The notes under the pieces: generated by a model
Seen by the model: the letters and a program-made list of their open reading frames with translations, nothing else
Told to the model about the DNA's origin: nothing
Databases searched by the model: none
NCBI RefSeq assembly: GCF_001676785.2
Contig: NZ_CP015910.2
Span: 2,852,001-2,916,000, forward strand
From: Brachyspira hyodysenteriae ATCC 27164
GTDB lineage: Bacteria; Spirochaetota; Brachyspiria; Brachyspirales; Brachyspiraceae
Reading direction: 5' to 3'
DNA: 64,000 nt
Translations under genes and position numbers: made by a program
Shown: piece by piece, positions 1 through 64,000 of the stretch
How the letters are laid out: each line of letters begins with the position of its first letter
How positions within the stretch are numbered: the first letter of the stretch is position 1

Positions 1-146
1 TGTTTTAAACTGTTATTTTAGCTGCCCGCCCAGGATTTTTTTAAATTTATTATGTACTAAGCGCACGCAGAGCAGAATTTAAAATATAGAATAATTTATA
101 ATTATAATTTAAATCATATATATATAAATTAGCCTACCGTGCGTTA
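1..146 (-). repeat. CGCACG/GGGTGGG composite repeat, copy R1 (cut by window start)
   Basis: Reverse-orientation copy. The G-box complement GCTGCCCGCCCAGG is at 21-34, CGCACGCAG at 62-70 and ACCGTGCG at 136-143. The outer box would lie left of the window. It sits just downstream of modA. Spacings match the ten other copies. Confidence 0.8.
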
Positions 147-208
147 AATAAATAAAAAATAAAATAATACTTAAAATTTTAATCGGATAATAAAGATAAA
201 TGAATTCT

Positions 209-982
209 CTATATAACAATTCCAAATCCATAATCTTTTAATATATTAAGATTTTTTTCTGAACATAAATAACTAATGAAATCTCTTGCCTCTTTCTCTT
301 TTAAAGATTTTTTTAACACAGCAATACTATAAATTATATCTGTATGAGTTTTAGGTTCGGCAGCTATTTGTAAATTATTATTATTATTAAGTATAGCTTC
401 TGTTATATAAACTATACCGCAGTCTATTTTATCATTTTTTACTAAATCAATTACTTCTTTAGTGTCTTTACCGAATATAATTTTCTCCGAAATGATATCA
501 TATATGTTAAATTTTTTTAATATTTCTTCCGTATATTCTCCTATAGAAGAAGTCATAGATTCTCCAACAGCTATCTTCTCTATATAATCATTAGTTAAAT
601 CCCAAAAAGAGTCAAGATGAATATCTGAATCTTTTGGCATAACTAATACTATATCATTTTTAAGAACATTTGTTATACTGTCATTATATAAAAAATCTAT
701 ACTCTTTAATGCATTCATTTCCCTAGCAGAAGCTGAAAAATATAAATCAGCATAAGCTCCGGATTGTATCTGTTTTCTTAGTCTTCCTGATGAATCGAAT
801 GAACAGCCTATTTTTTTACCTGTTTCCTTTTCATAATTAGTACATATTTCACTTAACGGATTCATTAAACTAGCAGAAGCAAATATAATAATATCTTTTT
901 CTTCTTTTTTGAAATTCGAACATGAAAATAAGAATATTAATGCCATAAAATATAAAATTGCTTTTATTTTATTGATTTTCAT
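209..982 (-). CDS. modA: Molybdate ABC transporter substrate-binding lipoprotein ModA
   Basis: Probable extracytoplasmic binding protein that would deliver molybdate or tungstate to a ModBC permease. The N-terminus is a lipoprotein signal: a hydrophobic stretch ending in LFSC, with lipidated Cys at residue 21. After it comes the ModA-type start IIIFASASLMNPLSEI, where the family binds oxyanion through Ser residues. SGRLRKQIQSGAYADLYFSAS and the C-terminal ILKDYGFGI are also typical. The start at 982 is preferred because GGA lies 7 nt upstream; an in-frame ATG at 994 has no ribosome site. About 257 residues is normal for ModA. No modB or modC is seen here; they may lie left of the window. A close relative binding another anion (for example tungstate) cannot be excluded. 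Confidence 0.88.
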   Translation of the reverse strand: MKINKIKAILYFMALIFLFSCSNFKKEEKDIIIFASASLMNPLSEICTNYEKETGKKIGCSFDSSGRLRKQIQSGAYADLYFSASAREMNALKSIDFLYNDSITNVLKNDIVLVMPKDSDIHLDSFWDLTNDYIEKIAVGESMTSSIGEYTEEILKKFNIYDIISEKIIFGKDTKEVIDLVKNDKIDCGIVYITEAILNNNNNLQIAAEPKTHTDIIYSIAVLKKSLKEKEARDFISYLCSEKNLNILKDYGFGIVI

Positions 983-1143
983 AAATATTTCCATAATATG
1001 TAATATACAAACTCTATTTTTAATTATATATAATTTACAGAATTAGTCCATATTATTAATAAGATTTTTTCATATTAAAGTTATAAAAACAGAATTTGTT
1101 ATAAGATATATCAAAATAAATAATAGAATTTTGTAAATATTAT

Positions 1144-1220
1144 GGTGGAAGCTTGGGGTATATATATATTCTAGTTATTCATTTTTATATTTTTTTGGAT
1201 AATGCTTCCATATACCCCAT
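1144..1220 (-). promoter_or_regulatory. Interleaved inverted repeats in the modA leader region
   Basis: The 388-bp gap 995-1382 between the 3' end of rarA and the 5' side of modA holds two pairs of complementary segments in interleaved order. TGGAAGC (1146-1152) pairs with GCTTCCA (1204-1210), and GGGGTATAT (1155-1163) pairs with ATATACCCC (1210-1218). The A-B-A'-B' order is that of an H-type pseudoknot rather than a hairpin. It is not a recognised riboswitch. The rest of the gap shows nothing clear. Confidence 0.35.
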
Positions 1221-1382
1221 GTTCCAAAGTTATATCATTCATACTAACCTCCATAGAAAATAAATTGAAATTTAAATCAAATGAAAGCAAATTATATGAT
1301 TTCAAACATATAAAAATAAATAACATATATATCTATTTTTTATATAAATTAAAACAAATTTACTTTATTAAAGTAAAATGAA

Positions 1383-2690
1383 TTATATATGCTTTATAAT
1401 CCATTCATAGCGTTTTTTTAGTTCTCTTTCTTCGCCTATATCAACAGGTTCATAATACTCTTTTTTTACTCCATGCTCTAAATAGTCCTGCTTTACTATA
1501 TGATAAGGGTAATCATGAGGATATTTATATTCTTCATCGCTTTTTTTATCGAATGTTGCAGAATGATTATCTCTCAAATAGTTTGGGATGGAATATAACT
1601 CTCCGTTTCTTATATCTCTTATAGCTTTATTAATGGCATTATAAGCGGAATTTGATTTAGGACATAATGCTAAATAAATAGTAACTTCAGCTAATGGTAT
1701 TCTTCCTTCAGGCATACCTATAAAATCAATAATGCTCACAAGAGAAGAAGCAATATTCATAGCATTAGGCTCGGCAAGTCCTATATCTTCAGAAGCTAAT
1801 ATGCATAAACGTCTAGCTATATACCTTGGATCCTCTCCGGACTCAAGCATTCTAGCTAAATAGTAAATTGCCGCATTAGGATCGCTTCCTCTTACACTCT
1901 TTATAAATGCACTTATAGTGTTGTAATGTTCATCTTCATCAAAACTTATAGACTGCTTACTTGTAACATCTCTTACTATTTCTTCTGTGATAGTAAGTTT
2001 TTCTTTAGATTCATCAATCTGAGTAGCTAAATATGATGCTTCAAGATATGTAAAAGCCTTTCTAACATCTCCATGAGAATAACGTACTATTAAATTAACC
2101 GCCTCATCTTCTACATCTACATCATATTCACCAAGTCCTCTTTTATCTTCAATTGCTTTTAATACGGCCTCTTTTATATCATTATCATCGAGATTTCTAA
2201 ACTCAAAAAGCATAATGCGTGAAAGAAGAGCATTATTAAGATAAAAGTAAGGATTTAATGTTGTGCTTCCTATAAGTATAATGGATCCGTTTTCAACAGC
2301 AGGAAGTAAAGCATCTTGCTGACTCTTATTGAATCTATGTATCTCATCTATAAATAGTATAGTTTTTTTTCTGTTTTCTAAATTCTTTTCTGCTTTTTTT
2401 ATAGCTTCTCTTATTTCAGAAACATTTGAAAGTACAGCATTGAGTTTTATATATTCGCTTTTAGTTTTTTTAGCTATAATAGATGCAACGGTTGATTTTC
2501 CTACACCTGGAGGTCCAAAGAAAACCATAGATGTGATCTTATCATTATCTATCATTTTTCTTAGGGTTTTATTTTTGTCTAATATATGATGCTGCCCGAA
2601 AACTTCTTCTATAGTGAGAGGACGCATTCTTTCAGCCATAGGCTTGAAATTATTAATGTCCTCTTCAAAATCAAACATTGAGTTTTTCAA
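1383..2690 (-). CDS. rarA: Replication-associated recombination protein A (RarA/MgsA), AAA+ ATPase
   Basis: AAA+ clamp-loader-like ATPase that acts at stalled replication forks, related to E. coli RarA/MgsA and eukaryotic WRNIP1. The Walker A is GPPGVGKST (residues 59-67) and the Walker B is ILFIDEIHRF (111-120). Next come sensor 1 (GSTTLNPYF) and the RarA C-terminal tetramerisation part with ARRLCILASEDIGLAEP. At 435 aa it has the family length. The start is probably TTG at 2690, because GAGGA lies 5 nt upstream; the first ATG is at 2678. Either start overlaps the end of the upstream gene (stop at 2671), so translation is probably coupled. Confidence 0.93.
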   Translation of the reverse strand: MKNSMFDFEEDINNFKPMAERMRPLTIEEVFGQHHILDKNKTLRKMIDNDKITSMVFFGPPGVGKSTVASIIAKKTKSEYIKLNAVLSNVSEIREAIKKAEKNLENRKKTILFIDEIHRFNKSQQDALLPAVENGSIILIGSTTLNPYFYLNNALLSRIMLFEFRNLDDNDIKEAVLKAIEDKRGLGEYDVDVEDEAVNLIVRYSHGDVRKAFTYLEASYLATQIDESKEKLTITEEIVRDVTSKQSISFDEDEHYNTISAFIKSVRGSDPNAAIYYLARMLESGEDPRYIARRLCILASEDIGLAEPNAMNIASSLVSIIDFIGMPEGRIPLAEVTIYLALCPKSNSAYNAINKAIRDIRNGELYSIPNYLRDNHSATFDKKSDEEYKYPHDYPYHIVKQDYLEHGVKKEYYEPVDIGEERELKKRYEWIIKHI

Positions 2691-3663
2691 TATGTTCCTC
2701 TACAAGCGGTATATAATTCATAATATTTTCTATTCTTTCTTTGATTTCGTATTCAAGCAAATCAGCTATTGATATATAATCCTCATTTGCAAAAGCATCT
2801 AAAACATTATTCATCATTTCATTAAAATCATTTATAGCATCTGTAAGAGTAACAGCATTCAAAGAAATCTGAGAATAATCTATTGAATATATAGAAGCTA
2901 CATTTGAAAGTATGCTGAATGCATAGCTTACTATACGGGAGAATTTCTCCGCATACATAAAAGCCTCTTTATCATTTCCGGATTGAAGTTTATTTACTAT
3001 AGAATCAAGTATATCTAATATTAAAGGTAAGAATTTAGGCAAACTTCCTACTTTATATAAAGCATTACTGCTAGTTATATTTCCGGCAAATAAGAATATT
3101 GTATTTATTTTGGCTTCTTCTATAACAAGATACATAGTAGGAAGCATTTTTTCACTTAAAAAAGGTTTTAATTCATTATTAAAAAATTCATTAAATTTAT
3201 CTATATTATCTGATGCATTATTAAATTTTTCTAATTTTACTTCGAGCATTTTTAATAAATGAATAATTCCATAAGATTCTAAACTCATATTAAATAGGAA
3301 TATAGTTCTAGGTATAGAATCTAATACCCAATACATTCCATCTTTTAAATCTTCTATATCTTTACTATTTACTGAAACAGTATTTGATACTTTTTCTATA
3401 TATTCAACTATAGACATAATAGAATATAGAGAATATTCAGCCTGACTTAATGCTTCAACTTCTATTTTCTGTATATTTTCTACAGGGATGGTTTCATATT
3501 CTTCATCTATATACGGCTGCAATTCTGTATTATCTATAATAACTTTATTTATTAAAAAGTCATTAGAATTGCACCATTCTTCTATAGGTTTTAATACTTC
3601 ATATGCATTAGTTTCATTTTCAAGCATTACGGATAATTCTTTGCCGTTAATAAAAATATTCAT
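2671..3663 (-). CDS. Conserved hypothetical protein, mostly helical, coupled to rarA
   Basis: I do not recognise this 330-aa protein. It has no signal peptide or clear membrane segment. The first ~70 residues look like a small alpha/beta domain (MNIFINGKELSVML, then an acidic stretch). The rest appears alpha-helical with hydrophobic heptads, suggesting a cytoplasmic scaffold or coiled-coil-like protein. The ATG at 3663 is the first in the frame. The 3' end overlaps the 5' end of rarA by 20 bp, so the two genes form a transcription unit. Any role in replication or repair is only guilt by association. Confidence 0.75.
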   Translation of the reverse strand: MNIFINGKELSVMLENETNAYEVLKPIEEWCNSNDFLINKVIIDNTELQPYIDEEYETIPVENIQKIEVEALSQAEYSLYSIMSIVEYIEKVSNTVSVNSKDIEDLKDGMYWVLDSIPRTIFLFNMSLESYGIIHLLKMLEVKLEKFNNASDNIDKFNEFFNNELKPFLSEKMLPTMYLVIEEAKINTIFLFAGNITSSNALYKVGSLPKFLPLILDILDSIVNKLQSGNDKEAFMYAEKFSRIVSYAFSILSNVASIYSIDYSQISLNAVTLTDAINDFNEMMNNVLDAFANEDYISIADLLEYEIKERIENIMNYIPLVEEHIEKLNV

Positions 3664-3810
3664 AATTTTTGCACCATAACTTATATTTAAATCTATATCG
3701 TCTATAATATTCGGATTTTATCGGCTATTAATGATTACTTTTTAGTTATTAATTAAATTAAAAAATATCTAAATTTTTTTTAGAAAATTAATAAAAATAT
3801 AAAAAAAATA

Positions 3811-3838
3811 TTGACGATATAAAAATAATTATTATATT
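3811..3838 (+). promoter_or_regulatory. sigma70-type promoter for the chemoreceptor at 3880
   Basis: TTGACG (3811-3816), 16-bp spacer, TATATT (3833-3838). About 40 bp separate it from the start codon, with GGAG 7 nt before the ATG. Confidence 0.6.
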
Positions 3839-3879
3839 CAAAGCGTTGATAATTTTCATAAAGTATATGGAGTACAAGG

Positions 3880-5730
3880 ATGAGTAAATTTAATAGTTTG
3901 GCGGTAAAGGTACCTGTAATTCTTTGTATTGTTACAACGATATTGATAACAATAATGCTTATCATTTCACTTACAATAGCAGGAAACGGAATATCAAAAA
4001 GCAGATTCGAAGGGTTTGAAACTACAGTAATGGGATATTCATCAGTATTTGATGCTTGGTTTAGAACACAATCTTATATACTTGAAACTTATGCTTCTAT
4101 GCCTATCATAAGCGAATATCTAATTTCTTTGGATGAAGATGTAAAAGGAAAAGTAACTTCAAATCTAAAAACATTCAGAGAAAAGAATGCTTGTGCTATA
4201 CATATAGGAATAGTTGATAAAAATGGTATCATAATAGCAGACAGCGATTATCCTAAATGGATTGGAACAAAATTTACAGACAGCAATATCAATGTTTGGA
4301 ATAAACTTCACAATAGAGAATATGGTTACGGCAGCGTAAGTTATGGAAACGGTATTGCTCCTTCAGTGGTTAATGGAGAATTATCATTTATTTTTGCTGC
4401 TCCTGTAAAACATGAAAATAGAGAAATAGGCTATTTATATACTGTTTTTAACTGGAGAGAGTTTTATAAAAATTATATAGAAGGAATAAAATTGGGTAAA
4501 ACAGGAGGACTAGATGTAATAGGTCCTAATATGAAAGTCCTTATGAATACTGATTATAATAAAGTTAATACGGACGCTCCTCAGGTTTATAAAGAAGTAT
4601 TTAATAAAAATTTATCAAAAGGTGTTGTTGAATATACTGCTAATAATCATAAAATGATGGGGTCATATACTAAAATGAAATATGTGCCTTGGATTACTTC
4701 TATGACTATGACTTCAGAAGAAATATTTGCTGAAAATAGAAAAGCTGTATTAAGCGGTATAATATTAGGAATAATAACAATAGTATCTATAGCAATATTT
4801 ATTAATATATTTATAAGATCTATAACAAAGCCTTTATCTTTAGTAGTAGATGAAGCTAAAAAGATAGAAAGAGGCGATTTAACAGAATTTACAGGAAAAA
4901 TAAAACCTAGAAAAGATGAGATAGGAATACTTGCAGAAAGCTTTGCTAATATGAGACATAAATTAGTTGAAACTATTAAAGAAGTTAATGAAGCATCTAT
5001 ATGTATAATGAATGCTTCTGAAAAGTTGGCTAAGGGAAATGTAGAATTATCTAGAAGAACAGAGGCTCAGTCAGCAAGTTTGCAGCAGACAGCAGCTTCT
5101 ATGGAACAAATGGCTTCTACTATAAAATCATCTACTGAATATTCTATAACAGGAAATAATATGATGATATCTTCAAAATCTTCTATAGATGAGGCAGGCG
5201 ATATCATTATACAAACTACAAAAAATATAGAAGAAGTATATGATGCAAGCACAAAAATAAAAAATATCACTAAAATAATAGAAGATATTGCTTTTCAAAC
5301 TAATATACTTGCCCTTAATGCATCTGTAGAAGCAGCAAGAGCAGGAGAACAAGGAAAAGGTTTTGCTGTTGTAGCAAGCGAAGTAAGAAATCTTGCACAA
5401 ACTACTCAGTCATCTGTAAAAGATATTACTGATTTAGTAGAAAATGCTTATGATAAAATAAATAAAGCCACTGAAACAGCTCATCATTCTCAGGAAATAT
5501 TTGCCGATTTAAGAGTAAAAATAGATGAAACTGCTCATATAATGAGAGGAATAAGCTCTGCAGCAGTAGAACAGCAGTCAGGTGTTGAGCAAGTTAATAG
5601 AGCGGTATCCGAAATGGACGGAGCTACTCAAATGAATAATGCTTTGGTTAATGATGCTGAAAATGCTTCAAAAGATTTAGTTGCTCAGGCTAATTCATTA
5701 CAGCAAGCTATGAAATTTTTCAAACTATAA
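3880..5730 (+). CDS. Methyl-accepting chemotaxis protein with periplasmic Cache-type sensor
   Basis: Transmembrane chemoreceptor that would control CheA at the receptor array. Order: TM1 at about residues 10-34, a periplasmic double-Cache-like domain (35-285) containing GLDVIGPNMKVLMNTD, TM2 (about 289-312), HAMP (313-370), then a long signalling coiled coil. The hairpin tip around residues 468-506 carries the invariant [20 protein letters not shown] and [15 protein letters not shown]. The tip has Ser where the two paralogues at 42.6-46.5 kb have Ala (NASVEA against NAAVEA). There is no C-terminal CheR-docking pentapeptide. The N-terminus (NSLAVKVPVI) matches those two paralogues. Ligand unknown. 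Confidence 0.93.
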   Translation: MSKFNSLAVKVPVILCIVTTILITIMLIISLTIAGNGISKSRFEGFETTVMGYSSVFDAWFRTQSYILETYASMPIISEYLISLDEDVKGKVTSNLKTFREKNACAIHIGIVDKNGIIIADSDYPKWIGTKFTDSNINVWNKLHNREYGYGSVSYGNGIAPSVVNGELSFIFAAPVKHENREIGYLYTVFNWREFYKNYIEGIKLGKTGGLDVIGPNMKVLMNTDYNKVNTDAPQVYKEVFNKNLSKGVVEYTANNHKMMGSYTKMKYVPWITSMTMTSEEIFAENRKAVLSGIILGIITIVSIAIFINIFIRSITKPLSLVVDEAKKIERGDLTEFTGKIKPRKDEIGILAESFANMRHKLVETIKEVNEASICIMNASEKLAKGNVELSRRTEAQSASLQQTAASMEQMASTIKSSTEYSITGNNMMISSKSSIDEAGDIIIQTTKNIEEVYDASTKIKNITKIIEDIAFQTNILALNASVEAARAGEQGKGFAVVASEVRNLAQTTQSSVKDITDLVENAYDKINKATETAHHSQEIFADLRVKIDETAHIMRGISSAAVEQQSGVEQVNRAVSEMDGATQMNNALVNDAENASKDLVAQANSLQQAMKFFKL

Positions 5731-5743
5731 ATAATAAATAATA

Positions 5744-5782
5744 AAAAAGAGCGCATATATTTTCATATATGTGCTTTTTTTT
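5744..5782. terminator. Bidirectional rho-independent terminator
   Basis: Stem AGCGCATATAT / ATATATGTGCT with loop TTTC. It has an A-run on the left and eight T on the right, between two convergent genes. Confidence 0.85.
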
Positions 5783-7544
5783 ATAAATTATCTTCTATTA
5801 TCTTCATTAAGATAAAATAAAGCTCTATATCCTTCTTCTTATAATAATAATGCATAGTATTTAATATGCTCTCGGAAGTATGATTGAATAGCTCTTCTAT
5901 ATCATCTATAACTTTTTTGGCATATTCCATTTCTAAATCACTTATAATATCAAAATTAGTTATAATATTTCTTATAGTTGTTATTTTATTAGTATTATCA
6001 AAATTATCTTTTACCGCATTATTAATTATATTTCTATATGATAAATAATTATCTATATTAAAATCATTAAAATCTATATAGCATTTCTTTTCTGTATTAG
6101 ATGAATACAAATTATATAAATCATTCTTTTCTATATCCTGAAACAAAAGATTAATAAAATGCTCAATATCTGTTTTTTTAGAATAAATTTCTTCGTTATT
6201 TAATATTTCTTCTTTTTGATAAATATTTTCTGACTTATTATTATTTTCAAATGCAGAACTTATACTTTCAGGATTATTGTATCCTTTTGAATAGTTATAG
6301 TTATTATCATATGTATTAATATTTTTTATAAGTTTCTTATATTTGCTTATATAATTATTATATTTTTCTTTTTTTCCTGCTTTTAAATATAATTCAGATA
6401 TTAATTTGTAGGTATCTGCTTCATCATCTTTAAGTTCTATAGACCTTTTTAAATTAAATAAAGCCTTTTTATAATTACCTAATCTAAAATAGCAGTCGCC
6501 AAGCCATAATAAAACTAAATAATTTTCTTCTTCATCATTTAAACTTAAAGACTTTTCAAAATATTTTGCTGCATCTTCATATTCACTGTCTACGTAATTA
6601 ATATATCCTATCCAATAATAGGCTAAATAATTATTTTCATTACTATACTTTTCATTTATCTCTATAGATTCAAGTAAATAATGCACAGCATTTTTATAGC
6701 TTTCAAGTTTTGCATAGCAAATACCAAGATATAAATAATTCAAATATTCATCATTTTGTGAATCTGTGAGTTTGATAAAACAGTCAAGCTCTTCATCAAT
6801 ATCATTATTATCCAAAGCAATATTTCTTGCCTTTTCAAAACATTCATCTGATAAATCATTTTCATCTATAACTTTATAAAGAAGCCCTAAAGCAAACCAA
6901 TTATCAAAATCATTATCTTTTAATTTTACAGATTCACTTAAATGCTCCAAAGCCTTATCATATACCTGCATTATAAAATACGTATTGCCTAAATAATATC
7001 TGCTTAGATAATCATTATCTTTCAAGTTTACAGATTTATTTAAATACATAATAGCTTTATCATAATTTTTCAATTGAATATGGCAATATCCTATATATCC
7101 ATATACTAAATAATCTTCCGAACCTAAAGACATAGACAAATACATTAACGCTGTATTATATTCATTATCATTTACTGCTATTTTAGAATATGTTATTCCA
7201 AGCCATAAGGTATAATATTTATTATTATTATCAAGATTGTACGCTTCTTTAAAATATTCCAATGCCTCTTTATATACTCTCAAAGAATAGTAGCATCTTC
7301 CTATATAGTATTTATATATAGCCCTATTGGTGCTGAATTTCTCTAATGAAGAAGCCTTTATAAAATGCATCATAGATATATCATATCTTTTTAATCTATA
7401 ACAGCAATATCCTGCTTTAAACATAGCTTCTATATTATTGGGGTTTATAGATAAAATATCATTGCATAAGGAAAATGCATCATTATAATTTTTATTTTTT
7501 ATACACTCATCTACTTCATGCAGATATTTATTAATATTTTCCAT
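5781..7544 (-). CDS. TPR-repeat protein
   Basis: A 587-aa protein without signal peptide or membrane segment. Residues ~1-400 are about ten TPR units, recognisable by the repeated pattern of A-x-x-Y-F/L and Y-x-x-L/A-L-x-Y (for example AFSLCNDILSINPNNIEAMF and KALFNLKRSIELKDDEAD). Residues ~400-470 are a low-complexity Asn/Tyr/Lys-rich linker, and the last ~120 residues form a separate helical domain of unknown type. TPR arrays are protein-docking scaffolds; the partner is unknown. The start ATG at 7544 has AAAGGA upstream. A perfect palindrome overlaps this leader, suggesting repressor control. Confidence 0.85.
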   Translation of the reverse strand: MENINKYLHEVDECIKNKNYNDAFSLCNDILSINPNNIEAMFKAGYCCYRLKRYDISMMHFIKASSLEKFSTNRAIYKYYIGRCYYSLRVYKEALEYFKEAYNLDNNNKYYTLWLGITYSKIAVNDNEYNTALMYLSMSLGSEDYLVYGYIGYCHIQLKNYDKAIMYLNKSVNLKDNDYLSRYYLGNTYFIMQVYDKALEHLSESVKLKDNDFDNWFALGLLYKVIDENDLSDECFEKARNIALDNNDIDEELDCFIKLTDSQNDEYLNYLYLGICYAKLESYKNAVHYLLESIEINEKYSNENNYLAYYWIGYINYVDSEYEDAAKYFEKSLSLNDEEENYLVLLWLGDCYFRLGNYKKALFNLKRSIELKDDEADTYKLISELYLKAGKKEKYNNYISKYKKLIKNINTYDNNYNYSKGYNNPESISSAFENNNKSENIYQKEEILNNEEIYSKKTDIEHFINLLFQDIEKNDLYNLYSSNTEKKCYIDFNDFNIDNYLSYRNIINNAVKDNFDNTNKITTIRNIITNFDIISDLEMEYAKKVIDDIEELFNHTSESILNTMHYYYKKKDIELYFILMKIIEDNL

Positions 7545-7553
7545 ATAATCCTT

Positions 7554-7570
7554 TTACACTATTAGTGTAA
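7554..7570. promoter_or_regulatory. Perfect 17-bp palindrome, candidate operator of the TPR gene
   Basis: TTACACTATTAGTGTAA is an exact dyad around one central base. It lies immediately upstream of, and touches, the ribosome site of the minus-strand TPR gene. No regulator gene is adjacent. Confidence 0.45.
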
Positions 7571-7739
7571 TATTATAAATCATATTTAAGAAATTTTAAA
7601 CTACTTGTAAATAATTATATATGCATTATTATAAAAAATTGTTTTATTTTAAAAGATATAAAAATAGTTGATTTTAGTATTATAAATATTAATTAAAAAC
7701 AATACTAATATACAAAAAATTTAAAAAAAGGGTAATAAA

Positions 7740-7853
7740 ATGGATAATATAAATTTTGATATACAAAGCAATAAAGACAATTATTTTGAAAGTGAAACTA
7801 ATGCCTACATTAACCAGCCTAAAAAAATTTTACTATTGCTAGCTATAAACTAG
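7740..7853 (+). pseudogene. Truncated 5' copy of the CMD-family gene
   Basis: From 7695 the DNA nearly repeats the leader and first codons of the intact gene at 7948: the same AATACTAATATACAAAAAAT stretch, the same GGGTAATAAA ribosome region, then ATG with MDNINFDIQSNKDNYFESE. It stays recognisable for about 36 codons (…NQPKKI) and then runs into a nested hairpin element with a stop at 7851-7853. No remainder of the gene follows. This is a duplicated, truncated remnant with several substitutions, so it is not recent. Confidence 0.8.
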
Positions 7854-7912
7854 CCTAAAAATAGCTGACAACTAAAGTTATCAGCTGCTCGTTTATAGCT
7901 TAAAAACAATAC
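7833..7912. repeat. Nested two-stem hairpin element (copy H7)
   Basis: Outer stem GCTATAAAC (7842-7850) / GTTTATAGC (7891-7899). Inner stem AGCTGACAACT (7863-7873) / AGTTATCAGCT (7876-7886) with one mismatch. It matches the element at 40474-40556 in sequence and the array at 13727-14012 in architecture. It lies exactly between the truncated and intact gene copies. The whole gap 7545-7947 is accounted for by the palindrome, this hairpin and the truncated copy. Confidence 0.8.
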
Positions 7913-7947
7913 TAATATACAAAAAATTTAAAAAAAAGGGTAATAAA

Positions 7948-8565
7948 ATGGACAATATAAACTTTGACATAAAAAGCAATAAAGACAATTATTTTGAAAG
8001 TGAAATAGAAGCATATATAAAACCTCCTAAGAAAATCCCTTTCTTTTTGAAATTTCCTATGTGGATAGCGAAAAAGAAAGTGAAAAAAGATTTACTGCTT
8101 CCAAAGATTTTAGCTTGGAATCCTAAAACTGCAATAAGTTCTGGAGTAATGGAAGCATTAATAACTCATGATGATAAAGAAGTACCTAAAAGGCTTTTGA
8201 AACTCATAAGAATACAGATTTCAATAGACGTAGCCTGTCCGTTTTGCATAGACATGAACAGCTTTGAATATGATAAAGAAAATGTAACAGATGAAGAAAT
8301 AAAATATTTACAAAATAAAGATATAGATGCTTGCCCTACTCTATCGAATAAAGAAAAAATAGCTTTAAAATATATTTCAGCTATAACAAAAACACCTGTA
8401 ATAATATCCGAAGAATTAATCACAGAAGTAAAAAAAGAGTATTCAGAACGTGCCATATTAATATTAGCTTCCACTGCCGCACAGGTTAATTATTGGGCTA
8501 GGCTTATAAGAGGATTAGGAGTTCCTACTGCCGGCTTTACAAATATATGTAAAATTAATAAATAA
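7948..8565 (+). CDS. Carboxymuconolactone decarboxylase / AhpD-family protein
   Basis: Cytoplasmic all-helical protein of the CMD/AhpD fold, 205 aa. The key segment is VACPFCIDMNSFEY (from about residue 95), where CPFC is the redox CxxC typical of alkylhydroperoxidase-like members and is followed by the usual ID-N-S pattern. The C-terminal NYWARLIRGLGVP is also typical. Many family members are thiol peroxidase-like; the true substrate is unknown. AAGGG lies 8 nt before the ATG. A broken copy of its 5' end lies about 200 bp upstream. The canonical AhpD proton-relay His two turns after CxxC is not obvious, so catalytic activity is uncertain. Confidence 0.82.
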   Translation: MDNINFDIKSNKDNYFESEIEAYIKPPKKIPFFLKFPMWIAKKKVKKDLLLPKILAWNPKTAISSGVMEALITHDDKEVPKRLLKLIRIQISIDVACPFCIDMNSFEYDKENVTDEEIKYLQNKDIDACPTLSNKEKIALKYISAITKTPVIISEELITEVKKEYSERAILILASTAAQVNYWARLIRGLGVPTAGFTNICKINK

Positions 8566-8589
8566 AATTTAAAATGAGATAAAAATACA

Positions 8590-9110
8590 ATGTCAGGTTA
8601 TATTTATAATATAGATAATATTTCTAATATTGTATTATATTGGGCTAAAAATATTTTTGTAATAGAGAATAATATTTATAAATCATACAGCGAGAAAATA
8701 TATTTTAGCTTAATGAGTATTAAAGAAGATAAAGTAGATAATTATAAAACAAAATTATTAGAAATATTAGATTGGATCGTTCATGCATTTCAATTCATTA
8801 AATCTAATAAAGAAAAAATAAAAAATTATTATAATGAAAATATTTTAGATAATATACTTCTTGAAGAACCTGAACATTATGAATTGTATATAAAAGATAA
8901 AATATTATTTTGTTCATTATTGTATTTATGTAAAAACAAAAATAGTATTATATCTTCTCTGATTTAGAAAAGATAGAATTATTTAGAGATTTAATATTTA
9001 ACAATGATATTGAATACAAATCTGAAAATATTATAAAAACTTTATTTGCTTTGAAAGAAATAATAAAGTTAAATGATATTAATAATTTTAATTCTATTGG
9101 ATTCATATAA
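8590..9110 (+). pseudogene. Hypothetical helical protein gene, apparently frameshifted near 8957
   Basis: The first frame (8590-8967, 125 aa) starts MSGYIYNIDNISNIVLYW and stops after NSIISSLI. In another frame, from about 8958, the reading continues without a stop as SDLEKIELFRDLIFNN… to a TAA at 9108. Codon use and residue make-up (Lys/Glu/Ile/Asn-rich helices) look alike on both sides of the shift. I read this as one gene of about 173 codons broken by a single-base change near an A-rich stretch (8934-8941). It may also be a sequencing error. No family recognised. It follows the CMD gene by 24 bp and may be cotranscribed. Confidence 0.55.
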
Positions 9111-9182
9111 TTTATATTGACAAAAGAAATATTATAAGTTTTAATAAAAAAATAAAATGATAAAAATATAATTCCATAATAT

Positions 9183-9434
9183 ATGAACATAGAAGTTAAA
9201 GTAACGGCTGGAGCTAAATCCAACAGTTTTAAATTCGAGAATGGGGCCTATTCCATTCGTATTATGGCTAAGGCTATAGACGGCAAAGCCAATAAAGCTA
9301 TAATTGATTTTTTAGCCGATGAGCTTAATATCAAAAAAAGAGATGTTGAAATATTAAAGGGCGAGAAAAACAGCAAAAAACTTATCTCTATCAATATAAA
9401 TGATAATGAATTAAAAAAGTATTTTAATAAATAA
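9183..9434 (+). CDS. DUF167 / YggU-family protein
   Basis: Small (83 aa) protein of the widespread YggU/DUF167 family, function undetermined. Diagnostic parts are the N-terminal VTAGAKSN, the central IRIMAKAIDGKANKAIIDFL (usual pattern VxAxPxDGKANxA) and the closing VEILKGEKNSKKLISI. The length is normal for the family. No clear ribosome site precedes the ATG, though it is the only suitable start. A promoter for the next gene follows directly. Confidence 0.88.
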   Translation: MNIEVKVTAGAKSNSFKFENGAYSIRIMAKAIDGKANKAIIDFLADELNIKKRDVEILKGEKNSKKLISININDNELKKYFNK

Positions 9435-9451
9435 AAAATTACATTTTATTG

Positions 9452-9481
9452 TTGACATAATATACATATTCATTGTAAAAT
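9452..9481 (+). promoter_or_regulatory. sigma70-type promoter for the TPR gene at 9510
   Basis: TTGACA (9452-9457), 18-bp spacer, TAAAAT (9476-9481). It lies 29 bp before the ATG, with GGGG as the likely ribosome site. Confidence 0.6.
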
Positions 9482-9509
9482 ATTTACAATAATTGTATAC
9501 GGGGTTTTT

Positions 9510-11816
9510 ATGTACAATACAAAGATGGAAAATCTTTTAAATGAAGTTTCATACAGAATAAATAATGAAGATTATCATCAAACTCTTGAAATACTTGACG
9601 GTATATTAAAAAAAGTCCCTAAAAATTATAGAGCAAATCTATATAAAGGACAGGTATGCGTCGAGCTTAAAGAGTATGAAGATGCTGTTAGATATTTTGA
9701 AGAAGCTAAAAAAGTAGATATAAAAACTTTTAAATCTTATAATCTTCTTGGTATAAGCTATCATGCTATAAAGCAATATGACAAAGCTATAGAATGTTTT
9801 AATGAAACTTTAAAAATCACCCCTAATTCTTTTAAAGCATATAATCTTCTCGGAATAAGTTATTTTGAAAAAAAAGATTATACTAATGCTATAGAAAATT
9901 TTAATAAAGCTATAGAGATTAATCCTAAATATGATAAGGCTTTCAATAATTTGGCTTTATTCTATTATAAAAATAAAAAATATAATGAAGCAATAGAGTT
10001 TTTTGAGCATTCAAAATCTTTAGATGAAAGAGTTTTTAAAGCTTATGATATGCTTGGAATGAGCTATTATAATATAAATAACTATGATAAGGCAATAGAA
10101 TGCTTCACTAAATTTCTTCAGTATAATGGTAAATCTTGTAAAACAGCAAATACTTTGGGAGCAGTATATTCTTTCCTAAAAGATTATGATAATGCCATAA
10201 AATATTTCAATATAGCTATAGACATTAATCCCAAATATGCTAATGCCTATAATAATTTAGCTTTGGTTTATTTCAATAGAAAGATGTTCGATAAGGCTGC
10301 ACTTTATTTTGATAAGGCCAAAAAATTAGATGTTAATGCATTTACTGACTATAATAAATTAGGAATAAGCTACTATTCTAAAAAATATTATTATGAAGCT
10401 ATAGAATGTTTTGAAAGAGTAATAGAAAAAAATTCAAATGCTTATAAGGCTTACAACTTTATAGGTATATGCTACTCTTCTAATGAAGAATATGATAAAG
10501 CTATAAATTATTTCAATAAATCTATAGAAATTAATGACAGATATTATAAGGCTTATAATAATTTAGCACTCGCTTATTATAATTTAAAAGATTATAATAA
10601 TGCTATAGAAAATTTCAATAAATCAATAGATATAAATAATAATAATAATGCAGATTCATATAACGGCATAGGCTTATCCTACTATCATTTAGGAGAAAAA
10701 GAAAAATCATTAATTTATTTAAATAAAGCATTAGAGCTTAATCCTTCATACAACAATTCTTATGAAATATTATTCAGCATATATTATGATTTAGAAGAAT
10801 ATGATAATGCTTTGAATATTGCTGATAAAATTATAGAAGTAAATCCTAATTCATTTAAATATTATGATAAATTACTTTCAATATGTTTTGATAATAAAGA
10901 TTATAATAAAGTTATAGAATATGCATCAAGAACTGATAAAAGAAATGATGATATTTACAATATGCTTGCAGAGTCATACTATAGAATAAAAGATTATGAT
11001 AGTTCTTCTATATGCTATAATAAATTAATAGAAAATAAAAAATCATCTTTCGAGCTTTATAATAATTTAGCCGTTATATACTACTTGAAAAAAGATTATG
11101 ATATGCTTTTGAACACTTATCAAAGATATATAGATAATTTTGATTTAAAAGAAGATAATTTTGCAAGCTATAATATATTTTTATTATCATATACTTTATT
11201 GAAAGGAAATATAATAAAATACAATGATTTCTTAAATTTATTTGAAAAATCTTTGAATAAAACTATAGAGTTTCATAATATACATAAAAATAATTCTTCT
11301 TATACTCTATATAAAAATATTAATTATAATACAGATACCCTTAAATTATTATTAGATAAGAAAACAGAAACAGAAAACATATTTGATATTTTAGAAAATA
11401 CTATTGAAGAAGGAAAATTAACAGCGATAAAACCTGTTATAGAAAATTTTAATAAAAAGATGAATATTGATTTTTATTCATTCAGTTCATATATTAACAA
11501 TTTAAATGATAATGTTATATGCATAGAATACGAAGCTAATGATTCAATCATAATTAAAACAAAAAGTTATAATGAAGAAAATATTTATGGAAAAACTGCA
11601 AAATTTATCACTAAAGAAGATGATATTCATTATGACACTTTACTTTCTATATTCAGCTATAATTCTGGAAATGATGATTACAGAGCAATTTTAAATAACA
11701 ATAATATAACAATAAAAAGCATATACTTCCCTAAAAACTTTGATGATTCCAATATAGAAATTATAAGAAGAATAATCAATGATGAAAGTATTAAACTATG
11801 CAAAGAAAATAATTAA
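9510..11816 (+). CDS. Large TPR-repeat protein
   Basis: A 768-aa cytoplasmic protein with about 15 consecutive TPR units from residue ~5 to ~530. Units read like KAYNLLGISYFEKKDYTNAI followed by NFNKAIEINPKYDKAFNN. Two forms alternate in the first half: units starting AYN-LGISYY and units starting AYNNLALVYY, as if a pair of TPRs had been amplified as a dimer. The last ~200 residues are not TPR and are rich in Asn, Ile and Lys, with predicted strands near the end (VICIEYEANDSIIIKT). No enzyme motif seen. Own promoter upstream. Likely a scaffold for protein assembly; partner unknown. Confidence 0.88.
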   Translation: MYNTKMENLLNEVSYRINNEDYHQTLEILDGILKKVPKNYRANLYKGQVCVELKEYEDAVRYFEEAKKVDIKTFKSYNLLGISYHAIKQYDKAIECFNETLKITPNSFKAYNLLGISYFEKKDYTNAIENFNKAIEINPKYDKAFNNLALFYYKNKKYNEAIEFFEHSKSLDERVFKAYDMLGMSYYNINNYDKAIECFTKFLQYNGKSCKTANTLGAVYSFLKDYDNAIKYFNIAIDINPKYANAYNNLALVYFNRKMFDKAALYFDKAKKLDVNAFTDYNKLGISYYSKKYYYEAIECFERVIEKNSNAYKAYNFIGICYSSNEEYDKAINYFNKSIEINDRYYKAYNNLALAYYNLKDYNNAIENFNKSIDINNNNNADSYNGIGLSYYHLGEKEKSLIYLNKALELNPSYNNSYEILFSIYYDLEEYDNALNIADKIIEVNPNSFKYYDKLLSICFDNKDYNKVIEYASRTDKRNDDIYNMLAESYYRIKDYDSSSICYNKLIENKKSSFELYNNLAVIYYLKKDYDMLLNTYQRYIDNFDLKEDNFASYNIFLLSYTLLKGNIIKYNDFLNLFEKSLNKTIEFHNIHKNNSSYTLYKNINYNTDTLKLLLDKKTETENIFDILENTIEEGKLTAIKPVIENFNKKMNIDFYSFSSYINNLNDNVICIEYEANDSIIIKTKSYNEENIYGKTAKFITKEDDIHYDTLLSIFSYNSGNDDYRAILNNNNITIKSIYFPKNFDDSNIEIIRRIINDESIKLCKENN

Positions 11817-11875
11817 TAATTGAAAATAAATTTATTTTCCCATAAAAATATATACACAAAATTATGTCTAAACGA

Positions 11876-11903
11876 TTGAAAAAAGTTTTTAATATGCTAT
11901 AAT
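11876..11903 (+). promoter_or_regulatory. sigma70-type promoter for scpB
   Basis: TTGAAA (11876-11881), 16-bp spacer, TATAAT (11898-11903). About 48 bp from the scpB ATG; AGGG lies 8 nt before the start. Confidence 0.65.
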
Positions 11904-11951
11904 CTGGATATATTAAAAATAAAAAGGAAGTTATTTTTTAGGGATATAAAT

Positions 11952-12623
11952 ATGGATGAAATGATTGAAACAAGCGGTGCTCTTTTGGAGAATGAGATTT
12001 CAGAAAAGAATTCTGAAAATAATGCAGATACTCAGGCAGTAAATACTGAAAATAAAAACACTTTAGAGATAGACGATTCTATACTTGCAAATGAAGAAGA
12101 ACTTGAAAAGATTATGGAAGCCATCATATATGTTGAAGGCAATGTTCCAATAAGCAGATTAAGAACACTCTTCAAATGCGAAAATTCTGACATAAGAACT
12201 CATATAGAAAATATAAATAATAGATATAGAAATGCCAAAAGTGCTATAGAGATACTTGAGGTAGGAGATTCTATACTTATGACTATAATACCTTCTACAT
12301 TCGGTACTTTATCAGCAATATATGACAAAAAAAGAAAGAAAAAAATATCAAAAGCAATGCTTCAGACTCTTTCTATAATAGCATATAAACAGCCTTTAAC
12401 TAAAGCTGAGATTGATGATATAAGACAAAGCGACAGCGGTTATCATTTAAGAGCTTTAATGGAAGATGGTTTCATTGCTTGGAAAGGAAGAAAGGATTAT
12501 TTAGATAAAAGACAAACTTACGGAACTACTGATAAGTTCTTAATGCATTTTGGTATAAATAGTTTAGATGATCTTCCAAAATTAAGAGAGCTTAAAGATT
12601 TGGAATTCAATAAAGATGAATAA
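11952..12623 (+). CDS. scpB: Segregation and condensation protein B (ScpB)
   Basis: Winged-helix partner of ScpA and SMC in the bacterial condensin complex, which compacts and segregates the chromosome. The conserved core starts at about residue 48 with LEKIMEAIIYVEGNVPISRL. The second winged helix contains MLQTLSIIAYKQPLTKAEID and the family signature R…GYHLRALMEDGFIAWKGRKD, followed by the TYGTTDKFLMHFGI segment. The first ~45 residues are an acidic, disordered-looking extension beyond the usual family start. scpA is not adjacent, so the usual scpAB pair is split here. Confidence 0.95.
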   Translation: MDEMIETSGALLENEISEKNSENNADTQAVNTENKNTLEIDDSILANEEELEKIMEAIIYVEGNVPISRLRTLFKCENSDIRTHIENINNRYRNAKSAIEILEVGDSILMTIIPSTFGTLSAIYDKKRKKKISKAMLQTLSIIAYKQPLTKAEIDDIRQSDSGYHLRALMEDGFIAWKGRKDYLDKRQTYGTTDKFLMHFGINSLDDLPKLRELKDLEFNKDE

Positions 12624-12669
12624 TCAATAAAATAGAAAATAATTGAGAATAAAATATCAATAAATGATT

Positions 12670-12704
12670 AGGCTTTGCTTTATAAGAGTGAAGCCTTTAT
12701 TTGT
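12670..12704 (+). terminator. Terminator after scpB
   Basis: Hairpin GGCTTTGC / GTGAAGCC (with G:U pairs) around TTTATAAGA, then a T-rich tail. Confidence 0.6.
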
Positions 12705-12728
12705 GTATTTTTTAATAAAATTTATTCA

Positions 12729-12938
12729 ACGCACGGTGAGCTGATTTTTATTTATTATTAACATTATAATTCAAATATATCTAATATTTACAAAATATTA
12801 TTCTACGTGCGGTGAGTACGCTATAAATTTAAAAAAATCCTGGGTGGGCAGCTATAAATTCTAATTAAGCAAAAAGAAAATATAAAGTAAAAATTACAAA
12901 TTAAAGTTATAAGCCTATAGGGCGGGCAAATGTAATTA
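12729..12938 (+). repeat. Composite intergenic repeat, copy R2
   Basis: Forward copy with all four landmarks: CGCACGGTGAGC (from 12730), CGTGCGGTGAG (from 12805), TGGGTGGGCAGC (12841-12852) and AGGGCGGGCAAATG (12919-12932). It fills most of the gap between the convergent 3' ends of scpB and the outer-membrane-type gene. Confidence 0.88.
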
Positions 12939-12976
12939 AAAATTTAAATACACTGTCAATTAAAAAATTTTATATA

Positions 12977-13723
12977 CTAATCATTATTTCTGCCAAAAGA
13001 TACACCTATATAAAACATAAATGATAAAGAAGATAATTGATAATTCTTTATTAAAGTTTTATCAATTATTTTTATATTATCAGTATTATAGGACATTGAA
13101 AAATCATAAAGTATATAAGCTCCATATAAAAAAGCTAATTTTTCGGTGATATAAGAAAGTCCATCAAAGTTTATTTTTATATAAGGAGATACAGGAACTT
13201 TATATATTGTTTTTATAGTATCAAAATTCCAACTTTTTTTATCCTGATGCATTAAAGAGCCTTCAAAAAACCCTTCTTTTTTATCTTTATCAATTTGAGC
13301 ATATAAAGGTATTTTTATTCCAGCACCTATTCCTAATGAAAAATTATTAAAATTTATTTTAGGATTAAAGCCAATTAAAATATTATGAAATGTCAAAGTT
13401 TCTGTAACTTTAAAATAATTATATGAATCAGCATAAGGATATTCATAAGTTATAGTATTAGCATTTAAATAATATCCCAATTCAAAAAGAAAACTTATAG
13501 AGCTTATGGATATATTTTTATTCAATGCCAAATTATAACCAAGCTGAGTAATTACTCCAAACTCTCCTCCCAAATTTCCTTTTATACTTTCATAGGTATG
13601 ATTAGGACGATTTAATGTTATAGACGCAAAACTCCCATTGATACCAAATGGAATAAATGCATTTACTTCAAATTGAGCAAATAAAGTAATATTTATAATT
13701 AAAAAAATGATTATTGCTTTCAT
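12977..13723 (-). CDS. Outer-membrane-type beta-rich protein, unknown function
   Basis: A 248-aa protein with a signal peptide (MKAIIIFLIINITLFAQFEVNA). Alternating polar/aromatic stretches such as YNLALNKNISISSISFLFEL and ASITLNRPNHTYESIKG suggest a small beta-barrel. The true start is taken as ATG 13723 because it begins the signal peptide. The frame stays open for another 64 codons through the upstream 75-bp repeats, since the period is a multiple of three. Directly before the ATG there is no Shine-Dalgarno. The only good one (AAGGAGG, 14016-14022) is about 290 bp away on the far side of the repeat array. Expression may therefore be reduced, or N-terminally extended from ATGs inside the repeats. 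No named family recognised. Confidence 0.75.
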   Translation of the reverse strand: MKAIIIFLIINITLFAQFEVNAFIPFGINGSFASITLNRPNHTYESIKGNLGGEFGVITQLGYNLALNKNISISSISFLFELGYYLNANTITYEYPYADSYNYFKVTETLTFHNILIGFNPKINFNNFSLGIGAGIKIPLYAQIDKDKKEGFFEGSLMHQDKKSWNFDTIKTIYKVPVSPYIKINFDGLSYITEKLAFLYGAYILYDFSMSYNTDNIKIIDKTLIKNYQLSSLSFMFYIGVSFGRNND

Positions 13724-13726
13724 ATT

Positions 13727-14012
13727 GTTGCTAATAAAAATTGTTCGCTTATAATCCTCTGCCATTCTTGCGAATGCCAGAGGCTCACAATTTTTATGGT
13801 TGTTGCTAATAAAAATTGTTCGCTTATAATCCTCTGCCATTCTTGCGAATGCCAGAGGCTCACAATTTTTATGGTTGTTGCTAATAAAAATTGTTCGCTT
13901 ATAATCCTCTGCCATTCTTGCGAATGCCAGAGGCTCACAATTTTTATGGTTATTGCTAATAAAAATTGTTCACTTATAACCATATGACATTCGAGGCTTA
14001 CAATTTTTATTT
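13727..14012. repeat. Tandem array of nested hairpins, 75-bp period (copies H1-H4)
   Basis: Three near-identical units start at 13731, 13806 and 13881; a fourth, internally shortened, starts at 13956. Each has an outer stem ATAAAAATTGT / ACAATTTTTAT and an inner stem CCTCTGCCATTC / GAATGCCAGAGG with one mismatch and loop TTGC. The units are contiguous with no unique spacers, so this is not a CRISPR array. The array separates the Shine-Dalgarno of the minus-strand gene from its start codon. Confidence 0.93.
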
Positions 14013-14015
14013 AAT

Positions 14016-14022
14016 CCTCCTT
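14016..14022 (-). promoter_or_regulatory. Stranded Shine-Dalgarno (AAGGAGG)
   Basis: On the minus strand AAGGAGG is followed by ATTAAAT and then the hairpin array. In that reading the next start-like codon is TTG followed at once by TAA. It looks like the original ribosome site of the gene now starting at 13723. Confidence 0.6.
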
Positions 14023-14063
14023 AATTATTTAATTAAAAAAAATTATCCTGCATTTTATAAAAA

Positions 14064-14633
14064 TTAATAAGCTGGTATTATACCATTTGCCTGAAGCGAA
14101 GAATATATAAGTATTGTAAGGATAACAATTTTATAATTATAATTTTCTTTATCTGATAAATAGCTGTAAGTTTTAATGCTGTTCATTAAGCTGTCTAAAT
14201 CTGTACCCAAATCTATTATTACAGTATTACTTCCATTAACTTGTTTGTCAAAAGTTAATGTTAATTGACTGCCATTTATACTTACATTAGTAATTCTAAA
14301 ATTACCTGTTAACCAAATATCTCTATAAGAAGCATAAAGTATATAGTCTATATTTTTATAATCATTTCTGTTAAAATTTATAGTAAATAGATCATTTTTT
14401 ATATATAAATCGTATGATGTACTACTACCCAATTCTAAACACCATATATTTGTAAAATCATCGGCAAAATCTTTTAATTTAAATTGCATTGTAGAAGTTA
14501 CATTTTGGGAAATATATCCATTTTCTACATACTGAATTTCAACATCTCTTTCATTAGGGTCTAGTATTTTTACATTACTGCAAGAAATCATAAATAGCAT
14601 TAAAAAAACTATTAATAATATATTTTTAATCAT
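14064..14633 (-). CDS. Lipoprotein, unknown function
   Basis: A 189-aa protein starting with a lipoprotein signal (hydrophobic run ending FMISC, Cys 18). The body looks beta-rich (VTSTMQFKLKDFADDF, FRITNVSINGSQLTLTFDKQ), like a small periplasmic or surface immunoglobulin-like domain. The C-terminal tail (YKIVILTILIYSSLQANGII) is hydrophobic. The start has AAGG upstream. It precedes the outer-membrane-type gene on the same strand and may be cotranscribed. No family recognised. Confidence 0.7.
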   Translation of the reverse strand: MIKNILLIVFLMLFMISCSNVKILDPNERDVEIQYVENGYISQNVTSTMQFKLKDFADDFTNIWCLELGSSTSYDLYIKNDLFTINFNRNDYKNIDYILYASYRDIWLTGNFRITNVSINGSQLTLTFDKQVNGSNTVIIDLGTDLDSLMNSIKTYSYLSDKENYNYKIVILTILIYSSLQANGIIPAY

Positions 14634-14932
14634 AAAAAACCTTAAAATATATATTTTTTATATTATAAAATAATAAAATACTGACATTATGTAATTTATA
14701 TACTATTTCAGCAAATAATGCAAAATAAATGAATATAATAAAAAAGATATTATTAATAATAATTTTTTGCTAGTATAAATAGTATTATAAACCAAACTTA
14801 CTATAAAAGTTTTTTAATTATTAGTTTAATTATATAAAAATAACTTATTAAAATATACCTTTACAATATACTATTTTTAATATATCATCTTTAGTAATTA
14901 TAAAACAATCAATAAAATAGAGAGAAATCCTA

Positions 14933-16786
14933 ATGAATAATAATAAATACGATGTTATAGTAGTAGGGGCAGGACATGCAGGAATAGAGGCAGCACTTTC
15001 ATCTGCAAGACTAGGAATGAAAACTCTAATTATATCTATTAATTTGGATACTATAGGACAAATGTCATGCAACCCTTCTATAGGAGGAGTAGCCAAAGGG
15101 ACAATAGTTAAAGAGATTGATGCACTCGGCGGCGAGATGGGAATATTAATAGATAAAACTATGATGCAGTTTAGAATGCTTAACAGAAGTAAAGGTAAAG
15201 CTGTATGGGCACCAAGAGCTCAAGCAGATAAATATGCATATAAAGAAGAAGCAGCTAAAACATTATATGCACAAAATAATCTCACACTTCATCAAGATAT
15301 AGTAACAGAAATAATTGTAGAAAATAATGTACTTAAAGGAATCAAAACAGAAAGAGGCAGAGAATACGAATGCCAAGCGGTTATACTCACTACAGGAACA
15401 TTTTTAAACGGACTCATTCATATAGGTAAGTATCAAAAACAGGCTGGAAGAATCGGAGAACTCCCTGCAATAGGACTATCTGATAGTTTAAGAAGTTTAG
15501 GACTTGAGGTTGGAAGATTAAAAACAGGAACACCTGCCAGAGTTGATTATTATTCTATTAACTTTGATATATTAGAAATGCAAAAAGGCGATGATGAAAT
15601 AACTCCATTCTCTTTTTTAGATGAAAAAATCGATATAGTTCAGGAGCCTTGCTATATAACTTATACAGACGCTAATATTCATAAAATCATTCAGGATAAT
15701 ATACATTTGTCTCCAATGTACAGCGGAGTGATAACAGGTATAGGTCCAAGATACTGCCCAAGCATAGAAGATAAAGTTGTAAGATTTGCTGATAAACCAA
15801 GACATCAATTACATTTGGAAAGAGAAAGCTACAGAACAAATGAAGTTTATATAAATGGATTTTCTTCAAGTTTGCCGGAAGAAGTTCAAATAAAGATGAT
15901 AAGATCATTAAAAGGACTTGAAGAAGTAAGAATATTAAAACCAGCCTATGCGGTAGAATATGATTATGTGAACCCTATAGAATTAAAGCCTACACTTGAA
16001 ACTAAAAAAATTGAAGGCTTATTTCTAGCAGGACAAATTAACGGAACAAGCGGATACGAAGAAGCAGCATGTCAGGGACTTATGGCAGGAATAAATGCAA
16101 GCTTAAAAATAAAAAAAGAAGCTCCATTCATATTAAAAAGAAGCGATGGATATATAGGCGTTTTAATTGATGATTTAACTACTAAAGGAACTAAAGAGCC
16201 GCATAGAATGTTTACTTCACAGGCAGAACATAGAATGCTTTTAAGACAAGATAATGCAGACGAAAGATTAACAGAACTTTCTTATAATATAGGGCTTGCA
16301 AGCAAAGAAAGACTTGAAAAGGTAAGAGATAAAAAACAAAAAACTCAAATACTTGTGGAATATTTAAATAAACGCACACTCACTCAAAAAGAAACTGAAG
16401 ATTTAGGATTCACAAAAGAGGCTAAAGAGTACCGTACTATGAGTTTGGCTTCTATAATAAAGCGTCCTGAATGCGGTATCGACATGTTAAAACATTTAAT
16501 AGACGGCGATTATAATAAAAATGTATTAGAGAATGCAGAAATAGCTATTAAATATGAAGGGTATATTGCAAGATATTTAAACGAAATAAGAGATATAGAA
16601 AAATACGAAAATATGCTTATACCTGAAGATTTTGACTACTCTACTTTAAAAAGCGTTAAGATTGATGCTATTAATAAATTAAAACAGTACAAGCCTTATA
16701 ATATATCTCAGGCTTTAAGAATACCTGAAGTGGATAAATCGGTTGTGCATATTCTAATACTTGCACTTACTAATAAAAAGAAATAA
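14933..16786 (+). CDS. mnmG: tRNA uridine-5-carboxymethylaminomethyl modification enzyme MnmG (GidA)
   Basis: FAD-dependent enzyme that, with MnmE, installs the (carboxymethyl)aminomethyl group on U34 of certain tRNAs, using methylene-THF. The N-terminus has the dinucleotide-binding fingerprint [19 protein letters not shown] (residues ~10-28). Next come [20 protein letters not shown] and [11 protein letters not shown], and later [20 protein letters not shown] and the Rossmann/helical C-terminus with YEGYIARY. The length of 617 aa is full. Start ATG 14933 with GAGAG upstream. Single gene ending in a terminator at 16873. Confidence 0.97.
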
Positions 16787-16872
16787 AAATTAGAAAATTA
16801 TTTTTATTAGCTGTAATAAATAAGCAAGTCAATTTTATAGATTTAATAATATTATTAAAATTTATAAAAATA

Positions 16873-16910
16873 AGGCTATTATGAAAAATATAATAGCCTG
16901 ACTTTTTTAT
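16873..16910 (+). terminator. Terminator after mnmG
   Basis: Perfect stem AGGCTATTAT / ATAATAGCCT with loop GAAAAAT, then GACTTTTTT. Confidence 0.85.
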
Positions 16911-16966
16911 GGTTTAAAAAAATAATATAATAATTAAAATTTTATTAATTAACATAATATTTTTAA

Positions 16967-16995
16967 TTGACAAAACTTTATATATATAATAGTAT
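16967..16995 (+). promoter_or_regulatory. Candidate promoter for mraY
   Basis: TTGACA (16967-16972), 17-bp spacer, TAGTAT (16990-16995), 46 bp before the mraY start. Confidence 0.5.
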
Positions 16996-17041
16996 ATTTA
17001 AATATTTAACTTTTTTAATTATATAAAGGTTGTAAATAGTC

Positions 17042-18193
17042 ATGTTGTATCAAATTTTTTACCCATTAAGAGAATCATTTTTTGGTTTTAACCTATTCAG
17101 ATATATTACATTCAGAACTGCAGGTGCTGTAGCTACTGCATTGATATTAGTTATTTTATTTGCCCCTGGTGTTATAGAAAAATTAAAAAAGCTGCATTTT
17201 GGGCAGGTTGTAAGAGATGACGGTCCTGAAACACATTTGGTAAAAACAGGAACTCCTACTATGGGCGGTATATTCATAGTTGGAAGTATATTGATTAGTG
17301 TGCTGTTATGGGCTGAATTAGATAATTTAAAAATAATACTGCTCACTTTATCATTAGTAATACTTTCAATAGCAGGATTTTTAGATGATTTTCTAAAGAT
17401 TAAATATAAGAATTCAAAAGGTCTTCCTGGAATATATAAAATATTCTTTCAAACATTTGTTGGAATTATAATAGGTGTTTATTTATACTATTTTGATAAA
17501 TCAACTTTTTTAATGACATTTGAACTCAATCAAGGCATAGGAGTATTAGAAGCCGTAAAAGTGGCTCAAGTTCCTTCTTCTACAATATTCCTTCCATTTG
17601 CAAGTACAATATATATAGACTTAAAAATTTTATATATACCATTTGCTACATTTGTAGTAGTAAGTATGAGTAATGCCGTAAATTTAACCGACGGACTTGA
17701 CGGACTTGCTATAGGACTTTTAATAATAATGTCTATGGCTTTAGCTGTTCTTTCTTATGTATCAGGAAACTCATTAATAGCAACTTATTTAAAAATACCT
17801 TTCATATCAGATGCAGGAGAGGTTACAGTTTTTGTAGGTGCTTTGATAGGTGCCGGTTTAGGATTCTTATGGTTTAATGCCCACCCTGCTCAGGTATTTA
17901 TGGGGGACGTTGGAAGTTTATCTTTAGGCGGAGTTTTGGGTATTATAGCCTTATTCATAAAACATGAATTGCTTCTTGTTATAATAGGTGCCGTTTATGT
18001 TGCAGAGGCTTTAAGCGTAGTCTTGCAGGTATTTTCTTATAAATTTTTCAATAAAAAACGTATATTTAAAATGGCGCCTTTACATCACCATTTTGAGAAA
18101 TCGGGCTGGAAAGAAACACAGGTGGTATTTAGATTCTATATTATAGGAATCATAATGGCTCTTATTGGTATAGCTACGCTTAAAATAAGATAA
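17042..18193 (+). CDS. mraY: Phospho-N-acetylmuramoyl-pentapeptide transferase MraY
   Basis: Polytopic inner-membrane enzyme that transfers phospho-MurNAc-pentapeptide to undecaprenyl phosphate, making lipid I. Hallmarks: early KTGTPTMGG, the Asp pair in GFLDDFLKIKYKNSKGLPG (residues ~112-130), NLTDGLDGLAIG (~212-223), FMGDVGSLSLGG and the C-terminal PLHHHFEKSGWKE with the His cluster. The 383-aa length and about ten membrane segments are normal. It stands alone rather than in a mur/dcw cluster, with its own promoter. Confidence 0.97.
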   Translation: MLYQIFYPLRESFFGFNLFRYITFRTAGAVATALILVILFAPGVIEKLKKLHFGQVVRDDGPETHLVKTGTPTMGGIFIVGSILISVLLWAELDNLKIILLTLSLVILSIAGFLDDFLKIKYKNSKGLPGIYKIFFQTFVGIIIGVYLYYFDKSTFLMTFELNQGIGVLEAVKVAQVPSSTIFLPFASTIYIDLKILYIPFATFVVVSMSNAVNLTDGLDGLAIGLLIIMSMALAVLSYVSGNSLIATYLKIPFISDAGEVTVFVGALIGAGLGFLWFNAHPAQVFMGDVGSLSLGGVLGIIALFIKHELLLVIIGAVYVAEALSVVLQVFSYKFFNKKRIFKMAPLHHHFEKSGWKETQVVFRFYIIGIIMALIGIATLKIR

Positions 18194-18247
18194 TTATATA
18201 TAATTAAAATATAGCGATTGGTCAATTTATTTTAGATTAGTATAATA

Positions 18248-18314
18248 ATAAAAATTGTGAGTGTCTGAGAAATTTATTTGCCAGACATTGCGGGCGAACA
18301 ATTTTTTAACAATA
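18248..18314. repeat. Nested hairpin element (copy H5) upstream of tmk
   Basis: Outer stem AAAATTGT / ACAATTTT, GAG at the junction, inner stem TGTCTG / CAGACA, then GGGCGAACAATTTTT. This is the reverse-strand equivalent of the 13.7-kb array unit: its arms AAAATTGTGAG and GCGAACAATTTTT are shared while the inner stem differs. The rest of the 18194-18410 gap shows no convincing gene. Confidence 0.7.
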
Positions 18315-18410
18315 ATAATGAAAAAAAAATTATATATTCTTTTGATTTATTTTTAATAATTGTTATATTTATAATAGGGGTAGGATGTAAATATAATTCA
18401 GGAAAAATTA

Positions 18411-19022
18411 ATGAAAGGAAAATTAATAGTATTAGAAGGAATCGACGGTTCCGGAAAATCAAGCATTGGCATGATGCTTACGGACATTTTAAATAATATA
18501 GGAATAAAATCTATATATACTTTTGAACCAACTCATGCATATTATGGCTCCAAATTAAGAGAAAGTATGCTCTCTAAAGATTTAACACCTGAAGAAGAAT
18601 TATCCTTATTTATAGCAGATAGAAAAGAGCATATAAAACATATGATAAGACCTGCCATTAATGATGGATATGTAATAGTACTAGACAGATATATGCATTC
18701 TTCTATAGCATATCAAGGAGCTAAAGGCATTGATAAAGAATACATATATAATCTGCATAAAGATTTCATATTAGAACCTGATTTAGTATTCATACTTCAC
18801 CTAAATATAGAAACTGCATTAAACAGAATCATGGAAAAAAGAGGATTCGTTGATAGATTTGAAAACAAACACTATTTAGAAGAAGTTGATAAAATATTCT
18901 CTTCTTTCAATGAACCATATATGCAGCATATAGATGCTTCTAAAGATCAAAAATCAATATGCGATGAAATATTGAATACTATAAAAGAATCTAAAATACT
19001 TCCTCTAGATTCTCTTCAATAA
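18411..19022 (+). CDS. tmk: Thymidylate kinase
   Basis: Phosphorylates dTMP to dTDP in dTTP synthesis. P-loop LEGIDGSGKSS at residues 8-18. TFEPTHAYYGSKLRESM matches the substrate-side segment and LDRYMHSSIAYQGAKG holds the DRY/H motif (from ~90). DLVFILHLNIETALNRI is the usual strand before the LID (KRGFVDRFE). At 203 aa it has the usual length. AGGAA precedes the ATG. The last ~30 bp overlap the convergent ssb gene, tail to tail. Confidence 0.95.
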   Translation: MKGKLIVLEGIDGSGKSSIGMMLTDILNNIGIKSIYTFEPTHAYYGSKLRESMLSKDLTPEEELSLFIADRKEHIKHMIRPAINDGYVIVLDRYMHSSIAYQGAKGIDKEYIYNLHKDFILEPDLVFILHLNIETALNRIMEKRGFVDRFENKHYLEEVDKIFSSFNEPYMQHIDASKDQKSICDEILNTIKESKILPLDSLQ

Positions 19023-19407
19023 AATCAGATACTATTTGATTATTAGCTGTTTTCGTATATGAAGTATTTCCTATAGATTTTTTATCCAAATTTTTTATCT
19101 CTAATGCTAGTATATAAAAAGCACTTTTTTTGATTCCATCTTTAGAAGTATAAATATTTTGTCTTAATTCTCCGTTTACAAGTACATGTCTTCCTTTAAA
19201 TAAACTAACTGCCGCCTTATCTGCATTATATCCCCAAGTCACTAAATCAAAGAAATATACTTCCTTTTGCAAAGTTCCGTTTGAATAATAAAACCTATTA
19301 TTAGCTATAGAAAATTTGCATAAAGATTTTCCATTTTTAGTTTTCATATAAGTTGGATCTTTTGTTAATCTTCCTTCAATTACTATAATATTAGCATGTC
19401 CTGACAT
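18991..19407 (-). CDS. ssb: Single-stranded DNA-binding protein
   Basis: OB-fold SSB, 138 aa. It starts GHANIIVIEGRLTKDPTYMK and continues with SLCKFSIANNRFYY, YFFDLVTWGYNADKAAVSLF and HVLVNGELRQNIYTSKDG, the usual order of SSB strands. The linker is short and the acidic C-terminal tip reads FIEENLEEVF instead of the common DDDIPF. Its interaction with SSB partners may therefore be modified, or this may be an accessory SSB. AAGGAG lies upstream. The 3' end is shared with tmk on the other strand. Confidence 0.92.
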   Translation of the reverse strand: MSGHANIIVIEGRLTKDPTYMKTKNGKSLCKFSIANNRFYYSNGTLQKEVYFFDLVTWGYNADKAAVSLFKGRHVLVNGELRQNIYTSKDGIKKSAFYILALEIKNLDKKSIGNTSYTKTANNQIVSDFIEENLEEVF

Positions 19408-19491
19408 ATTAAATCTCCTTTTTAATTATTGTCTTTATGCTAATAGTTAAACAAATTTTTTTATCGATTTAAGCCTAGATTTTATAAAAAA

Positions 19492-20538
19492 TTATAAAAA
19501 TAAATAATATAAAGGAGAATCTTCTTTTACATAAGGCTTTAATTCTTCAAATGTAAAACTTATCTCTGTTATTCCTACTGTATATGGAGATATATCATTA
19601 GCCTGCCATACGAAATTTATAGAATTAGGAAGTATTCTGAAACTTGAGCTTTCTAATGTTATAGAATCAAATTCATAATAATCTTCTTTGGCAGAACCTG
19701 TTTTTAATATTTTATCTCTCATCAATGATATTAAATTGACATTATTAAAATCTGATATTACATCTCTTATAGTGATAAGATTAGAACTCTCTAGTGAAAA
19801 TACTTCCTGAATATTAGCTTTCGCTGCATGATCACCGCCTGTATACATAGATGAATAATTATCTAGTGCTATTACCCTATTATCTATATATCCCACATTA
19901 ACAGTATTATCTATTTCATAAGTGGTATTGCTTGCCCCAACATATAAAAGTCCCTTCCATTCATTATAATAATTATCACATTCCTCTTTAACATAATTAA
20001 TAGATGATTCCATATCCAAAGAGTTTATATCACTGCTTTTACTAAATAGAAGTATAGTTCTATGATATGAGAATATAGAATTACTTATGCTGTCATTTTT
20101 ATAATAATCAACTATATCAGCATAATATACAGGAAGATTTCTATTTAAAGAAAATTCCATATCTTTTATTTCGTTCAATTCTTCATATCTTATTTCAGCA
20201 CTTAATACTATATCATCGCTTAAATTGCCAACTATAGAAGCATGCATATTATTATTTTCATCAACTTCCTGTAAATTCAATTTCTTATTATTAATACTGC
20301 CTGTAATTACAGATTTTTTATTTTCAGTATAATAATATCCGCTTACTTTTTTGTTTTTTTCATTTACGTATAAATACATATCTGCTTTTTCTCCGGATAT
20401 ATTTCCTTCAAGCAAATAGAATTTGGATTCTTGTATTTCTGAAGTATTTTTATTTTTGACAGATGAGCTATTTTGATTTTTATTGCATGAAAAAACTAAC
20501 ATAACGATAATCAAGCTATAGAAAAACTTTTGAAACAT
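19492..20538 (-). CDS. Lipoprotein with DUF3298 (RsiV-like) C-terminal domain
   Basis: Signal peptide with lipobox MLVFSC. Residues ~40-140 are beta-rich (NLQEVDENNNMHASIVGNLS). The C-terminal half resembles DUF3298, found in RsiV-type anti-sigma/lysozyme-binding proteins and many lipoproteins: YTGGDHAAKAN, then FSLESSNLITIRDVI and VWQANDISPYTVGITEISFT. The family role in this context is unknown. The start is taken at ATG 20538, with AAGGGTG about 9 nt upstream; an upstream GTG (20550) abuts the AAGG. Surface exposure is inferred only from the lipobox. Confidence 0.75.
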   Translation of the reverse strand: MFQKFFYSLIIVMLVFSCNKNQNSSSVKNKNTSEIQESKFYLLEGNISGEKADMYLYVNEKNKKVSGYYYTENKKSVITGSINNKKLNLQEVDENNNMHASIVGNLSDDIVLSAEIRYEELNEIKDMEFSLNRNLPVYYADIVDYYKNDSISNSIFSYHRTILLFSKSSDINSLDMESSINYVKEECDNYYNEWKGLLYVGASNTTYEIDNTVNVGYIDNRVIALDNYSSMYTGGDHAAKANIQEVFSLESSNLITIRDVISDFNNVNLISLMRDKILKTGSAKEDYYEFDSITLESSSFRILPNSINFVWQANDISPYTVGITEISFTFEELKPYVKEDSPLYYLFL

Positions 20539-20629
20539 ATATATATACACCCTTAATTTTTACTCTATAGTTAATATATAAATTTATATAAAATAAATCA
20601 ACACAAATCATCAAAATTATTGTAAATAA

Positions 20630-20658
20630 TTGACTTTTTATAAAATTAATAATATCAT
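20630..20658 (+). promoter_or_regulatory. sigma70-type promoter for the AAA ATPase gene
   Basis: TTGACT (20630-20635), 17-bp spacer, TATCAT (20653-20658). Confidence 0.55.
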
Positions 20659-20697
20659 TGATTAACTATAAATTTCTTTAAAAAAGAGGCTTAAAAA

Positions 20698-21588
20698 ATG
20701 GAAAAAGTGCAAATAGAAAATGTTGAACTTACATTATCACATCCGGATAATTTAAATATAAAATGGACAGGACAGAATGACTTAGTAAGACAGATAATGG
20801 CTTCTTGGCATTTAATTTCAGAAGATGATATACCTCTAAACCCTAGAATCGTAGGAAAACCAGGTGCCGGAAAAACTACTCTTTCATATTATGTAGGAAA
20901 AGAGCTTCTTAATAGAGATGTTTATATTTTTCAATGCACTGTAGATACAAGACCGGAAGACTTAATAATTATTCCTGTAATATCTGAAAATAATAAAATA
21001 AGTTATCATGCTTCTAGTTTGGTTACAGCAATGATAAAAGGCGGAGTTGCTATATTAGACGAAGGAAACAGAATGAGTGAGAAAACTTGGGCTTCACTTG
21101 CACCTTTACTTGATGACAGAAGATATGTAGAAAGCGTAATAGCTGGAATAAAAATAAAAGCTCACCCTGATTTCAGAGTAATAGTTACTATGAATGATGA
21201 TGCAAGCACTTTTGAGCTTCCTGAATATATTCATTCACGTTTACAGCCTACTATTGAACTTCCTTTCCCTGATGTTAAAGAGGAGTATGATATATTGAAA
21301 ATGAATCTTCCTTTTGCTGATGATGAAATATTAAAAATCACTGTTGGATTCTTGCAAAAATCACATATACATAATGCTTCTTTTTCTGTAAGAGATGGTA
21401 TTAATATGGCTAGATATGCTATGAAACTATATAAAAGCAATATCGCATCAAGCAGAGATACAGCATTTTTAATAGCATTAAAATCCGTACTTGGTACTGA
21501 AGGACTTAGAATATTAAGTCTTAATATGGATGACAGAGATAATAAAGATAGAAGAAATATGGATGATGACAGCGCTAATATGCTATAA
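20698..21588 (+). CDS. MoxR/dynein-type AAA+ ATPase (AAA_5)
   Basis: A 296-aa AAA+ protein. Walker A GKPGAGKTT at residues 53-61; Walker B GGVAILDEGNRM (from ~115); sensor 1 FRVIVTMNDD; arginine-finger region IHSRLQPTIELPFPD. This pattern is that of the AAA_5/MoxR group, which usually remodels or activates partner proteins together with a VWA-domain protein. No VWA gene is adjacent, so the partner is unknown. The tail (MDDRDNKDRRNMDDDSANML) is acidic and disordered-looking. Monocistronic by position. Confidence 0.85.
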   Translation: MEKVQIENVELTLSHPDNLNIKWTGQNDLVRQIMASWHLISEDDIPLNPRIVGKPGAGKTTLSYYVGKELLNRDVYIFQCTVDTRPEDLIIIPVISENNKISYHASSLVTAMIKGGVAILDEGNRMSEKTWASLAPLLDDRRYVESVIAGIKIKAHPDFRVIVTMNDDASTFELPEYIHSRLQPTIELPFPDVKEEYDILKMNLPFADDEILKITVGFLQKSHIHNASFSVRDGINMARYAMKLYKSNIASSRDTAFLIALKSVLGTEGLRILSLNMDDRDNKDRRNMDDDSANML

Positions 21589-21630
21589 TCATATAATGCA
21601 TTAGCATTATACGATTATTTATTTTTGATA

Positions 21631-23433
21631 TTAACCTATTTTATGTAATTTAAAATATTCTAATTCTGAATAAACGCTTTCTGTATTATTAGAAACTTCT
21701 CTTCCTAAAATAGCACTGTTATGTACTAAATCAGCATTTTCCTGAGTGATATTGTTTAATTCATTCATGGCAAGTGCAATTTCTTTTACGCTTCCTTCCT
21801 CTTCTGAAACAGCATTATACAGATTAGTCAAAACTTCTGAAACTTCATTTGCAGAAGATTCTATATTCAAAAGTATCTCTAAAGAATGCTTAACAGATTC
21901 ATCACCTGTTTCTATTTTAGCAACCGTATTTTCTATTATAGTAGTAATTTTTCCGGCAGCATCATTAACATTTTGAGCAAGCGAACGTATTTCTGTAGCA
22001 ACAACTGCAAAACCTTTTCCCTGCTCCCCTGCCCTAGCCGCTTCTACAGCTGCATTCAAAGCAAGTATATTTGTCTGAAATGCTATAGACTGTATAAGTT
22101 TTATTATATCCGATATCTCTTTACTAGACTCTGATATATCAACCATATTATTTGAAATTTGTGTTACGGCCTCAACTCCAAGCTTTGTAGAATCAGCTAC
22201 TTTATTACTCATCTCTTTTACATCATTAGTATGCCTTGATGTTTCTGATATAGAAGAAAACAAATTTTCTATAGCACTGCTTACTTGTTCTATTGCAGCC
22301 GCCTGAGAAGATGTCCTATCCGATAAATTATCTATACCATTTGATATTTGTCCGCTTGAATTATTAATAGAAGCCATATTCATTTTTATTTCTGATACTA
22401 TAGATGATATTTTGTTTTGCATATCATTAACAGAATTAACTAAATGTCCGGACTCATCTTTTAAAGCCAAATCTTCTTTATTAAATACACTATTAAAATT
22501 GCCTTCTTTCATTAAGTCTATAATTTTTATTGTATTCCTTAATGGCTTTACTATTTTATAAACTAAAAATCCTTCAAGGAATAAAAGAATAACCATCACA
22601 ACAAATATTACAAGCATTAGAATCATAAACTGATTATTTAATTCACTGGCATCTCCTTTGAATATTAATATCCATGGAGCATTATCTGTTTTTTGCACAG
22701 CATACCATTGATTGCCTACAATTTTAACTTCTCCTACATGCGATATAAGATTGCCTTTGAAAGAACTAAAAAGCGGATCTGTAAATAAATTCTTATTTTC
22801 CTCTAAAATATAATCGCTATTTTCATGAGTCATATATATTCCATCAGTAGATACTATATAAAAACTTTCATCAAAATTTTCTTTTATATCTTTCATGATG
22901 CTATTCATATCGGCGAAGTCTATAGCAAATACTCCTTTTAATTTTCCATTTGTATATATAGCCTTACTGAATGTAACTGTAAGTTCATTAACAGCAAAGT
23001 CTATGTATGGATCGCTTATTGCTATATCATTTGTAGCTACAGCATCTTTATACCATGGTCTTGAAGTTTGATTGTATGTACGAGGATATTCCTCTAAAGT
23101 GTTTATATATATTCCTCCATCAGAATATGGTACAGTATCACCAAAATACATGTTTAAATAACCTGATCCTGTTTTTTGAACATTTGTTATAAAATTTCCG
23201 AATGTTTCTAAATCTGGATTAGCTTCCAAATTATTAACTATTAAATTGACTGTGTTTTTTATTTCTTTTACATATGCTTCTGTTTCGTTTTTTGAGTTTA
23301 GAGTTTGAAAGTATTTTTCCTTTAAGAATTTTGATTTATATATTGGTTTGTATATAAATAATATTGCTAAAAATGCCGCAAAAAGAAATATAGAAAAAAT
23401 ACTCAAAAACTTGAACATTAATCCTCTTTTCAT
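21631..23433 (-). CDS. Methyl-accepting chemotaxis protein, Cache-type
   Basis: Chemoreceptor of 600 aa from ATG 23433 (GGAG 7 nt upstream; an upstream GTG at 23445 has no good site). TM1 is near residues 8-28, then a dCache-like sensor with [20 protein letters not shown] and [16 protein letters not shown], the classic pattern for amino-acid-type Cache ligands. TM2 is [21 protein letters not shown], followed by a HAMP-like segment. The signalling tip is [20 protein letters not shown] and [16 protein letters not shown]. It differs from the three 611-616-aa receptors in sensor and linker, so it belongs to a separate subfamily. No docking pentapeptide. Confidence 0.92.
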
Positions 23434-23628
23434 TAATTTCTCCACAATTTACTTTTATTATATTTTACAAGGTTAAATATAAAAAAGATTTTAAAAAATA
23501 TTTAAAAAAATACAAAATTTTTTAGAAGAAAAATAAAAAAAAATTTACTTTTTGTGTAATTTTCAAAAAATCTATATAATATAGTATATAAATTACTTAT
23601 ATTATATGATATTTATTGATTTTAGTGG

Positions 23629-23835
23629 TACGCACGGAGAGATAAACTAAAATATTAATTAATTTATTATTCAAATTTTTATTACATCAATAATTTAGTT
23701 AATTGTGCGTTGAGTAAAGCAAAAAAATTTAATTACCGCTTGGTGGGCTAAAATTTCTAATTAAGCTATAAGAACAATAAATATTAAAATTCAAAATAAA
23801 GCAGTAAATTTTAAAGGGCGGAGTTTTAAATAAAT
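23629..23835 (+). repeat. Composite intergenic repeat, copy R3
   Basis: CGCACGGAGAG (23631), TTGTGCGTTGAG (23703), TTGGTGGGC (23740-23748) and AAAGGGCGG (23813-23821). The second arm is degenerate. A further remnant of the arm (CTATAAATATAATTAAT and GAAGCAGTGAATTTTAA) lies at about 23971-24020. Confidence 0.82.
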
Positions 23836-23847
23836 TTGAAAAGTTAT

Positions 23848-23899
23848 TTTTTATCAACTTTTCCCTGACTTCGTCAAAGTTGCAAAAGTGCTAATTTTT
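23848..23899. other. Hairpin segment inside the repeat-filled gap 23434-24249
   Basis: CAACTTT / AAAGTTG encloses a second short stem TGAC / GTCA around TTC, so again a nested two-stem form. It lies between repeat copies R3 and R4. The whole 816-bp gap has no supportable gene; it holds R3, this hairpin, an arm remnant and R4. Confidence 0.4.
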
Positions 23900-24038
23900 T
23901 ATAATATAAAATTTTATAAATCATTCTTAAATTTAATAAATATTTGATCTAGTGCTAAAATTGCTGATTGTCTATAAATATAATTAATATAAAAATTAAA
24001 AATGAAGCAGTGAATTTTAATATTTAAGTTTAAAAATT

Positions 24039-24246
24039 TAATTACATTTGCCCACCCTTTAGGCTTATTATTTTTATTTGAAATTATAATCTTTTATTTC
24101 TTTTTGTTCTATCTGTTATTTTTGCTGCCCACCCAAGATTTTTTTTAAATTTATAGTTCATTCACCGCACGCAGAATAAAGCTAAAAATATAGATTTATT
24201 TGCAATTCAAATTTTATTATATTGTTAATTTTGTTTACCGTGCGTA
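24039..24246 (-). repeat. Composite intergenic repeat, copy R4
   Basis: Reverse copy: TTTGCCCACCCTTTAGGC (from 24047), GCTGCCCACCCAAG (24124-24137), CACCGCACGCAG (from 24163) and TTTACCGTGCG (ending 24244). It abuts the stop codon of the TPR gene at 24250. Confidence 0.88.
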
Positions 24247-24249
24247 AAG

Positions 24250-24921
24250 TCATTTCAAACCATATTTATTTTGAAGATTTTTTATATTATTTTTAGCTAT
24301 GTTATTATTAGAATCTAATTTCAAAGCCTTTTTATAATCTTTTAATGCATCTTTATACTGTCCTAAATTTTCTTTAGATACTCCTCTGTTATTATAAACA
24401 TCGCTATAACTAGGGTTTAATTCTATAGATTTATCAAAATCTTTAATAGCTTCTTTATATTGTCCTAAATTTCCTTTAGCAAGTCCCCTGTTATTATAAG
24501 CATTACTATCATTAGGGTCTAACTCTATTGTTTTATCATAGTCTTTAATAGCTTCTTCATACTGTCCTAAATATTTTTTAGCAATTCCTCTGTTATTATA
24601 AGCATTACTATAATTATGGTTTAACTCTATTGCTTTGTCATAGTCTTTTATAGATTCTTCATACTGTCCTAAATTTTTTTTAGCAATTCCTCTGTTATTA
24701 TAAGAATCACTATCATTAGGGTTTAACTCTATAGCTTTATCATAGTCTTTTATAGATTCTTCATACTGTCCTAAATTTACTTTAGTAATTCCTCTGTTAT
24801 AATAAGTATTACTATTATTAGGAGCTAACTCTATTGCTTTATCAAAAGATTCTATAGCTTCTTTGTATTTTCTCTCTTTAAAATAATTTAAACCTTCTTC
24901 ATAATATTGTTCTGATGACAT
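24250..24921 (-). CDS. TPR protein with six nearly identical repeats
   Basis: A 223-aa protein made almost only of 34-residue TPR units: YYNRGITKVNLGQYEESIKD, YDKAIELNPNDSDSYNNRGI and so on. Neighbouring units are close to identical also at DNA level, with a 102-bp period. No signal peptide or membrane segment; the last ~20 residues form a capping helix. GAGGT lies upstream of the ATG. The gene sits between intergenic repeat copies on both sides. Very similar units suggest recent expansion by unequal recombination. Likely a protein-binding scaffold; partner unknown. Confidence 0.85.
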   Translation of the reverse strand: MSSEQYYEEGLNYFKERKYKEAIESFDKAIELAPNNSNTYYNRGITKVNLGQYEESIKDYDKAIELNPNDSDSYNNRGIAKKNLGQYEESIKDYDKAIELNHNYSNAYNNRGIAKKYLGQYEEAIKDYDKTIELDPNDSNAYNNRGLAKGNLGQYKEAIKDFDKSIELNPSYSDVYNNRGVSKENLGQYKDALKDYKKALKLDSNNNIAKNNIKNLQNKYGLK

Positions 24922-24997
24922 ATTTTACCTCAAATAATTTTTTATTATAAAATTGATATATTTCATTTTTTAGTATTTTCAAGTTAATATTATTAAA

Positions 24998-25196
24998 AAC
25001 CCACCCTTTAGGCTTATTATTTTTATTTGAAATTATGACTTTTTATTTCTTTAAAGTTTAAACAGAATTGTTAACGCCCACCCCAGTTTTATTTAAATTT
25101 ATAGTGTATTCACCGCACGGAGAGTAAAGCTAAATATATAGATTCATTTGCAATTCAAATTTTATTATTATTGTTAATTTTGTTCACCGTGTGTTA
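24998..25196 (-). repeat. Composite intergenic repeat, copy R5 (shares palindrome with R6)
   Basis: Reverse arm CCCACCCTTTAGGC (from 25001) and CGCCCACCCCAG (25075-25086), then CACCGCACGG (25111-25120) and CACCGTGTG (25185-25193). Confidence 0.85.
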
Positions 25197-25325
25197 TATA
25201 ACGTTTTAAAATTTAAACAAAACTTGGGTGGGTGCTAACAAATTATAATTAAGCTATAAATATAATTAATTGTTGTAATTCAAAATAAAGCAGTAAACTT
25301 GAAAGGGCGGGGTATTAAATAGAGT
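25112..25325 (+). repeat. Composite intergenic repeat, copy R6 (second arm on the R5 palindrome)
   Basis: Uses the same inverted pair as R5 but has its own rightward arm: TTGGGTGGGTGC (25224-25235) and AAAGGGCGGGG (25302-25312). R5 and R6 together form a two-armed, roughly symmetric structure. Confidence 0.82.
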
Positions 25326-25333
25326 TTTAAAGC

Positions 25334-25544
25334 TTAATTACATTTGCCCACCCTTTATCTTTATTATTTAATTTGTAATTATTATTTTTTATTTCTTTAA
25401 AATTTAAATAGAATTTCTAACAACCTACCCAGGATTTTTTTAAATTTACAGAGCATTCACCGCACGCAGAATAAAATTAAAAATCTAAATTTATTTATAA
25501 TTCTAGTTTTATTATATTGTTAATTTCGTTTACCGTGCGTAGAG
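25334..25544 (-). repeat. Composite intergenic repeat, copy R7
   Basis: TTTGCCCACCCTTTATC (from 25343), CAACCTACCCAGG (25431-25443), CACCGCACGCAG (from 25458) and TTACCGTGCG (25530-25539). The 687-bp gap between the TPR gene and the zinc-ribbon gene is filled by R5, R6 and R7. Confidence 0.88.
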
Positions 25545-25608
25545 TTTAACTATTATAAAAATGAATTGTTATAAAATTAGTCAGCTTTATTTAAAAAGAG
25601 GTAGAATT

Positions 25609-26733
25609 ATGCTTGAACATAAATGCGATAAATGCGGAACAGAATTGGGTTATAAAGGTTTATGCTTTAAATGTAAGGCAGAAGAAGAAAGAAATAAAAC
25701 TCTTGCTTTAACTGATGATGAAATAAAAGATATAGTAAGTAAATATGTAAAAAATCTAAAAGAAAAAGATATTGATAAAGAGTTAATAGACGGCATTTAT
25801 ATTTATGATTTAATTGCATATAGAAATATAGATTTAAAAGATATTGCAAAAAAAGCATTAGAGAAAAAAATTTATTACCCTGAAGTATTTTATTATAAGG
25901 CAAGCGAAGAAATAAGAGATGAACTTATAAAAAGAATAAGAGCAACTAAAGATTATTCTGAAGGAGCTAATTTATTATCATGTTTAGCTATGCAGGGAGA
26001 TGATGCTGCACTTGACTGTTTATATGATTTTGAAATGAATCCAAGAGAATGGAGAAATAAACTTTATGTTGATCCTTCAGTTTATGCTGAATGTGCAGGC
26101 TGGACTTTTGATAAAGATAAAAAGAGACAAATACTTAATTTCGATAAATGCTATTATTTAGATAAAGCTCAAAGCAAAGAAGAAAAAGAACAGAGCCCTA
26201 TTATAATAGCTTCATTAAGGAATGACAATTGTCCTGAATGCGGATGCAGAAATATGGATATGGCTATTATTGACGGCAGAGATGAAAGATTAAAATTTAT
26301 AGGTGTTAATGGAATAATAAAGGCTTCATGCTGTCCTAACTGTGTAATTTACAATACAACTTATTCAAAATATGATTTAAAAGGAGGAAGCAAAATACTT
26401 CCTTTCGATAAAGAGTCTGAAAACTATTATCCTCCTGAAGAAAATTATATAGAGGAAGAAGAATTAAATTCAATGCATAATAATAATTATATACTTTCAA
26501 AAAATGAAGTTCCTTTGTTTTACGGGGCATTCGATGATACTTTAAATACAATAGGAGGATTTGCTAATTGGGTTCAGGACTGGGAATATATGAAATGCCC
26601 AAGCTGCGGAAAGAAAATGAAATACTTAATGCAGATTCATTGGCATACTATTGAATCTATGGCAGAAGGTACTTTGTTTATAGAAATATGTACTGATTGT
26701 AATATTACGGCAATGTTTCATCAGCAAACTTGA
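25609..26733 (+). CDS. Zinc-ribbon protein with DUF1963-like C-terminus
   Basis: 374 aa from ATG 25609; AAGAGGT lies 6 nt upstream, so an ATG 48 nt further up is not preferred. Three Cys clusters suggest zinc ribbons: CDKCGTELGYKGLCFKC at the N-terminus, CPECGC with CCPNC in the middle, and CPSCGKKM with CTDC near the end. The C-terminal part (TIGGFANWVQDWEYMKCPSC and KKMKYLMQI) has the GG-x-x-x-W-x-Q pattern of DUF1963/YwqG proteins. These often occur as orphan immunity-type or housekeeping genes of unknown function. Soluble. An Imm26-like gene follows on the other strand, so an orphan immunity pair is possible but unproven. Confidence 0.7.
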   Translation: MLEHKCDKCGTELGYKGLCFKCKAEEERNKTLALTDDEIKDIVSKYVKNLKEKDIDKELIDGIYIYDLIAYRNIDLKDIAKKALEKKIYYPEVFYYKASEEIRDELIKRIRATKDYSEGANLLSCLAMQGDDAALDCLYDFEMNPREWRNKLYVDPSVYAECAGWTFDKDKKRQILNFDKCYYLDKAQSKEEKEQSPIIIASLRNDNCPECGCRNMDMAIIDGRDERLKFIGVNGIIKASCCPNCVIYNTTYSKYDLKGGSKILPFDKESENYYPPEENYIEEEELNSMHNNNYILSKNEVPLFYGAFDDTLNTIGGFANWVQDWEYMKCPSCGKKMKYLMQIHWHTIESMAEGTLFIEICTDCNITAMFHQQT

Positions 26734-26735
26734 TT

Positions 26736-27233
26736 TTATTTATTGCTGCTTATACGCTCTTTTATCATTATCTCTATTTCTGTAGGAGTATAAACAATAC
26801 ATTCATTATATTTATTTGTATCGTATTTTTTTATTGATTTTATTTTACCGCCTATCCATAATTTTGGATCATATTCATCGCCTAATAAAAAAGTTATTTT
26901 TGAATAATTGGAATATTTTTCTCTATCATAAGCCAATTCTTCAAAAACAAATCTCCATCTATTTTTAGTAAATGCCATTGATATATGAAGCGGATCAAAC
27001 ATAAGTCCTGATTTAACTATATCATCTTTATCATTTGGAATATTTCCTGTATAATTAAATATTTCAATTAAATCTCCTTTGGATTTATCAATTTCAATTA
27101 GTCTTCCAAAAGCGTAGTTTTCTTCAATATTAAAATTTATTTTTGAATAGTTTTTAGTATTGTCCTTTATATCATTTGATAAAAACAAAGGAATAAAAAA
27201 TATATTGCCTTCTTTTTTTTCAAAATATTTCAT
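26736..27233 (-). CDS. Imm26-like immunity-family protein
   Basis: 165-aa soluble protein. The N-terminal EGNIFFIPLFLSND, then YAFGRLIEIDKSKGDLIEIF and NIPNDKDDIVKSGLMFDPLH, fits the Imm26 pattern (G-x-x-F-x-I-P-L, G-R-I/L, I-x-I-F). Imm26 proteins are predicted to neutralise polymorphic toxins. No toxin gene is visible in the window, so it would be an orphan. The assignment rests on short motifs only. The gene ends 2 bp from the 3' end of the convergent zinc-ribbon gene, with no terminator between them. Confidence 0.5.
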   Translation of the reverse strand: MKYFEKKEGNIFFIPLFLSNDIKDNTKNYSKINFNIEENYAFGRLIEIDKSKGDLIEIFNYTGNIPNDKDDIVKSGLMFDPLHISMAFTKNRWRFVFEELAYDREKYSNYSKITFLLGDEYDPKLWIGGKIKSIKKYDTNKYNECIVYTPTEIEIMIKERISSNK

Positions 27234-27260
27234 AATTAATTATACCTTTTTTATATTTAA

Positions 27261-27345
27261 ATGCACGCTAATAGGATTATAAATATGCATTAGTTTAATA
27301 ATCGAATTTTAATAAATTAAATATTAATCGTGCGTTGAGTAAAGC
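27261..27345 (+). repeat. Composite repeat, copy R8 (palindrome only, no G-box arms)
   Basis: TGCACGC (from 27262) and TCGTGCGTTGAGTAAAGC (27328-27345), 67 bp apart. The arm that should follow is absent because the coding end of the AlkD-like gene begins here. Confidence 0.6.
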
Positions 27346-27352
27346 AAAAAAT

Positions 27353-28021
27353 TTAAATATACTTGCTAGCTTCTTTGATACTTAGATTAGCCATGTTTTC
27401 TTTATGACGATTTAGAAAATCTCGTACCCAGTCAGGATTAGTTTTACTATAATCCCTTAAAGACCAGCCTATCGCCTTATTTATAAAAAACTCTTTGTTG
27501 TTAAAATTGTTTATTATAATTTTTTCTAATAATTCTGTGTTTGTTTTGTCCTTTCTTAAAAGCTGATGATCTATAGCTATTCTTCTAAGCCAAATATTAT
27601 CAGATAAAGACCATTCTAAAAGTATGTTATTTACAGCCTCATCTCTCAAAGCAATATCTCCGATTATTCTATCTAAACAATCTATGCTATCCCACCAAGA
27701 TTTTGTAAGTGCATATACTTTTAATTTTTCTATATGAGTTTTATTTAAATATTTCTTTTTTAACCTTAAGTAGTCTAAAGAAGCATATTGAAATTCTCTG
27801 TATTTGTTGTCATAGCATTTGTCTGTAAAGTTAAAATCAATAAACTCTTTTTCTTCTTTTGGAATATTTTTGAATACTTTTTTCTCAGCTTCCTTTCTCT
27901 CTTTTGAATGAATACCTAAAAACTCAAAATTATTTTTCATGTATTTTGCCATTAATATAGCTTCTTTTTCATCTTTTAATTTTTCAAATTCTTCTGAAAG
28001 AGTAGTGTATAAATCACTCAT
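27353..28021 (-). CDS. DNA alkylation repair protein (AlkD-like HEAT-repeat glycosylase)
   Basis: 222 aa from ATG 28021 (GAGG 9 nt upstream; a TTG at 28036 lacks a site). The family removes positively charged alkylated bases such as 3-methyladenine and 7-methylguanine. Typical parts: KNNFEFLGIHSKERKEAEKK, LRLKKKYL, LTKSWWDSIDCLDRIIGDIA (the WWD segment carries the family Trp and Asp), LWLRRIAIDHQL and FFINKAIGWSLRDYSKTNPDWV. It is on the same strand as, and 18 bp downstream of, the dehydrogenase gene, so they are probably cotranscribed. Confidence 0.9.
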   Translation of the reverse strand: MSDLYTTLSEEFEKLKDEKEAILMAKYMKNNFEFLGIHSKERKEAEKKVFKNIPKEEKEFIDFNFTDKCYDNKYREFQYASLDYLRLKKKYLNKTHIEKLKVYALTKSWWDSIDCLDRIIGDIALRDEAVNNILLEWSLSDNIWLRRIAIDHQLLRKDKTNTELLEKIIINNFNNKEFFINKAIGWSLRDYSKTNPDWVRDFLNRHKENMANLSIKEASKYI

Positions 28022-28039
28022 TAAATTAAGCCTCAAAAA

Positions 28040-29044
28040 TCATTTATCAAAAATATATTTATAAATATGCTCAGGTAAAGGTATACCTTCTTTTAAATAA
28101 ACTTTAGAACAAGCCTCTTTTCTCTCACCAGGTATAGAAATAGTTCCGCCTTCTTTTAAAGCAGGCTCTTTCCTTATATCATCTATAAATGATTGAACTG
28201 TATTTAAATAAGTATCTAAATCATTATAAACAGCAGGATCAACAACAAGCATAAATGTAGATAAATTTCTTTTTTTATCCATATCGCCGTACATCTTTAC
28301 TAAATTATTGCAGTAAACTTGTCCTACTAAAAGTCCAGTAAATGCTTCAACCATAGTCATTATCAAATATCCCTTAACTCCTCCGAAAGGCACAACATAT
28401 TTTATTTCATTAGGATTAGAGCTAGGATTGCCGTTTTCATCTACTCCCCAATGCATAGGCACTGTTTCATTATTTTCTCTTGCTGTAAATATTCTTCCAA
28501 GCGATACCTCGCTAGTTGCCATATCTCCAAGTATAAAATCTTTCTTTCCTGGAAAACCATAGCTTATAGGATTAGTTCCAAAAAATGATCTCTTTCCTCC
28601 GAAAGGTATAACACAAGGATCGGTATTAACCATTATAAGAGAAACTTTATTTTGATCTATAGCCATTTTATTATAATATCCCAAAGCACCAGCATGACTA
28701 TTATTTTTTATTCCTATTAAAGCAATTCCCTGTTTTTCAACAGTTTCTAAAGCCCATTCCATAGCATACTGTGTTGCTACATGTCCGAATCCGCCGTCAG
28801 CATCCATCAATGCAAAAGAAGGTCTCTTCTCTTCTATATGAAATTCAGAATTTAAATTTATTCCTCCAGATTTTATTCTATCTATATAATGTTCTACTCT
28901 TAATACTCCATGTGAATGTATGCCCCTTATATCAGCATAAATTAGTACATCCGTTACAATTCCAGCCTGTTCATTAGATACTCCAGCCATTTTAAACTTA
29001 TTGTATACGGCATCCATTAATTCTTTTACATTAACTTTAATCAT
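28040..29044 (-). CDS. Ldh-family NAD(P)-dependent oxidoreductase (malate/L-lactate/ureidoglycolate type)
   Basis: 334-aa cytoplasmic 2-hydroxyacid dehydrogenase of the AllD/YlbC/ComC type, unrelated to classic LDH. Diagnostic: the early ADIRGIHSHGVLRVEHYI with the catalytic His, GIKNNSHAGALGYY, and NPISYGFPGKKDFILGDMATS. The nucleotide-binding core is non-Rossmann. The substrate cannot be fixed; malate, lactate, sulfolactate and ureidoglycolate enzymes share these motifs. AAAGG precedes the ATG. Promoter at 29082-29110; the AlkD-like gene is downstream. Confidence 0.88.
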   Translation of the reverse strand: MIKVNVKELMDAVYNKFKMAGVSNEQAGIVTDVLIYADIRGIHSHGVLRVEHYIDRIKSGGINLNSEFHIEEKRPSFALMDADGGFGHVATQYAMEWALETVEKQGIALIGIKNNSHAGALGYYNKMAIDQNKVSLIMVNTDPCVIPFGGKRSFFGTNPISYGFPGKKDFILGDMATSEVSLGRIFTARENNETVPMHWGVDENGNPSSNPNEIKYVVPFGGVKGYLIMTMVEAFTGLLVGQVYCNNLVKMYGDMDKKRNLSTFMLVVDPAVYNDLDTYLNTVQSFIDDIRKEPALKEGGTISIPGERKEACSKVYLKEGIPLPEHIYKYIFDK

Positions 29045-29081
29045 ATTAAAATACCTTTACCATATTTAATAAACATAATAA

Positions 29082-29110
29082 AGTTTACATAATTATAAAT
29101 ATAATGTCAA
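29082..29110 (-). promoter_or_regulatory. Promoter of the dehydrogenase-alkD operon
   Basis: Minus strand TTGACA (29110-29105), 17-bp spacer, TAAACT (29087-29082). Confidence 0.6.
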
Positions 29111-29127
29111 TAATTTAAATACTAAAT

Positions 29128-29167
29128 TTAAAAAAAGAACAAGAGATTTTAATAATCCCTTGTTCTA
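29128..29167 (-). terminator. Terminator after the PepSY-like gene pair
   Basis: Minus-strand stem AGAACAAGGGATT / AATCTCTTGTTCT (one mismatch) with a T-run after it; it lies just past the stop of the gene at 29196. Confidence 0.75.
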
Positions 29168-29195
29168 ATAGTTTTATATTTTAATTTTATTTATA

Positions 29196-29447
29196 TTAAT
29201 CGTCCCATTCCTGACCTAATAGATTTCCAGCTTTATCAATATATAATTCCATCATATTATTCATTTTTACTTTATATACATTGTAATGCTCCATTTCTAC
29301 TGCCCAAATCTGAGCCTGAGGATAAGTTCTTTTTGCTGTTGCTATTACAGCCTGAGGAACTTGATTAAGAGGCACATACCAATCTGCAAATAAAGCTGAA
29401 GTACTTAAAACTGTTAAAGCTACTAATAAACAAAGTATTTTTTTCAT
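29196..29447 (-). CDS. Small secreted PepSY-like (DUF2874) protein
   Basis: 83 aa: a signal peptide (MKKILCLLVALTVLSTSALFA) followed by one PepSY-like domain. VPLNQVPQAVIATAKRTYPQ and MELYIDKAGNLLGQEWDD match the DUF2874/BLIP-like fold of putative periplasmic inhibitors. The C-terminal GQEWDD is shared with the neighbour at 29503. A strong AAGGAG lies upstream. The pair probably arose by duplication and forms one unit with the upstream gene 56 bp away. Confidence 0.85.
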   Translation of the reverse strand: MKKILCLLVALTVLSTSALFADWYVPLNQVPQAVIATAKRTYPQAQIWAVEMEHYNVYKVKMNNMMELYIDKAGNLLGQEWDD

Positions 29448-29502
29448 ATTTTCTCCTTTTTTTAATTATTATTTTTTATTATTTTTTATATTAAATATTT
29501 AA

Positions 29503-30084
29503 TTAATCGTCCCATTTTTGACCTAATAACTGACCATTATTATCAACATACAATTCCATCATATTATTCAATTTTATTTCAAATATAGTGAACTGTTTTT
29601 CTATTTTAATTATAGCAGCATTAGGATAAGTTCTTCTTATTGTATTCATAACATTAGCAGGAAGTATAGTAGCAGGCATATTACCATAACATTTAACTTC
29701 TTTCCAATCTCCATTAGGGAAGAAATCTATTTGTGTTCCGTTTTCTAAATATACTTCTATATCTTCCCAATCTCTTTCAATGAAAGTTACTTTTACATTA
29801 GCAAAATGCTGTTTGATAAAGTTCTGAGCATTTTGAGGTATAGAAGATAATTGCACTCCATATCCATATTGTTGTCCTTGAGCAGGAGGCTGTGCATAAG
29901 GATCTTGGTAATTTTGCTGAGGATCTTGTACTTGAGGCTGACCATATGGATCATATCCGCCTTGACCGCCTTGCTGATAGCCTCCTTGATTATTATCATA
30001 ATATCCGTCATATTGAGCGAACAATGAACCTGTAAGCATTGCTGAAACAAAAATTATAAATAAAGCTTTTTTTATAGTAGTCAT
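29503..30084 (-). CDS. Secreted protein with Gln/Gly/Pro-rich linker and two PepSY-like domains
   Basis: 193 aa from ATG 30084 (AGGAGA upstream; the frame is open 14 codons further but without a site). A signal peptide (ending GSLFA) is followed by a low-complexity Gln/Gly/Tyr/Pro stretch (~residues 25-75), then two DUF2874-like PepSY domains: one with FIKQHFANVKVTFIERDWED, one ending MELYVDNNGQLLGQKWDD like its neighbour. Family members are periplasmic; the spacer suggests tethering or cell-wall reach. The promoter at 30152-30180 is a perfect consensus, so strong expression is likely. Confidence 0.85.
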   Translation of the reverse strand: MTTIKKALFIIFVSAMLTGSLFAQYDGYYDNNQGGYQQGGQGGYDPYGQPQVQDPQQNYQDPYAQPPAQGQQYGYGVQLSSIPQNAQNFIKQHFANVKVTFIERDWEDIEVYLENGTQIDFFPNGDWKEVKCYGNMPATILPANVMNTIRRTYPNAAIIKIEKQFTIFEIKLNNMMELYVDNNGQLLGQKWDD

Positions 30085-30151
30085 AAAATTTCTCCTGTTT
30101 TTTATTTTGTAAAAACAATTTAGCAACAGGTAAATTATCTTTACATTTAGT

Positions 30152-30180
30152 ATTATAGTATAATTTTATGATTATGTCAA
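30152..30180 (-). promoter_or_regulatory. Perfect-consensus promoter of the PepSY-like pair
   Basis: Minus strand TTGACA (30180-30175), 17-bp spacer, TATAAT (30157-30152): both hexamers and the spacing are exact. The remaining gap up to 30660 is plain AT-rich sequence in which I see nothing. Confidence 0.75.
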
Positions 30181-30660
30181 TTAATTTTACTAGTTTTTTA
30201 CTGAAAATTTACATTTTTTTTAATTATATTAGCTTTTTTATGTTAGACATGTTTTAAAAATATTTGATAAAATCATATTAAAAATTATTTTAATAAATAA
30301 ATTATAGAAATGAGTTATTATAAGTTTTATAAAACATAATTTTTAATATATAAAATATTTTATTATATACACTTATATACTCTTAATAATAAAAATAATT
30401 GTTATTTACTGCTAAGTCAAAATTTATATAAAATAAAAATACCTCAAATATTCATTGATTTAATTTTGAAACATATACAAAATAGAGTTTTAATTTTTTA
30501 AAAAATTTAAATAGTTATTAAAAAATAGAATTAATAAATAGTCTAATTACAGACATTTATTAACTCTATAATTACATTATGTTATTCATTTTTATAAAAA
30601 ACTATAATCAAATCACTTGAATTAAATTAAAAAACTAAACATTTCTACATATAAAAATTC

Positions 30661-30689
30661 TTGATTTTAATATATTATTAATATATAAT
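30661..30689 (+). promoter_or_regulatory. Promoter for asd
   Basis: TTGATT (30661-30666), 17-bp spacer, TATAAT (30684-30689), 41 bp before the ATG. Confidence 0.6.
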
Positions 30690-30730
30690 TGCAGGAACAA
30701 AAAATAAAAAATAATTAATGGTACACTATT

Positions 30731-31828
30731 ATGAAAAAAGTAAATTTATGTTTATTAGGGGCTTCCGGTGCTGTAGGTCAGGAGATGCTTAAAGTATTGG
30801 AAGAGAGAAAATTCCCAATCAATGAGTTAAGACTTCTTGGAAATAGAGAAGCAGGAAAAAAAGTAAAATTTAATGGCAAAGAATACACAATCGAAAAGAC
30901 AACTAAAGATTCATTCAAAGATATGGATATAACATTGGTTGCTGTAGGAGCTGATTTAAGTAAGAAATTAAGTCCGTTAGCTGTAAAAGCTGGAAGTATT
31001 GTAGTAGATAACAGCAGTGCTTTTAGAATGGATAAAAATGTTCCTTTAGTAGTTCCTGAAGTTAATCCTGAAGATGTTAAGCTTCATAAAGGAATAATAG
31101 CTAATCCTAACTGCTCTACAATAATAGCTTTAGTAGCATTAGCTCCTCTTCATAAATTCGGAAAAATAAAAAGAATAATAGCATCTACTTATCAGGCTGT
31201 TTCAGGTGCAGGTAAAGAAGGTATGGAAGAATTAGAACAGCAGATAAAAGATTATGTTGCTGGAAAAAAACTTAAAAACAGTACTTTCAAATATCAAATA
31301 CTTCACAATTTAATTCCTCATATCGATTCTTTCGATAAAAATGGATACACTAAAGAAGAATTAAAAATGACTAATGAAGGAAGAAAAATTCTTCATGCTC
31401 CTGATATGCAAGTAAGCTGTACTTGTGTAAGAGTTCCTGTTATTAGAAGTCATAGCGAATCTATTACAGTAGAAACAGAGAAAAAAATCACTGCTAAAAA
31501 GGCTAAAGAATTATTATCTAAAGCAAAAGGTGTAAAAGTGGTTGATGATCCTGCTAAGTTTAAATATCCTATGCCTTTGGATACTTCTAACCAAGATAAT
31601 ATATATGTTGGAAGAATAAGAGAAGATATCAGTGCTAAAAATTCATTAGTATTCTGGTGTGCAGGAGATCAAATAAGAAAAGGCGCTGCTACAAATGCTG
31701 TACAAATAGCTGAGCTTCTTTTACCTGAATTAGATAAAAAATCTGATGATAAAGCAGTAGAAAAAAAAGCTGTAGAAAAGAAATCTGCTAGAAAACCATG
31801 CGTAAGAAAATCAACAAAAAAACAATAA
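30731..31828 (+). CDS. asd: Aspartate-semialdehyde dehydrogenase with Lys-rich C-terminal tail
   Basis: Reduces aspartyl phosphate to aspartate semialdehyde with NADPH, feeding lysine/DAP, threonine and methionine synthesis. N-terminal LLGASGAVGQEMLKVLEERK is the nucleotide site; IIANPNCSTIIALVALAPLH holds the catalytic Cys; YQAVSGAGKEGMEEL and RVPVIRSHSESITVE with the catalytic His follow. The core ends near residue 334 (AVQIAELLLPEL). About 30 further residues (DKKSDDKAVEKKAVEKKSAR to KKQ) are very basic and are not part of the enzyme fold. The start has no strong ribosome site. Confidence 0.95.
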   Translation: MKKVNLCLLGASGAVGQEMLKVLEERKFPINELRLLGNREAGKKVKFNGKEYTIEKTTKDSFKDMDITLVAVGADLSKKLSPLAVKAGSIVVDNSSAFRMDKNVPLVVPEVNPEDVKLHKGIIANPNCSTIIALVALAPLHKFGKIKRIIASTYQAVSGAGKEGMEELEQQIKDYVAGKKLKNSTFKYQILHNLIPHIDSFDKNGYTKEELKMTNEGRKILHAPDMQVSCTCVRVPVIRSHSESITVETEKKITAKKAKELLSKAKGVKVVDDPAKFKYPMPLDTSNQDNIYVGRIREDISAKNSLVFWCAGDQIRKGAATNAVQIAELLLPELDKKSDDKAVEKKAVEKKSARKPCVRKSTKKQ

Positions 31829-31852
31829 TAATAAAATTATGAATTAAATATA

Positions 31853-31885
31853 GAGGTTCTGTATATTACAGAGCCTATTTTTTAT
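31853..31885 (+). terminator. Terminator after asd
   Basis: Hairpin AGGTTCTGTA / TACAGAGCCT (one G:T) with loop TAT, then ATTTTTTATT. Confidence 0.8.
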
Positions 31886-31932
31886 TGCAATAATTAAATT
31901 AATTAGAATTACGATTTTTTAATTGTAAATCA

Positions 31933-31967
31933 TAAAAAAACAGAGAGATAAAAAATCCCTCTGTTTG
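31933..31967 (-). terminator. Terminator after the purine permease gene
   Basis: Stem AAACAGAG / CTCTGTTT extended to GAT / ATC around a mismatch; on the minus strand it is followed by seven T. Confidence 0.8.
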
Positions 31968-32002
31968 TAACATCTAAAAATAATCAATTAATTAAATATA
32001 AA

Positions 32003-33313
32003 TTAGCCTAAAAATCCTTGTATTATAGGCATAAGTATTTTAATTAAAAGAAGCGCTGATAATATCCAAGTCAATAATGATATATCTTTACTTTTACCTG
32101 AAACAAATTTTAATATAGTAAATGACAATACTCCGAAAGTAATACCCTCAGCTATACTATAAGCAAAAGGCATAAATATTATACATATAAAAGCAGGAAT
32201 TGCTTCTGTATAATCATTGAAATTAATTTCCAATATAGGAGTCATCATAAATAAACCAACTATAATCAAAGCAGGTGCAGTAGCAGCAGAAGGTATAGCT
32301 AAAAATATATGCGATAAGAATAATGAAACAGCGAATAATATAGCAACAACAAGAGAAGTTAATCCTGTTTTACCGCCTTCAGCAACACCAGATGCACTTT
32401 CAACATAAGTAGTAACAGTAGAAGTACCTAAACAAGCACCTACAACTGTTCCTACAGCATCAGCAAATAAAGCTTGCTTACATCTAGGAACTTCTCCGTT
32501 TTTTGTAAGCATATCTGCTTTAGTACATACTCCAACCAATGTACCTACTGTATCAAACATATCAACAAAAAGGAAAGTAAAGAGTACTATAAACATATTA
32601 GGGGTGAATATATTTCCGAAATCAAGTTTGAAGGCTATAGGTTCTAATGAAGGAGGTATAAGACTTGCATCAGGAGACATTTTTGTAAGTCCCATAGGTA
32701 TTCCTATTATAGTAGTAATAAGTATTCCTAAAAGTATTGCACCTTTTACATTATATGCTAATAAAATTGCTGTTATAAGAAGTCCTATAATAGCAAGTAA
32801 TGCACTTCCTGAAGTAATATTACCAAGTCCAAGCAAAGTAGCATCATTATTTACTATAATTTTAGAATTCTGAAGTCCTATGAAAGCTATAAATAATCCT
32901 ATACCTACTGAAATAGCTCTTTTCATATTAACAGGTATGCTATTAACTATAGCCTCTCTCACATTAAAAATAGTAAGAACAACAAATATAATACCTTCTA
33001 TAAATACGGCTGTTAAAGCTGTTTCCCAACTATAACCCATACCCAATACTACAGTATAAGCAAAAAAAGCATTAAGTCCCATACCAGGTGCTAAAGCAAA
33101 AGGAAGATTAGCAAGCAAAGACATTATCAAAGTTGCTATTATTGCAGATACTACTGTAGCTGTGAATACTGCTCCTTTATCCATACCTGTTGCACTAAGT
33201 ATACCTGGATTTACTGCTAATATATAAGCCATTGTCATAAAAGTAGTAAAGCCTGCTATTATCTCTGTTTTTACATTAGTACCATACTCTTTAAGCTTGA
33301 AAAATTTTTCCAT
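32003..33313 (-). CDS. NCS2-family purine permease (AzgA-type)
   Basis: Polytopic inner-membrane transporter, 436 aa from ATG 33313 (AAGGA 8 nt upstream; in-frame starts further up at 33346/33352 have none). Typical AzgA-type parts: FTTFMTMAYILAVNPGILSA near the N-terminus, LAPGMGLNAFFAYTVVLG, FVDMFDTVGTLVGVCTKADM and ALFADAVGTVVGACLGTSTV with TYVESASGVAEGGKTGLTS. The family carries adenine, guanine or hypoxanthine by proton symport; the exact base cannot be read. I looked for a purine riboswitch in the short leader and did not find the conserved core. Confidence 0.93.
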   Translation of the reverse strand: MEKFFKLKEYGTNVKTEIIAGFTTFMTMAYILAVNPGILSATGMDKGAVFTATVVSAIIATLIMSLLANLPFALAPGMGLNAFFAYTVVLGMGYSWETALTAVFIEGIIFVVLTIFNVREAIVNSIPVNMKRAISVGIGLFIAFIGLQNSKIIVNNDATLLGLGNITSGSALLAIIGLLITAILLAYNVKGAILLGILITTIIGIPMGLTKMSPDASLIPPSLEPIAFKLDFGNIFTPNMFIVLFTFLFVDMFDTVGTLVGVCTKADMLTKNGEVPRCKQALFADAVGTVVGACLGTSTVTTYVESASGVAEGGKTGLTSLVVAILFAVSLFLSHIFLAIPSAATAPALIIVGLFMMTPILEINFNDYTEAIPAFICIIFMPFAYSIAEGITFGVLSFTILKFVSGKSKDISLLTWILSALLLIKILMPIIQGFLG

Positions 33314-33452
33314 AAATATATTCCTTATAACAGTTTTTTTATTCATAACCATTTACTATTATGAAAGCTATAATATATACGAGATTATAATTTTTGCAAT
33401 ATTTTTTATAATAAAATTACTTTACATATTGTAATATATTAAAATATTTTTA

Positions 33453-35306
33453 TTAATTATTTATATTCTTATAAAGAGTGTACTTACCGCCTTTTTTTGA
33501 CTGCCATATCAATTGAAACTTATTTCCATATTCATCTTCTATAATATAATTCTCATCTTGAACTATATAACTATCATAAAAAAGATATTTATATTTAGAA
33601 TTATCATTAGTGTAAAATTTATAAAAATCAATATATTCATATCCCCATTTCTGATTTTTAAATATATAATTTAAAGTTCCCTGCGCCATAATACTCATAA
33701 CAGCTATACTAGCATCATCTTCTATATTAGGGTAATCTGTACTATAGTCATATGATTTAATATTCGTAAAAAAATTAGTTATATTATCTGTTAATAACAT
33801 AGTTTTCACAATACTTATTAATAATAATGATACTATCAAAAAAGTTTTGATATTCAAAAATATATTTTTAGATTTAAAATATTCATACAATAATGATATA
33901 GAAGATATTGATAAAATTAATAAAGGATAAATAAAATATCTATTTTCTCCTTTTGATGGTGTATAACCTAATAATACCAATCTTGTAGTAGCCAAAGTAC
34001 AAATCATAAAATATATAATACCTATCAAAGATAATTTTTTTAATTCTATATTTAGATTTTTTTTGGTAATCAAAAATAAAGAGATAATTGAAAATACAAA
34101 AAGAGGAATTGTAGAATCTCTAAAAAATTTAATAACAATTAAAAAAGCACTCATTATATTGGATAAAGTTAAATTTGATATATTAAATACTACTAAATAA
34201 TCACTTCCCTCTACATTATTGCTATTAATAAATAAATTTAAAACTAGCTGAAACAATATTATAGATACTATCAATACAGAATAATATTTAATATACGATA
34301 TTATACTTTTTTTACTGAATAAACTTTTAAAGCTATTATTATACTCCAATAATAATGGTATAAATATTCCTAATGGTAATGCTAAAGAAGATCTAAAGAA
34401 ATATGCAATGGCCATACATATTGCTGATATAAATATTTTGCTCTCTAAAATAAAGTATATTGATAAAACAATAAACATAAGAAGCCAACCGTCTGTATAT
34501 GCTTGAACCAAAATATACGATGTTTCAAACGATAATATAACAAATAAAATTAATAAAATAGATACAGATATATTTTTATCAATAAATTTGTTTAATAATT
34601 TATATGAAAACACAACAGTCAATACAGTAGGAATTAAACTTATAATAATTAAATAAGATAACTGAGTATTTCCAAATAAAAACATAGTAGTAACGGTAGT
34701 TATAATCGAAAATATAGTAGCAGGATATTCAAATAATTCTCTTTTATAGAATATATCTATACCTCTTGATATATAATTAATGGCATCCCATACTAGCAAC
34801 CCTCTATCAAGAAATATCAGGTATATAAATATAATTATCATAGAAAATATTATAAAGTAATTATTGTATATAAAATCTTTAAACCTATCAAATAAATGAA
34901 TATTAGTTATGGAAATGAGTATTAATATAATTGCTGCAAATAATGTATATATCTCTTTTTTTATTTTTAAATAATAGTATACATTATCTATTTTACCATC
35001 TTTTATTTCATTTGAAGTTACAATTTTACCAAATGGACTGCCATATCCTGTAAATGATATATCTATAACATTATCAGGTAATTTTTTCTTATTTATGTAA
35101 ACACCATATATATCACTATTTCTAAATATTTTATCATAATATTGTATTCTTACAGAATAAGAATATCTTGTATCATTTATTCTTTCTACTAATTTCATAT
35201 CACCAAAAGAACATTTTCTATCAATTCTGCCAAGTATATAAAATATTATTAATAATAATGTTAATACAAAAATTATACTATATACAATGTACTTATTAAC
35301 TTTCAT
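33453..35306 (-). CDS. Polytopic membrane protein, possibly a GT-C-type glycosyltransferase
   Basis: 617 aa. One N-terminal membrane segment (residues ~8-27), a ~90-residue extracytoplasmic part (SFGDMKLVERINDTRYSYSV), then about ten membrane segments and a ~90-residue soluble C-terminal part (IEDDASIAVMSIMAQGTLNY). The LDRGLLVWDAINYISRGIDI segment after TM3 has an acidic residue in the first large loop, as in GT39/GT-C enzymes using lipid-linked sugars, but no family-specific motif is certain. It could also be a flippase-like or O-antigen-related protein. Own short upstream region; no obvious partner gene. Confidence 0.65.
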   Translation of the reverse strand: MKVNKYIVYSIIFVLTLLLIIFYILGRIDRKCSFGDMKLVERINDTRYSYSVRIQYYDKIFRNSDIYGVYINKKKLPDNVIDISFTGYGSPFGKIVTSNEIKDGKIDNVYYYLKIKKEIYTLFAAIILILISITNIHLFDRFKDFIYNNYFIIFSMIIIFIYLIFLDRGLLVWDAINYISRGIDIFYKRELFEYPATIFSIITTVTTMFLFGNTQLSYLIIISLIPTVLTVVFSYKLLNKFIDKNISVSILLILFVILSFETSYILVQAYTDGWLLMFIVLSIYFILESKIFISAICMAIAYFFRSSLALPLGIFIPLLLEYNNSFKSLFSKKSIISYIKYYSVLIVSIILFQLVLNLFINSNNVEGSDYLVVFNISNLTLSNIMSAFLIVIKFFRDSTIPLFVFSIISLFLITKKNLNIELKKLSLIGIIYFMICTLATTRLVLLGYTPSKGENRYFIYPLLILSISSISLLYEYFKSKNIFLNIKTFLIVSLLLISIVKTMLLTDNITNFFTNIKSYDYSTDYPNIEDDASIAVMSIMAQGTLNYIFKNQKWGYEYIDFYKFYTNDNSKYKYLFYDSYIVQDENYIIEDEYGNKFQLIWQSKKGGKYTLYKNINN

Positions 35307-35438
35307 ATTTAATCCTATTTTTATAAAATAAATTATAGTTTTTTAAATATTATATATAAATTTTAAAAATTTATAAGTGTTTTAACTTTACAATTTAATT
35401 TTTTACAACAAACTATATTATAAAATTATAAAGTCTAA

Positions 35439-35474
35439 ATAAAAAATGAGGCAGAATTCTCTACCTCATTTTAT
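35439..35474 (-). terminator. Terminator after the large chemoreceptor gene
   Basis: Stem AATGAGG / CCTCATT extended by AGA / TCT around one mismatch, loop ATTC; T-run on the minus strand. Confidence 0.82.
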
Positions 35475-35502
35475 TTATTAATTTTAATTTTTAATTATTA
35501 TA

Positions 35503-38340
35503 TTACCATTTAAGTATAAATTCAGTATAAATCTCACCATCTTTAATTGACTTTGTAATCTCCATACTAGATCTAATATGAGTAATAGACTCAAGTAAAA
35601 GACTAGACCAAGCAAGTATAGCAAGTTCAATAACTTCAGGATCTTCATTAAAGTTTGTAAGATGAACTACTAATAATTTTCTTCTAGCCTTAATTAATTC
35701 TATTTTAGCCGGATCAAATAGATCAGGGAATATATGTTCAGCTGCATAGCTTAAAGTAAAATGCTTAGGTATAAAGAATAGTAAATGTGTCAAATATTTA
35801 GGTATTATCTGTCTGTAATGATATTCAGAAATCTCTTTAATACCTGTATTAGCACCGGAATAGAATAAATCACATACCAACTTATAAGGCTTATGGAATG
35901 AAGTCATATAAGGATACCATTCCTTACTTGATATTTCATTTTTATATATTAAAGCAGATGAAGGCTCCATAGCTGTTACCCATTTTTGATATCCTTCTTC
36001 TCCGAATTTTGTCTTTATAAATTCTTTTAATATGATTAATGTTATACCTCTTACTCTTTGAGTAACTGTATCTTTCTTAGTTTTTATATCTCTTATCTTA
36101 TACTGAGATATTTCTGTTTCAAGTTCTGACAACAACTTATTATTATCATTAGCAAATTTATTCATAACATTTGCAGAAGTAGAAAGATCATTTGAACTAT
36201 CAGAAATACTTACAACACTTGTATGTATAGACTCAGATATATTTTTGAGTTTATTCATAGTTTTTGATGTAGATATAGAAATATTATGAAGAGATTCAAG
36301 ACTATTTTTTATATTTCCAAGTTTATCAGCCATATCAATATATTGGGTTTTAATATGATCACTTGACTGAGAGATTTTAGTAATAGAGTCTACTATTTCA
36401 TTAATAGCCTTTAATTGCTCTACAGAAGATACATGCACTGTGTCCATAATCTCTGTAACTTCCTGTACATCTTTAGTAAGTATATCAAATTGTTCAGTAG
36501 ATTCTGTTAAGTCATTAGTAGTGATAATGATTTTTTCTTCTATGTTTTGAAGAACTTTATTAGCATTATCAGCCTGTTCGTTAGAAACCTCAGATAATTT
36601 ACGTATCTCTTCAGCAACTACTGCGAAACCTGAACTGTATTTTCCGGCATGTGCAGCCTCAATAGCAGCATTCATAGCCAAGAGGTTTGTTTGATGCGCT
36701 ATGTTTCTAATAGAACTTACGAAATTGGAAATGAATCCTAATGCATTTCTCAAATCGCCTGTAGCCATAGAAGTTGCCTGCATCTTCTCTTTACTTTTTA
36801 CAGAAGCTAATGATAAGTCCTTAGCTTTGTTTGTAGCTTTAGAAATAATAGAGTCTATGTTTTCAATAGTTTTACTCATTTCCTCAACTGAAGCGGCTAT
36901 CTGTTCTATATTTTCACCTTCTTCAATGATTTTGCTTTGAAGTTCTCTAGTATCTCTTTCAACCGAATCAATATTATTAGTATTGGCAGATATATATTCC
37001 TGCATATTTTGGTTGCTGCTTTCTACTATTTCTACCTGATTCAATTCATCATTAACATTATTTTTAATAACTTCTATGTTATTATTAATTCCGTATATTA
37101 TCTCTAAGTTATCGCTGATTTTCTGAGAAAGCGTATCACTTTGTTTTTTAGAAGTTAAAATAGTTCTTTTTACACTTGAAAGCACCGACTGCAATGAATT
37201 ATTTAAAAGTCCAACCCATTTAGTCATTTCTCCTATTTCATCACTTCCTGAAATAGCAGGTATTTTAACTGTTAAGTCTTTATTATCAACTGAATTACCT
37301 ATAGCATCTGATATTTTTGTTATTGAACTAAATAACAATTTAATAAAGAAGATTATAGTAACTATAGCCATTAAGAATGCTATTATAATAGTATAGAATA
37401 TAGCATTATTCATATCTTTTATCTGTGCTGTATAATATGAATTAGGGATAAGCATTACTATATTTATAAGTCCTGCAATATTAGCAACATAGGATTTATA
37501 TAATGTATTATTTATTTCTATATCATCAGTTCTGCTGTATCCTGTAGATAAATTATAATTAAATATTTCATAATACTCTGGGAATAAAACATCTATTCTT
37601 GAATTTACTATATCAGGATTTTTAGAATTAATAATGGCTGAATTTTTCTTATCAATTACCATTATATCTGCACCTTCTATATCAAGTATATCTTTTATAT
37701 TTTCTGTAGAATAATTAAAAAGTACTCCTACATTTGCAAGTCCTATAATTCTTTCTTCATTTTGCATATCCGGTATTGTAGATGATATATTAAAAGTTAT
37801 ACCGATATGAGGACCTTCACTAATCATATAAGGCTTTAATATTTGTCTGCGTAATATGCTTTTATAAGTCTGTCCATAAGTATTTGTTAAAGTATCCCAC
37901 ATAGCTTTATTTGTGGTATTTATTTTAGTGAATTCTTTATTGAAAGTGGAATATCTATAAATTGTAAAAGGCTCATTACCATCGCCCATAACTGCAGGGT
38001 GAAATAAAACACTAACTATTCTATTAAAATATAATTGAGATTCATTTACAGTAGCTGATAGAAAATTTCTAAAATATTCATCTCTTTCTTCAATTGGATA
38101 ATTTTTTATATTATTATAATCAACTGAAAGCGTTGTAGATATTTTTGCAGCTTCTTCTCTTGCTGAAATTATATTATATTCAAATTCTTTTTCTATTAAT
38201 TTAAATCTATAATCCAAACTTCTTTCTATAATAGCAGAAAAAGTTTCAGTATTTAAAGTATTACTCAAAAAGTTGGTACTGAAAGCCACTAAAACCATAA
38301 CTCCAACTATTATCAAAATTATACGAATCTTTATACCCAT
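35503..38340 (-). CDS. Large methyl-accepting chemotaxis protein with extra C-terminal domain
   Basis: 945 aa from ATG 38340 (AGGAG 9 nt upstream; ATG 38373 has no site). TM1 (~residues 5-25), a long Cache-type periplasmic sensor (~30-310), TM2 (~315-340, [20 protein letters not shown]), HAMP and a signalling coiled coil. The tip ([20 protein letters not shown] and [16 protein letters not shown]) differs from the other four receptors. After the coiled coil come about 200 residues in no ordinary receptor: [20 protein letters not shown], a Trp/Tyr-rich middle ([20 protein letters not shown]) and a helical end. The first part recalls the start of heme-NO-binding/DUF2378-type domains, but I cannot confirm this. 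It may add a cytoplasmic sensor. Confidence 0.88.
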
Positions 38341-38472
38341 TTCAAAATGCTCCTGTTTAATTAATATCGGCATTGGAAGTATATATTTTAAAGAATTATA
38401 TCTATAATATATTTAAAACTAATAGCTGTAAAGAGATATTAATAAAAAAATTAGTTTTTAAATTTTAAATAT

Positions 38473-38512
38473 AAAAATAGGCGATATCAAAAAATATAGA
38501 TACCGCCTCAAA
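38473..38512 (-). terminator. Terminator after flgK
   Basis: Stem AGGCG / CGCCT extended by TATC / GATA around a mismatch, with a T-run on the minus strand. Confidence 0.75.
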
Positions 38513-38529
38513 AAAAATATATATATTAC

Positions 38530-40443
38530 TTACACACCCATTCTATTTATTACAACATCTAGAAGCTGATCCATAACGCTTACAACCCTAGCGGAAGCAT
38601 TATAACCATGCTGATACATAGCCATTTGAGCAACTTCTTCATCCAAGTTAACACCAGATACTGACTGTCTTAATTTTTCAAGATATTCCATAACAACTGT
38701 CTGTTTTTCAGTTTCAGCATTAGCAGTTTCTGTTCTTGATGCTATTTTTGCCAAACTTCCTGTATAGAAATCATTGAATGTAGATTTGCTGTCTACCATT
38801 ATCTCTTTAGTTTTCAAATTAGCTATAGCCAATGCATTAGAACCATCGCCTATTCCGTTCCATTTATCATTAAAGCCGTTTCCTGTAGTATCTATACCTT
38901 TAGATGCTGCTATGTAATTTATATCGTTTCTAATGATATCATTAACGGCAATTGCTGAAGCAGGATGTCTGTCAGGTGTAACTGTAAAGTTTCTGAAATC
39001 ACCGGCTAATTGGTTAACTTGATCTATTGTCTGCCAATTATAAGCACCAGCTGCACCAGACTGATTCAATACGCCTGTAATTCCTACAAGGAAATCTCCT
39101 GAATCTTCTATATGCTTAATGAAATATGAAGGCCTCATATAATCATCAAAACCTCTTGCTTTAAGAACAAGTCTGTTTTTATCATCTAAATAAGCTGAAA
39201 CATTAGCCTCGCTTGAATTGATTTTATCTATTAACTCACCTACTTTCATTTGAGCAGTATAATCTATAGCTACATCAGCGCCTTCTCTGGATTTATTACC
39301 GAATACTAAAGTTCCGCTGCTTCCTATGCTTGATGTAGAATCTACTGAATTAATACCGCTTACTTTAAACATTATAGTAGAATCTTCCTGTCCGTCATTA
39401 TTAATATCAAAATTACCTATTACAGAAGGAGTAGTTTTTGTAACTGTAAAGAAATCAATACCTGTTTCCTGATTAAGTCCGAAACCGCTTCTATGTATTT
39501 CGTTTACACTGTCAGCCAAATTCATAGCAAAAGTATCTAAATCATTTATAGCATCAACAGTATCAACATCTCTAAGCTCCATTAAAGCCTTTAATTCTCC
39601 GCCTTCAAACTGAACCTGAACATGATCTTTTTTCCAATAAATATCATACATTCCTTCATTATTTATATTTCTTTCAACACTTAATTCACTTACAACATTA
39701 CCTTGAATCAATGCTCTTCCGCCTATATAAATCATAGTTTCATCAGGATCAACAGATTTTATATCAACATTAGCAAGAGAAGAAAGCTCATCAACGAGTA
39801 AATCTCTTCTATCTAATAAATCATTAGGGCTTTGTCCTAATGCCTGCTGTTTTACTATTTCTACGTTTAAATCTCTTATAGAATTTGATATATCATTAAT
39901 TCTCTTAACCTTATTTTCAACTAAGTTATTCAAATTATTACGCATACCGTTCATTTGATTAAACATTTGATTAATAGAATTATTTATTCTGTCGGCTCTC
40001 TCTACAAGCACCATTCTAGTGCCTCTTTCAGCCGGATTAGCAGCCATTTCCTGCCAAGAATCCCAGAAAGCATCTAAGTCATTTCTTAAATTAGCATTGC
40101 CAGGTTCATTATATATAGCTTCCAACTGCTTTAAATAGTCTGATTTTGTTTTCCAATAACCGTCAGTACCAAGCTCCATCATTATTTTAGAGTCAATGAA
40201 TTGATCTCTTATTCTTTCTACTGTAGTTATTTCAGCACCCTGTCCTATTTGACCGGCACGTTCAGCTCTATTCAAACTAGGCTGTTCTAAAGGCTTATCA
40301 AATGTACGCATTACTACTCTTTGTCTGCTGTATCCTTTAGTTGCAACATTATTTATATTATGACCTGTAACTTCCAAAGCTGTTTTGAAGTTTTGGAGAG
40401 ATCTTTTACCTAATTCTATACCGAAAAATGAGCTTGTTGACAT
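38530..40443 (-). CDS. flgK: Flagellar hook-associated protein 1 (FlgK)
   Basis: Junction protein between hook and filament of the (periplasmic) flagellum. 637 aa from ATG 40443, chosen because AAGGAG lies 7 nt upstream and FlgK begins here (SSFFGIELGKRSLQNFKTAL, then VTGHNINNVATKGYSRQRV). The frame is open for 35 more codons through a hairpin repeat. The terminal D0 coiled-coil parts are intact: SVSGVNLDEEVAQMAMYQHG and ARVVSVMDQLLDVVINRMGV. The middle (FTVTKTTPSVIGNFDINNDG) is the variable surface domain. It stands alone; flgL, which often follows, is absent. A nested hairpin lies in its leader. Confidence 0.95.
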   Translation of the reverse strand: MSTSSFFGIELGKRSLQNFKTALEVTGHNINNVATKGYSRQRVVMRTFDKPLEQPSLNRAERAGQIGQGAEITTVERIRDQFIDSKIMMELGTDGYWKTKSDYLKQLEAIYNEPGNANLRNDLDAFWDSWQEMAANPAERGTRMVLVERADRINNSINQMFNQMNGMRNNLNNLVENKVKRINDISNSIRDLNVEIVKQQALGQSPNDLLDRRDLLVDELSSLANVDIKSVDPDETMIYIGGRALIQGNVVSELSVERNINNEGMYDIYWKKDHVQVQFEGGELKALMELRDVDTVDAINDLDTFAMNLADSVNEIHRSGFGLNQETGIDFFTVTKTTPSVIGNFDINNDGQEDSTIMFKVSGINSVDSTSSIGSSGTLVFGNKSREGADVAIDYTAQMKVGELIDKINSSEANVSAYLDDKNRLVLKARGFDDYMRPSYFIKHIEDSGDFLVGITGVLNQSGAAGAYNWQTIDQVNQLAGDFRNFTVTPDRHPASAIAVNDIIRNDINYIAASKGIDTTGNGFNDKWNGIGDGSNALAIANLKTKEIMVDSKSTFNDFYTGSLAKIASRTETANAETEKQTVVMEYLEKLRQSVSGVNLDEEVAQMAMYQHGYNASARVVSVMDQLLDVVINRMGV

Positions 40444-40473
40444 TATTATGCTCCTTAAAAATAATAATTTTTT

Positions 40474-40556
40474 ATTGTTGCTAGGGATAAACTCGCTAAG
40501 ACATAGCTGACAACTTCCTTCGTCAGTTATCAGCTGCTCGTTTATCACTTAAAAAC
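40474..40556. repeat. Nested two-stem hairpin element (copy H6) in the flgK leader
   Basis: Outer stem GATAAAC (40486-40492) / GTTTATC (40540-40546); inner stem AGCTGACAACT (40505-40515) / AGTTATCAGCT (40525-40535) with one mismatch. Flanks TTGTTGCTAG and TTAAAAACA match H7. It starts about 30 bp upstream of the flgK start codon. Confidence 0.85.
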
Positions 40557-40727
40557 ATAGTAACTTAATTAATATATAATTTTTATTAGTTAATTAACAA
40601 CTATAATAAATAATAATTTACTTATTAGAATTATCGTATTTATAAAAAAAATAATTACATTTTTTTTATTATTATTGTAACAAAAGGTAACATAATAATA
40701 AAATATTATATATATGCTTTATATTTA

Positions 40728-41624
40728 TTAGAGATTCTCTATTTCTTCTATACTAAGACCAGTATTTTCACTTATTATATTTATGTCTATACCTGCATTT
40801 TTTAAATTTTTAGCTATAGTAATCTGCTCAGATTTTTTACCTTTCTCCACACCTTCTTCCATCCCTTTTTTTATACCTTCTTTTATGCCTTCTTCCCGCT
40901 CTCTCTTAAGCATAACCTTTTGACCATATAAAAAAGCATCTCTGGCATTATAGACTTCCATTTCATCTTCATTTGATATGAAACGTTCATATTTATTAAT
41001 TACTTTAGACATTATGCAGTTTGCCTCCTTTAACCTTTCCTTTACTTCATATAAATCTTTTGCTGTAAAAAACTCTATCCAAGATAATATTTCATTTCTC
41101 TTTATATCTTCAATACTAGAAACATATAAAATATTTTTAAATCTTGGAACTTCCAATATATGCATCTGTACCATATCTAAAACAACATTAGGATTTTTTA
41201 TATCTATTAATTTAAAACATCTATGAGGCTTACCTTCATCATTAAAATCCATATTGAAATTAACGAAATTAATACTTATAACCTCACTAATTATATCATA
41301 TGGTTCTTTTTCATCCACTTCACTTACTATATTTCTAGATATATAATAATATATTCTCTTCAAAAAATCTATATTGCCTGATAATTGTATTTCTATAATT
41401 ATTTTTTTATTACTTTTTGTAATGGCTTTAACATCAAGTACAGATTCTTTTAAATTAATATTTTCAGGAAGATTATGAGGATTAATGATATGCAAATTAT
41501 GAACTTCTTCAAATCCTAAATCTTTAAGTACAGAGTTTACTATATTTTCAAGTATGTCCTCATTTCCTTCAGATGCTAACAGGTATCTAATAAAATAATC
41601 ATTCATTCTGTTTATGTTTCTCAT
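40728..41624 (-). CDS. Rpn-family recombination-promoting nuclease / PD-(D/E)XK transposase-like protein
   Basis: 298 aa. N-terminal NDYFIRYLLASEGNEDILEN, then the PD-(D/E)XK core: ESVLDVKAITKSNKKIIIEI ending EIQLS (residues ~60-83), with Asp in VLDVKA and E-x-Q in the next strand. FLKRIYYYISRNIVSEVDE follows. The C-terminus is a charged coiled coil (KEGIKKGMEEGVEKGKKSEQ) and a short helical tail that looks like a helix-turn-helix. Rpn proteins are often multicopy and can promote recombination or nick DNA. The gene appears intact. No terminal inverted repeats seen. It is next to hairpin copy H6 and flgK. Confidence 0.88.
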   Translation of the reverse strand: MRNINRMNDYFIRYLLASEGNEDILENIVNSVLKDLGFEEVHNLHIINPHNLPENINLKESVLDVKAITKSNKKIIIEIQLSGNIDFLKRIYYYISRNIVSEVDEKEPYDIISEVISINFVNFNMDFNDEGKPHRCFKLIDIKNPNVVLDMVQMHILEVPRFKNILYVSSIEDIKRNEILSWIEFFTAKDLYEVKERLKEANCIMSKVINKYERFISNEDEMEVYNARDAFLYGQKVMLKREREEGIKEGIKKGMEEGVEKGKKSEQITIAKNLKNAGIDINIISENTGLSIEEIENL

Positions 41625-41831
41625 TTTTAATTATATCCCAAAATTATAATATTAAGCAGATAAGATTAAGTTTTAATATTAGTTAAACAAATTCTTTTTA
41701 TAAAATAAGCCTAAAATAATATATTTTTTAAACATAAATTTTGTTTGATGAAATCATTTTATTAATTGATAAGTTTTTTTGGATGTTGTAATTTTTAAGT
41801 ATCAAATTCTAAGTTATAATAAGAGTCATAA

Positions 41832-41872
41832 TAAAAAATATGCGGGCAAAAACATATAATTTCTGCCCGCTT
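41832..41872 (-). terminator. Terminator after the secreted protein gene at 41888
   Basis: Perfect stem GCGGGCA (41842-41848) / TGCCCGC (41864-41870) with a T-run on the minus strand. Confidence 0.85.
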
Positions 41873-41887
41873 TATAAATAATTTTAT

Positions 41888-42433
41888 TTAGTTCTTAAAA
41901 TCATTCTTGTCATATTCATCATCTGTAATCTTATAAACATAATCATCTTTATTATATTGTCTCTCTCCTAATCCTATATCTGATATCTCCATTTTAGGAT
42001 AATTCTTCCAATCAGAACCTGCTACTCTCCATTTATAAATTTCAGAAATATAATCATTTGACTCAAGATATACTCTAAAAAGCTTTTTATCTTCAGATAA
42101 ACTTATAAGTGTATATCCATCTACGAGTTTCTTTCCCTCTCGTATTTTTCTTGTATATACAGCATAGTTATTGTACATACCTATAAAAATTAAATCACCT
42201 TGTAGAACAGGCTCATGGTAACGGCTTGCTATATCTCCATTATCCTTAAAATACCCAGCAGGAAATCCTCTTATAGATCTTAAAGGTACAATAGCTTTTC
42301 CTTTAACTGCCTTCAAAAACTCATGAGCTTCTTTAGTATTTTTCTCAACTCCAGGTACTGAAACTTGCCCTTTTGCATTTGCAGCGCATGCGGCTATAAA
42401 GACAATAGAAAGAATAATTAAAAGTTTTTTCAT
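41888..42433 (-). CDS. Secreted protein, unknown function
   Basis: 181 aa with a signal peptide (MKKLLIILSIVFIAACAANA, cut before KGQVS). The AAC in the signal could also be a lipobox-like Cys, so a lipoprotein is possible. The mature part (IVPLRSIRGFPAGYFKDNGD and LQGDLIFIGMYNNYAVYTRK) is beta-rich without a recognised domain. A strong AGGAGG lies 7 nt upstream, and the promoter at 42475-42503 is good, so it is probably well expressed. Single gene with its own terminator. Confidence 0.75.
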   Translation of the reverse strand: MKKLLIILSIVFIAACAANAKGQVSVPGVEKNTKEAHEFLKAVKGKAIVPLRSIRGFPAGYFKDNGDIASRYHEPVLQGDLIFIGMYNNYAVYTRKIREGKKLVDGYTLISLSEDKKLFRVYLESNDYISEIYKWRVAGSDWKNYPKMEISDIGLGERQYNKDDYVYKITDDEYDKNDFKN

Positions 42434-42474
42434 TTTTACCTCCTAATTTTTTTATAAATAAAAAAACTTTTTCA

Positions 42475-42503
42475 ATGCTACAATACAATATATAACTTGT
42501 CAA
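42475..42503 (-). promoter_or_regulatory. Promoter of the secreted protein gene
   Basis: Minus strand TTGACA (42503-42498), 17-bp spacer, TAGCAT (42480-42475). Confidence 0.65.
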
Positions 42504-42561
42504 GTTTTTTAATATACAATACATAGGTATTGTATATTAAAAATATTAATTATTGGCATTA

Positions 42562-42606
42562 AAAAAATAATAAGCTGCCTTTTTAAAAAGACAGCCTATT
42601 ATTTTT
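42562..42606 (-). terminator. Terminator after the chemoreceptor at 42633
   Basis: AATAAGCTG…CCTTTTT pairs with AAAAAG…CAGCCTATT (three interior mismatches); T-run on the minus strand. Confidence 0.75.
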
Positions 42607-42632
42607 TATTATAATTTTATATTTTTAAAAAT

Positions 42633-44468
42633 TTATACTTTAAAGAAGCTCATAGCATTAACTAATTCTTCAGCCTGAGTAAGCAAAGAACTAGATGATG
42701 CAGAAGTATGCTCTACTAATGCGGCATTTTGCTGAGTTACTGCATCCATATCTGTTATTGCTTTATTAACCTGCTGAACTCCGGATTGCTGTTCTAATGC
42801 TGTTGTACTTATATCGTCCATAAGTTTTGAAGTTACATCTATTTTATCTTGAATATCTTTAAATATCTCTTGTGATTCTCTTGCTGATTCTGTAGCTTTA
42901 GTAATTTTTTCATATGCACTATCAACTAAGTTAGTGATATCTTTTACTGATGACTGAGTAGTCTGAGCCAAATTCCTAACTTCACTAGCTACAACAGCAA
43001 AACCTTTTCCCTGATCTCCGGCACGAGCCGCTTCTACTGCAGCATTCAAAGCAAGTATATTAGTTTGGAATGCTATATCTTCTATTATTTTTGTAATGTT
43101 TTTTATTTTTGTACTAGCTTCATTAACTTCTTCTATATTTTGAACTGTATCTAAAATTATACTTCCTGCATGCTCAATAGAAGCTTTTGAGTTAATCATC
43201 ATTTTATTTCCGTCTACTGATTTATTTGTAGATGATATAATAGTTGAAGCCATCTCTTCCATTGATGAAGCTGTTTCCTGCAAACTAGATGCTTGAGTAT
43301 CTGTTCTTCTTGATAAGTCTTCACTGTCTTTTGAAAGAGCTCTAGCACTATTAGTTATTTCATCAGCAGACACTCTAACTTTCATAATAATATCAAGAAG
43401 TACATCACGCATATTAAAGAAAGAATTTGCAAGCATACCTAATTCATCCTCTCTATTAATATTCTGATGTTCATAAACCAAATTACCCTGTGATATTTCT
43501 TTAGCAAATAATACAAGCGAAATTAATGGTTTGGTTATAGTCTTTATATAAAGAGAAACTATAAAGCATGCTAATATTATAAAAAATGGTCCTATTGTAG
43601 ATGTTCTGAAAATTATACCTGTTATATCTTTATAAATTTGACTATTATAATTTGCAAATATAACAGACCAAGGCATTATAGTTATATTTTTATAAGCAGC
43701 AGAACGTTTATTTTTATTATTCCCAAACACATAAGATTCTATAACACCCTCTGATGTAGTCTTTGTTATCTCATAAACTTGAGGTAATGAAGTACCGATT
43801 CTGTTATGATCGGACGAAAGCATGATAATACCTTTATCATTTGCTATTGTTATATCGCCGTCAAAATTAATATTATCAATGAAATCTTTATTAACTTTTC
43901 CTAAATCTATATTTATATAAACAATACCCATCAAGTTTCCTGCAGAATTGAATAATCCTTTACAAAGAAGTATAGATTGAGAATCTTTTGTAGTAACATC
44001 AGCATAAGTACCATTATAATTATTTGCTTTTAATCTTGTAAATAATTGAGGGTCAGAATCAGATATAGATGTACCTTCAAGAGACGGATTATCACTATCA
44101 ACTATTACCTTTCCATTAACATCTGCTAATCCCATATTAAGGGCATATCTATTTACAGAAGCAAAATCTTTTAATCTATTTATACTTTGCTGTTTCACAT
44201 TTACATCATTAGTATAAAGAATATTAAATACTGTTGATGATTTAGAATATGTATCAATAGCCAACAGCTGTTCATGCAGCACCATATCTATCATAGAAGC
44301 ATATCCTGAAACTGTAGATTTAAAACCATTTAAAGTTGCTCTTTTTACAGCCCTTGTAGATGATAATACTGAAAGCGTACCTAATATAAAAATTGTAGCA
44401 AAAATAATAATACTTATAATAAAAGGAACTTTAAAAGATAAGCTTTTGAAACTATTCATTTTTCTCAT
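42633..44468 (-). CDS. Methyl-accepting chemotaxis protein (paralogue A of a tandem pair)
   Basis: 611-aa receptor: N-terminal [20 protein letters not shown] (TM1), a double-Cache-like sensor (residues ~40-280) with [18 protein letters not shown] and [22 protein letters not shown]2 near 290, HAMP, then the signalling coil with [20 protein letters not shown] and [16 protein letters not shown]. Ends VNAMSFFKV without a docking pentapeptide. About 200 bp separate it from paralogue B upstream; each has a terminator, so they are transcribed separately. The C-terminal halves are nearly the same and the sensors differ more, which suggests different ligands. Confidence 0.93.
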
Positions 44469-44613
44469 ACATAAAAACCTTAATAAAAAAATAATTGTTT
44501 TAATATATATTTAATTCGAATAATTTAAATATAAAAATAGAAAAAAATTACAATTTTTTATTAAAAATTAGAATTTAAATATTTTTTATTATATTTATCT
44601 AACATAAAAAGTA

Positions 44614-44648
44614 CAAAAAGGGTTACTTCCATTAGGAAATAACCCTTT
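44614..44648 (-). terminator. Terminator after the chemoreceptor at 44672
   Basis: Perfect stem AAAGGGTTA / TAACCCTTT; five T follow on the minus strand. Confidence 0.85.
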
Positions 44649-44671
44649 AACATATGCATTAAAATGAAATA

Positions 44672-46513
44672 TTAAACTTTGAAAAAGCTCATAGCATTTA
44701 CTAATTCTTCAGCCTGATTAAGTAAAGAAGTAGATGAAGCTGAAGCCTGTTCTACTAAAGCGGCATTCTGCTGAGTTACTGTATCCATATCTGTAACTGC
44801 TCTATTAACCTGCTCTACACCTTCATGCTGTTCTACTGCTGTTGAGCTTATATCCTGCATTATTTTTGCTGTATTTTCTATTTTTCCCTGAAGCTCGCTG
44901 AATATATCCTGAGAAACTCTAGCAGATTCTGTAGCTTTATTTATCTTTTCATAGGCATTATCTACCAAATGAGTAATATCTTTCACTGATGACTGAGTAG
45001 TTTGAGCCAAATTTCTAACTTCACTAGCTACAACCGCAAAACCTTTACCCATATCCCCTGCTCTTGCTGCCTCTACTGCCGCATTCAAAGCAAGTATATT
45101 AGTTTGGAAAGCAATATCTTCTATTATTTTAGTAATATCTTTAATTTTAGTGCTGGCATCATAAACTTCTTCTATATTTTTAGTAGTATCAAGTATTATT
45201 TCACCGGCATTTTGAATAGCTTCTCTTGAATCTATCATCATTTTATTACCTTCTATTGACTGATCTGCAGATGATTTTATTGTAGAAGCCATTTGTTCCA
45301 TTGATGAAGCAGTCTCTTCCAAACTTGCAGCCTGCGCCTCTGTACGTTTTGATAAATCAACACTTCCTGAAGAAAGCTCCTTAGCATTTATTCTTATTTC
45401 ATCCGCTGAAGTTCTTACTTTAATAATAATATCTGAAAGTCTATCTCTCATATCGAAGAACGAGTTAGCTAATACGCCTAATTCATCTTTACGTTTTATA
45501 TTTCTATGAGTAGATGTTAAATCTCCATTAGAAATTTCTCTTGATATAAGAACTAATTCATCTAAAGGTTTGGTAATACTCTTAATATACATGAATATTA
45601 ATATAGTACATAATATTATAAAGAGAGGTCCGATTATCACAGTACGAAGAATAGTATATTTTATTTCTTTATATATTTCACTGTCTGATTTTGCAAATAT
45701 AACAGCCCAAGGCATTAAAGAAACATTTTTATAAGCTGCAGAACGTTTGCCTTCATGACCTTCATAATCAAAAGATTCTATTATTCCTTCATTTGATGTT
45801 TTTATTATACTGTAAACATCAGGTAAATTCCCACCTATACGCTTACTATCTGATGATAATATAATGTTTCCATCTCTATTAGCAACTGTTATGCGTCCGT
45901 TAATATTTAAATTTCCTATAAAGTCTTTATTTACTTTTCCTAAATCCAAGTTGATATAAACTAAACCTACAAAATCTCCTTGAGAATTTTTCACTCCTCC
46001 GCAAAGTAATAAAGCCTGTCCGCCTGTTGTAGATGATATGCTTGTATAATTATCAAAAGAAAATTTATAATTATTAGCCTTCATAAACGAAAATAAATGT
46101 TTATGAATTTCTGCTATAGATGCTCCTACAAGTTTAGGATTAGAACTATCAAACAAAACTTTTCCATTCATATCTGCTAATCCTATATTTATGGCATAAG
46201 TATTTACTGAAGCAAAATCTTTTAATCTCTTTAAAGCTTCATTTTTTAATACAGGATCATCTATACCTGTTATACCGTTAGCTAATGTACCTGATTGGGC
46301 ATAAGTTGCTATCGCTAATTTCTGCTCATGAAGCACCATATCTATCATATGTGAATAACCTGAAACTGTAGCAGAAAAACCTTCTAATGCTGCTTTTCTT
46401 ATAGCTCTTGATGAAGACCAAATTGAAATAGAAGCCAATGTAACTATTGTAATAAAAATGATGGAACTTATTATAATTGGTACTTTAAATGATAAACTAT
46501 GTATTTTTTTCAT
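44672..46513 (-). CDS. Methyl-accepting chemotaxis protein (paralogue B of a tandem pair)
   Basis: 613 aa with the same order as paralogue A: TM1 in [20 protein letters not shown], a Cache-like sensor with [20 protein letters not shown] and [22 protein letters not shown]2 near residue 290, HAMP and a signalling coil with [20 protein letters not shown]. The tip [17 protein letters not shown] is the same as in A. The ATG at 46513 has GAGG upstream and its promoter is at 46596-46623. The sensor domains share the frame but differ in the ligand region, fitting duplication and divergence. Confidence 0.93.
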
Positions 46514-46595
46514 TCTTTAAAAAACCTCTATGATTAAAATTATTTAATTGCATTTAATTTAAAAAATATGTTTATTAAGAAATATTGCCAGTATT

Positions 46596-46623
46596 AATAT
46601 AACAATAAAAATGACGTTGTCAA
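46596..46623 (-). promoter_or_regulatory. Promoter of chemoreceptor paralogue B
   Basis: Minus strand TTGACA (46623-46618), 16-bp spacer, TATATT (46601-46596). The 319-bp divergent gap 46514-46832 holds this promoter and the hisC promoter. Confidence 0.6.
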
Positions 46624-46757
46624 ATTTTTTTTTTTAAAAAAAGAAAATTTCTTTGATTTTTTTTAAGATTTAACTGATAAATGTATAATAACCAATACAT
46701 ATTATACATTTATATAAATATAAAAATATTATATTTAATAATTTTTTAATTATTCTA

Positions 46758-46786
46758 TTGTCATATAATTAAATATTATATATAAT
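46758..46786 (+). promoter_or_regulatory. Promoter of hisC
   Basis: TTGTCA (46758-46763), 17-bp spacer, TATAAT (46781-46786), 47 bp before the hisC ATG. Confidence 0.65.
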
Positions 46787-46832
46787 AATACTACTAACAA
46801 AATTGCATTAAGTATAAAAATAAGGATTTTTT

Positions 46833-47897
46833 ATGAAAAGTTTTCTAAGTGATAAAGCTAAATCTATAGAACCATATACTCCTGGTGAACAGCCTAAAGA
46901 TAAAAATTACATAAAATTAAATACAAATGAATCTCCATATCCTCCATCTCCTTATGTGAAAAAAGCTTTAATTGAAAGCAATTTCGATGATTTAAGATTA
47001 TATCCTGATCCTAATGTATCAGATTTAAAAAAAGAAATTGCTGAATTATACAATATAAATACAAATAATATTTTTATAGGAAACGGATCAGATGAAATAT
47101 TAGCCTTTTGTTTTATGGCTTTCTTTAATAGAAGTGATAAAATTTATTATCCTAATATTACATACAGTTTTTATTCTGTATATTCTTCTCTTTTTGATCT
47201 AAATGAGGTAAAAATACCATTAAAAGATGATTTTACAATAGATATTAATGATTATAAAAATTTAGATTCAGGAATATTTATAGCCAATCCTAATGCTCCT
47301 ACAGGACTATTACTCACTTTAGATCAGCTGGAAGAAATTATAATAAACAACAAGGATAATATAGTTATAATAGATGAAGCATATATAGATTTTGCTGCAA
47401 TAGAAAGTGCTTATAAACTTACAAAAAAATATGATAATCTTCTTGTTGTACAAACCTTTTCAAAATCAAGATCATTAGCAGGAATTCGTTTGGGTTTTGC
47501 TATAGGAAATGAAAATTTGATTCAGGGGCTTAAAAATATTAAATATTCTTTTAATTCATATACTATTAACAGACTTTCCATAATAGCAGGAATTGAAGCT
47601 ATAAAAGATAATCAGTATTTCAAAGATACTGTTAATAAAGTGATAAATACAAGAGAAAAAACAAAAATTAAATTAAAAGAATTAGGATTTAATGTTCTTG
47701 ATTCAAAGTCTAATTTTATATTTATATCACATAAGAACATATTTGCTGAAGATCTTTATTTAAAATTAAAAGATAAAGGTATTTTAGTAAGATATTTTAA
47801 GTCTGATCTTATTAATAATTATATAAGAGTAACTATAGGAACAGATGAAGAAATGGATATATTTGTAGAAAAAATAAAATATATAATAAAAAATTAA
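46833..47897 (+). CDS. hisC: Histidinol-phosphate aminotransferase
   Basis: PLP enzyme of histidine synthesis (fold-type I aminotransferase), also able to serve aromatic amino acids in some bacteria. LNTNESPYPPSPYVKKALIE at the N-terminus, FIGNGSDEILAFCFMAFFNR, ANPNAPTG, VIIDEAYIDFA and the PLP lysine in VQTFSKSRSLAGIRLGFAIG are all present. C-terminal GILVRYFKSDLINNYIRVTI fits. At 354 aa it has the family length. AAGGA precedes the ATG. No other his genes are near, so this may be a lone aminotransferase with a broader role. Confidence 0.92.
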   Translation: MKSFLSDKAKSIEPYTPGEQPKDKNYIKLNTNESPYPPSPYVKKALIESNFDDLRLYPDPNVSDLKKEIAELYNINTNNIFIGNGSDEILAFCFMAFFNRSDKIYYPNITYSFYSVYSSLFDLNEVKIPLKDDFTIDINDYKNLDSGIFIANPNAPTGLLLTLDQLEEIIINNKDNIVIIDEAYIDFAAIESAYKLTKKYDNLLVVQTFSKSRSLAGIRLGFAIGNENLIQGLKNIKYSFNSYTINRLSIIAGIEAIKDNQYFKDTVNKVINTREKTKIKLKELGFNVLDSKSNFIFISHKNIFAEDLYLKLKDKGILVRYFKSDLINNYIRVTIGTDEEMDIFVEKIKYIIKN

Positions 47898-47994
47898 ATA
47901 ATAATGTGATAATTAATAATCAAAATCAAAAAAATTATTTAAACTTTCTAGTTTTTGTATATACTATTATAGTATAAAAAAATGGGGCGAAAAT

Positions 47995-49680
47995 ATGAAT
48001 AATAGTACATTATATATCATAATAGCGGTAATATTTATTATTATATTAATATCTACAATCATAATGATAAAAAATATATTCAGCAAAAAAGTTCATAAAC
48101 CTTCAAAAAACACAAAGAAAAAAATGCATGAATTAAGAAAAACAGTTTCTTTAAATCCTAAAGATTTAGATTCTCTATATGAATTAGCTCTCATAGAAGA
48201 AGAATATCAGGAATTATCAGGGGCATTGCCAAAATATGAGTTTTTATTAAGCAAAAGATATTTTAAAGATAATGATATAAATGAAATAGAAATATATAAA
48301 AAACTAGAAGAAGGATATGATAAACTTGAAAATAAAGAAAATAGCTTTAAATATGCTATGATGATATCTAAGTTAGAACCAAATAATATTGATTATGCTG
48401 TAAAAATAGGAAATGTTTTAGGACAGGAAGGAAAATATAAATTAGCATCTGAATATTTTAATAAAGTTATAATAGCAAAAGAAAATCTAAGCATAGAAGA
48501 AGCTAGAACAGCTGCTTTATCTTTTTTCATGATTAAAGATTATAAAAAATCTATAATATTTTTAGAAGCACTGTATAAAAAAATATTAAATAATAAAGAA
48601 ACTGACATATCAGAAATTTATAATATTGAAATATTACTTATTTCTTTATACATATCAGCAGATGAACTTAATAGAGCAATAACATTTTTAGAACAAATAT
48701 TGTCCAATAAGAACATAAAAGAAGATCATAAGATGTATATTAACAGGATATATATGTATATATTATATAAACTTTCTGATAATGATAAGTTTCTTTCTAA
48801 ATATAAAGAATTAAAAGCATATTATAAACTAGATGAAGCAAAAGAAGAATATGCTCCATTAATATTTGATTTTGCCTTTTATTCATATTTCTTAAAAGAT
48901 ATAGACACTTCTATAAGCTACTTTAAAAAATTAAATTCATTTCATAAATTGGAATATAGTGTTTATTATTTGGATCAAATACTAGAGTATCTTAATGAGG
49001 TTAATAAAGCATTTACTCAATTAACTAAATTAAGAAACGCTATGAAATTAAATGATGAAAAATATAAGAATGAAAATTATGAAAAATACATAGATTCTGA
49101 ATTAATAGATATTTGGGAATTAGTATTAAGTTTGTGGCAGGGTACATTTATTAAATTTGATTACATTACTTCTAATACTACTCAGAATCCAGAAAATAAA
49201 ATGGATATAGATAAAATTTTGGCTGAATTAAATAATGCCTCTAATGAAAATGATAATATTAAAAATACTAATCTAAATGAAATAGATAAAATATATTCTT
49301 TAAATTTAAATAATTTTAAAAAACTATGTAAGAATTTAATTCAAAACAAATTATCGTATTCTATAATGCAGGAATATACTGATAATGTAATAAGTTATAA
49401 TTACGGAGATGAAGTTAATTACTTAGCATATCATATAACAAAAAGCAGAAAAGACTTAACATTAATTTCCGTAAAAAGATGGAAAAATACTGAGGTAGGA
49501 GAACTTATAATAAGAGATTTTTTACTTATGGTAAATGAATCGGGTGCCAAAAATGGTATATTAATTCTGCCTGTAAGATTATCTAATAGTGCTAAAAGCT
49601 ATGCCAAACATAATGATAAAATTACAGTTTATACAAGAAGCCAATTTAATTCATTTTTGAAAAGTAATTTTACAAACTAA
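47995..49680 (+). CDS. Membrane-anchored TPR protein with Mrr-like C-terminal domain (copy 1 of 3)
   Basis: 561 aa. One N-terminal membrane segment (residues ~4-25, LYIIIAVIFIIILISTIIMI) with a Lys-rich stretch after it, so the rest is probably cytoplasmic. Residues ~40-390 are helical TPR-like repeats (LEPNNIDYAVKIGNVLGQEG, YKLASEYFNKVIIAKENL). Residues ~435-561 resemble the Mrr/restriction-endonuclease fold: FKKLCKNLIQNKLSYSIMQE, YNYGDEVNYLAY, DLTLISVKRWKNTEVGELII and NGILILPVRLSNSAKSYAKH, which corresponds to the D…QxK…fs-A pattern. The Gln/Glu before the Lys is Ser (ISVKRW), so nuclease activity is doubtful. Function unknown. Confidence 0.8.
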   Translation: MNNSTLYIIIAVIFIIILISTIIMIKNIFSKKVHKPSKNTKKKMHELRKTVSLNPKDLDSLYELALIEEEYQELSGALPKYEFLLSKRYFKDNDINEIEIYKKLEEGYDKLENKENSFKYAMMISKLEPNNIDYAVKIGNVLGQEGKYKLASEYFNKVIIAKENLSIEEARTAALSFFMIKDYKKSIIFLEALYKKILNNKETDISEIYNIEILLISLYISADELNRAITFLEQILSNKNIKEDHKMYINRIYMYILYKLSDNDKFLSKYKELKAYYKLDEAKEEYAPLIFDFAFYSYFLKDIDTSISYFKKLNSFHKLEYSVYYLDQILEYLNEVNKAFTQLTKLRNAMKLNDEKYKNENYEKYIDSELIDIWELVLSLWQGTFIKFDYITSNTTQNPENKMDIDKILAELNNASNENDNIKNTNLNEIDKIYSLNLNNFKKLCKNLIQNKLSYSIMQEYTDNVISYNYGDEVNYLAYHITKSRKDLTLISVKRWKNTEVGELIIRDFLLMVNESGAKNGILILPVRLSNSAKSYAKHNDKITVYTRSQFNSFLKSNFTN

Positions 49681-49838
49681 TAAGAAATAGCTCTCATACT
49701 TACATATTTATTGAATATTATTATCAATAACAGCTAAAATTATCCGAAATATTATTTTTTATGAACAGAATATATTTAAACTTTTTTAGTTTTTGTATAT
49801 AATATAATAAATAATATAATAGAAAAGCGGATAAATAT

Positions 49839-51518
49839 ATGAGCAATAGTACATTATACATCATAATAGCTGTAATATTCATTGCTATATTAATAGCTAC
49901 AATTATAATGATAAAAAACATGTTCTCTAAAAACAAAAATATTCCTGAACGAAATACTAGAAGAATGATGGAAGAACTAAAGAAAAAGATAGCAGAAAAT
50001 GAAAATGATTTTGACTCTCTTTACAAATTAGCAATGTTAGAAGAACAATACGATGATATAAGCAGTGCATTAGGAAAATATGAAAAGCTTATAGCAGAAA
50101 GATATTTTTCTGAGCATAATATAAATGAAGTAGAAATATACAAAAAATTAGAGCCGGCATACTATCAATTAGGGGATAAAGAAAAAAGCTTTAAATATTC
50201 TCTATTAATTTCAAAAGCCGAGCCTAATAATATTTATTATGCTATAAAATTGGGTACTACATTGGGAAAAGAAGGTAAATACAAACTTGCCTGCGAACAT
50301 TTCAATAAAGTAATAGTATCAAAAGAAAATATAGATATAGAAGAAGCTAAAACAGCTGCTTTATCTTTTTTTATGATTAAAGATTATAAAAAATCTATAA
50401 TATTTTTAGAAGAATTATATAAAAAAATATTAAATAATAAAGAAACTGAAGCTTCAGAAATTTATAATCTTGAAATATTGATGATATCTATGTACATATC
50501 AGCAGATGAACTTAATAGAGCAATAACATTTATAGAACAAATATTATCCAACAAGTCTATAAGCGAAGATCATAGATTATATATTAATAAAATGTATATG
50601 TACACATTGTATAGACTTTCTGATAATGAAAGATTTAGAGAGATGTTTAATAATATAAAAAATTCATATAATTTGGAAGATGCTGGCTATAAATATGCAA
50701 CTCTTATATTTGATTTTGCTTTTTATTCATATTTCTTGAAAGATATAGATGCTTCTATAAGATTCTTCACAAGATTAAATTCTTTCCATAAATTGGAATA
50801 TAGTGTTTATTATTTGGATCAAATATTAGAGTACCTTAATGAAGTTAATAAAGCATTTACTCAATTAACTAAATTAAGAAACTCTATGAAATTAAATGAT
50901 GAAAAATATGTAAATGAAAGATACGATAAATATATAGACGGTGAATTAATAAAAATATGGGAAAAAGTATTAGATTTATGGGAAGGAAATTTCTATAATT
51001 TTGAATATATTAATTCTCTAGTTGAAGTTGAAAACACAATCGATGTTGATAAAATATTAAGCGAATATAATATGCAAAAACAACTAGATGATAATAATAA
51101 ACAAAATAGAAATACAAATATAGATTCTATATATTCATTGAGTATGAGTAATTTTAAAAAACTTTGCCAGAATATAATTCAGAATAAATTATCATATTCT
51201 ATAATACAGGAATATTCTGACAATATAATAAACTACGAATACGGCGATGATGTTAACTATTTAGCGTATCCTACTGGTAAAAGCAGAAAAGACATAACAT
51301 TAATCTCTATAAAAAGATGGAAAAACACAGAGGTAGGAGAACTTATAATAAGAGACTTTTTGCTTATGGTTAATGAATCAGGGGCAAAAAATGGAATATT
51401 AATTCTTCCTGTAAGACTATCAAATAGTGCAAAAAGCTATGCAAAACATAATGAGAAGATCACAGTCTATACAAGAAGCCAATTTAATTCATTTTTGAAA
51501 AGTAATTTTGTAAATTAA
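49839..51518 (+). CDS. Membrane-anchored TPR protein with Mrr-like C-terminal domain (copy 2 of 3)
   Basis: 559 aa, closest to copy 1: the N-terminal membrane segment is nearly the same (LYIIIAVIFIAILIATIIMI), the middle TPR part has long shared stretches (YSVYYLDQILEYLNEVNKAF), and the C-terminus is almost identical (WKNTEVGELIIRDFLLMVNE, VRLSNSAKSYAKHNEKITVY). The early TPR region is more divergent. The upstream region repeats a TAGTTTTTGTATATA stretch found before copy 1, so the promoter was duplicated too. The catalytic position again reads ISIKRW with Ser before the basic strand end. Confidence 0.8.
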   Translation: MSNSTLYIIIAVIFIAILIATIIMIKNMFSKNKNIPERNTRRMMEELKKKIAENENDFDSLYKLAMLEEQYDDISSALGKYEKLIAERYFSEHNINEVEIYKKLEPAYYQLGDKEKSFKYSLLISKAEPNNIYYAIKLGTTLGKEGKYKLACEHFNKVIVSKENIDIEEAKTAALSFFMIKDYKKSIIFLEELYKKILNNKETEASEIYNLEILMISMYISADELNRAITFIEQILSNKSISEDHRLYINKMYMYTLYRLSDNERFREMFNNIKNSYNLEDAGYKYATLIFDFAFYSYFLKDIDASIRFFTRLNSFHKLEYSVYYLDQILEYLNEVNKAFTQLTKLRNSMKLNDEKYVNERYDKYIDGELIKIWEKVLDLWEGNFYNFEYINSLVEVENTIDVDKILSEYNMQKQLDDNNKQNRNTNIDSIYSLSMSNFKKLCQNIIQNKLSYSIIQEYSDNIINYEYGDDVNYLAYPTGKSRKDITLISIKRWKNTEVGELIIRDFLLMVNESGAKNGILILPVRLSNSAKSYAKHNEKITVYTRSQFNSFLKSNFVN

Positions 51519-51537
51519 TTATAAATAGGAAAAAAAT

Positions 51538-53220
51538 ATGTTAGATTCTTACATTTATATAATTTTTGTTCCAATATCTATAATAATATTATTAGGTATT
51601 ATTCTATTTTTTAAAACCGTATCAGGCAGCAGCGGAATATATAAACCAAAAAACATAAAAAAGAAAATAGGAGAACTTGAGAAAAAAATAGAAATAAATC
51701 CTAAAGATTATAATTCTATATATGAATTAGCTGTAATAGAAGAACAGTATAACATGCTTGAAAAGGCTTTAGAGAGATATGAAAAATTACTTAATGTTAA
51801 ATATTTTGAAGGTGAAGAATTAAGCATATATAAAAAGCTTGAAGAAATATACAATAAATTAGACAATAAAGAAGAAAAATTAAAATACACTTTGAAAATA
51901 GCACAAATAGATGTTAATAACACATACTATTCTATAAAAGCAGCTACTGAACTAGGAAGAGAGGGTGCTTATAAATTAGCAACTGAATATTTCAACAGAG
52001 TTTTGAACAATAAAAGTGATTTTGAAATATATGAACTTAAAATAGCTGCTATATCATATTTCATGAATAAAGAATATAGAAAAGTTATAAGCATGTTAGA
52101 AGAACTTCATAAAAGATTAAATAGAAATATAAGTAATATTGAAGAAGACTATGATGAAATGATATTAGTAGAAAAAATACTTATATCATTGTACATTATA
52201 ACAGATGAAATAAATAGTGCTAGAGATTTCACAGAAACAATATTATCATCAAGAACAATTAGAAATTATCCTGAATTTCATTTCTTTATAAATAGAATAT
52301 ATTTATATATATTATATAAATCTGATGACAATGAAGCATTTATAAATTTATTCAATCAATATTCAAAGCAGTATAAAATAAATGAAATAAAAAAAGAAGA
52401 AAGTATTATTATTTTAGATTTTGGCTTTTATAATTATTTTATAAAAGATATTAATAGTGCTATGAGCTATTTTGAACATATAAGATTATTTAATGATCCG
52501 GAATTTAACATATATGATTTGGATAATATATTTAATTATTTATCTGAAATTGCAAAAGCTGAAGTACAATTAAAGAAATTAAGAGAAGACATGCAGCTAA
52601 ACAACAACGATAAATATCTAAAAGAAAATTATGAAAAATATGTAAATGCTCAATGTATAGAATCTTGGGAAACCTCTGTAAGATTATGGGAAGAATCTTT
52701 TAATAGTTTAGATAGTATATTAAATTTAATAGAAATAGAAAGAAATGTAGATATTGAAAAAATATTATTAGAATGCAACATAAATGAAAACAATGCTACT
52801 ATAGACACAGTAAGCAGTAAAAAAGTAGATAAAATATATGATATAAGTTTGGCATCTTTCAAGAGCATATGTCAGGATATAATACAGAAAAAACTTTTAT
52901 ATTCAGCTGTACAGGAGTATAATGAAAAATTAATAGATTATGATTACGGAGATGAAGTTAATTATTTAGCATTTGCTGTAAATAAAAGTAAAAAAGATTT
53001 AACATTAATATCTTTCAAACGTTGGAGAAATACAGAAGTAGGAGAACTTGTAATCAGAGACTTTATGCTTCTTATTAATGAAGCTGGAGCAAAAAATGGA
53101 ATACTAGTTTTACCGCTTGAACTAACAAATAGTGCAAGAAGTTATGCCACTCATAATAATAAAATTAAGGTTTACACAAGAAATCAATTTAATTATATGC
53201 TTAGAGACAGCAGAATATAA
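51538..53220 (+). CDS. Membrane-anchored TPR protein with Mrr-like C-terminal domain (copy 3 of 3)
   Basis: 560 aa and the most divergent copy: the membrane segment is IYIIFVPISIIILLGIILFF, the helical middle is only generally alike, but the C-terminal domain is well kept (YDYGDEVNYLAF, LTLISFKRWRNTEVGELVIR, DFMLLINEAGAKNGILVLPL, TNSARSYATHNNKIKVYTRN). Strong conservation of just this domain in all three copies suggests it is the working part. It follows copy 2 by 19 bp and is probably in one transcript. AGGA precedes the ATG. A terminator follows. Confidence 0.8.
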   Translation: MLDSYIYIIFVPISIIILLGIILFFKTVSGSSGIYKPKNIKKKIGELEKKIEINPKDYNSIYELAVIEEQYNMLEKALERYEKLLNVKYFEGEELSIYKKLEEIYNKLDNKEEKLKYTLKIAQIDVNNTYYSIKAATELGREGAYKLATEYFNRVLNNKSDFEIYELKIAAISYFMNKEYRKVISMLEELHKRLNRNISNIEEDYDEMILVEKILISLYIITDEINSARDFTETILSSRTIRNYPEFHFFINRIYLYILYKSDDNEAFINLFNQYSKQYKINEIKKEESIIILDFGFYNYFIKDINSAMSYFEHIRLFNDPEFNIYDLDNIFNYLSEIAKAEVQLKKLREDMQLNNNDKYLKENYEKYVNAQCIESWETSVRLWEESFNSLDSILNLIEIERNVDIEKILLECNINENNATIDTVSSKKVDKIYDISLASFKSICQDIIQKKLLYSAVQEYNEKLIDYDYGDEVNYLAFAVNKSKKDLTLISFKRWRNTEVGELVIRDFMLLINEAGAKNGILVLPLELTNSARSYATHNNKIKVYTRNQFNYMLRDSRI

Positions 53221-53258
53221 AAAAATAACTGATAATAAAAATTATCAGCTATTTTTAT
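53221..53258. terminator. Bidirectional terminator between the TPR-Mrr genes and zapA
   Basis: Stem CTGATAA / TTATCAG with loop TAAAAA, A-run on the left and CTATTTTTAT on the right. Confidence 0.8.
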
Positions 53259-53266
53259 ATAAAAAT

Positions 53267-53608
53267 TTATTCATTTTCTTTGTTAGTATCTTTAGACTCT
53301 TTAGTCTCATCTATAAGTCTTATAAGTTCATTTGATCTGGAAGCTATGCTCTCTTTTAAGGCCTGTAATGTATCTTTTCCAGCTTTACTATTAGCCATTT
53401 CTCTTTTTAAAAGATCTGCTATATTAAGACAAGCGAGTATGGCTATAGTATCTCTAGGATAATTAGGACCATAATGTTCTGCTATATCATTCATGCTTTC
53501 ATTAACAAATTCGGCAACCTCTTTTAAATATTCAGCATTACCGTCCTGAGATTTTATGCTTAGCATTCTGCCGTATATATTAACTTCTACAATAGTAACA
53601 TTATCCAT
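53267..53608 (-). CDS. zapA: Cell division protein ZapA
   Basis: FtsZ-associated protein that bundles Z-ring filaments, 113 aa. N-terminal VTIVEVNIYGRMLSIKSQDG, then EYLKEVAEFVNESMNDIAEH and RDTIAILACLNIADLLKREM match the ZapA globular head. The C-terminus is a coiled-coil-like helix ending in a charged tail. It follows a long coiled-coil gene by 13 bp on the same strand, an arrangement resembling zapA-zapB-like pairs. Confidence 0.92.
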   Translation of the reverse strand: MDNVTIVEVNIYGRMLSIKSQDGNAEYLKEVAEFVNESMNDIAEHYGPNYPRDTIAILACLNIADLLKREMANSKAGKDTLQALKESIASRSNELIRLIDETKESKDTNKENE

Positions 53609-53621
53609 AATTATTTACCTA

Positions 53622-54662
53622 TTATTTCGATTCATTATCAAAGAAAAATTCTTCATCTTCATCATCGCCGAACATATACTGATCATCTTCATTTATATCA
53701 AATTCATAATTATCTTCTTTATTACTTTTTGTATTATCATCTTCTTCAATATTTTCTTCTACTGCTTCACTGCTTTTATTTTCTTTTTCTTCGTCCTTTA
53801 TATCATTATCCCAACTAGCATCAGAAGCATTACTGAAAGGATCCTCATCTTCAGTAACTTTGACATTTGAAACTTCTTTTATTTCCTTTACTTCGCTGCT
53901 TTTATTATTAATATTATTTTCAGATTTATATTCTTCATATTCATCACTAGATGAGTTCTCACTGCTGAAAGGATCTTCATCATTAATTTCGAATTCGTCT
54001 CCCAAACTCTTTGCTTCTTCTTTGATTTCTTTACTTATCTTTTCTTCAACAGCTTTTTCTTCTGCAATTTTTTCCTCAATAACTTTTTCTTCAGAAGCAA
54101 TTACATTATCATTAACAGCAGCATCACTATAAACTGTATTATCTGCATTATGAATCATAGCTGAATGATGAGATTTTTTAGACTCAAAACTAGATTTTCT
54201 GACACTATCTATTCTTTCTATTAAAATACCTAATTTCTCTTTAAGCTCATTATTTTCTTTACTTAGAGAATCTATAGCTCTTATTGCTTTTTCCAATTCT
54301 TTTTTAAGATTATCATTTTCTTCTATTAATGTTACAGAATCTTTCTCTGTATTTTCCAAATTAGATTTAAGAGTATCTCTTTCTATTCTAGTAGCTTCTA
54401 ATTGTTTTATTAAATTATCTTTATCTTCTTTTATAGAATTATAATTATCTGTAACATTTCTTTTATCAGCCTCAAGTATAGTTTTTTCTTCTTTTAGGAG
54501 ATTAAAACTATCTTTTACATTTTTCAAAGTATTTATTAATTCTTCTTTTTCTGATTTAAGCTGTTCTATAACTTGATGCAATTCTTTATTATCGAATGAA
54601 ATTAATTGATATTCATCTAAAAAATCTTTCAATTTTTCTTCTAAAATTGTGAATTCTTTCAA
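53622..54662 (-). CDS. Coiled-coil protein upstream of zapA, possible division factor
   Basis: The start is uncertain: TTG at 54662 (KEFTILEEKLKDFLDEYQLI) follows the G-run GGGGGG 3-4 nt upstream; an earlier TTG at 54674 lies before that run. Residues ~5-150 are a continuous coiled coil (KSEKEELINTLKNVKDSFNL, LEKAIRAIDSLSKENNELKE). Residues ~165-345 are very acidic and disordered-looking (EEKVIEEKIAEEKAVEEKIS, then a Ser/Asp/Glu-rich end). The last ~20 residues (DQYMFGDDEDEEFFFDNESK) are acidic and aromatic. The coiled coil next to zapA recalls ZapB, but that is much shorter. Possible FtsZ/ZapA partner. Confidence 0.7.
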   Translation of the reverse strand: MKEFTILEEKLKDFLDEYQLISFDNKELHQVIEQLKSEKEELINTLKNVKDSFNLLKEEKTILEADKRNVTDNYNSIKEDKDNLIKQLEATRIERDTLKSNLENTEKDSVTLIEENDNLKKELEKAIRAIDSLSKENNELKEKLGILIERIDSVRKSSFESKKSHHSAMIHNADNTVYSDAAVNDNVIASEEKVIEEKIAEEKAVEEKISKEIKEEAKSLGDEFEINDEDPFSSENSSSDEYEEYKSENNINNKSSEVKEIKEVSNVKVTEDEDPFSNASDASWDNDIKDEEKENKSSEAVEENIEEDDNTKSNKEDNYEFDINEDDQYMFGDDEDEEFFFDNESK

Positions 54663-54692
54663 ATTGCCCCCCAAAAAAAACGTATATTAAAA

Positions 54693-54721
54693 ATTATATC
54701 ACATATAAATTCAATTGTCAA
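54693..54721 (-). promoter_or_regulatory. Perfect-consensus promoter of the coiled-coil-zapA operon
   Basis: Minus strand TTGACA (54721-54716), 17-bp spacer, TATAAT (54698-54693). Its -35 overlaps that of the plus-strand promoter at 54715-54743 by five bases. Confidence 0.8.
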
Positions 54722-54743
54722 TTTTTTATTTATATGATACAAT
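54715..54743 (+). promoter_or_regulatory. Promoter of the outer-membrane-type gene, -35 overlapping the divergent promoter
   Basis: TTGTCA (54715-54720), 17-bp spacer, TACAAT (54738-54743). Together with the minus-strand promoter it forms a TTGTCAA palindromic -35 region. Confidence 0.7.
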
Positions 54744-54777
54744 ATAATTTATAAAACATAATAAAAAACAGGTTTTT

Positions 54778-55950
54778 ATGAAGAATATATTAAAATTAAT
54801 TGTGCTGAATTGGGTACTAGCCTGTACAATAGTATACGGACAATCCCCATATACAGATAAAGATCAAAAGGTCTTAAAAGGTGCTATAGATGCATGGCCA
54901 TATATAGGTATAGAATATGAAAGACCTACAGAAAGTTATATGCCTTTTGATTATATACATGAAAGTCATAAAAGAGAAAATAGATTAAAAAAATCATTTC
55001 CTTCTAGACTATTATACGAGCTTTCTACTATAGAACTTCATATGAACACATTAATAGGAGTTAATTTAAGAGAAGGACATTTTAGTATGCCTAATATGTA
55101 TCTCTCTCTTGGAAAAAGTTTTCACTTTGATTGGATTTTTTCAGCTACTCCTTTTGTAACTATGACTTCTAAATTTGATGTATTCAATAAAGATTATGCA
55201 ACAGGAAGTATAGGTATATATGATGCCGGTATAGAAACAGTTACTTTGACTAGAATATTACTATCTTTCAGAATGAAGGCTGTTAATGATATTAATGGGT
55301 CTACGTTTATGCTGCTTCCGTCTGTTATTGACAGTGAATCTGCAAGTTTTGCTCCGCATTGGTATATTCCTAGAGTAAATAATGAAATGGGGTTCAGAGC
55401 CGGATTTATAGGTTCTTATTATGAATTATCTTATTCTCAAGGTTTTTCAAAAGATTCTAATCCTTTAGCAGCGGTATTTAAAATTAATGGAGACTATTTC
55501 AGGGCTCAATTACTTTATCAATATAATAATAAAAATTCTCTATCTCCTGAAAATTTTATAAGCAGATATAATAAAAATAATATTCATAATAAAAAAGAAT
55601 ATTATACTCATCATTTAGTGCAATTATCTGGTATGGGAAGAATTCCTTTTCTTGACAAGGAGTTATGGCTTAATTTACTTGGTGAATATACTTGGAGAGA
55701 TAATGATGCTCATTATGTAAGACTTGAACTTGGTCTTGAATGGAAAATGCTTAATATTGCCATACGTCCTTTGTTCTATATACCTGCTAATTATGATGAT
55801 GATGACGATGACAATATATATGCATTTGATCCTAAGAAAGATTTATTCTGTTTAGAATATTCTGTTTATGTAAAATTTGATCCTATATATTTTGGATTCC
55901 AAGGCTCTACTGATGGAAGATATTATATTGCTATGAAGGCTGTATTTTAA
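54778..55950 (+). CDS. Outer-membrane-type beta-barrel protein, unknown function
   Basis: 390 aa: signal peptide (MKNILKLIVLNWVLACTIVYG, cut before QSPYT) and a long beta-rich body with alternating aromatic/polar strands: IELHMNTLIGVNLREGHFSM, IFSATPFVTMTSKFDVFNKD, FRAQLLYQYNNKNSLS and KMLNIAIRPLFYIPANYD. The last strand ends in Phe (YYIAMKAVF), the usual mark of BAM-inserted barrels. The Asp-rich patch YDDDDDDNIYAF could be an extracellular loop. The ribosome site is AGG 5 nt before the ATG. No named porin family recognised; a spirochaete-specific outer-membrane protein is the best reading. Confidence 0.72.
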   Translation: MKNILKLIVLNWVLACTIVYGQSPYTDKDQKVLKGAIDAWPYIGIEYERPTESYMPFDYIHESHKRENRLKKSFPSRLLYELSTIELHMNTLIGVNLREGHFSMPNMYLSLGKSFHFDWIFSATPFVTMTSKFDVFNKDYATGSIGIYDAGIETVTLTRILLSFRMKAVNDINGSTFMLLPSVIDSESASFAPHWYIPRVNNEMGFRAGFIGSYYELSYSQGFSKDSNPLAAVFKINGDYFRAQLLYQYNNKNSLSPENFISRYNKNNIHNKKEYYTHHLVQLSGMGRIPFLDKELWLNLLGEYTWRDNDAHYVRLELGLEWKMLNIAIRPLFYIPANYDDDDDDNIYAFDPKKDLFCLEYSVYVKFDPIYFGFQGSTDGRYYIAMKAVF

Positions 55951-55970
55951 TTAAAAAAATTAATAACTTA

Positions 55971-56170
55971 AACGCACGGTAAATAAATTTAAAAAATTAA
56001 ATTAATTATCAATACAACTTTATTTAAATAATAAAATTGATTAATCGTGCGTTAAATAGATTTTAAATCTAATAAATTTTTGGGCGGGTGTTAACATTTC
56101 TAAATAAGCATCAAAAAAAATTCAAATTAAAATTTTCAAAATACACTATATAGAATAAAGGGCGGGATTC
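55971..56170 (+). repeat. Composite intergenic repeat, copy R9
   Basis: CGCACGGT (55973-55980), TCGTGCGTTAAAT (56045-56057), TTGGGCGGGTG (56080-56090) and AAAGGGCGGG (56157-56166). Confidence 0.85.
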
Positions 56171-56303
56171 ATAGTAATTTTTTTATTATTTTTTAACTTA
56201 AAATTATTATAAAATAATAAGCATAATTATAAATAAAAATTAAATACTATTAATAAATCTATATATCATAATGTGATAATTAAATAAGTTTATATTTAAA
56301 AAT

Positions 56304-56513
56304 TTAATTACACTTCCCTCCCTTTAGATTTATTATCTTATTTTGCAATTTTTATAAAATTTTTATTTTTTATTTATACTGTTATTATAACAACCCACCC
56401 AAGCTGTTTTTAAATTAGCAATTAGCACAACGCACGAAAAACGAAATAATGAATATAGTATTAATTATAAATGCATTTTTATTATATTATAGTAAATAAT
56501 TAACCGTGCGTTA
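56304..56513 (-). repeat. Composite intergenic repeat, copy R10
   Basis: Reverse copy facing R9: CACTTCCCTCCCTTTAG (56311-56327), CAACCCACCCAAG (56391-56403), ACGCACGA (56430-56437) and AACCGTGCG (56503-56511). The G-box nearest R9 is degenerate. The 675-bp gap 55951-56625 is filled by the inverted pair R9 and R10. Confidence 0.85.
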
Positions 56514-56625
56514 TAATATTTAATTATAATCAGTATAAAATCATAATGCTTTTAAATATGATGTATTGACATAAAAATTAAGTAATATATCATTCAAATA
56601 AAATATTAGTAATGGGGAATAATAA

Positions 56626-57273
56626 TTGAGAAATTTAAATCTTGATGAATCAATATTGAACGAATATTTATTAGATGATTTTAATATAGAAGATAGCTCT
56701 ATAATAGGAAATGAATTGGAAAAAAGATTATCAGGTTATGATGTAAGAGAATTAGAAATAGGCTGCGGAAATGGAAAATTTATAGTTGAGCTTGCTATGA
56801 ATAATAAAGACAAATACTTTATAGGTATAGAATATTCATATAAAGCTGCTAAAAAAGCTGTATCAAAAGCGTATAAAAGAAATATAAAAAATCTTACTAT
56901 TATATTTGGTGAAGCTAATAATATTATAGATAAATATTTAAATGGAAAATATTACTTTGATAAAATATATTTAAACTTTCCAGATCCTTGGCCAAAAAAG
57001 AAACATGCCCATAGAAGAATATTTACAAAAGATTTTTTAAAAAAAATGTATCCTTTATTAAAAGATGAAGGAATATTCTATTCTGTAACAGATGATGATA
57101 ATTATGCATTGGAAATAATGAATCCTATATATCAAGAAGCAGATAATTTTAAAAATATTTTAGATAATGATTATGTTCATAAATTGGAAGGATACGGAGT
57201 TACACTTTATGAGGAGAAAATGAGAGCTATTGGGCATAATATATATTTCTTTGCTCATTCCAAAAATATATGA
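56626..57273 (+). CDS. trmB: tRNA (guanine-N7)-methyltransferase
   Basis: SAM-dependent enzyme that makes m7G46 in the tRNA variable loop. Motif I is LEIGCGNGKFIVELA (residues ~44-58); FIGIEYSYKAAKKA follows; YLNFPDPWPKKKHAHRRI is the family signature; and FYSVTDDDNYALEIM lies near the end. At 215 aa it has the usual length. The start is TTG at 56626 with GGGGA 8 nt upstream, as no ATG fits. The last four bases ATGA overlap the start of the next gene. Confidence 0.95.
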   Translation: MRNLNLDESILNEYLLDDFNIEDSSIIGNELEKRLSGYDVRELEIGCGNGKFIVELAMNNKDKYFIGIEYSYKAAKKAVSKAYKRNIKNLTIIFGEANNIIDKYLNGKYYFDKIYLNFPDPWPKKKHAHRRIFTKDFLKKMYPLLKDEGIFYSVTDDDNYALEIMNPIYQEADNFKNILDNDYVHKLEGYGVTLYEEKMRAIGHNIYFFAHSKNI

Positions 57274-58262
57274 CAATGATTAATCAATTAAAAATTATAT
57301 TGCTAATATTAACTCTTTTTGCAGTTTCATGCAGCAATGAAGAAAGTTCAAAAAATACCACTATTGTAAGCATAATAAAAGAAAAAAATACAAGAAGATA
57401 CAATGCTATAGAAAAAGGTCTTTTGGATCAAATACATTCAGATAAAATGGATGTTCAGATTAATTTTTATACATTAGGTAATGATGATTTATCAACTATA
57501 AAAACTGCTAATAATGTACGTGATGATAATTCAAGTATAGCTATAGTTATAGGCGAAAATGCAACTTTACTATCTATGAATATAATAGTTCCTCAAACAA
57601 TAGTGTTTGCAGGATGTTTTGATGACTTATCTTTAAGTAATATAGCCAGAAATAGAATACAAAACAATAATATAACTGGTGTTTATATAAATTTGGATAT
57701 TACCAAATATGTAAAAATAATTTCTGAAAAAGAAGTTAATAGTATAGGCTATCTTTATACAAAAAATTCTGAAATGTCAGCTAATATCTCTAAATATATA
57801 ATGAAATATTGCAGTAATGAGAATATGACATATTATCCTTTAGTAATAGGAGAAAATTTAAATACTCTTGATATAGAAAATACCTTAAAATCTAGAAATA
57901 TAGACTATTTAATTCTTGCAAATGAAGAATATATAAATAACAATATATATTCTATAAACCATTTATGCGATAAGTATTCTATACCATTGATAAATACAGA
58001 TATATCAGATGCAATAAACACAGCAATATTATTCTCTCTAGACTTTAATTATTATTATATGGGCAGACAATTAGCATTACTTCTTAATGATGTAATAAAT
58101 AATAATGGAAAAACAGAAGGACTTAATTTTGTACGGTTATCAGATTCATATAAAATTCTGCTTAATGAAGACATTGCTAAGGAATATAATATAAAGTTTA
58201 CAGAAGAAATACTGGATAAAAGTTCATTATTAATCAAAGATGGTCAGCTAATAAAAAAATAG
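57270..58262 (+). CDS. ABC-type substrate-binding lipoprotein (ABC_sub_bind family)
   Basis: 330 aa. A lipoprotein signal (MINQLKIILLILTLFAVSCS, Cys ~21) leads a two-lobed binding-protein fold: STIKTANNVRDDNSSIAIVI, PQTIVFAGCFDDLSLSN, NNNITGVYINLDITKYVKI, SIPLINTDISDAINTAILFS and YMGRQLALLLNDVINNN. This pattern is that of PF04392 proteins (TrpX/sugar-type). Partner permease and ATPase genes are not next to it. Translation is coupled to trmB by the ATGA overlap. Ligand unknown. Confidence 0.82.
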   Translation: MTMINQLKIILLILTLFAVSCSNEESSKNTTIVSIIKEKNTRRYNAIEKGLLDQIHSDKMDVQINFYTLGNDDLSTIKTANNVRDDNSSIAIVIGENATLLSMNIIVPQTIVFAGCFDDLSLSNIARNRIQNNNITGVYINLDITKYVKIISEKEVNSIGYLYTKNSEMSANISKYIMKYCSNENMTYYPLVIGENLNTLDIENTLKSRNIDYLILANEEYINNNIYSINHLCDKYSIPLINTDISDAINTAILFSLDFNYYYMGRQLALLLNDVINNNGKTEGLNFVRLSDSYKILLNEDIAKEYNIKFTEEILDKSSLLIKDGQLIKK

Positions 58263-58285
58263 ATTACATATTATGTTAATTCTGC

Positions 58286-58314
58286 TTGACAAATTTCATT
58301 CTTCATAGTATGAT
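58286..58314 (+). promoter_or_regulatory. Promoter of rpmF-plsX-fabH-like operon
   Basis: TTGACA (58286-58291), 17-bp spacer, TATGAT (58309-58314). The leader to rpmF is about 75 bp, ending in AAAGGAG. Confidence 0.7.
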
Positions 58315-58393
58315 AGTTTAAACTTTGTATCGTATAATAGCGATAATTATCTTAATTTTAATAATTATCTTTAATAAATTAAAGGAGAAAAAA

Positions 58394-58588
58394 ATGGCAG
58401 TACCAAAGCATAGAAAATCGAAAGCAAAAAAAAGATCAAGACAAGCAGCTAATGATAAAAGATTTTTAGGTTCTTTATCAATCTGTCCACAATGCGGAGC
58501 AGAAAGAATGCCTCATAGAATCTGTCCAGAATGCGGTTTTTATAAAGACAGAGTAATAAAAGCTCCAAAAACTCAAAATGCAGGTTAA
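58394..58588 (+). CDS. rpmF: 50S ribosomal protein L32
   Basis: 64 aa from ATG 58394 (AAAGGAG 7 nt upstream); a frame extension upstream is not used. Starts AVPKHRKSKAKKRSRQAAND, the L32 N-terminus, and contains a four-Cys zinc ribbon: CPQCGAERMPHRIC and CPECG. L32 next to plsX and fabH is a widely conserved arrangement linking ribosome and lipid synthesis. Confidence 0.95.
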   Translation: MAVPKHRKSKAKKRSRQAANDKRFLGSLSICPQCGAERMPHRICPECGFYKDRVIKAPKTQNAG

Positions 58589-58618
58589 AAAACAATAAAA
58601 TAATTTTAGGAAGTTATT

Positions 58619-59638
58619 ATGAACTTAGCCATAGATGTAGCCAGCGGAGAGAAACCTCTCGAAGAATTAGTGTCAGGTGCTATTAGTGCCCTACAAGAAA
58701 ATAAAGATATTAATTTAATTTTAGTAGGCAATGAAAAAAATATATCAAAAGCCATATCTAAAACTAAATATGATCATAATCGTATAGATATTAGACATAC
58801 AGATGAGATAATAGATATGAATGAAAGCCCTGCTAATGGTATAAAACATAAGAAGAATGCTTCAGTTTTATTGGCCGCACGTTTGGTTAGGGAAAAAGAA
58901 GCCGATGGTTTCTTCTCGCCTGGAAATACAGGAGCTACTTTGGCAGCAGCTCTTACAGAGATAGGACGTTTAAAAGGTGTTATGCGTCCGCCTCTTATAT
59001 CCACACTTCCAAAATTAAATGGCGAGTTCTGTATGTTGGATATGGGTGCCAATGTAGATTGTACCACAGATTATATAGTTCAATTTGCAGTTATGGGCAG
59101 AGTATTTGCCAAAAGATACTTAAAAATAGATAATCCTAGAGTAGGACTCCTTAATATAGGAGAAGAAGACTCTAAAGGAAATGCTAATACCAAAAAATCA
59201 TTTGAACGTCTCCAAAAAATGAAAAAAATCAATTTTATAGGCAACATAGAACCTAACGATATGTTAAAATCAGATTCTGTTGATGTAGTTGTAGCTGACG
59301 GATTTGACGGCAACATAGTATTAAAAACAATAGAAGGAACAGCTTCTTTTGTTGTTAATCTATTAAAAGAAGAAGTAAAAAAGAATCCTGTTAGTGTAAT
59401 GGGCGGACTTATGATGAAACCTGTATTCAATAATTTAAAATCAAAAATGAGTTCCGATTCTTATGGTTCTGCTATATTATTAGGCTTAAATGGCGGAGCT
59501 TTTGTAGGTCATGGTAAAACTAGCGGCGTTGGTATGAAAAATGCCGTATTAAATATGTACAAATTTCTAGATGCCAAAATAAACGAAAAAATAGCTAAAG
59601 AACTTTATGATTCAGGAGCTAAAAGAAGAATTTTTTAA
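58619..59638 (+). CDS. plsX: Phosphate acyltransferase PlsX
   Basis: Makes acyl-phosphate from acyl-ACP for the PlsY glycerol-3-phosphate acyltransferase; peripheral to the inner membrane. 339 aa. It begins NLAIDVASGEKPLEELVSGA; the family usually has AvDaMGGD here, so the Asp remains but the Gly-Gly pair is changed. Typical later: FFSPGNTGATLAAALTEIGR, MLDMGANVDCTTDYIVQFAV, VGLLNIGEEDSKGN, VVADGFDGNIVLKTIEGTAS and YGSAILLGLNGGAFVGHGKT. Last-step interaction partners are not visible. Follows rpmF by 30 bp. Confidence 0.96.
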   Translation: MNLAIDVASGEKPLEELVSGAISALQENKDINLILVGNEKNISKAISKTKYDHNRIDIRHTDEIIDMNESPANGIKHKKNASVLLAARLVREKEADGFFSPGNTGATLAAALTEIGRLKGVMRPPLISTLPKLNGEFCMLDMGANVDCTTDYIVQFAVMGRVFAKRYLKIDNPRVGLLNIGEEDSKGNANTKKSFERLQKMKKINFIGNIEPNDMLKSDSVDVVVADGFDGNIVLKTIEGTASFVVNLLKEEVKKNPVSVMGGLMMKPVFNNLKSKMSSDSYGSAILLGLNGGAFVGHGKTSGVGMKNAVLNMYKFLDAKINEKIAKELYDSGAKRRIF

Positions 59639-59650
59639 AGGAATTTTGTA

Positions 59651-60505
59651 ATGGTATATATTAAATCTTGTAAAGGCACTTATAAAAATAATAAAACAAA
59701 TATGGCAGCCTCAGATTTAGCCTTACTATCAATAAATGAAGTAATCAAAGATATAGATCCCAATAATATAGATGCTATTCTATGTGCTACAGTTACTAAA
59801 GATTATGTTTATCCTTCTACAGCTTGTATATTGGCAGGAAAAATTAAAGCTTCTAATGCTTTCTGCTTTGATATAGAAAGTGATTTCACAGGCTTCTTAT
59901 CAGCATTAAGATTGGCTTATGCCTTTGTAAAAAGCGGAAGATATAAAAATATTTTAGTAGTTGCCGCAGAATCTTTTTATATATGCGATGATGAAAATAG
60001 ATTCGATGATGCAAGTGCTGCTGCTTTAGTAACAAATGAAAAATCAGATATTCAAATAGATTTTATAGATTCAGTAACAGACGGAAACGCATTAGAAAAT
60101 TGTTATATTCCTATGGGCGGAACAGCTAAACCTTATACTAAAGAGGGCGTACTCAATAAAGAACATTTCATTTCTATAAAAGATAATAATATTTTTGAAG
60201 AAGAAGCAAAAAAAGCCGGAGTTTATGTTAAAGATATTTTATCTACTAATAATATAAAACCGGATTTATATATACCTTCCTACTCAAGCCCTAATGCATA
60301 CAATGCCTTTGTTGATGCTTTATCTGTCAGCAAAGATATGGTATACTCTAAAATGGAAAATGCACACTCATCTTTAAGTGCTTCATCAGGAGTGGCATTC
60401 TCTATGGCTTTGGAAGATGGTTCTATAAAGAAAAACAGTAAGGTAGCTATATGCAGTTATGGAAGCGGTTATACCAAATCTGTAGCTGTTATTTCTATAA
60501 ATTAA
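59651..60505 (+). CDS. FabH-like 3-oxoacyl-ACP synthase III paralogue lacking the catalytic triad
   Basis: 284 aa, shorter than FabH (about 315-330). The thiolase fold is clear: AASDLALLSINEVIKD, IDAILCATVTKDYVYPSTAC, GSIKKNSKVAICSYGSGYTK. All three catalytic positions appear changed. The Cys segment (usual AACAGF) reads ESDFTGF with Phe instead of Cys. The His segment (usual HQAN) reads YSSPNAY. The Asn segment (usual GNTSAAS) reads HSSLSAS. It sits where fabH normally lies after plsX. It would not condense acyl-CoA with malonyl-ACP in the usual way; a regulatory pseudoenzyme or another chemistry is possible. Alignment by eye only. Confidence 0.8.
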   Translation: MVYIKSCKGTYKNNKTNMAASDLALLSINEVIKDIDPNNIDAILCATVTKDYVYPSTACILAGKIKASNAFCFDIESDFTGFLSALRLAYAFVKSGRYKNILVVAAESFYICDDENRFDDASAAALVTNEKSDIQIDFIDSVTDGNALENCYIPMGGTAKPYTKEGVLNKEHFISIKDNNIFEEEAKKAGVYVKDILSTNNIKPDLYIPSYSSPNAYNAFVDALSVSKDMVYSKMENAHSSLSASSGVAFSMALEDGSIKKNSKVAICSYGSGYTKSVAVISIN

Positions 60506-60562
60506 AATTACAATAATTAAACATTTATGTTTGATTGTTTAATTGAGTGAAGGATTGATAAT

Positions 60563-61870
60563 ATGAACTTAGGTAGATTTCGTTTTGGCGGAGTTCATCC
60601 GCATGACAGCAAGGATACAGCCGATATCTCTTCATCAGCTCTATCAAATGCCCCTAAAACCGTCCTAATATCTATGGCTCAGCACATTGGTGCTCCAGCT
60701 AAAATTTTAAAAAACAAAGGCGATAAAATTGAAAGAGGCGAACTTATTGGAGAGGCAGGCGGTTATGTATCAGGTAATGTTCATTCTTCTGTTACAGGAA
60801 CAGTTGCATCTGTAGAAATTGCTCCACCTCCTTTGGGAAGGGGAGCTAATGCTTTGCTTATCAATGTAGATAGCAATGCTGACAACTTGGCTTATTTTGA
60901 AAGTTCTGATTATATGTCCATGTCGGCAGAAGAAATGTCCAAAAAAATACAGCAAGCCGGTATAGTTGGTATGGGTGGTGCTACTTTCCCTACTCATGTT
61001 AAGGTTGATGGCGCAGCTAAAGGAAATGCTGATACCTTAATCATTAATGGTGTAGAGTGCGAACCTTACATCACTAGCGACTACAGACTTATGATCGAGT
61101 ATGCTCAAGACCTTTTCAAAGGTATTGATATCTTAAGAAAGATCGTACCTTCTGTAAAAAGAACTATTATCGGAATAGAAAATAACAAGCCTAAAGCAAT
61201 AGAAGAAATGGCTAAAATAGGAAAAGAGCATAATGTTGAAGTTATGGCTTTAAGACTTCGTTATCCTCAGGGTGCTGAAAAAATGCTTATAGAAGCTACT
61301 ACAGGAAGAATAGTACCTGTAAGTAAGCTGCCTATGGATGTTGGTGTTATAGTTGTTAATATTGCTACTCTATATGCCATATATGAAGCTGTTGCTAAAA
61401 ATAAGCCTCTTATGGAAAGACTTGTTACAATATCAGGAGATGCTATAAAAGAACATAAAAATGTATGGCTTCCTTTAGGTACTCCTATTTCGCATGTTGT
61501 TGAAGAATGCGGCGGAATTACTGCTGAAAATGTACTTATACTTTCCGGCGGTCCTATGATGGGTGCTGCTATCCCTAATCTTGAACAATGTGTTAACAAA
61601 GGTACTAACTCACTTCTATTCTTGGATAAAGATAAATTAGCTAAAGAAGTTGAATATCCTTGTATTAAATGCGGAAGATGCGGTAATGCTTGTCCGCTTC
61701 ATTTATCTCCTACTGAGCTTGCTCATACTGCAAAAGCTAAAATCAAAGATAAATTGAATGATTTAGATATAGCAACTTGTTTTGAATGCGGCTGCTGTAC
61801 TTATATATGTCCTTCAAAAATTCCTTTGGTTCAGTGGATTAGATTTGGTAAAGATTTATTAAGAAGATAG
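60563..61870 (+). CDS. rnfC: Electron transport complex subunit RnfC
   Basis: Peripheral NADH-binding subunit of the Rnf complex, which couples ferredoxin:NAD+ electron transfer to ion pumping. 435 aa. N-terminal GGVHPHDSKDTADISSSALS, a flavin/NADH fold with GGATFPTHVK and GVECEPYITSDYRLM, an SLBB-like part (VILSGGPMMGAAIPNLEQC), and two 4Fe-4S motifs near the end: CIKCGRCGNACP and CFECGCCTYICP. The proline-rich tail of some RnfC proteins is absent. First gene of rnfCDG, spaced by 15 and 2 bp. Confidence 0.96.
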   Translation: MNLGRFRFGGVHPHDSKDTADISSSALSNAPKTVLISMAQHIGAPAKILKNKGDKIERGELIGEAGGYVSGNVHSSVTGTVASVEIAPPPLGRGANALLINVDSNADNLAYFESSDYMSMSAEEMSKKIQQAGIVGMGGATFPTHVKVDGAAKGNADTLIINGVECEPYITSDYRLMIEYAQDLFKGIDILRKIVPSVKRTIIGIENNKPKAIEEMAKIGKEHNVEVMALRLRYPQGAEKMLIEATTGRIVPVSKLPMDVGVIVVNIATLYAIYEAVAKNKPLMERLVTISGDAIKEHKNVWLPLGTPISHVVEECGGITAENVLILSGGPMMGAAIPNLEQCVNKGTNSLLFLDKDKLAKEVEYPCIKCGRCGNACPLHLSPTELAHTAKAKIKDKLNDLDIATCFECGCCTYICPSKIPLVQWIRFGKDLLRR

Positions 61871-61885
61871 TTTAAGGAGATAATA

Positions 61886-62986
61886 ATGAAATTTTATACA
61901 GAATCATCTCCGCACATAAAAGACGGAGATACTACAAATAAGATAATGTTAAGAGTTATTATAGCTCTTTTACCTGCTGTTATATATAGTATCGTACTAT
62001 TTGGTGCTAAGGTTATAGTTTTATACTTGGCTGCCATTATTACTTGTATACTTTCTACTGTAATAGTAAAAAAAGTAAGAAAAAAACCTTTGTTGCCTGA
62101 TTATGCTGTTATTGTTACTGCTATACTTCTAGTTATGACTCTTCCTCCTTCTTCAACTATAACTATGGTTGTTATAGGAAGTGTTATTGCTATAGTATTC
62201 GCTAAAGAGGTTTTCGGAGGTTTGGGTTCTAACATATTCAACCCTGCTTTAGTTGGAAGAGCTTTCTTACAAGTAGCTTTCCCTGCTCAGATGACTATAT
62301 ATGCTGCTCCTACAAGAGTGCCTTTCTTGGATTTATTCGCTCCAGGACTTCATAATTTAGTAAATACTGTTACAGGCGGTACTCAGTCTATAGATATGAT
62401 GAATGCTTTGACTCAGTCTACTCCTTTAACTTTTATGAAATTCACTTACAATGCTAATATAAGCACTTCATTAGCAGAACAAATAGGGTTTGAATCACAT
62501 TATTATCTTCAAATGTTATTAGGTAGTACTTCAGGTGCTATAGGTGAAACTTCATTCTTACTTCTTTTAATAGGCGGAATATACTTGCTTGTTACTAAGA
62601 CTATAGATTGGAGAATACCTTTGGGTATGTGTTTATCTTTAATGTTTGTAAGTCTTTTACTTTGTTTAGGAATGCCTGGAAAATTCCCTTCTCCTATATA
62701 TCAAGTATTAGCAGGTGGTTTCGGTTTAGGTGCTTTCTTTATGGCTACTGATATGGTTACTTGCCCTTCAAGTCATTTAGGTGCTTGGATATATGCTCTT
62801 TTAATAGGTGCTGTACTTGCTATATTAAGAGCTTTCGGTTCTTCTCCAGAGTATATGATGTATTCAATACTTATAGGTAATATGTTTATGCCTTTAATTG
62901 CTATGCTTACTCGTCCTATGCCTGTTGGTAAAAAAGAGCTTCTTGCTATTAATAAAGCTAATGCTCAGAAAGAAGGAGGTAAATAA
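61886..62986 (+). CDS. rnfD: Electron transport complex subunit RnfD
   Basis: Integral membrane subunit with covalently bound FMN. 366 aa, about nine membrane segments. Starts TESSPHIKDGDTTNKIMLRV; LPPSSTITMVVIGSVIAIVF and FGGLGSNIFNPALVGRAFLQ are typical. The segment ALTQSTPLTF holds the Thr expected to carry FMN in the family pattern (…T-P-L). GGFGLGAFFMATDMVTCPSS and LIGNMFMPLI close the protein. Ribosome site AAGGAG. RnfG begins 2 bp after the stop. Confidence 0.95.
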   Translation: MKFYTESSPHIKDGDTTNKIMLRVIIALLPAVIYSIVLFGAKVIVLYLAAIITCILSTVIVKKVRKKPLLPDYAVIVTAILLVMTLPPSSTITMVVIGSVIAIVFAKEVFGGLGSNIFNPALVGRAFLQVAFPAQMTIYAAPTRVPFLDLFAPGLHNLVNTVTGGTQSIDMMNALTQSTPLTFMKFTYNANISTSLAEQIGFESHYYLQMLLGSTSGAIGETSFLLLLIGGIYLLVTKTIDWRIPLGMCLSLMFVSLLLCLGMPGKFPSPIYQVLAGGFGLGAFFMATDMVTCPSSHLGAWIYALLIGAVLAILRAFGSSPEYMMYSILIGNMFMPLIAMLTRPMPVGKKELLAINKANAQKEGGK

Positions 62987-62988
62987 TT

Positions 62989-63564
62989 ATGAAAAAAGAG
63001 GTTGGTTATACTGCCGTTATTTCGGTTACTATTACTGCATTGTTGGCTGGTTTTTTACTTTCATTTGTATATTCTTCTTTTGAAAAAGATATTTTAGCTA
63101 ACAATGAAAAAACAGTACTTAATGGTGTTAAAACTGTTATTGAAGGTGCTGATGAATTGGAAGGTCCTTTAACTGAAAATTCAACTTATCCTTACTATAT
63201 TGGTAAAAAAGCTGATGGTACTGTTGTTGGTTATGCTATGCTTTCTTCTGCTGGCGGATATAATGGTGAAAATAAAGTGCTTGTTGGTTTAGATGCCAAT
63301 GTTGAAACTATTACTGCTATAGTAGTTACTGAACAAGCTGAAACTCCTGGACTTGGTGCTAAAATTACTGAGCCTGCTTTTAGAGATCAATTCAAAGGTC
63401 AAAGCACAATCGTTTCTTTATCTGTTGTAAAAGGAATTAAACCTGAAGAAGCAGGTGATGCTCAAATTGCTGCTATAAGCGGTGCTACAATTTCTTCTAC
63501 TTCTGTTGTTAATGCCGTTAATAGTGCTAAAGATGAAGCTGTTAATTTATTTAAAAATCAATAA
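62989..63564 (+). CDS. rnfG: Electron transport complex subunit RnfG
   Basis: One N-terminal membrane segment (VGYTAVISVTITALLAGFLL) and a periplasmic FMN-binding domain. 191 aa. The flavin-attachment motif is AISGATISSTSVVNAV near the C-terminus; the Thr in SGAT-x-S is the usual phosphoester site. Upstream TEQAETPGLGAKITEPAFRD is the conserved E-T-P-G-L-G pattern. AGGAGG lies just before the ATG. A terminator follows directly, so rnfE, rnfA and rnfB are not in this operon. Confidence 0.95.
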   Translation: MKKEVGYTAVISVTITALLAGFLLSFVYSSFEKDILANNEKTVLNGVKTVIEGADELEGPLTENSTYPYYIGKKADGTVVGYAMLSSAGGYNGENKVLVGLDANVETITAIVVTEQAETPGLGAKITEPAFRDQFKGQSTIVSLSVVKGIKPEEAGDAQIAAISGATISSTSVVNAVNSAKDEAVNLFKNQ

Positions 63565-63590
63565 ATTAATTAAATAATTAGAATATAATA

Positions 63591-63632
63591 AAAGGCTTAT
63601 AAATGTTAATCATTTTATAAGCCTTTTTTATT
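63591..63632 (+). terminator. Terminator after rnfG
   Basis: Stem AAAGGCTTATAAA / TTTTATAAGCCTTT around TGTTAATCA, then six T. Confidence 0.88.
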
Positions 63633-63644
63633 TATAAAATAATA

Positions 63645-63848
63645 ACGCACGGTAAGCAGATTTTTATTTTTTAATTTAAATTATAATTCACAATTCACTC
63701 ATACTCAAAATTTTACTCTGCGTGCGGTAATAACGATTCAAATTTTTAAAAAAATATTGGGTGGGAAGCAGAAATAACATAAAAAATTAAAAAGAAAAAT
63801 AGTACAAAAATGTCTGTACTAATAAAAAGTCTAGAGGGCGGGGAGTGA
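63645..63848 (+). repeat. Composite intergenic repeat, copy R11
   Basis: ACGCACGGTAAGC (63645-63657), GCGTGCGGTAA (63720-63730), TTGGGTGGGAAGC (63757-63769) and AGAGGGCGGGGA (63833-63844). It fills the gap between the rnfG terminator and the next gene. Confidence 0.85.
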
Positions 63849-63921
63849 AAATAAATTTTCATTATTTAAAACTTTTATTCTATATGTTATAATCATAAAA
63901 AATATTATGGAAGTAATGAAT

Positions 63922-64000
63922 ATGCAGGAATTCAAACTTATAGAAAAAATAAAAGAATTAACAAAATCTGATAATACAGATAATTTGAATATAGGCGATG
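63922..64000 (+). CDS. thiL: Thiamine-monophosphate kinase, N-terminal part (cut by window end)
   Basis: The open frame from ATG 63922 reads QEFKLIEKIKELTKSDNTDN then NLNIGD and continues past the window end. ThiL (ATP-dependent phosphorylation of thiamine monophosphate) begins with E-F-x-L-I-x-x-I and soon reaches G-D-D, so the reading fits. In-frame ATGs at 63907 and 63916 also exist; GGAAG (63909-63913) suits 63922 best. A weak promoter (TTTAAA 63865, TATAAT 63888) lies upstream. Only 26 codons are visible. Confidence 0.6.
   Translation, partial: MQEFKLIEKIKELTKSDNTDNLNIGD

Follow-up and report, generated by a model that had tools for sequence, protein, structure and literature searches.

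A periodic intergenic lattice of short, precisely spaced sites in Brachyspira genomes as a candidate protein-bound array

Four short intergenic landmarks of Brachyspira hyodysenteriae, described in an earlier note on this DNA, make up one part of a longer, periodic and near-palindromic lattice, and every locus is a segment of that lattice. Purifying selection keeps the landmarks and their spacing copy by copy. The explanation that we find best overall is a dispersed, multi-site lattice of double-stranded DNA bound by one or more sequence-specific proteins, to which we assign a probability of roughly 0.55.

The window is the whole stretch of 64,000 nucleotides that was analysed, C1:2852001-2916000 of the B. 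hyodysenteriae genome (3.07 Mb, two contigs). Eleven copies or part-copies had been listed there, and the landmarks are present at each interval, in the order given once strand is allowed for. The third and fourth landmarks stand only in a more general form, as the exact strings TGGGTGGGC and AGGGCGGG have only 1-4 occurrences and the true motif is GGGNGGG. The window holds 18 landmark hexamers, against a mean of 0.5 in second-order Markov copies of it, and seven exact CGCACG..CGTGCG pairs against none; GGGYGGG has a mean of 0.2 in such copies. The whole genome has 95 CGCACG-CGTGCG units, against 0 for a reversed-pattern control. Chance is thereby ruled out as the source of the pairs.

We read the landmarks as tokens (A for CGCACG, B for CGTGCG, G for GGGNGGG and C for CCCNCCC) across 55 stretches. 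A single grammar was found, CGCACG-74-CGTGCG-36-GGGYGGG-77-GGGYGGG-43-CCCRCCC-77-CCCRCCC-37-CGCACG, having a period of about 345 bp and dyad centres midway between A and B and midway between G and C. CC-AB-GG is the commonest type of segment, and AB-GG, CC-AB, AB-GG-CC-AB, GG-CC-AB and longer ones also occur. The earlier reading had overlooked that landmarks flank many copies on both sides and that the two members of a double are separated by about 345 bp. Segments in the window, with positions counted from its first letter, are the following.

25..143, minus strand: partial chain cut by the window start, with CCCGCCC at 25, CGCACG at 62 and CGTGCG at 138
12730..12926, plus strand: A-B-G-G segment 3' of scpB, with CGCACG at 12730, CGTGCG at 12806, GGGTGGG at 12842 and GGGCGGG at 12920
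23631..23829, plus strand: decayed A-B-G-G segment with CGCACG, TGTGCG, TTGGTGGGC and AGGGCGGA
24051..24244, minus strand: C-C-A-B segment, with CCCACCC at 24051 and 24128, CGCACG at 24166 and CGTGCG at 24239
25000..25539, no strand assigned: long chain CC-AB-GG-CC-AB, its second unit with CGCACG at 25461 and CGTGCG at 25534
27263..27334, minus strand: decayed solitary A-B unit (TGCACG ... CGTGCG)
55973..56510, no strand assigned: ABGG + CCAB
63646..63842, plus strand: A-B-G-G segment

The inner B of the chain at 25000..25539 is decayed to CGTGTG and one C to CCTACCC. At 55973..56510 the G-to-C distance is 156 bp against the usual 43 bp, so that the junction is longer by about 113 bp; the ABGGCCAB at the same place is intact in a related genome. 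At the site starting at 63646, three related genomes retain the GG part alone.

Some other features of the window were noted. A small TPR gene of 102-bp repeats (24250-24921) lies between two chains, with similar repeat DNA at 9.9-11.4 kb, and the gene of an Imm26-like immunity protein (26736-27233) adjoins a chain. A 75-bp tandem repeat with near-identical copies is found at 13725-13992, where a minus-strand ORF starts. Tandemly duplicated gene sets occupy 42633-46513 and 47995-53220: a pair of adjoining ORFs (about 612 aa) and a trio (about 560 aa), 60-83% identical at the DNA level across long stretches.

Chain phase and strand vary freely among loci. The spacing, as had been claimed, is held: over about 1.3 Mb from several genomes the A-B distance is 72-76 in 205 of 209 cases, with just as narrow a range for B-G (35-39) and for G-G (mostly 76-79). 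A-B units have a polarity: CGCACGGT is the usual reading at one end, and CGCACG with CA, CT or AT after it at the opposite end. The arms fall into two subfamilies, and complete junctions are alpha-beta in 19 cases, beta-beta in four and alpha-alpha in none. Where the two GGGNGGG motifs of a junction are informative, their inner bases are discordant in 47 of 50 cases, one motif having T and its counterpart C. The ABGGCCAB form is inverted with the X ends mostly outward (YY 14, XY 5, YX 4), and most copies are other segments. An array of A-B units at G010:C1:2494037-2495625 has a 234-bp period and is direct, in a register different from that of the 345-bp chain.

Selection was assessed by comparing 41 orthologous copies with a related genome that is 94% identical on one test region. 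GGG landmark sites differ at 24 of 677 positions (3.5%) and spacer G/C sites at 476 of 1467 (32%; Fisher p ~1e-60), where sites within one motif are not independent and the AT-rich spacer alignments carry some gap error. Reciprocal ascertainment gave 9/607 (1.5%) against 482/1560 (31%). Landmark divergence is about 9-fold under that of spacer G/C at orthologous, long-resident copies, which is the more striking because spacer G/C sites mutate quickly in an AT-rich genome. The G025 stretches were picked by intact A-B pairs, which biases the CGCACG/CGTGCG rates downward and leaves the GGG rates unbiased. The base inside GGGNGGG differs at 28% in the orthologous copies. Per-position counts show T and A at alternate positions on both sides of CGCACG, extending this site to TNANCGCACGNTNA; further constrained are TT ahead of the first GGGYGGG, TAnA ahead of the second, and a small dyad in the middle of the unit. 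Single constrained bases of this kind are the pattern expected of protein contacts.

The earlier claim of selection on distance is likewise borne out, as length changes of at least 4 bp occur in 3 of 106 GG and BG modules and, among 55 intergenic windows matched for divergence, in 14 (p=2e-5). The AT-rich DNA between the landmarks is diverged, as described, at 13.7% against 7.4% in other intergenic DNA; exchange between copies could account for this faster divergence. Such strong selection at single loci, on landmarks as on distances, means that the element does something.

Related genomes had been set beforehand as a place where the proposal of a repeat family might fail. More copies were found there, making up a genus-wide family, and free variation of the spacing outside the window, which would have counted against it, was not seen. 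A-B units (2-146 per genome) are present in 24 of 26 Brachyspira genomes and the B-G-G geometry in 23; among the named records the carriers include B. hampsonii. G001 and G003 have neither, and G019 has two A-B units and no B-G-G; these are the three most diverged genomes on one test region. With three genomes lacking the full element, members of the genus can do without it. None was found in three genomes of other genera of the same family. Phylum-wide, matches to the A-B pattern outside the genus are generally equalled by the reversed control, which a few genomes exceed. Viral contigs gave 37 matches, none of them in DNA below 49% GC, and these were for that reason judged chance. As far as these sequence searches reached, the element appears restricted to Brachyspira. 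Literature searches of open-licence papers found no description of the family, and the earlier note knew of none.

A folded RNA or DNA, one of the functions originally suggested, is disfavoured by covariation tests and by the lack of an Rfam match. What favours such a hairpin family is that the landmarks come as inverted complements, CGCACG with CGTGCG and GGG with CCC. Yet the oriented halves of one copy pair slightly less well than permuted partners from other copies (z -1.5 for 79-mers, -2.7 for 80-mers), the T/C junction bases described above are anti-matched, chain phase and strand vary freely, and the Rfam scan gave 0 matches at gathering score; we regard this as the least probable reading of those weighed. 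The G-runs could alternatively form quadruplexes, since a pair of GGGNGGG tracts separated by about 70 bp supplies four of them, with the GGG tracts invariant and the single base between them variable. However, that single-base loop is nearly strict: 223 of 241 motifs are exact with no GGG-NN-GGG, and 222 of 253 with four, although quadruplexes tolerate two-base loops. Nor would quadruplexes account for the CGCACG sites or for the conservation of the A/T flanks; this reading is very improbable. A further reading is a transcription insulator or terminator between convergent genes. All 77 chains analysed lie outside ORFs, as had been stated for the copies; the supposed absence of a gene-end preference does not hold, the neighbour pairs being 32 convergent, 35 tandem and 8 divergent (convergent against divergent, p=2e-4). 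Convergent and divergent pairs are expected to be about equally frequent on a circular chromosome. This strong convergent bias, and several copies directly 3' of an ordinary terminator hairpin, speak for insulation, whereas the adjoining genes have their own terminators, 35 of the 75 pairs are tandem and stem-loop covariation is absent, which leaves it improbable.

The strongest competitor is a non-autonomous MITE-like element with ABGGCCAB, about 425 bp, as its full form and the landmarks as transposase or recombinase sites in long terminal inverted repeats; a putative enzyme would move it, and recombination between copies would give the other forms. Like a MITE, the element is short, gene-free, inverted-repeat, intergenic and variable in copy number (0-146 between species), and its two arm subfamilies join at junctions in the proportions given above. 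At the scpB site, L067 has scpB followed by mnmG (presumably, from the start of its coding sequence) and no element. In L065 and L066 the order is scpB-ABGGCCAB-mnmG; in L062 and in the window, scpB-ABGG precedes other genes, and G004 has CC-AB-GG; relatives carry ABGG, ABGGCC, ABGGCCAB or CCABGG at this site. From this comparison it follows that copies last across species, that their changes involve whole modules, and that they are located at rearrangement breakpoints. Additionally, a copy missing from G025 is flanked by an imperfect direct repeat of about 17 bp, a single candidate that is a lead and not proof of transposition. The mobile element of the earlier note stands in so far as presence differs between species and copies sit at breakpoints, but purifying selection on each copy is unlike a merely decaying MITE. 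Neutral decay after insertion does not describe landmarks differing at 3.5% against 32% for spacer G/C, and their roughly 9-fold conservation at long-resident copies is beyond what transposition alone explains. Syntenic comparison gave few cleanly bounded presence/absence sites, modules alone mostly differing, and no clear target-site duplication among the loci compared. PF01797, the Y1 (RAYT-type) transposase, was found in 0 of 26 Brachyspira genomes, with positive controls detected. We consider a MITE-like element rather unlikely as the explanation, while the element may have been spread by a mobile mechanism.

Among the options originally put forward, the protein-bound site is the best supported, and a selected, protein-bound array is somewhat more likely than not. 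We infer a protein as the reader of the sites because the constraint is sequence-specific, spacing-specific, non-pairing and on double-stranded DNA. The placement outside ORFs with its convergent bias, and the nearly strict one-base loop of GGGNGGG, also speak for this reading. There would be two types of site: the 14-bp pseudo-dyad TNANCGCACGNTNA, which comprises the A and B landmarks, and GGGYGGG with its conserved A/T flanks. One or more sequence-specific proteins would bind both types along each lattice segment, and the fixed centre-to-centre distances (~74, 36, 77, 43, 77 and 37 bp) would let the bound proteins assemble a defined nucleoprotein complex. A ParB/Noc paralogue is ruled out as the binder: ParB is single-copy in 26 of 26 genomes, carriers and non-carriers alike, and therefore no Noc-like paralogue tracks the element. 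The two 390-aa genes adjoining copies are unrelated to one another.

Of the three species checked, two have their copies concentrated around the GC-skew origin, and the third shows this more weakly. In B. hyodysenteriae there are about 8-11 copies per 100 kb close to the ends of the contig numbering, and 0-1 across most of 0.8-2.0 Mb. The circular mean is 9.8 kb (R=0.64), and the GC-skew origin, estimated from sampled stretches, lies at about 60-80 kb of the 3.04-Mb chromosome. In G004 the circular mean is 1.54 Mb and the skew origin 1.78 Mb (R=0.78, for 100 of 118 copies listed), and clustering is weak in G010 (R=0.27). Both dnaA (G000:C1:1173560) and the single parB (G000:C1:2230938) are far from the GC-skew origin, and with dnaA at 1.17 Mb, clustering around that gene is ruled out. 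A B. pilosicoli genome paper reports no association of oriC with dnaA and great differences between species in the genes at oriC (PMC3532143); the origin clustering is confounded by this variable gene content.

Judged by architecture, the nearest analogue is the enterobacterial BIME. BIMEs are described as mosaic intergenic modules that carry binding sites for several proteins (PMC2817692), and the likeness to BIME/REP extends to some 100 or more intergenic copies, mosaic modules, alternating orientation and fixed linkers. The Brachyspira element indeed has many intergenic copies, regularly spaced and alternating in orientation. It is not a member of that family, since it shows neither REP-type hairpin covariation nor a RAYT (Y1) transposase in the genus, and its landmarks form pairs of short sites separated by 36-77 bp, with a period of about 345 bp. 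BOX of pneumococcus and Correia of Neisseria are modular or inverted-repeat small intergenic elements conserved in sequence end to end. They resemble the lattice in being small, many-copy, intergenic and modular or inverted-repeat, whereas its conservation is limited to landmarks and distances. Noc sites, matS and parS are dispersed single short protein-binding sites with a position bias with respect to origin or terminus. The lattice shares dispersal, position bias and, putatively, protein binding, but is a spaced multi-site array to which the single-copy ParB is unlinked. MITEs differ in turn, as the lattice has landmarks under per-copy purifying selection and no transposase or target duplication shown. 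Integron attC sites came into consideration solely for the imperfect inverted layout.

From the intergenic placement, the origin bias and this analogy, we tentatively suggest that the lattice, like the BIMEs of E. coli, may serve chromosome architecture through looping, supercoil or segregation domains. A doubtful further step would make it a novel class of scaffold, in which two site types at fixed distances are read by a spirochaete protein and spread round the origin to organise or segregate the chromosome. Apparently, a genus-wide repeat family of swine and human gut spirochaetes has hitherto gone undescribed. Its lattice sequence is a concrete bait for a DNA-binding protein, the element offers a way into chromosome organisation for a genus with its origin away from dnaA, and it is a likely substrate of the rearrangements that separate Brachyspira species.

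Follow-up and report, generated by a model that had tools for sequence, protein, structure and literature searches.

In this study, four copies of a small hairpin element, designated A, B, C and D, were located in the window, which is the whole 64,000-nucleotide stretch of the Brachyspira hyodysenteriae ATCC 27164 genome that was analysed. The element first noticed at 40474 is real, but the full copy A runs from 40471 to 40619 once its AT-rich tail and a 12-bp duplication are counted. The site at 13724-14012 consists of three identical 75-bp units and one diverged unit, and the copy at 18248 lies on the strand opposite to the other three. The features are as follows:

40471..40619, minus strand (sense strand): complete type I insertion of copy A; most relatives lack it at the orthologous site
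40484-40548, minus strand: hairpin core of copy A, to which an AT-rich 5' tail and one target-duplication copy are added
40459..40470 (left) and 40608-40619 (right): target duplication AAATAATAATTT of copy A, single in empty sites
40728..41624, minus strand: gene of an Rpn family PD-(D/E)XK nuclease (PF12784, E=3e-36; TIGR01784)
7842..7899, minus strand: hairpin core of copy B, type I; covariance model 67.9 bits; antisense to the gene at 7948
7693..7829, approximate: upstream copy of the duplicated target of copy B (leader and gene start), from flank alignment
about 7903-8040, approximate limits: second copy of the duplicated target of copy B, from flank alignment
13736..14010, minus strand: copy C, an array of type II (model matches, 75-bp repeats)
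13736-13795, 13811-13870 and 13886-13945: cores of array C, with a diverged fourth at 13955-14010
14016..14022, minus strand: Shine-Dalgarno (SD) sequence AAGGAGG of gene 12977-13723, array C lying between it and the ATG (13723-13721)
18202..18337, plus strand: copy D insertion, type II; core 18250-18306; model match of 50 bits; empty site in L197
18192-18201 and 18328-18337: 10-bp duplication AATTATATAT of copy D

By direct reading, the elements at 7833, 13727, 18248 and 40474 were all observed to have a common architecture, as proposed in the initial annotation; it consists of an AT-rich outer stem, a GAGC/GCGA junction with a bulge, and a variable inner stem. From the TTATTATTGCTA end, the outer stem is followed by TCGC, a bulge of 7-8 nt, the inner stem, GCTC and the outer stem again, the order on the complement being outer-GAGC-inner-bulge-GCGA-outer, and GAGC and GCGA are able to pair as two G.A mismatches and two G-C pairs. 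The elements are ~75 to 150 bases long, with a constant sense 3' end (..AGCAATAATA) and a variable 5' end; of the two flanks originally named, TTATTATTGCTA is the constant end, but TTAAAAACA proved to be part of the variable tail. Three outer-stem types were recognized (GCGATAAAC, AAAAATTGT and AAAAAATC), and the inner stems are free to vary. Modules are also shuffled, as where a type III outer stem encloses an inner stem of type I, and nested copies occur, with a type II or III element harbored in a type I bulge. A variant whose two junction mismatches have given way to ordinary pairs (GACAGC/GCTGTC) was noticed as six copies in tandem at genome positions 2796632-2797362 (L088). Another hairpin class, TTATTGTTATGCTCGCCTACGCC ... 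GGCTTCGGCTCGC with a TTATTATTG-like flank, is found in tandem or adjoining the studied element (L090, at 930646; L078, at 951440; L047; and L072, at 107035 and 108125).

When the 3.07-Mb genome was scanned with a spaced pattern derived from this anatomy, 33 matches were obtained, compared with 0 for the reversed control, and BLAST with the 40474 copy detected ~30 places in the genome at E<1e-5. The covariance model R1, built from 13 copies of the own genome and used with a cut-off of E<1e-3, recorded 62 matches in that genome, and the search for copies across the genus was positive in 24 of 26 Brachyspira genomes, while none of 35 genomes outside the genus had a match. The number of copies per Brachyspira genome was 0-2 in eight genomes and 14-77 in the others. 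In the covariance-fitted alignment of 113 distinct sequences, 20 of the 22 model pairs had changes on both sides and 93.7% of cells were paired, compared with 36-47% when partners were slid by 1-3 columns, figures that lean towards structure because the alignment was fitted to the model; a MAFFT alignment of 13 hand-picked copies displayed both-sided change in 18 of 23 pairs. The compensatory change that had been suspected in the inner stems is thus supported, and since many further copies were found and their pairing exceeds that of the slid controls, the earlier reservation that the hairpins might have no other copies, or pair no better than shuffled sequence, falls away. Nothing rose above the Rfam gathering threshold in the window or in three element-rich loci, and no published description of the hairpin family was found in the literature searched, with subscription journals outside its coverage. 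The element is apparently an undescribed mobile hairpin of Brachyspira, present in most genomes of the genus. Spread by phages or plasmids was considered and rejected, as only one exact pattern match was obtained, on one contig of a viral collection.

Mismatches that are wobbles on the complement alone numbered 86, against 15 on the strand on which the hairpins were initially read, and 36 against 15 when a single ancestrally mismatched pair was left out. Because of this asymmetry, and of an orientation bias, the complement, here called sense, is more likely the structured strand, contrary to the first reading. In the own genome, both flanking genes are oriented in the sense direction at 29 loci and against it at 3, and among 80 loci of other genomes 50 lie with sense-direction genes and 10 against; overall, the element is co-directional with its flanking genes at 79:13. 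The P values for these counts are optimistic, because ORFs were called in a simple way and orthologous loci are numerous. The motif AGAAR is 2.6 times more frequent on coding than on template strands in the window, which explains part of the bias. Replication strand was rejected as its cause, the ratio being ~25:17 by inspection with the origin assumed at 0, which is much weaker than 29:3. The placement upstream of genes, as first described, holds for the four sites of the window, but genome-wide many copies lie just past the 3' end of a gene.

Comparison with relatives disclosed empty sites. Copy A is absent at the orthologous place in most relatives, present in G005 and G008 and internally deleted in G013, and AAATAATAATTT flanks the insert on both sides and is single in the empty site. 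Several Brachyspira lack copy D, the empty site in L197 revealing the duplication of ~10 bp, and copy B lies between two target copies of ~137 bp. The copy at genome position 571469 is bracketed by a duplicated stretch of ~140 bp from the 3' end of a gene, which is single and without such a hairpin in G019, G023, G017, G016, G003, G024 and G010, and the same locus harbors several units in G004 and G012. Direct repeats of at least 16 nt adjoin 47 of 168 elements, arrays included, against 2-3 expected from swapped flanks. The duplication, which varies in length (10 bp in D, 12 bp in A, ~137 bp in B and ~140 bp at 571469), begins directly past the constant ..AGCAATAATA end, and 14 of 18 loci have G^AA or a close variant as its upstream boundary, these 18 being hand-picked from the table as non-array and the duplication limits being blurred by AT-richness. 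Since the repeat starts at the constant end with a G^AA boundary, the arrays are of the form [element + duplicated target]n. AAATTATTATTT is often found at both ends of type I copies, so in these the 12-bp repeat may be a favoured target or a part of the element. The element is structured, dispersed and recently polymorphic, and its flanks carry target duplications 10 to ~140 bp in length. Of the proposal that these are REP-like mobile hairpins, the mobility is borne out by the empty sites and target duplications, and the likeness to REPs stands only as an analogy. Replication slippage, that is, tandem duplication at an old hairpin without transposition, would suit the [H+F]n arrays seen at many loci with copy numbers varying between species, but we regard it as very improbable, considering that empty sites hold F once with the hairpin absent, and that F starts at the element end, at the G^AA boundary, at unrelated loci.

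The copies in array C and in the leader of an ankyrin-repeat gene are old and conserved, so young insertions do not account for every copy. Array C separates AAGGAGG from the ATG of the downstream gene, whose product has a signal-peptide-like start and weakly matches an outer-membrane family. This SD-AUG gap holds one to four hairpins, intact or decayed, in all eight genomes (species) examined, among them G007 and G014, which have one strong copy each elsewhere. The linear spacing between SD and AUG ranges from 49 to 292 nt, the outer stem is kept in nearly all eight species, and G014 is the only genome with no predicted closing stem. The SD is predicted to be unpaired, and the AUG mostly so (0.29 in G014). 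This suggests that a stem closing the gap is a simple way to tolerate a mobile hairpin between the Shine-Dalgarno sequence and the start codon. The copy upstream of the ankyrin-repeat gene is likewise retained across species, and it and array C look domesticated, whereas A, B and D do not. The suggestion of a leader control element is therefore plausible at 13724-14012, but it fails at flgK (40474) and tmk (18248), because relatives have no element there, and at 7833, because that copy is antisense to its gene. As an account of the whole family, a cis-acting leader or trailer RNA, its copies retained because they control the adjacent gene, is in our view distinctly unlikely: the co-directional orientation, the hairpin kept between SD and AUG in eight species with its closing stem predicted in all but one, and the retained ankyrin-gene copy argue for it, but the flgK and tmk copies are absent in relatives, the neighbour genes have no common function, copy B is antisense and other copies lie past gene ends.

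An Rpn gene (PDDEXK_2/TIGR01784) is located 0.1 kb upstream, in the sense direction, of copy A, and the family counts 0-40 copies per genome. The element sits at the stop codon in ~10 of 36 sampled Rpn genes (G021 excluded), with a decayed element in several more, and 6 of 42 own-genome loci adjoin Rpn 3' ends against ~0.3 expected. As the element brings a UGA in UGAGC, insertion at an Rpn stop should be harmless. The terminal codons GAAATARAAAA are usually repeated behind the Rpn-adjacent element, and the presence of the element is scattered over the Rpn tree, indicating repeated insertions or many losses. The idea that Rpn genes are the ancestral home of the element, with the UGA of UGAGC as their stop, was rejected because the repeated terminal codons and the scatter on the tree point to repeated insertion. 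Element and Rpn copy numbers are correlated (rho 0.57), but the correlation with genome size is stronger (0.77), and this confounding led us to discard the correlation as proof; G021 carries 25 Rpn genes and no element. We consider the Rpn nucleases a recurrent insertion target and a candidate helper. In published work, rpn genes are described as horizontally mobile and not as conventional transposases (PMC10327210), and RecA-independent transfer is studied with the Rpn proteins of E. coli (PMC5350276); no hairpin element turned up when the two papers were searched by term. Broken Rpn genes with the element inside were also noticed (L155, L156 and L167).

With regard to other enzymes, the check for a REP-associated transposase gave 0 matches to Y1 (PF01797) in the own genome, with five control genomes positive. 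The element shares with the REP/REPIN-RAYT system (PMC3116915) the small, dispersed, extragenic and non-autonomous hairpins, the tandem clusters and an association with a nuclease-type gene family. That it is a true REP/REPIN moved by a Y1 (RAYT) transposase is nevertheless hardly credible, for this genome lacks Y1, the neighbours are mostly direct repeats and not inverted doublets (4 mixed-orientation clusters among 80 other-genome loci), and the element has a bulged two-stem structure and long, variable target duplications. MITEs, as non-autonomous DDE transposons, are similarly short and non-coding, with inverted repeats and target duplications, but the duplications of the Brachyspira element vary from 10 to ~140 bp, one of its ends is constant and the other variable, and no parent transposon was noticed. 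The element thus behaves like a REP- or MITE-type passenger, yet it failed the tested defining features of both. To our knowledge, target duplications that are long and variable, combined with a preferred nick motif, are outside the standard transposase classes, and this misfit makes the enzyme worth finding. Mitochondrial GC clusters, or double-hairpin elements (PMC4478555), are also mobile nested palindromes with module merger and shuffling, insertion polymorphism and an unknown engine, but the Brachyspira element is bacterial, with an AT-rich outer stem and long duplications instead of AG or ACT. Integron attC sites were rejected, as by eye the type II and III outer stems lack RYYYAAC/GTTRRRY boxes.

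The constant end at a preferred nick, the variable other end and the duplications of 10-140 bp bear a closer resemblance to target-primed retroposition than to cut-and-paste transposition. In the proposed mechanism, one target strand would be nicked at G^AA, and the constant end of a copy, either RNA or single-stranded DNA, would be joined or copied at the nick; the other strand would be cut 10-140 bp downstream, so that gap filling would duplicate the interval, and recombination between duplicates would yield the [element+target]n arrays. The enzyme would act in trans, with the Rpn PD-(D/E)XK nucleases as candidates, and most copies would be passengers tolerated beside genes, of which a few, such as array C, may have become leader parts. 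We consider it probable that the element is such a genus-wide, non-autonomous mobile hairpin, with a nick at G^AA, gap-filled duplication, a trans-acting enzyme, mostly tolerated passengers and few leader parts. One form of this explanation, SINE-like retroposition in which the element RNA is reverse transcribed at the nicked target, is unlikely; it agrees with the constant 3' end, the variable 5' tail, the variable duplications, the preferred nick motif and the transcribed strand being the structured one, as in retroposons of the SINE/LINE type, but 15 of 18 element-rich genomes, including several complete ones, lack reverse transcriptase (PF00078, RVT_1), which was thus rejected as the resident engine. 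PF00078 was present in the other 3 of the 18 and in 4 of 8 element-poor genomes.

The element was also detected in the apical loop of 35-nt CRISPR repeats (GTCTCGATACCCTACTCAATGTAGGAAAGCGGGAT) separated by spacers of 27-30 nt in three species (G019, G003 and G012). The pattern flagged it in 19 of 32 repeats, two others of equal length looking alike, and in one example the repeat stem is predicted still to fold around the element. One array adjoins cas1, cas2 and a Cas13 gene, and another adjoins a Cas13 gene; these type VI arrays are a mixture of plain, medium-loop and hairpin-bearing repeats. Brachyspira and Cas13 were not found together in the literature searched. The hairpin-bearing arrays are:

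L389 7172-15960, equal to L096 4487-6060 (G019): hairpin-bearing type VI array
L109, L112, L113, L133, L142 and L144: further hairpin-bearing type VI arrays

A bolder reading, which we hold only tentatively and think rather unlikely as a whole, is that the hairpin enters its target at a G^AA nick, in the form of RNA or single-stranded DNA and with the second strand cut at a distance, and that this is driven by an Rpn-type PD-(D/E)XK or other non-DDE, non-Y1 enzyme; the hairpin would also spread within the repeats of Cas13 CRISPR arrays, where it may be copied during spacer acquisition. Brachyspira are gut spirochaetes, some of them pathogenic to pigs and people. If these interpretations are true, a mobile hairpin would have reshaped gene borders and entered CRISPR repeats in most Brachyspira genomes, and would have created tandem arrays resembling the variable repeats on which strain typing relies.

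A distinct dispersed repeat, ~110 nt long and containing CCCACCC and GTTTACCGTGCG motifs, was noticed in the window, and similar motifs also adjoin elements in L294 and L295:

4-110, 24108-24214, 25056-25162, 25403-25509 and 56373-56479: copies of the ~110-nt CCCACCC/GTTTACCGTGCG repeat

Among spirochaetes, the Treponema TD-2 RNA (Rfam RF03162) is likewise a structured element with many dispersed and near-tandem copies, but it has a different sequence and a three-hairpin fold; homology, which a sub-threshold match had prompted us to consider, was rejected on these grounds, and TD-2 was absent from the Brachyspira genomes searched. TD-2 is typed by Rfam as an sRNA gene. Several genomes from other genera of the phylum (L336-L347) have 19 or more copies each, with near-tandem pairs, and this abundance and pairing indicate that TD-2 may itself be a mobile hairpin.
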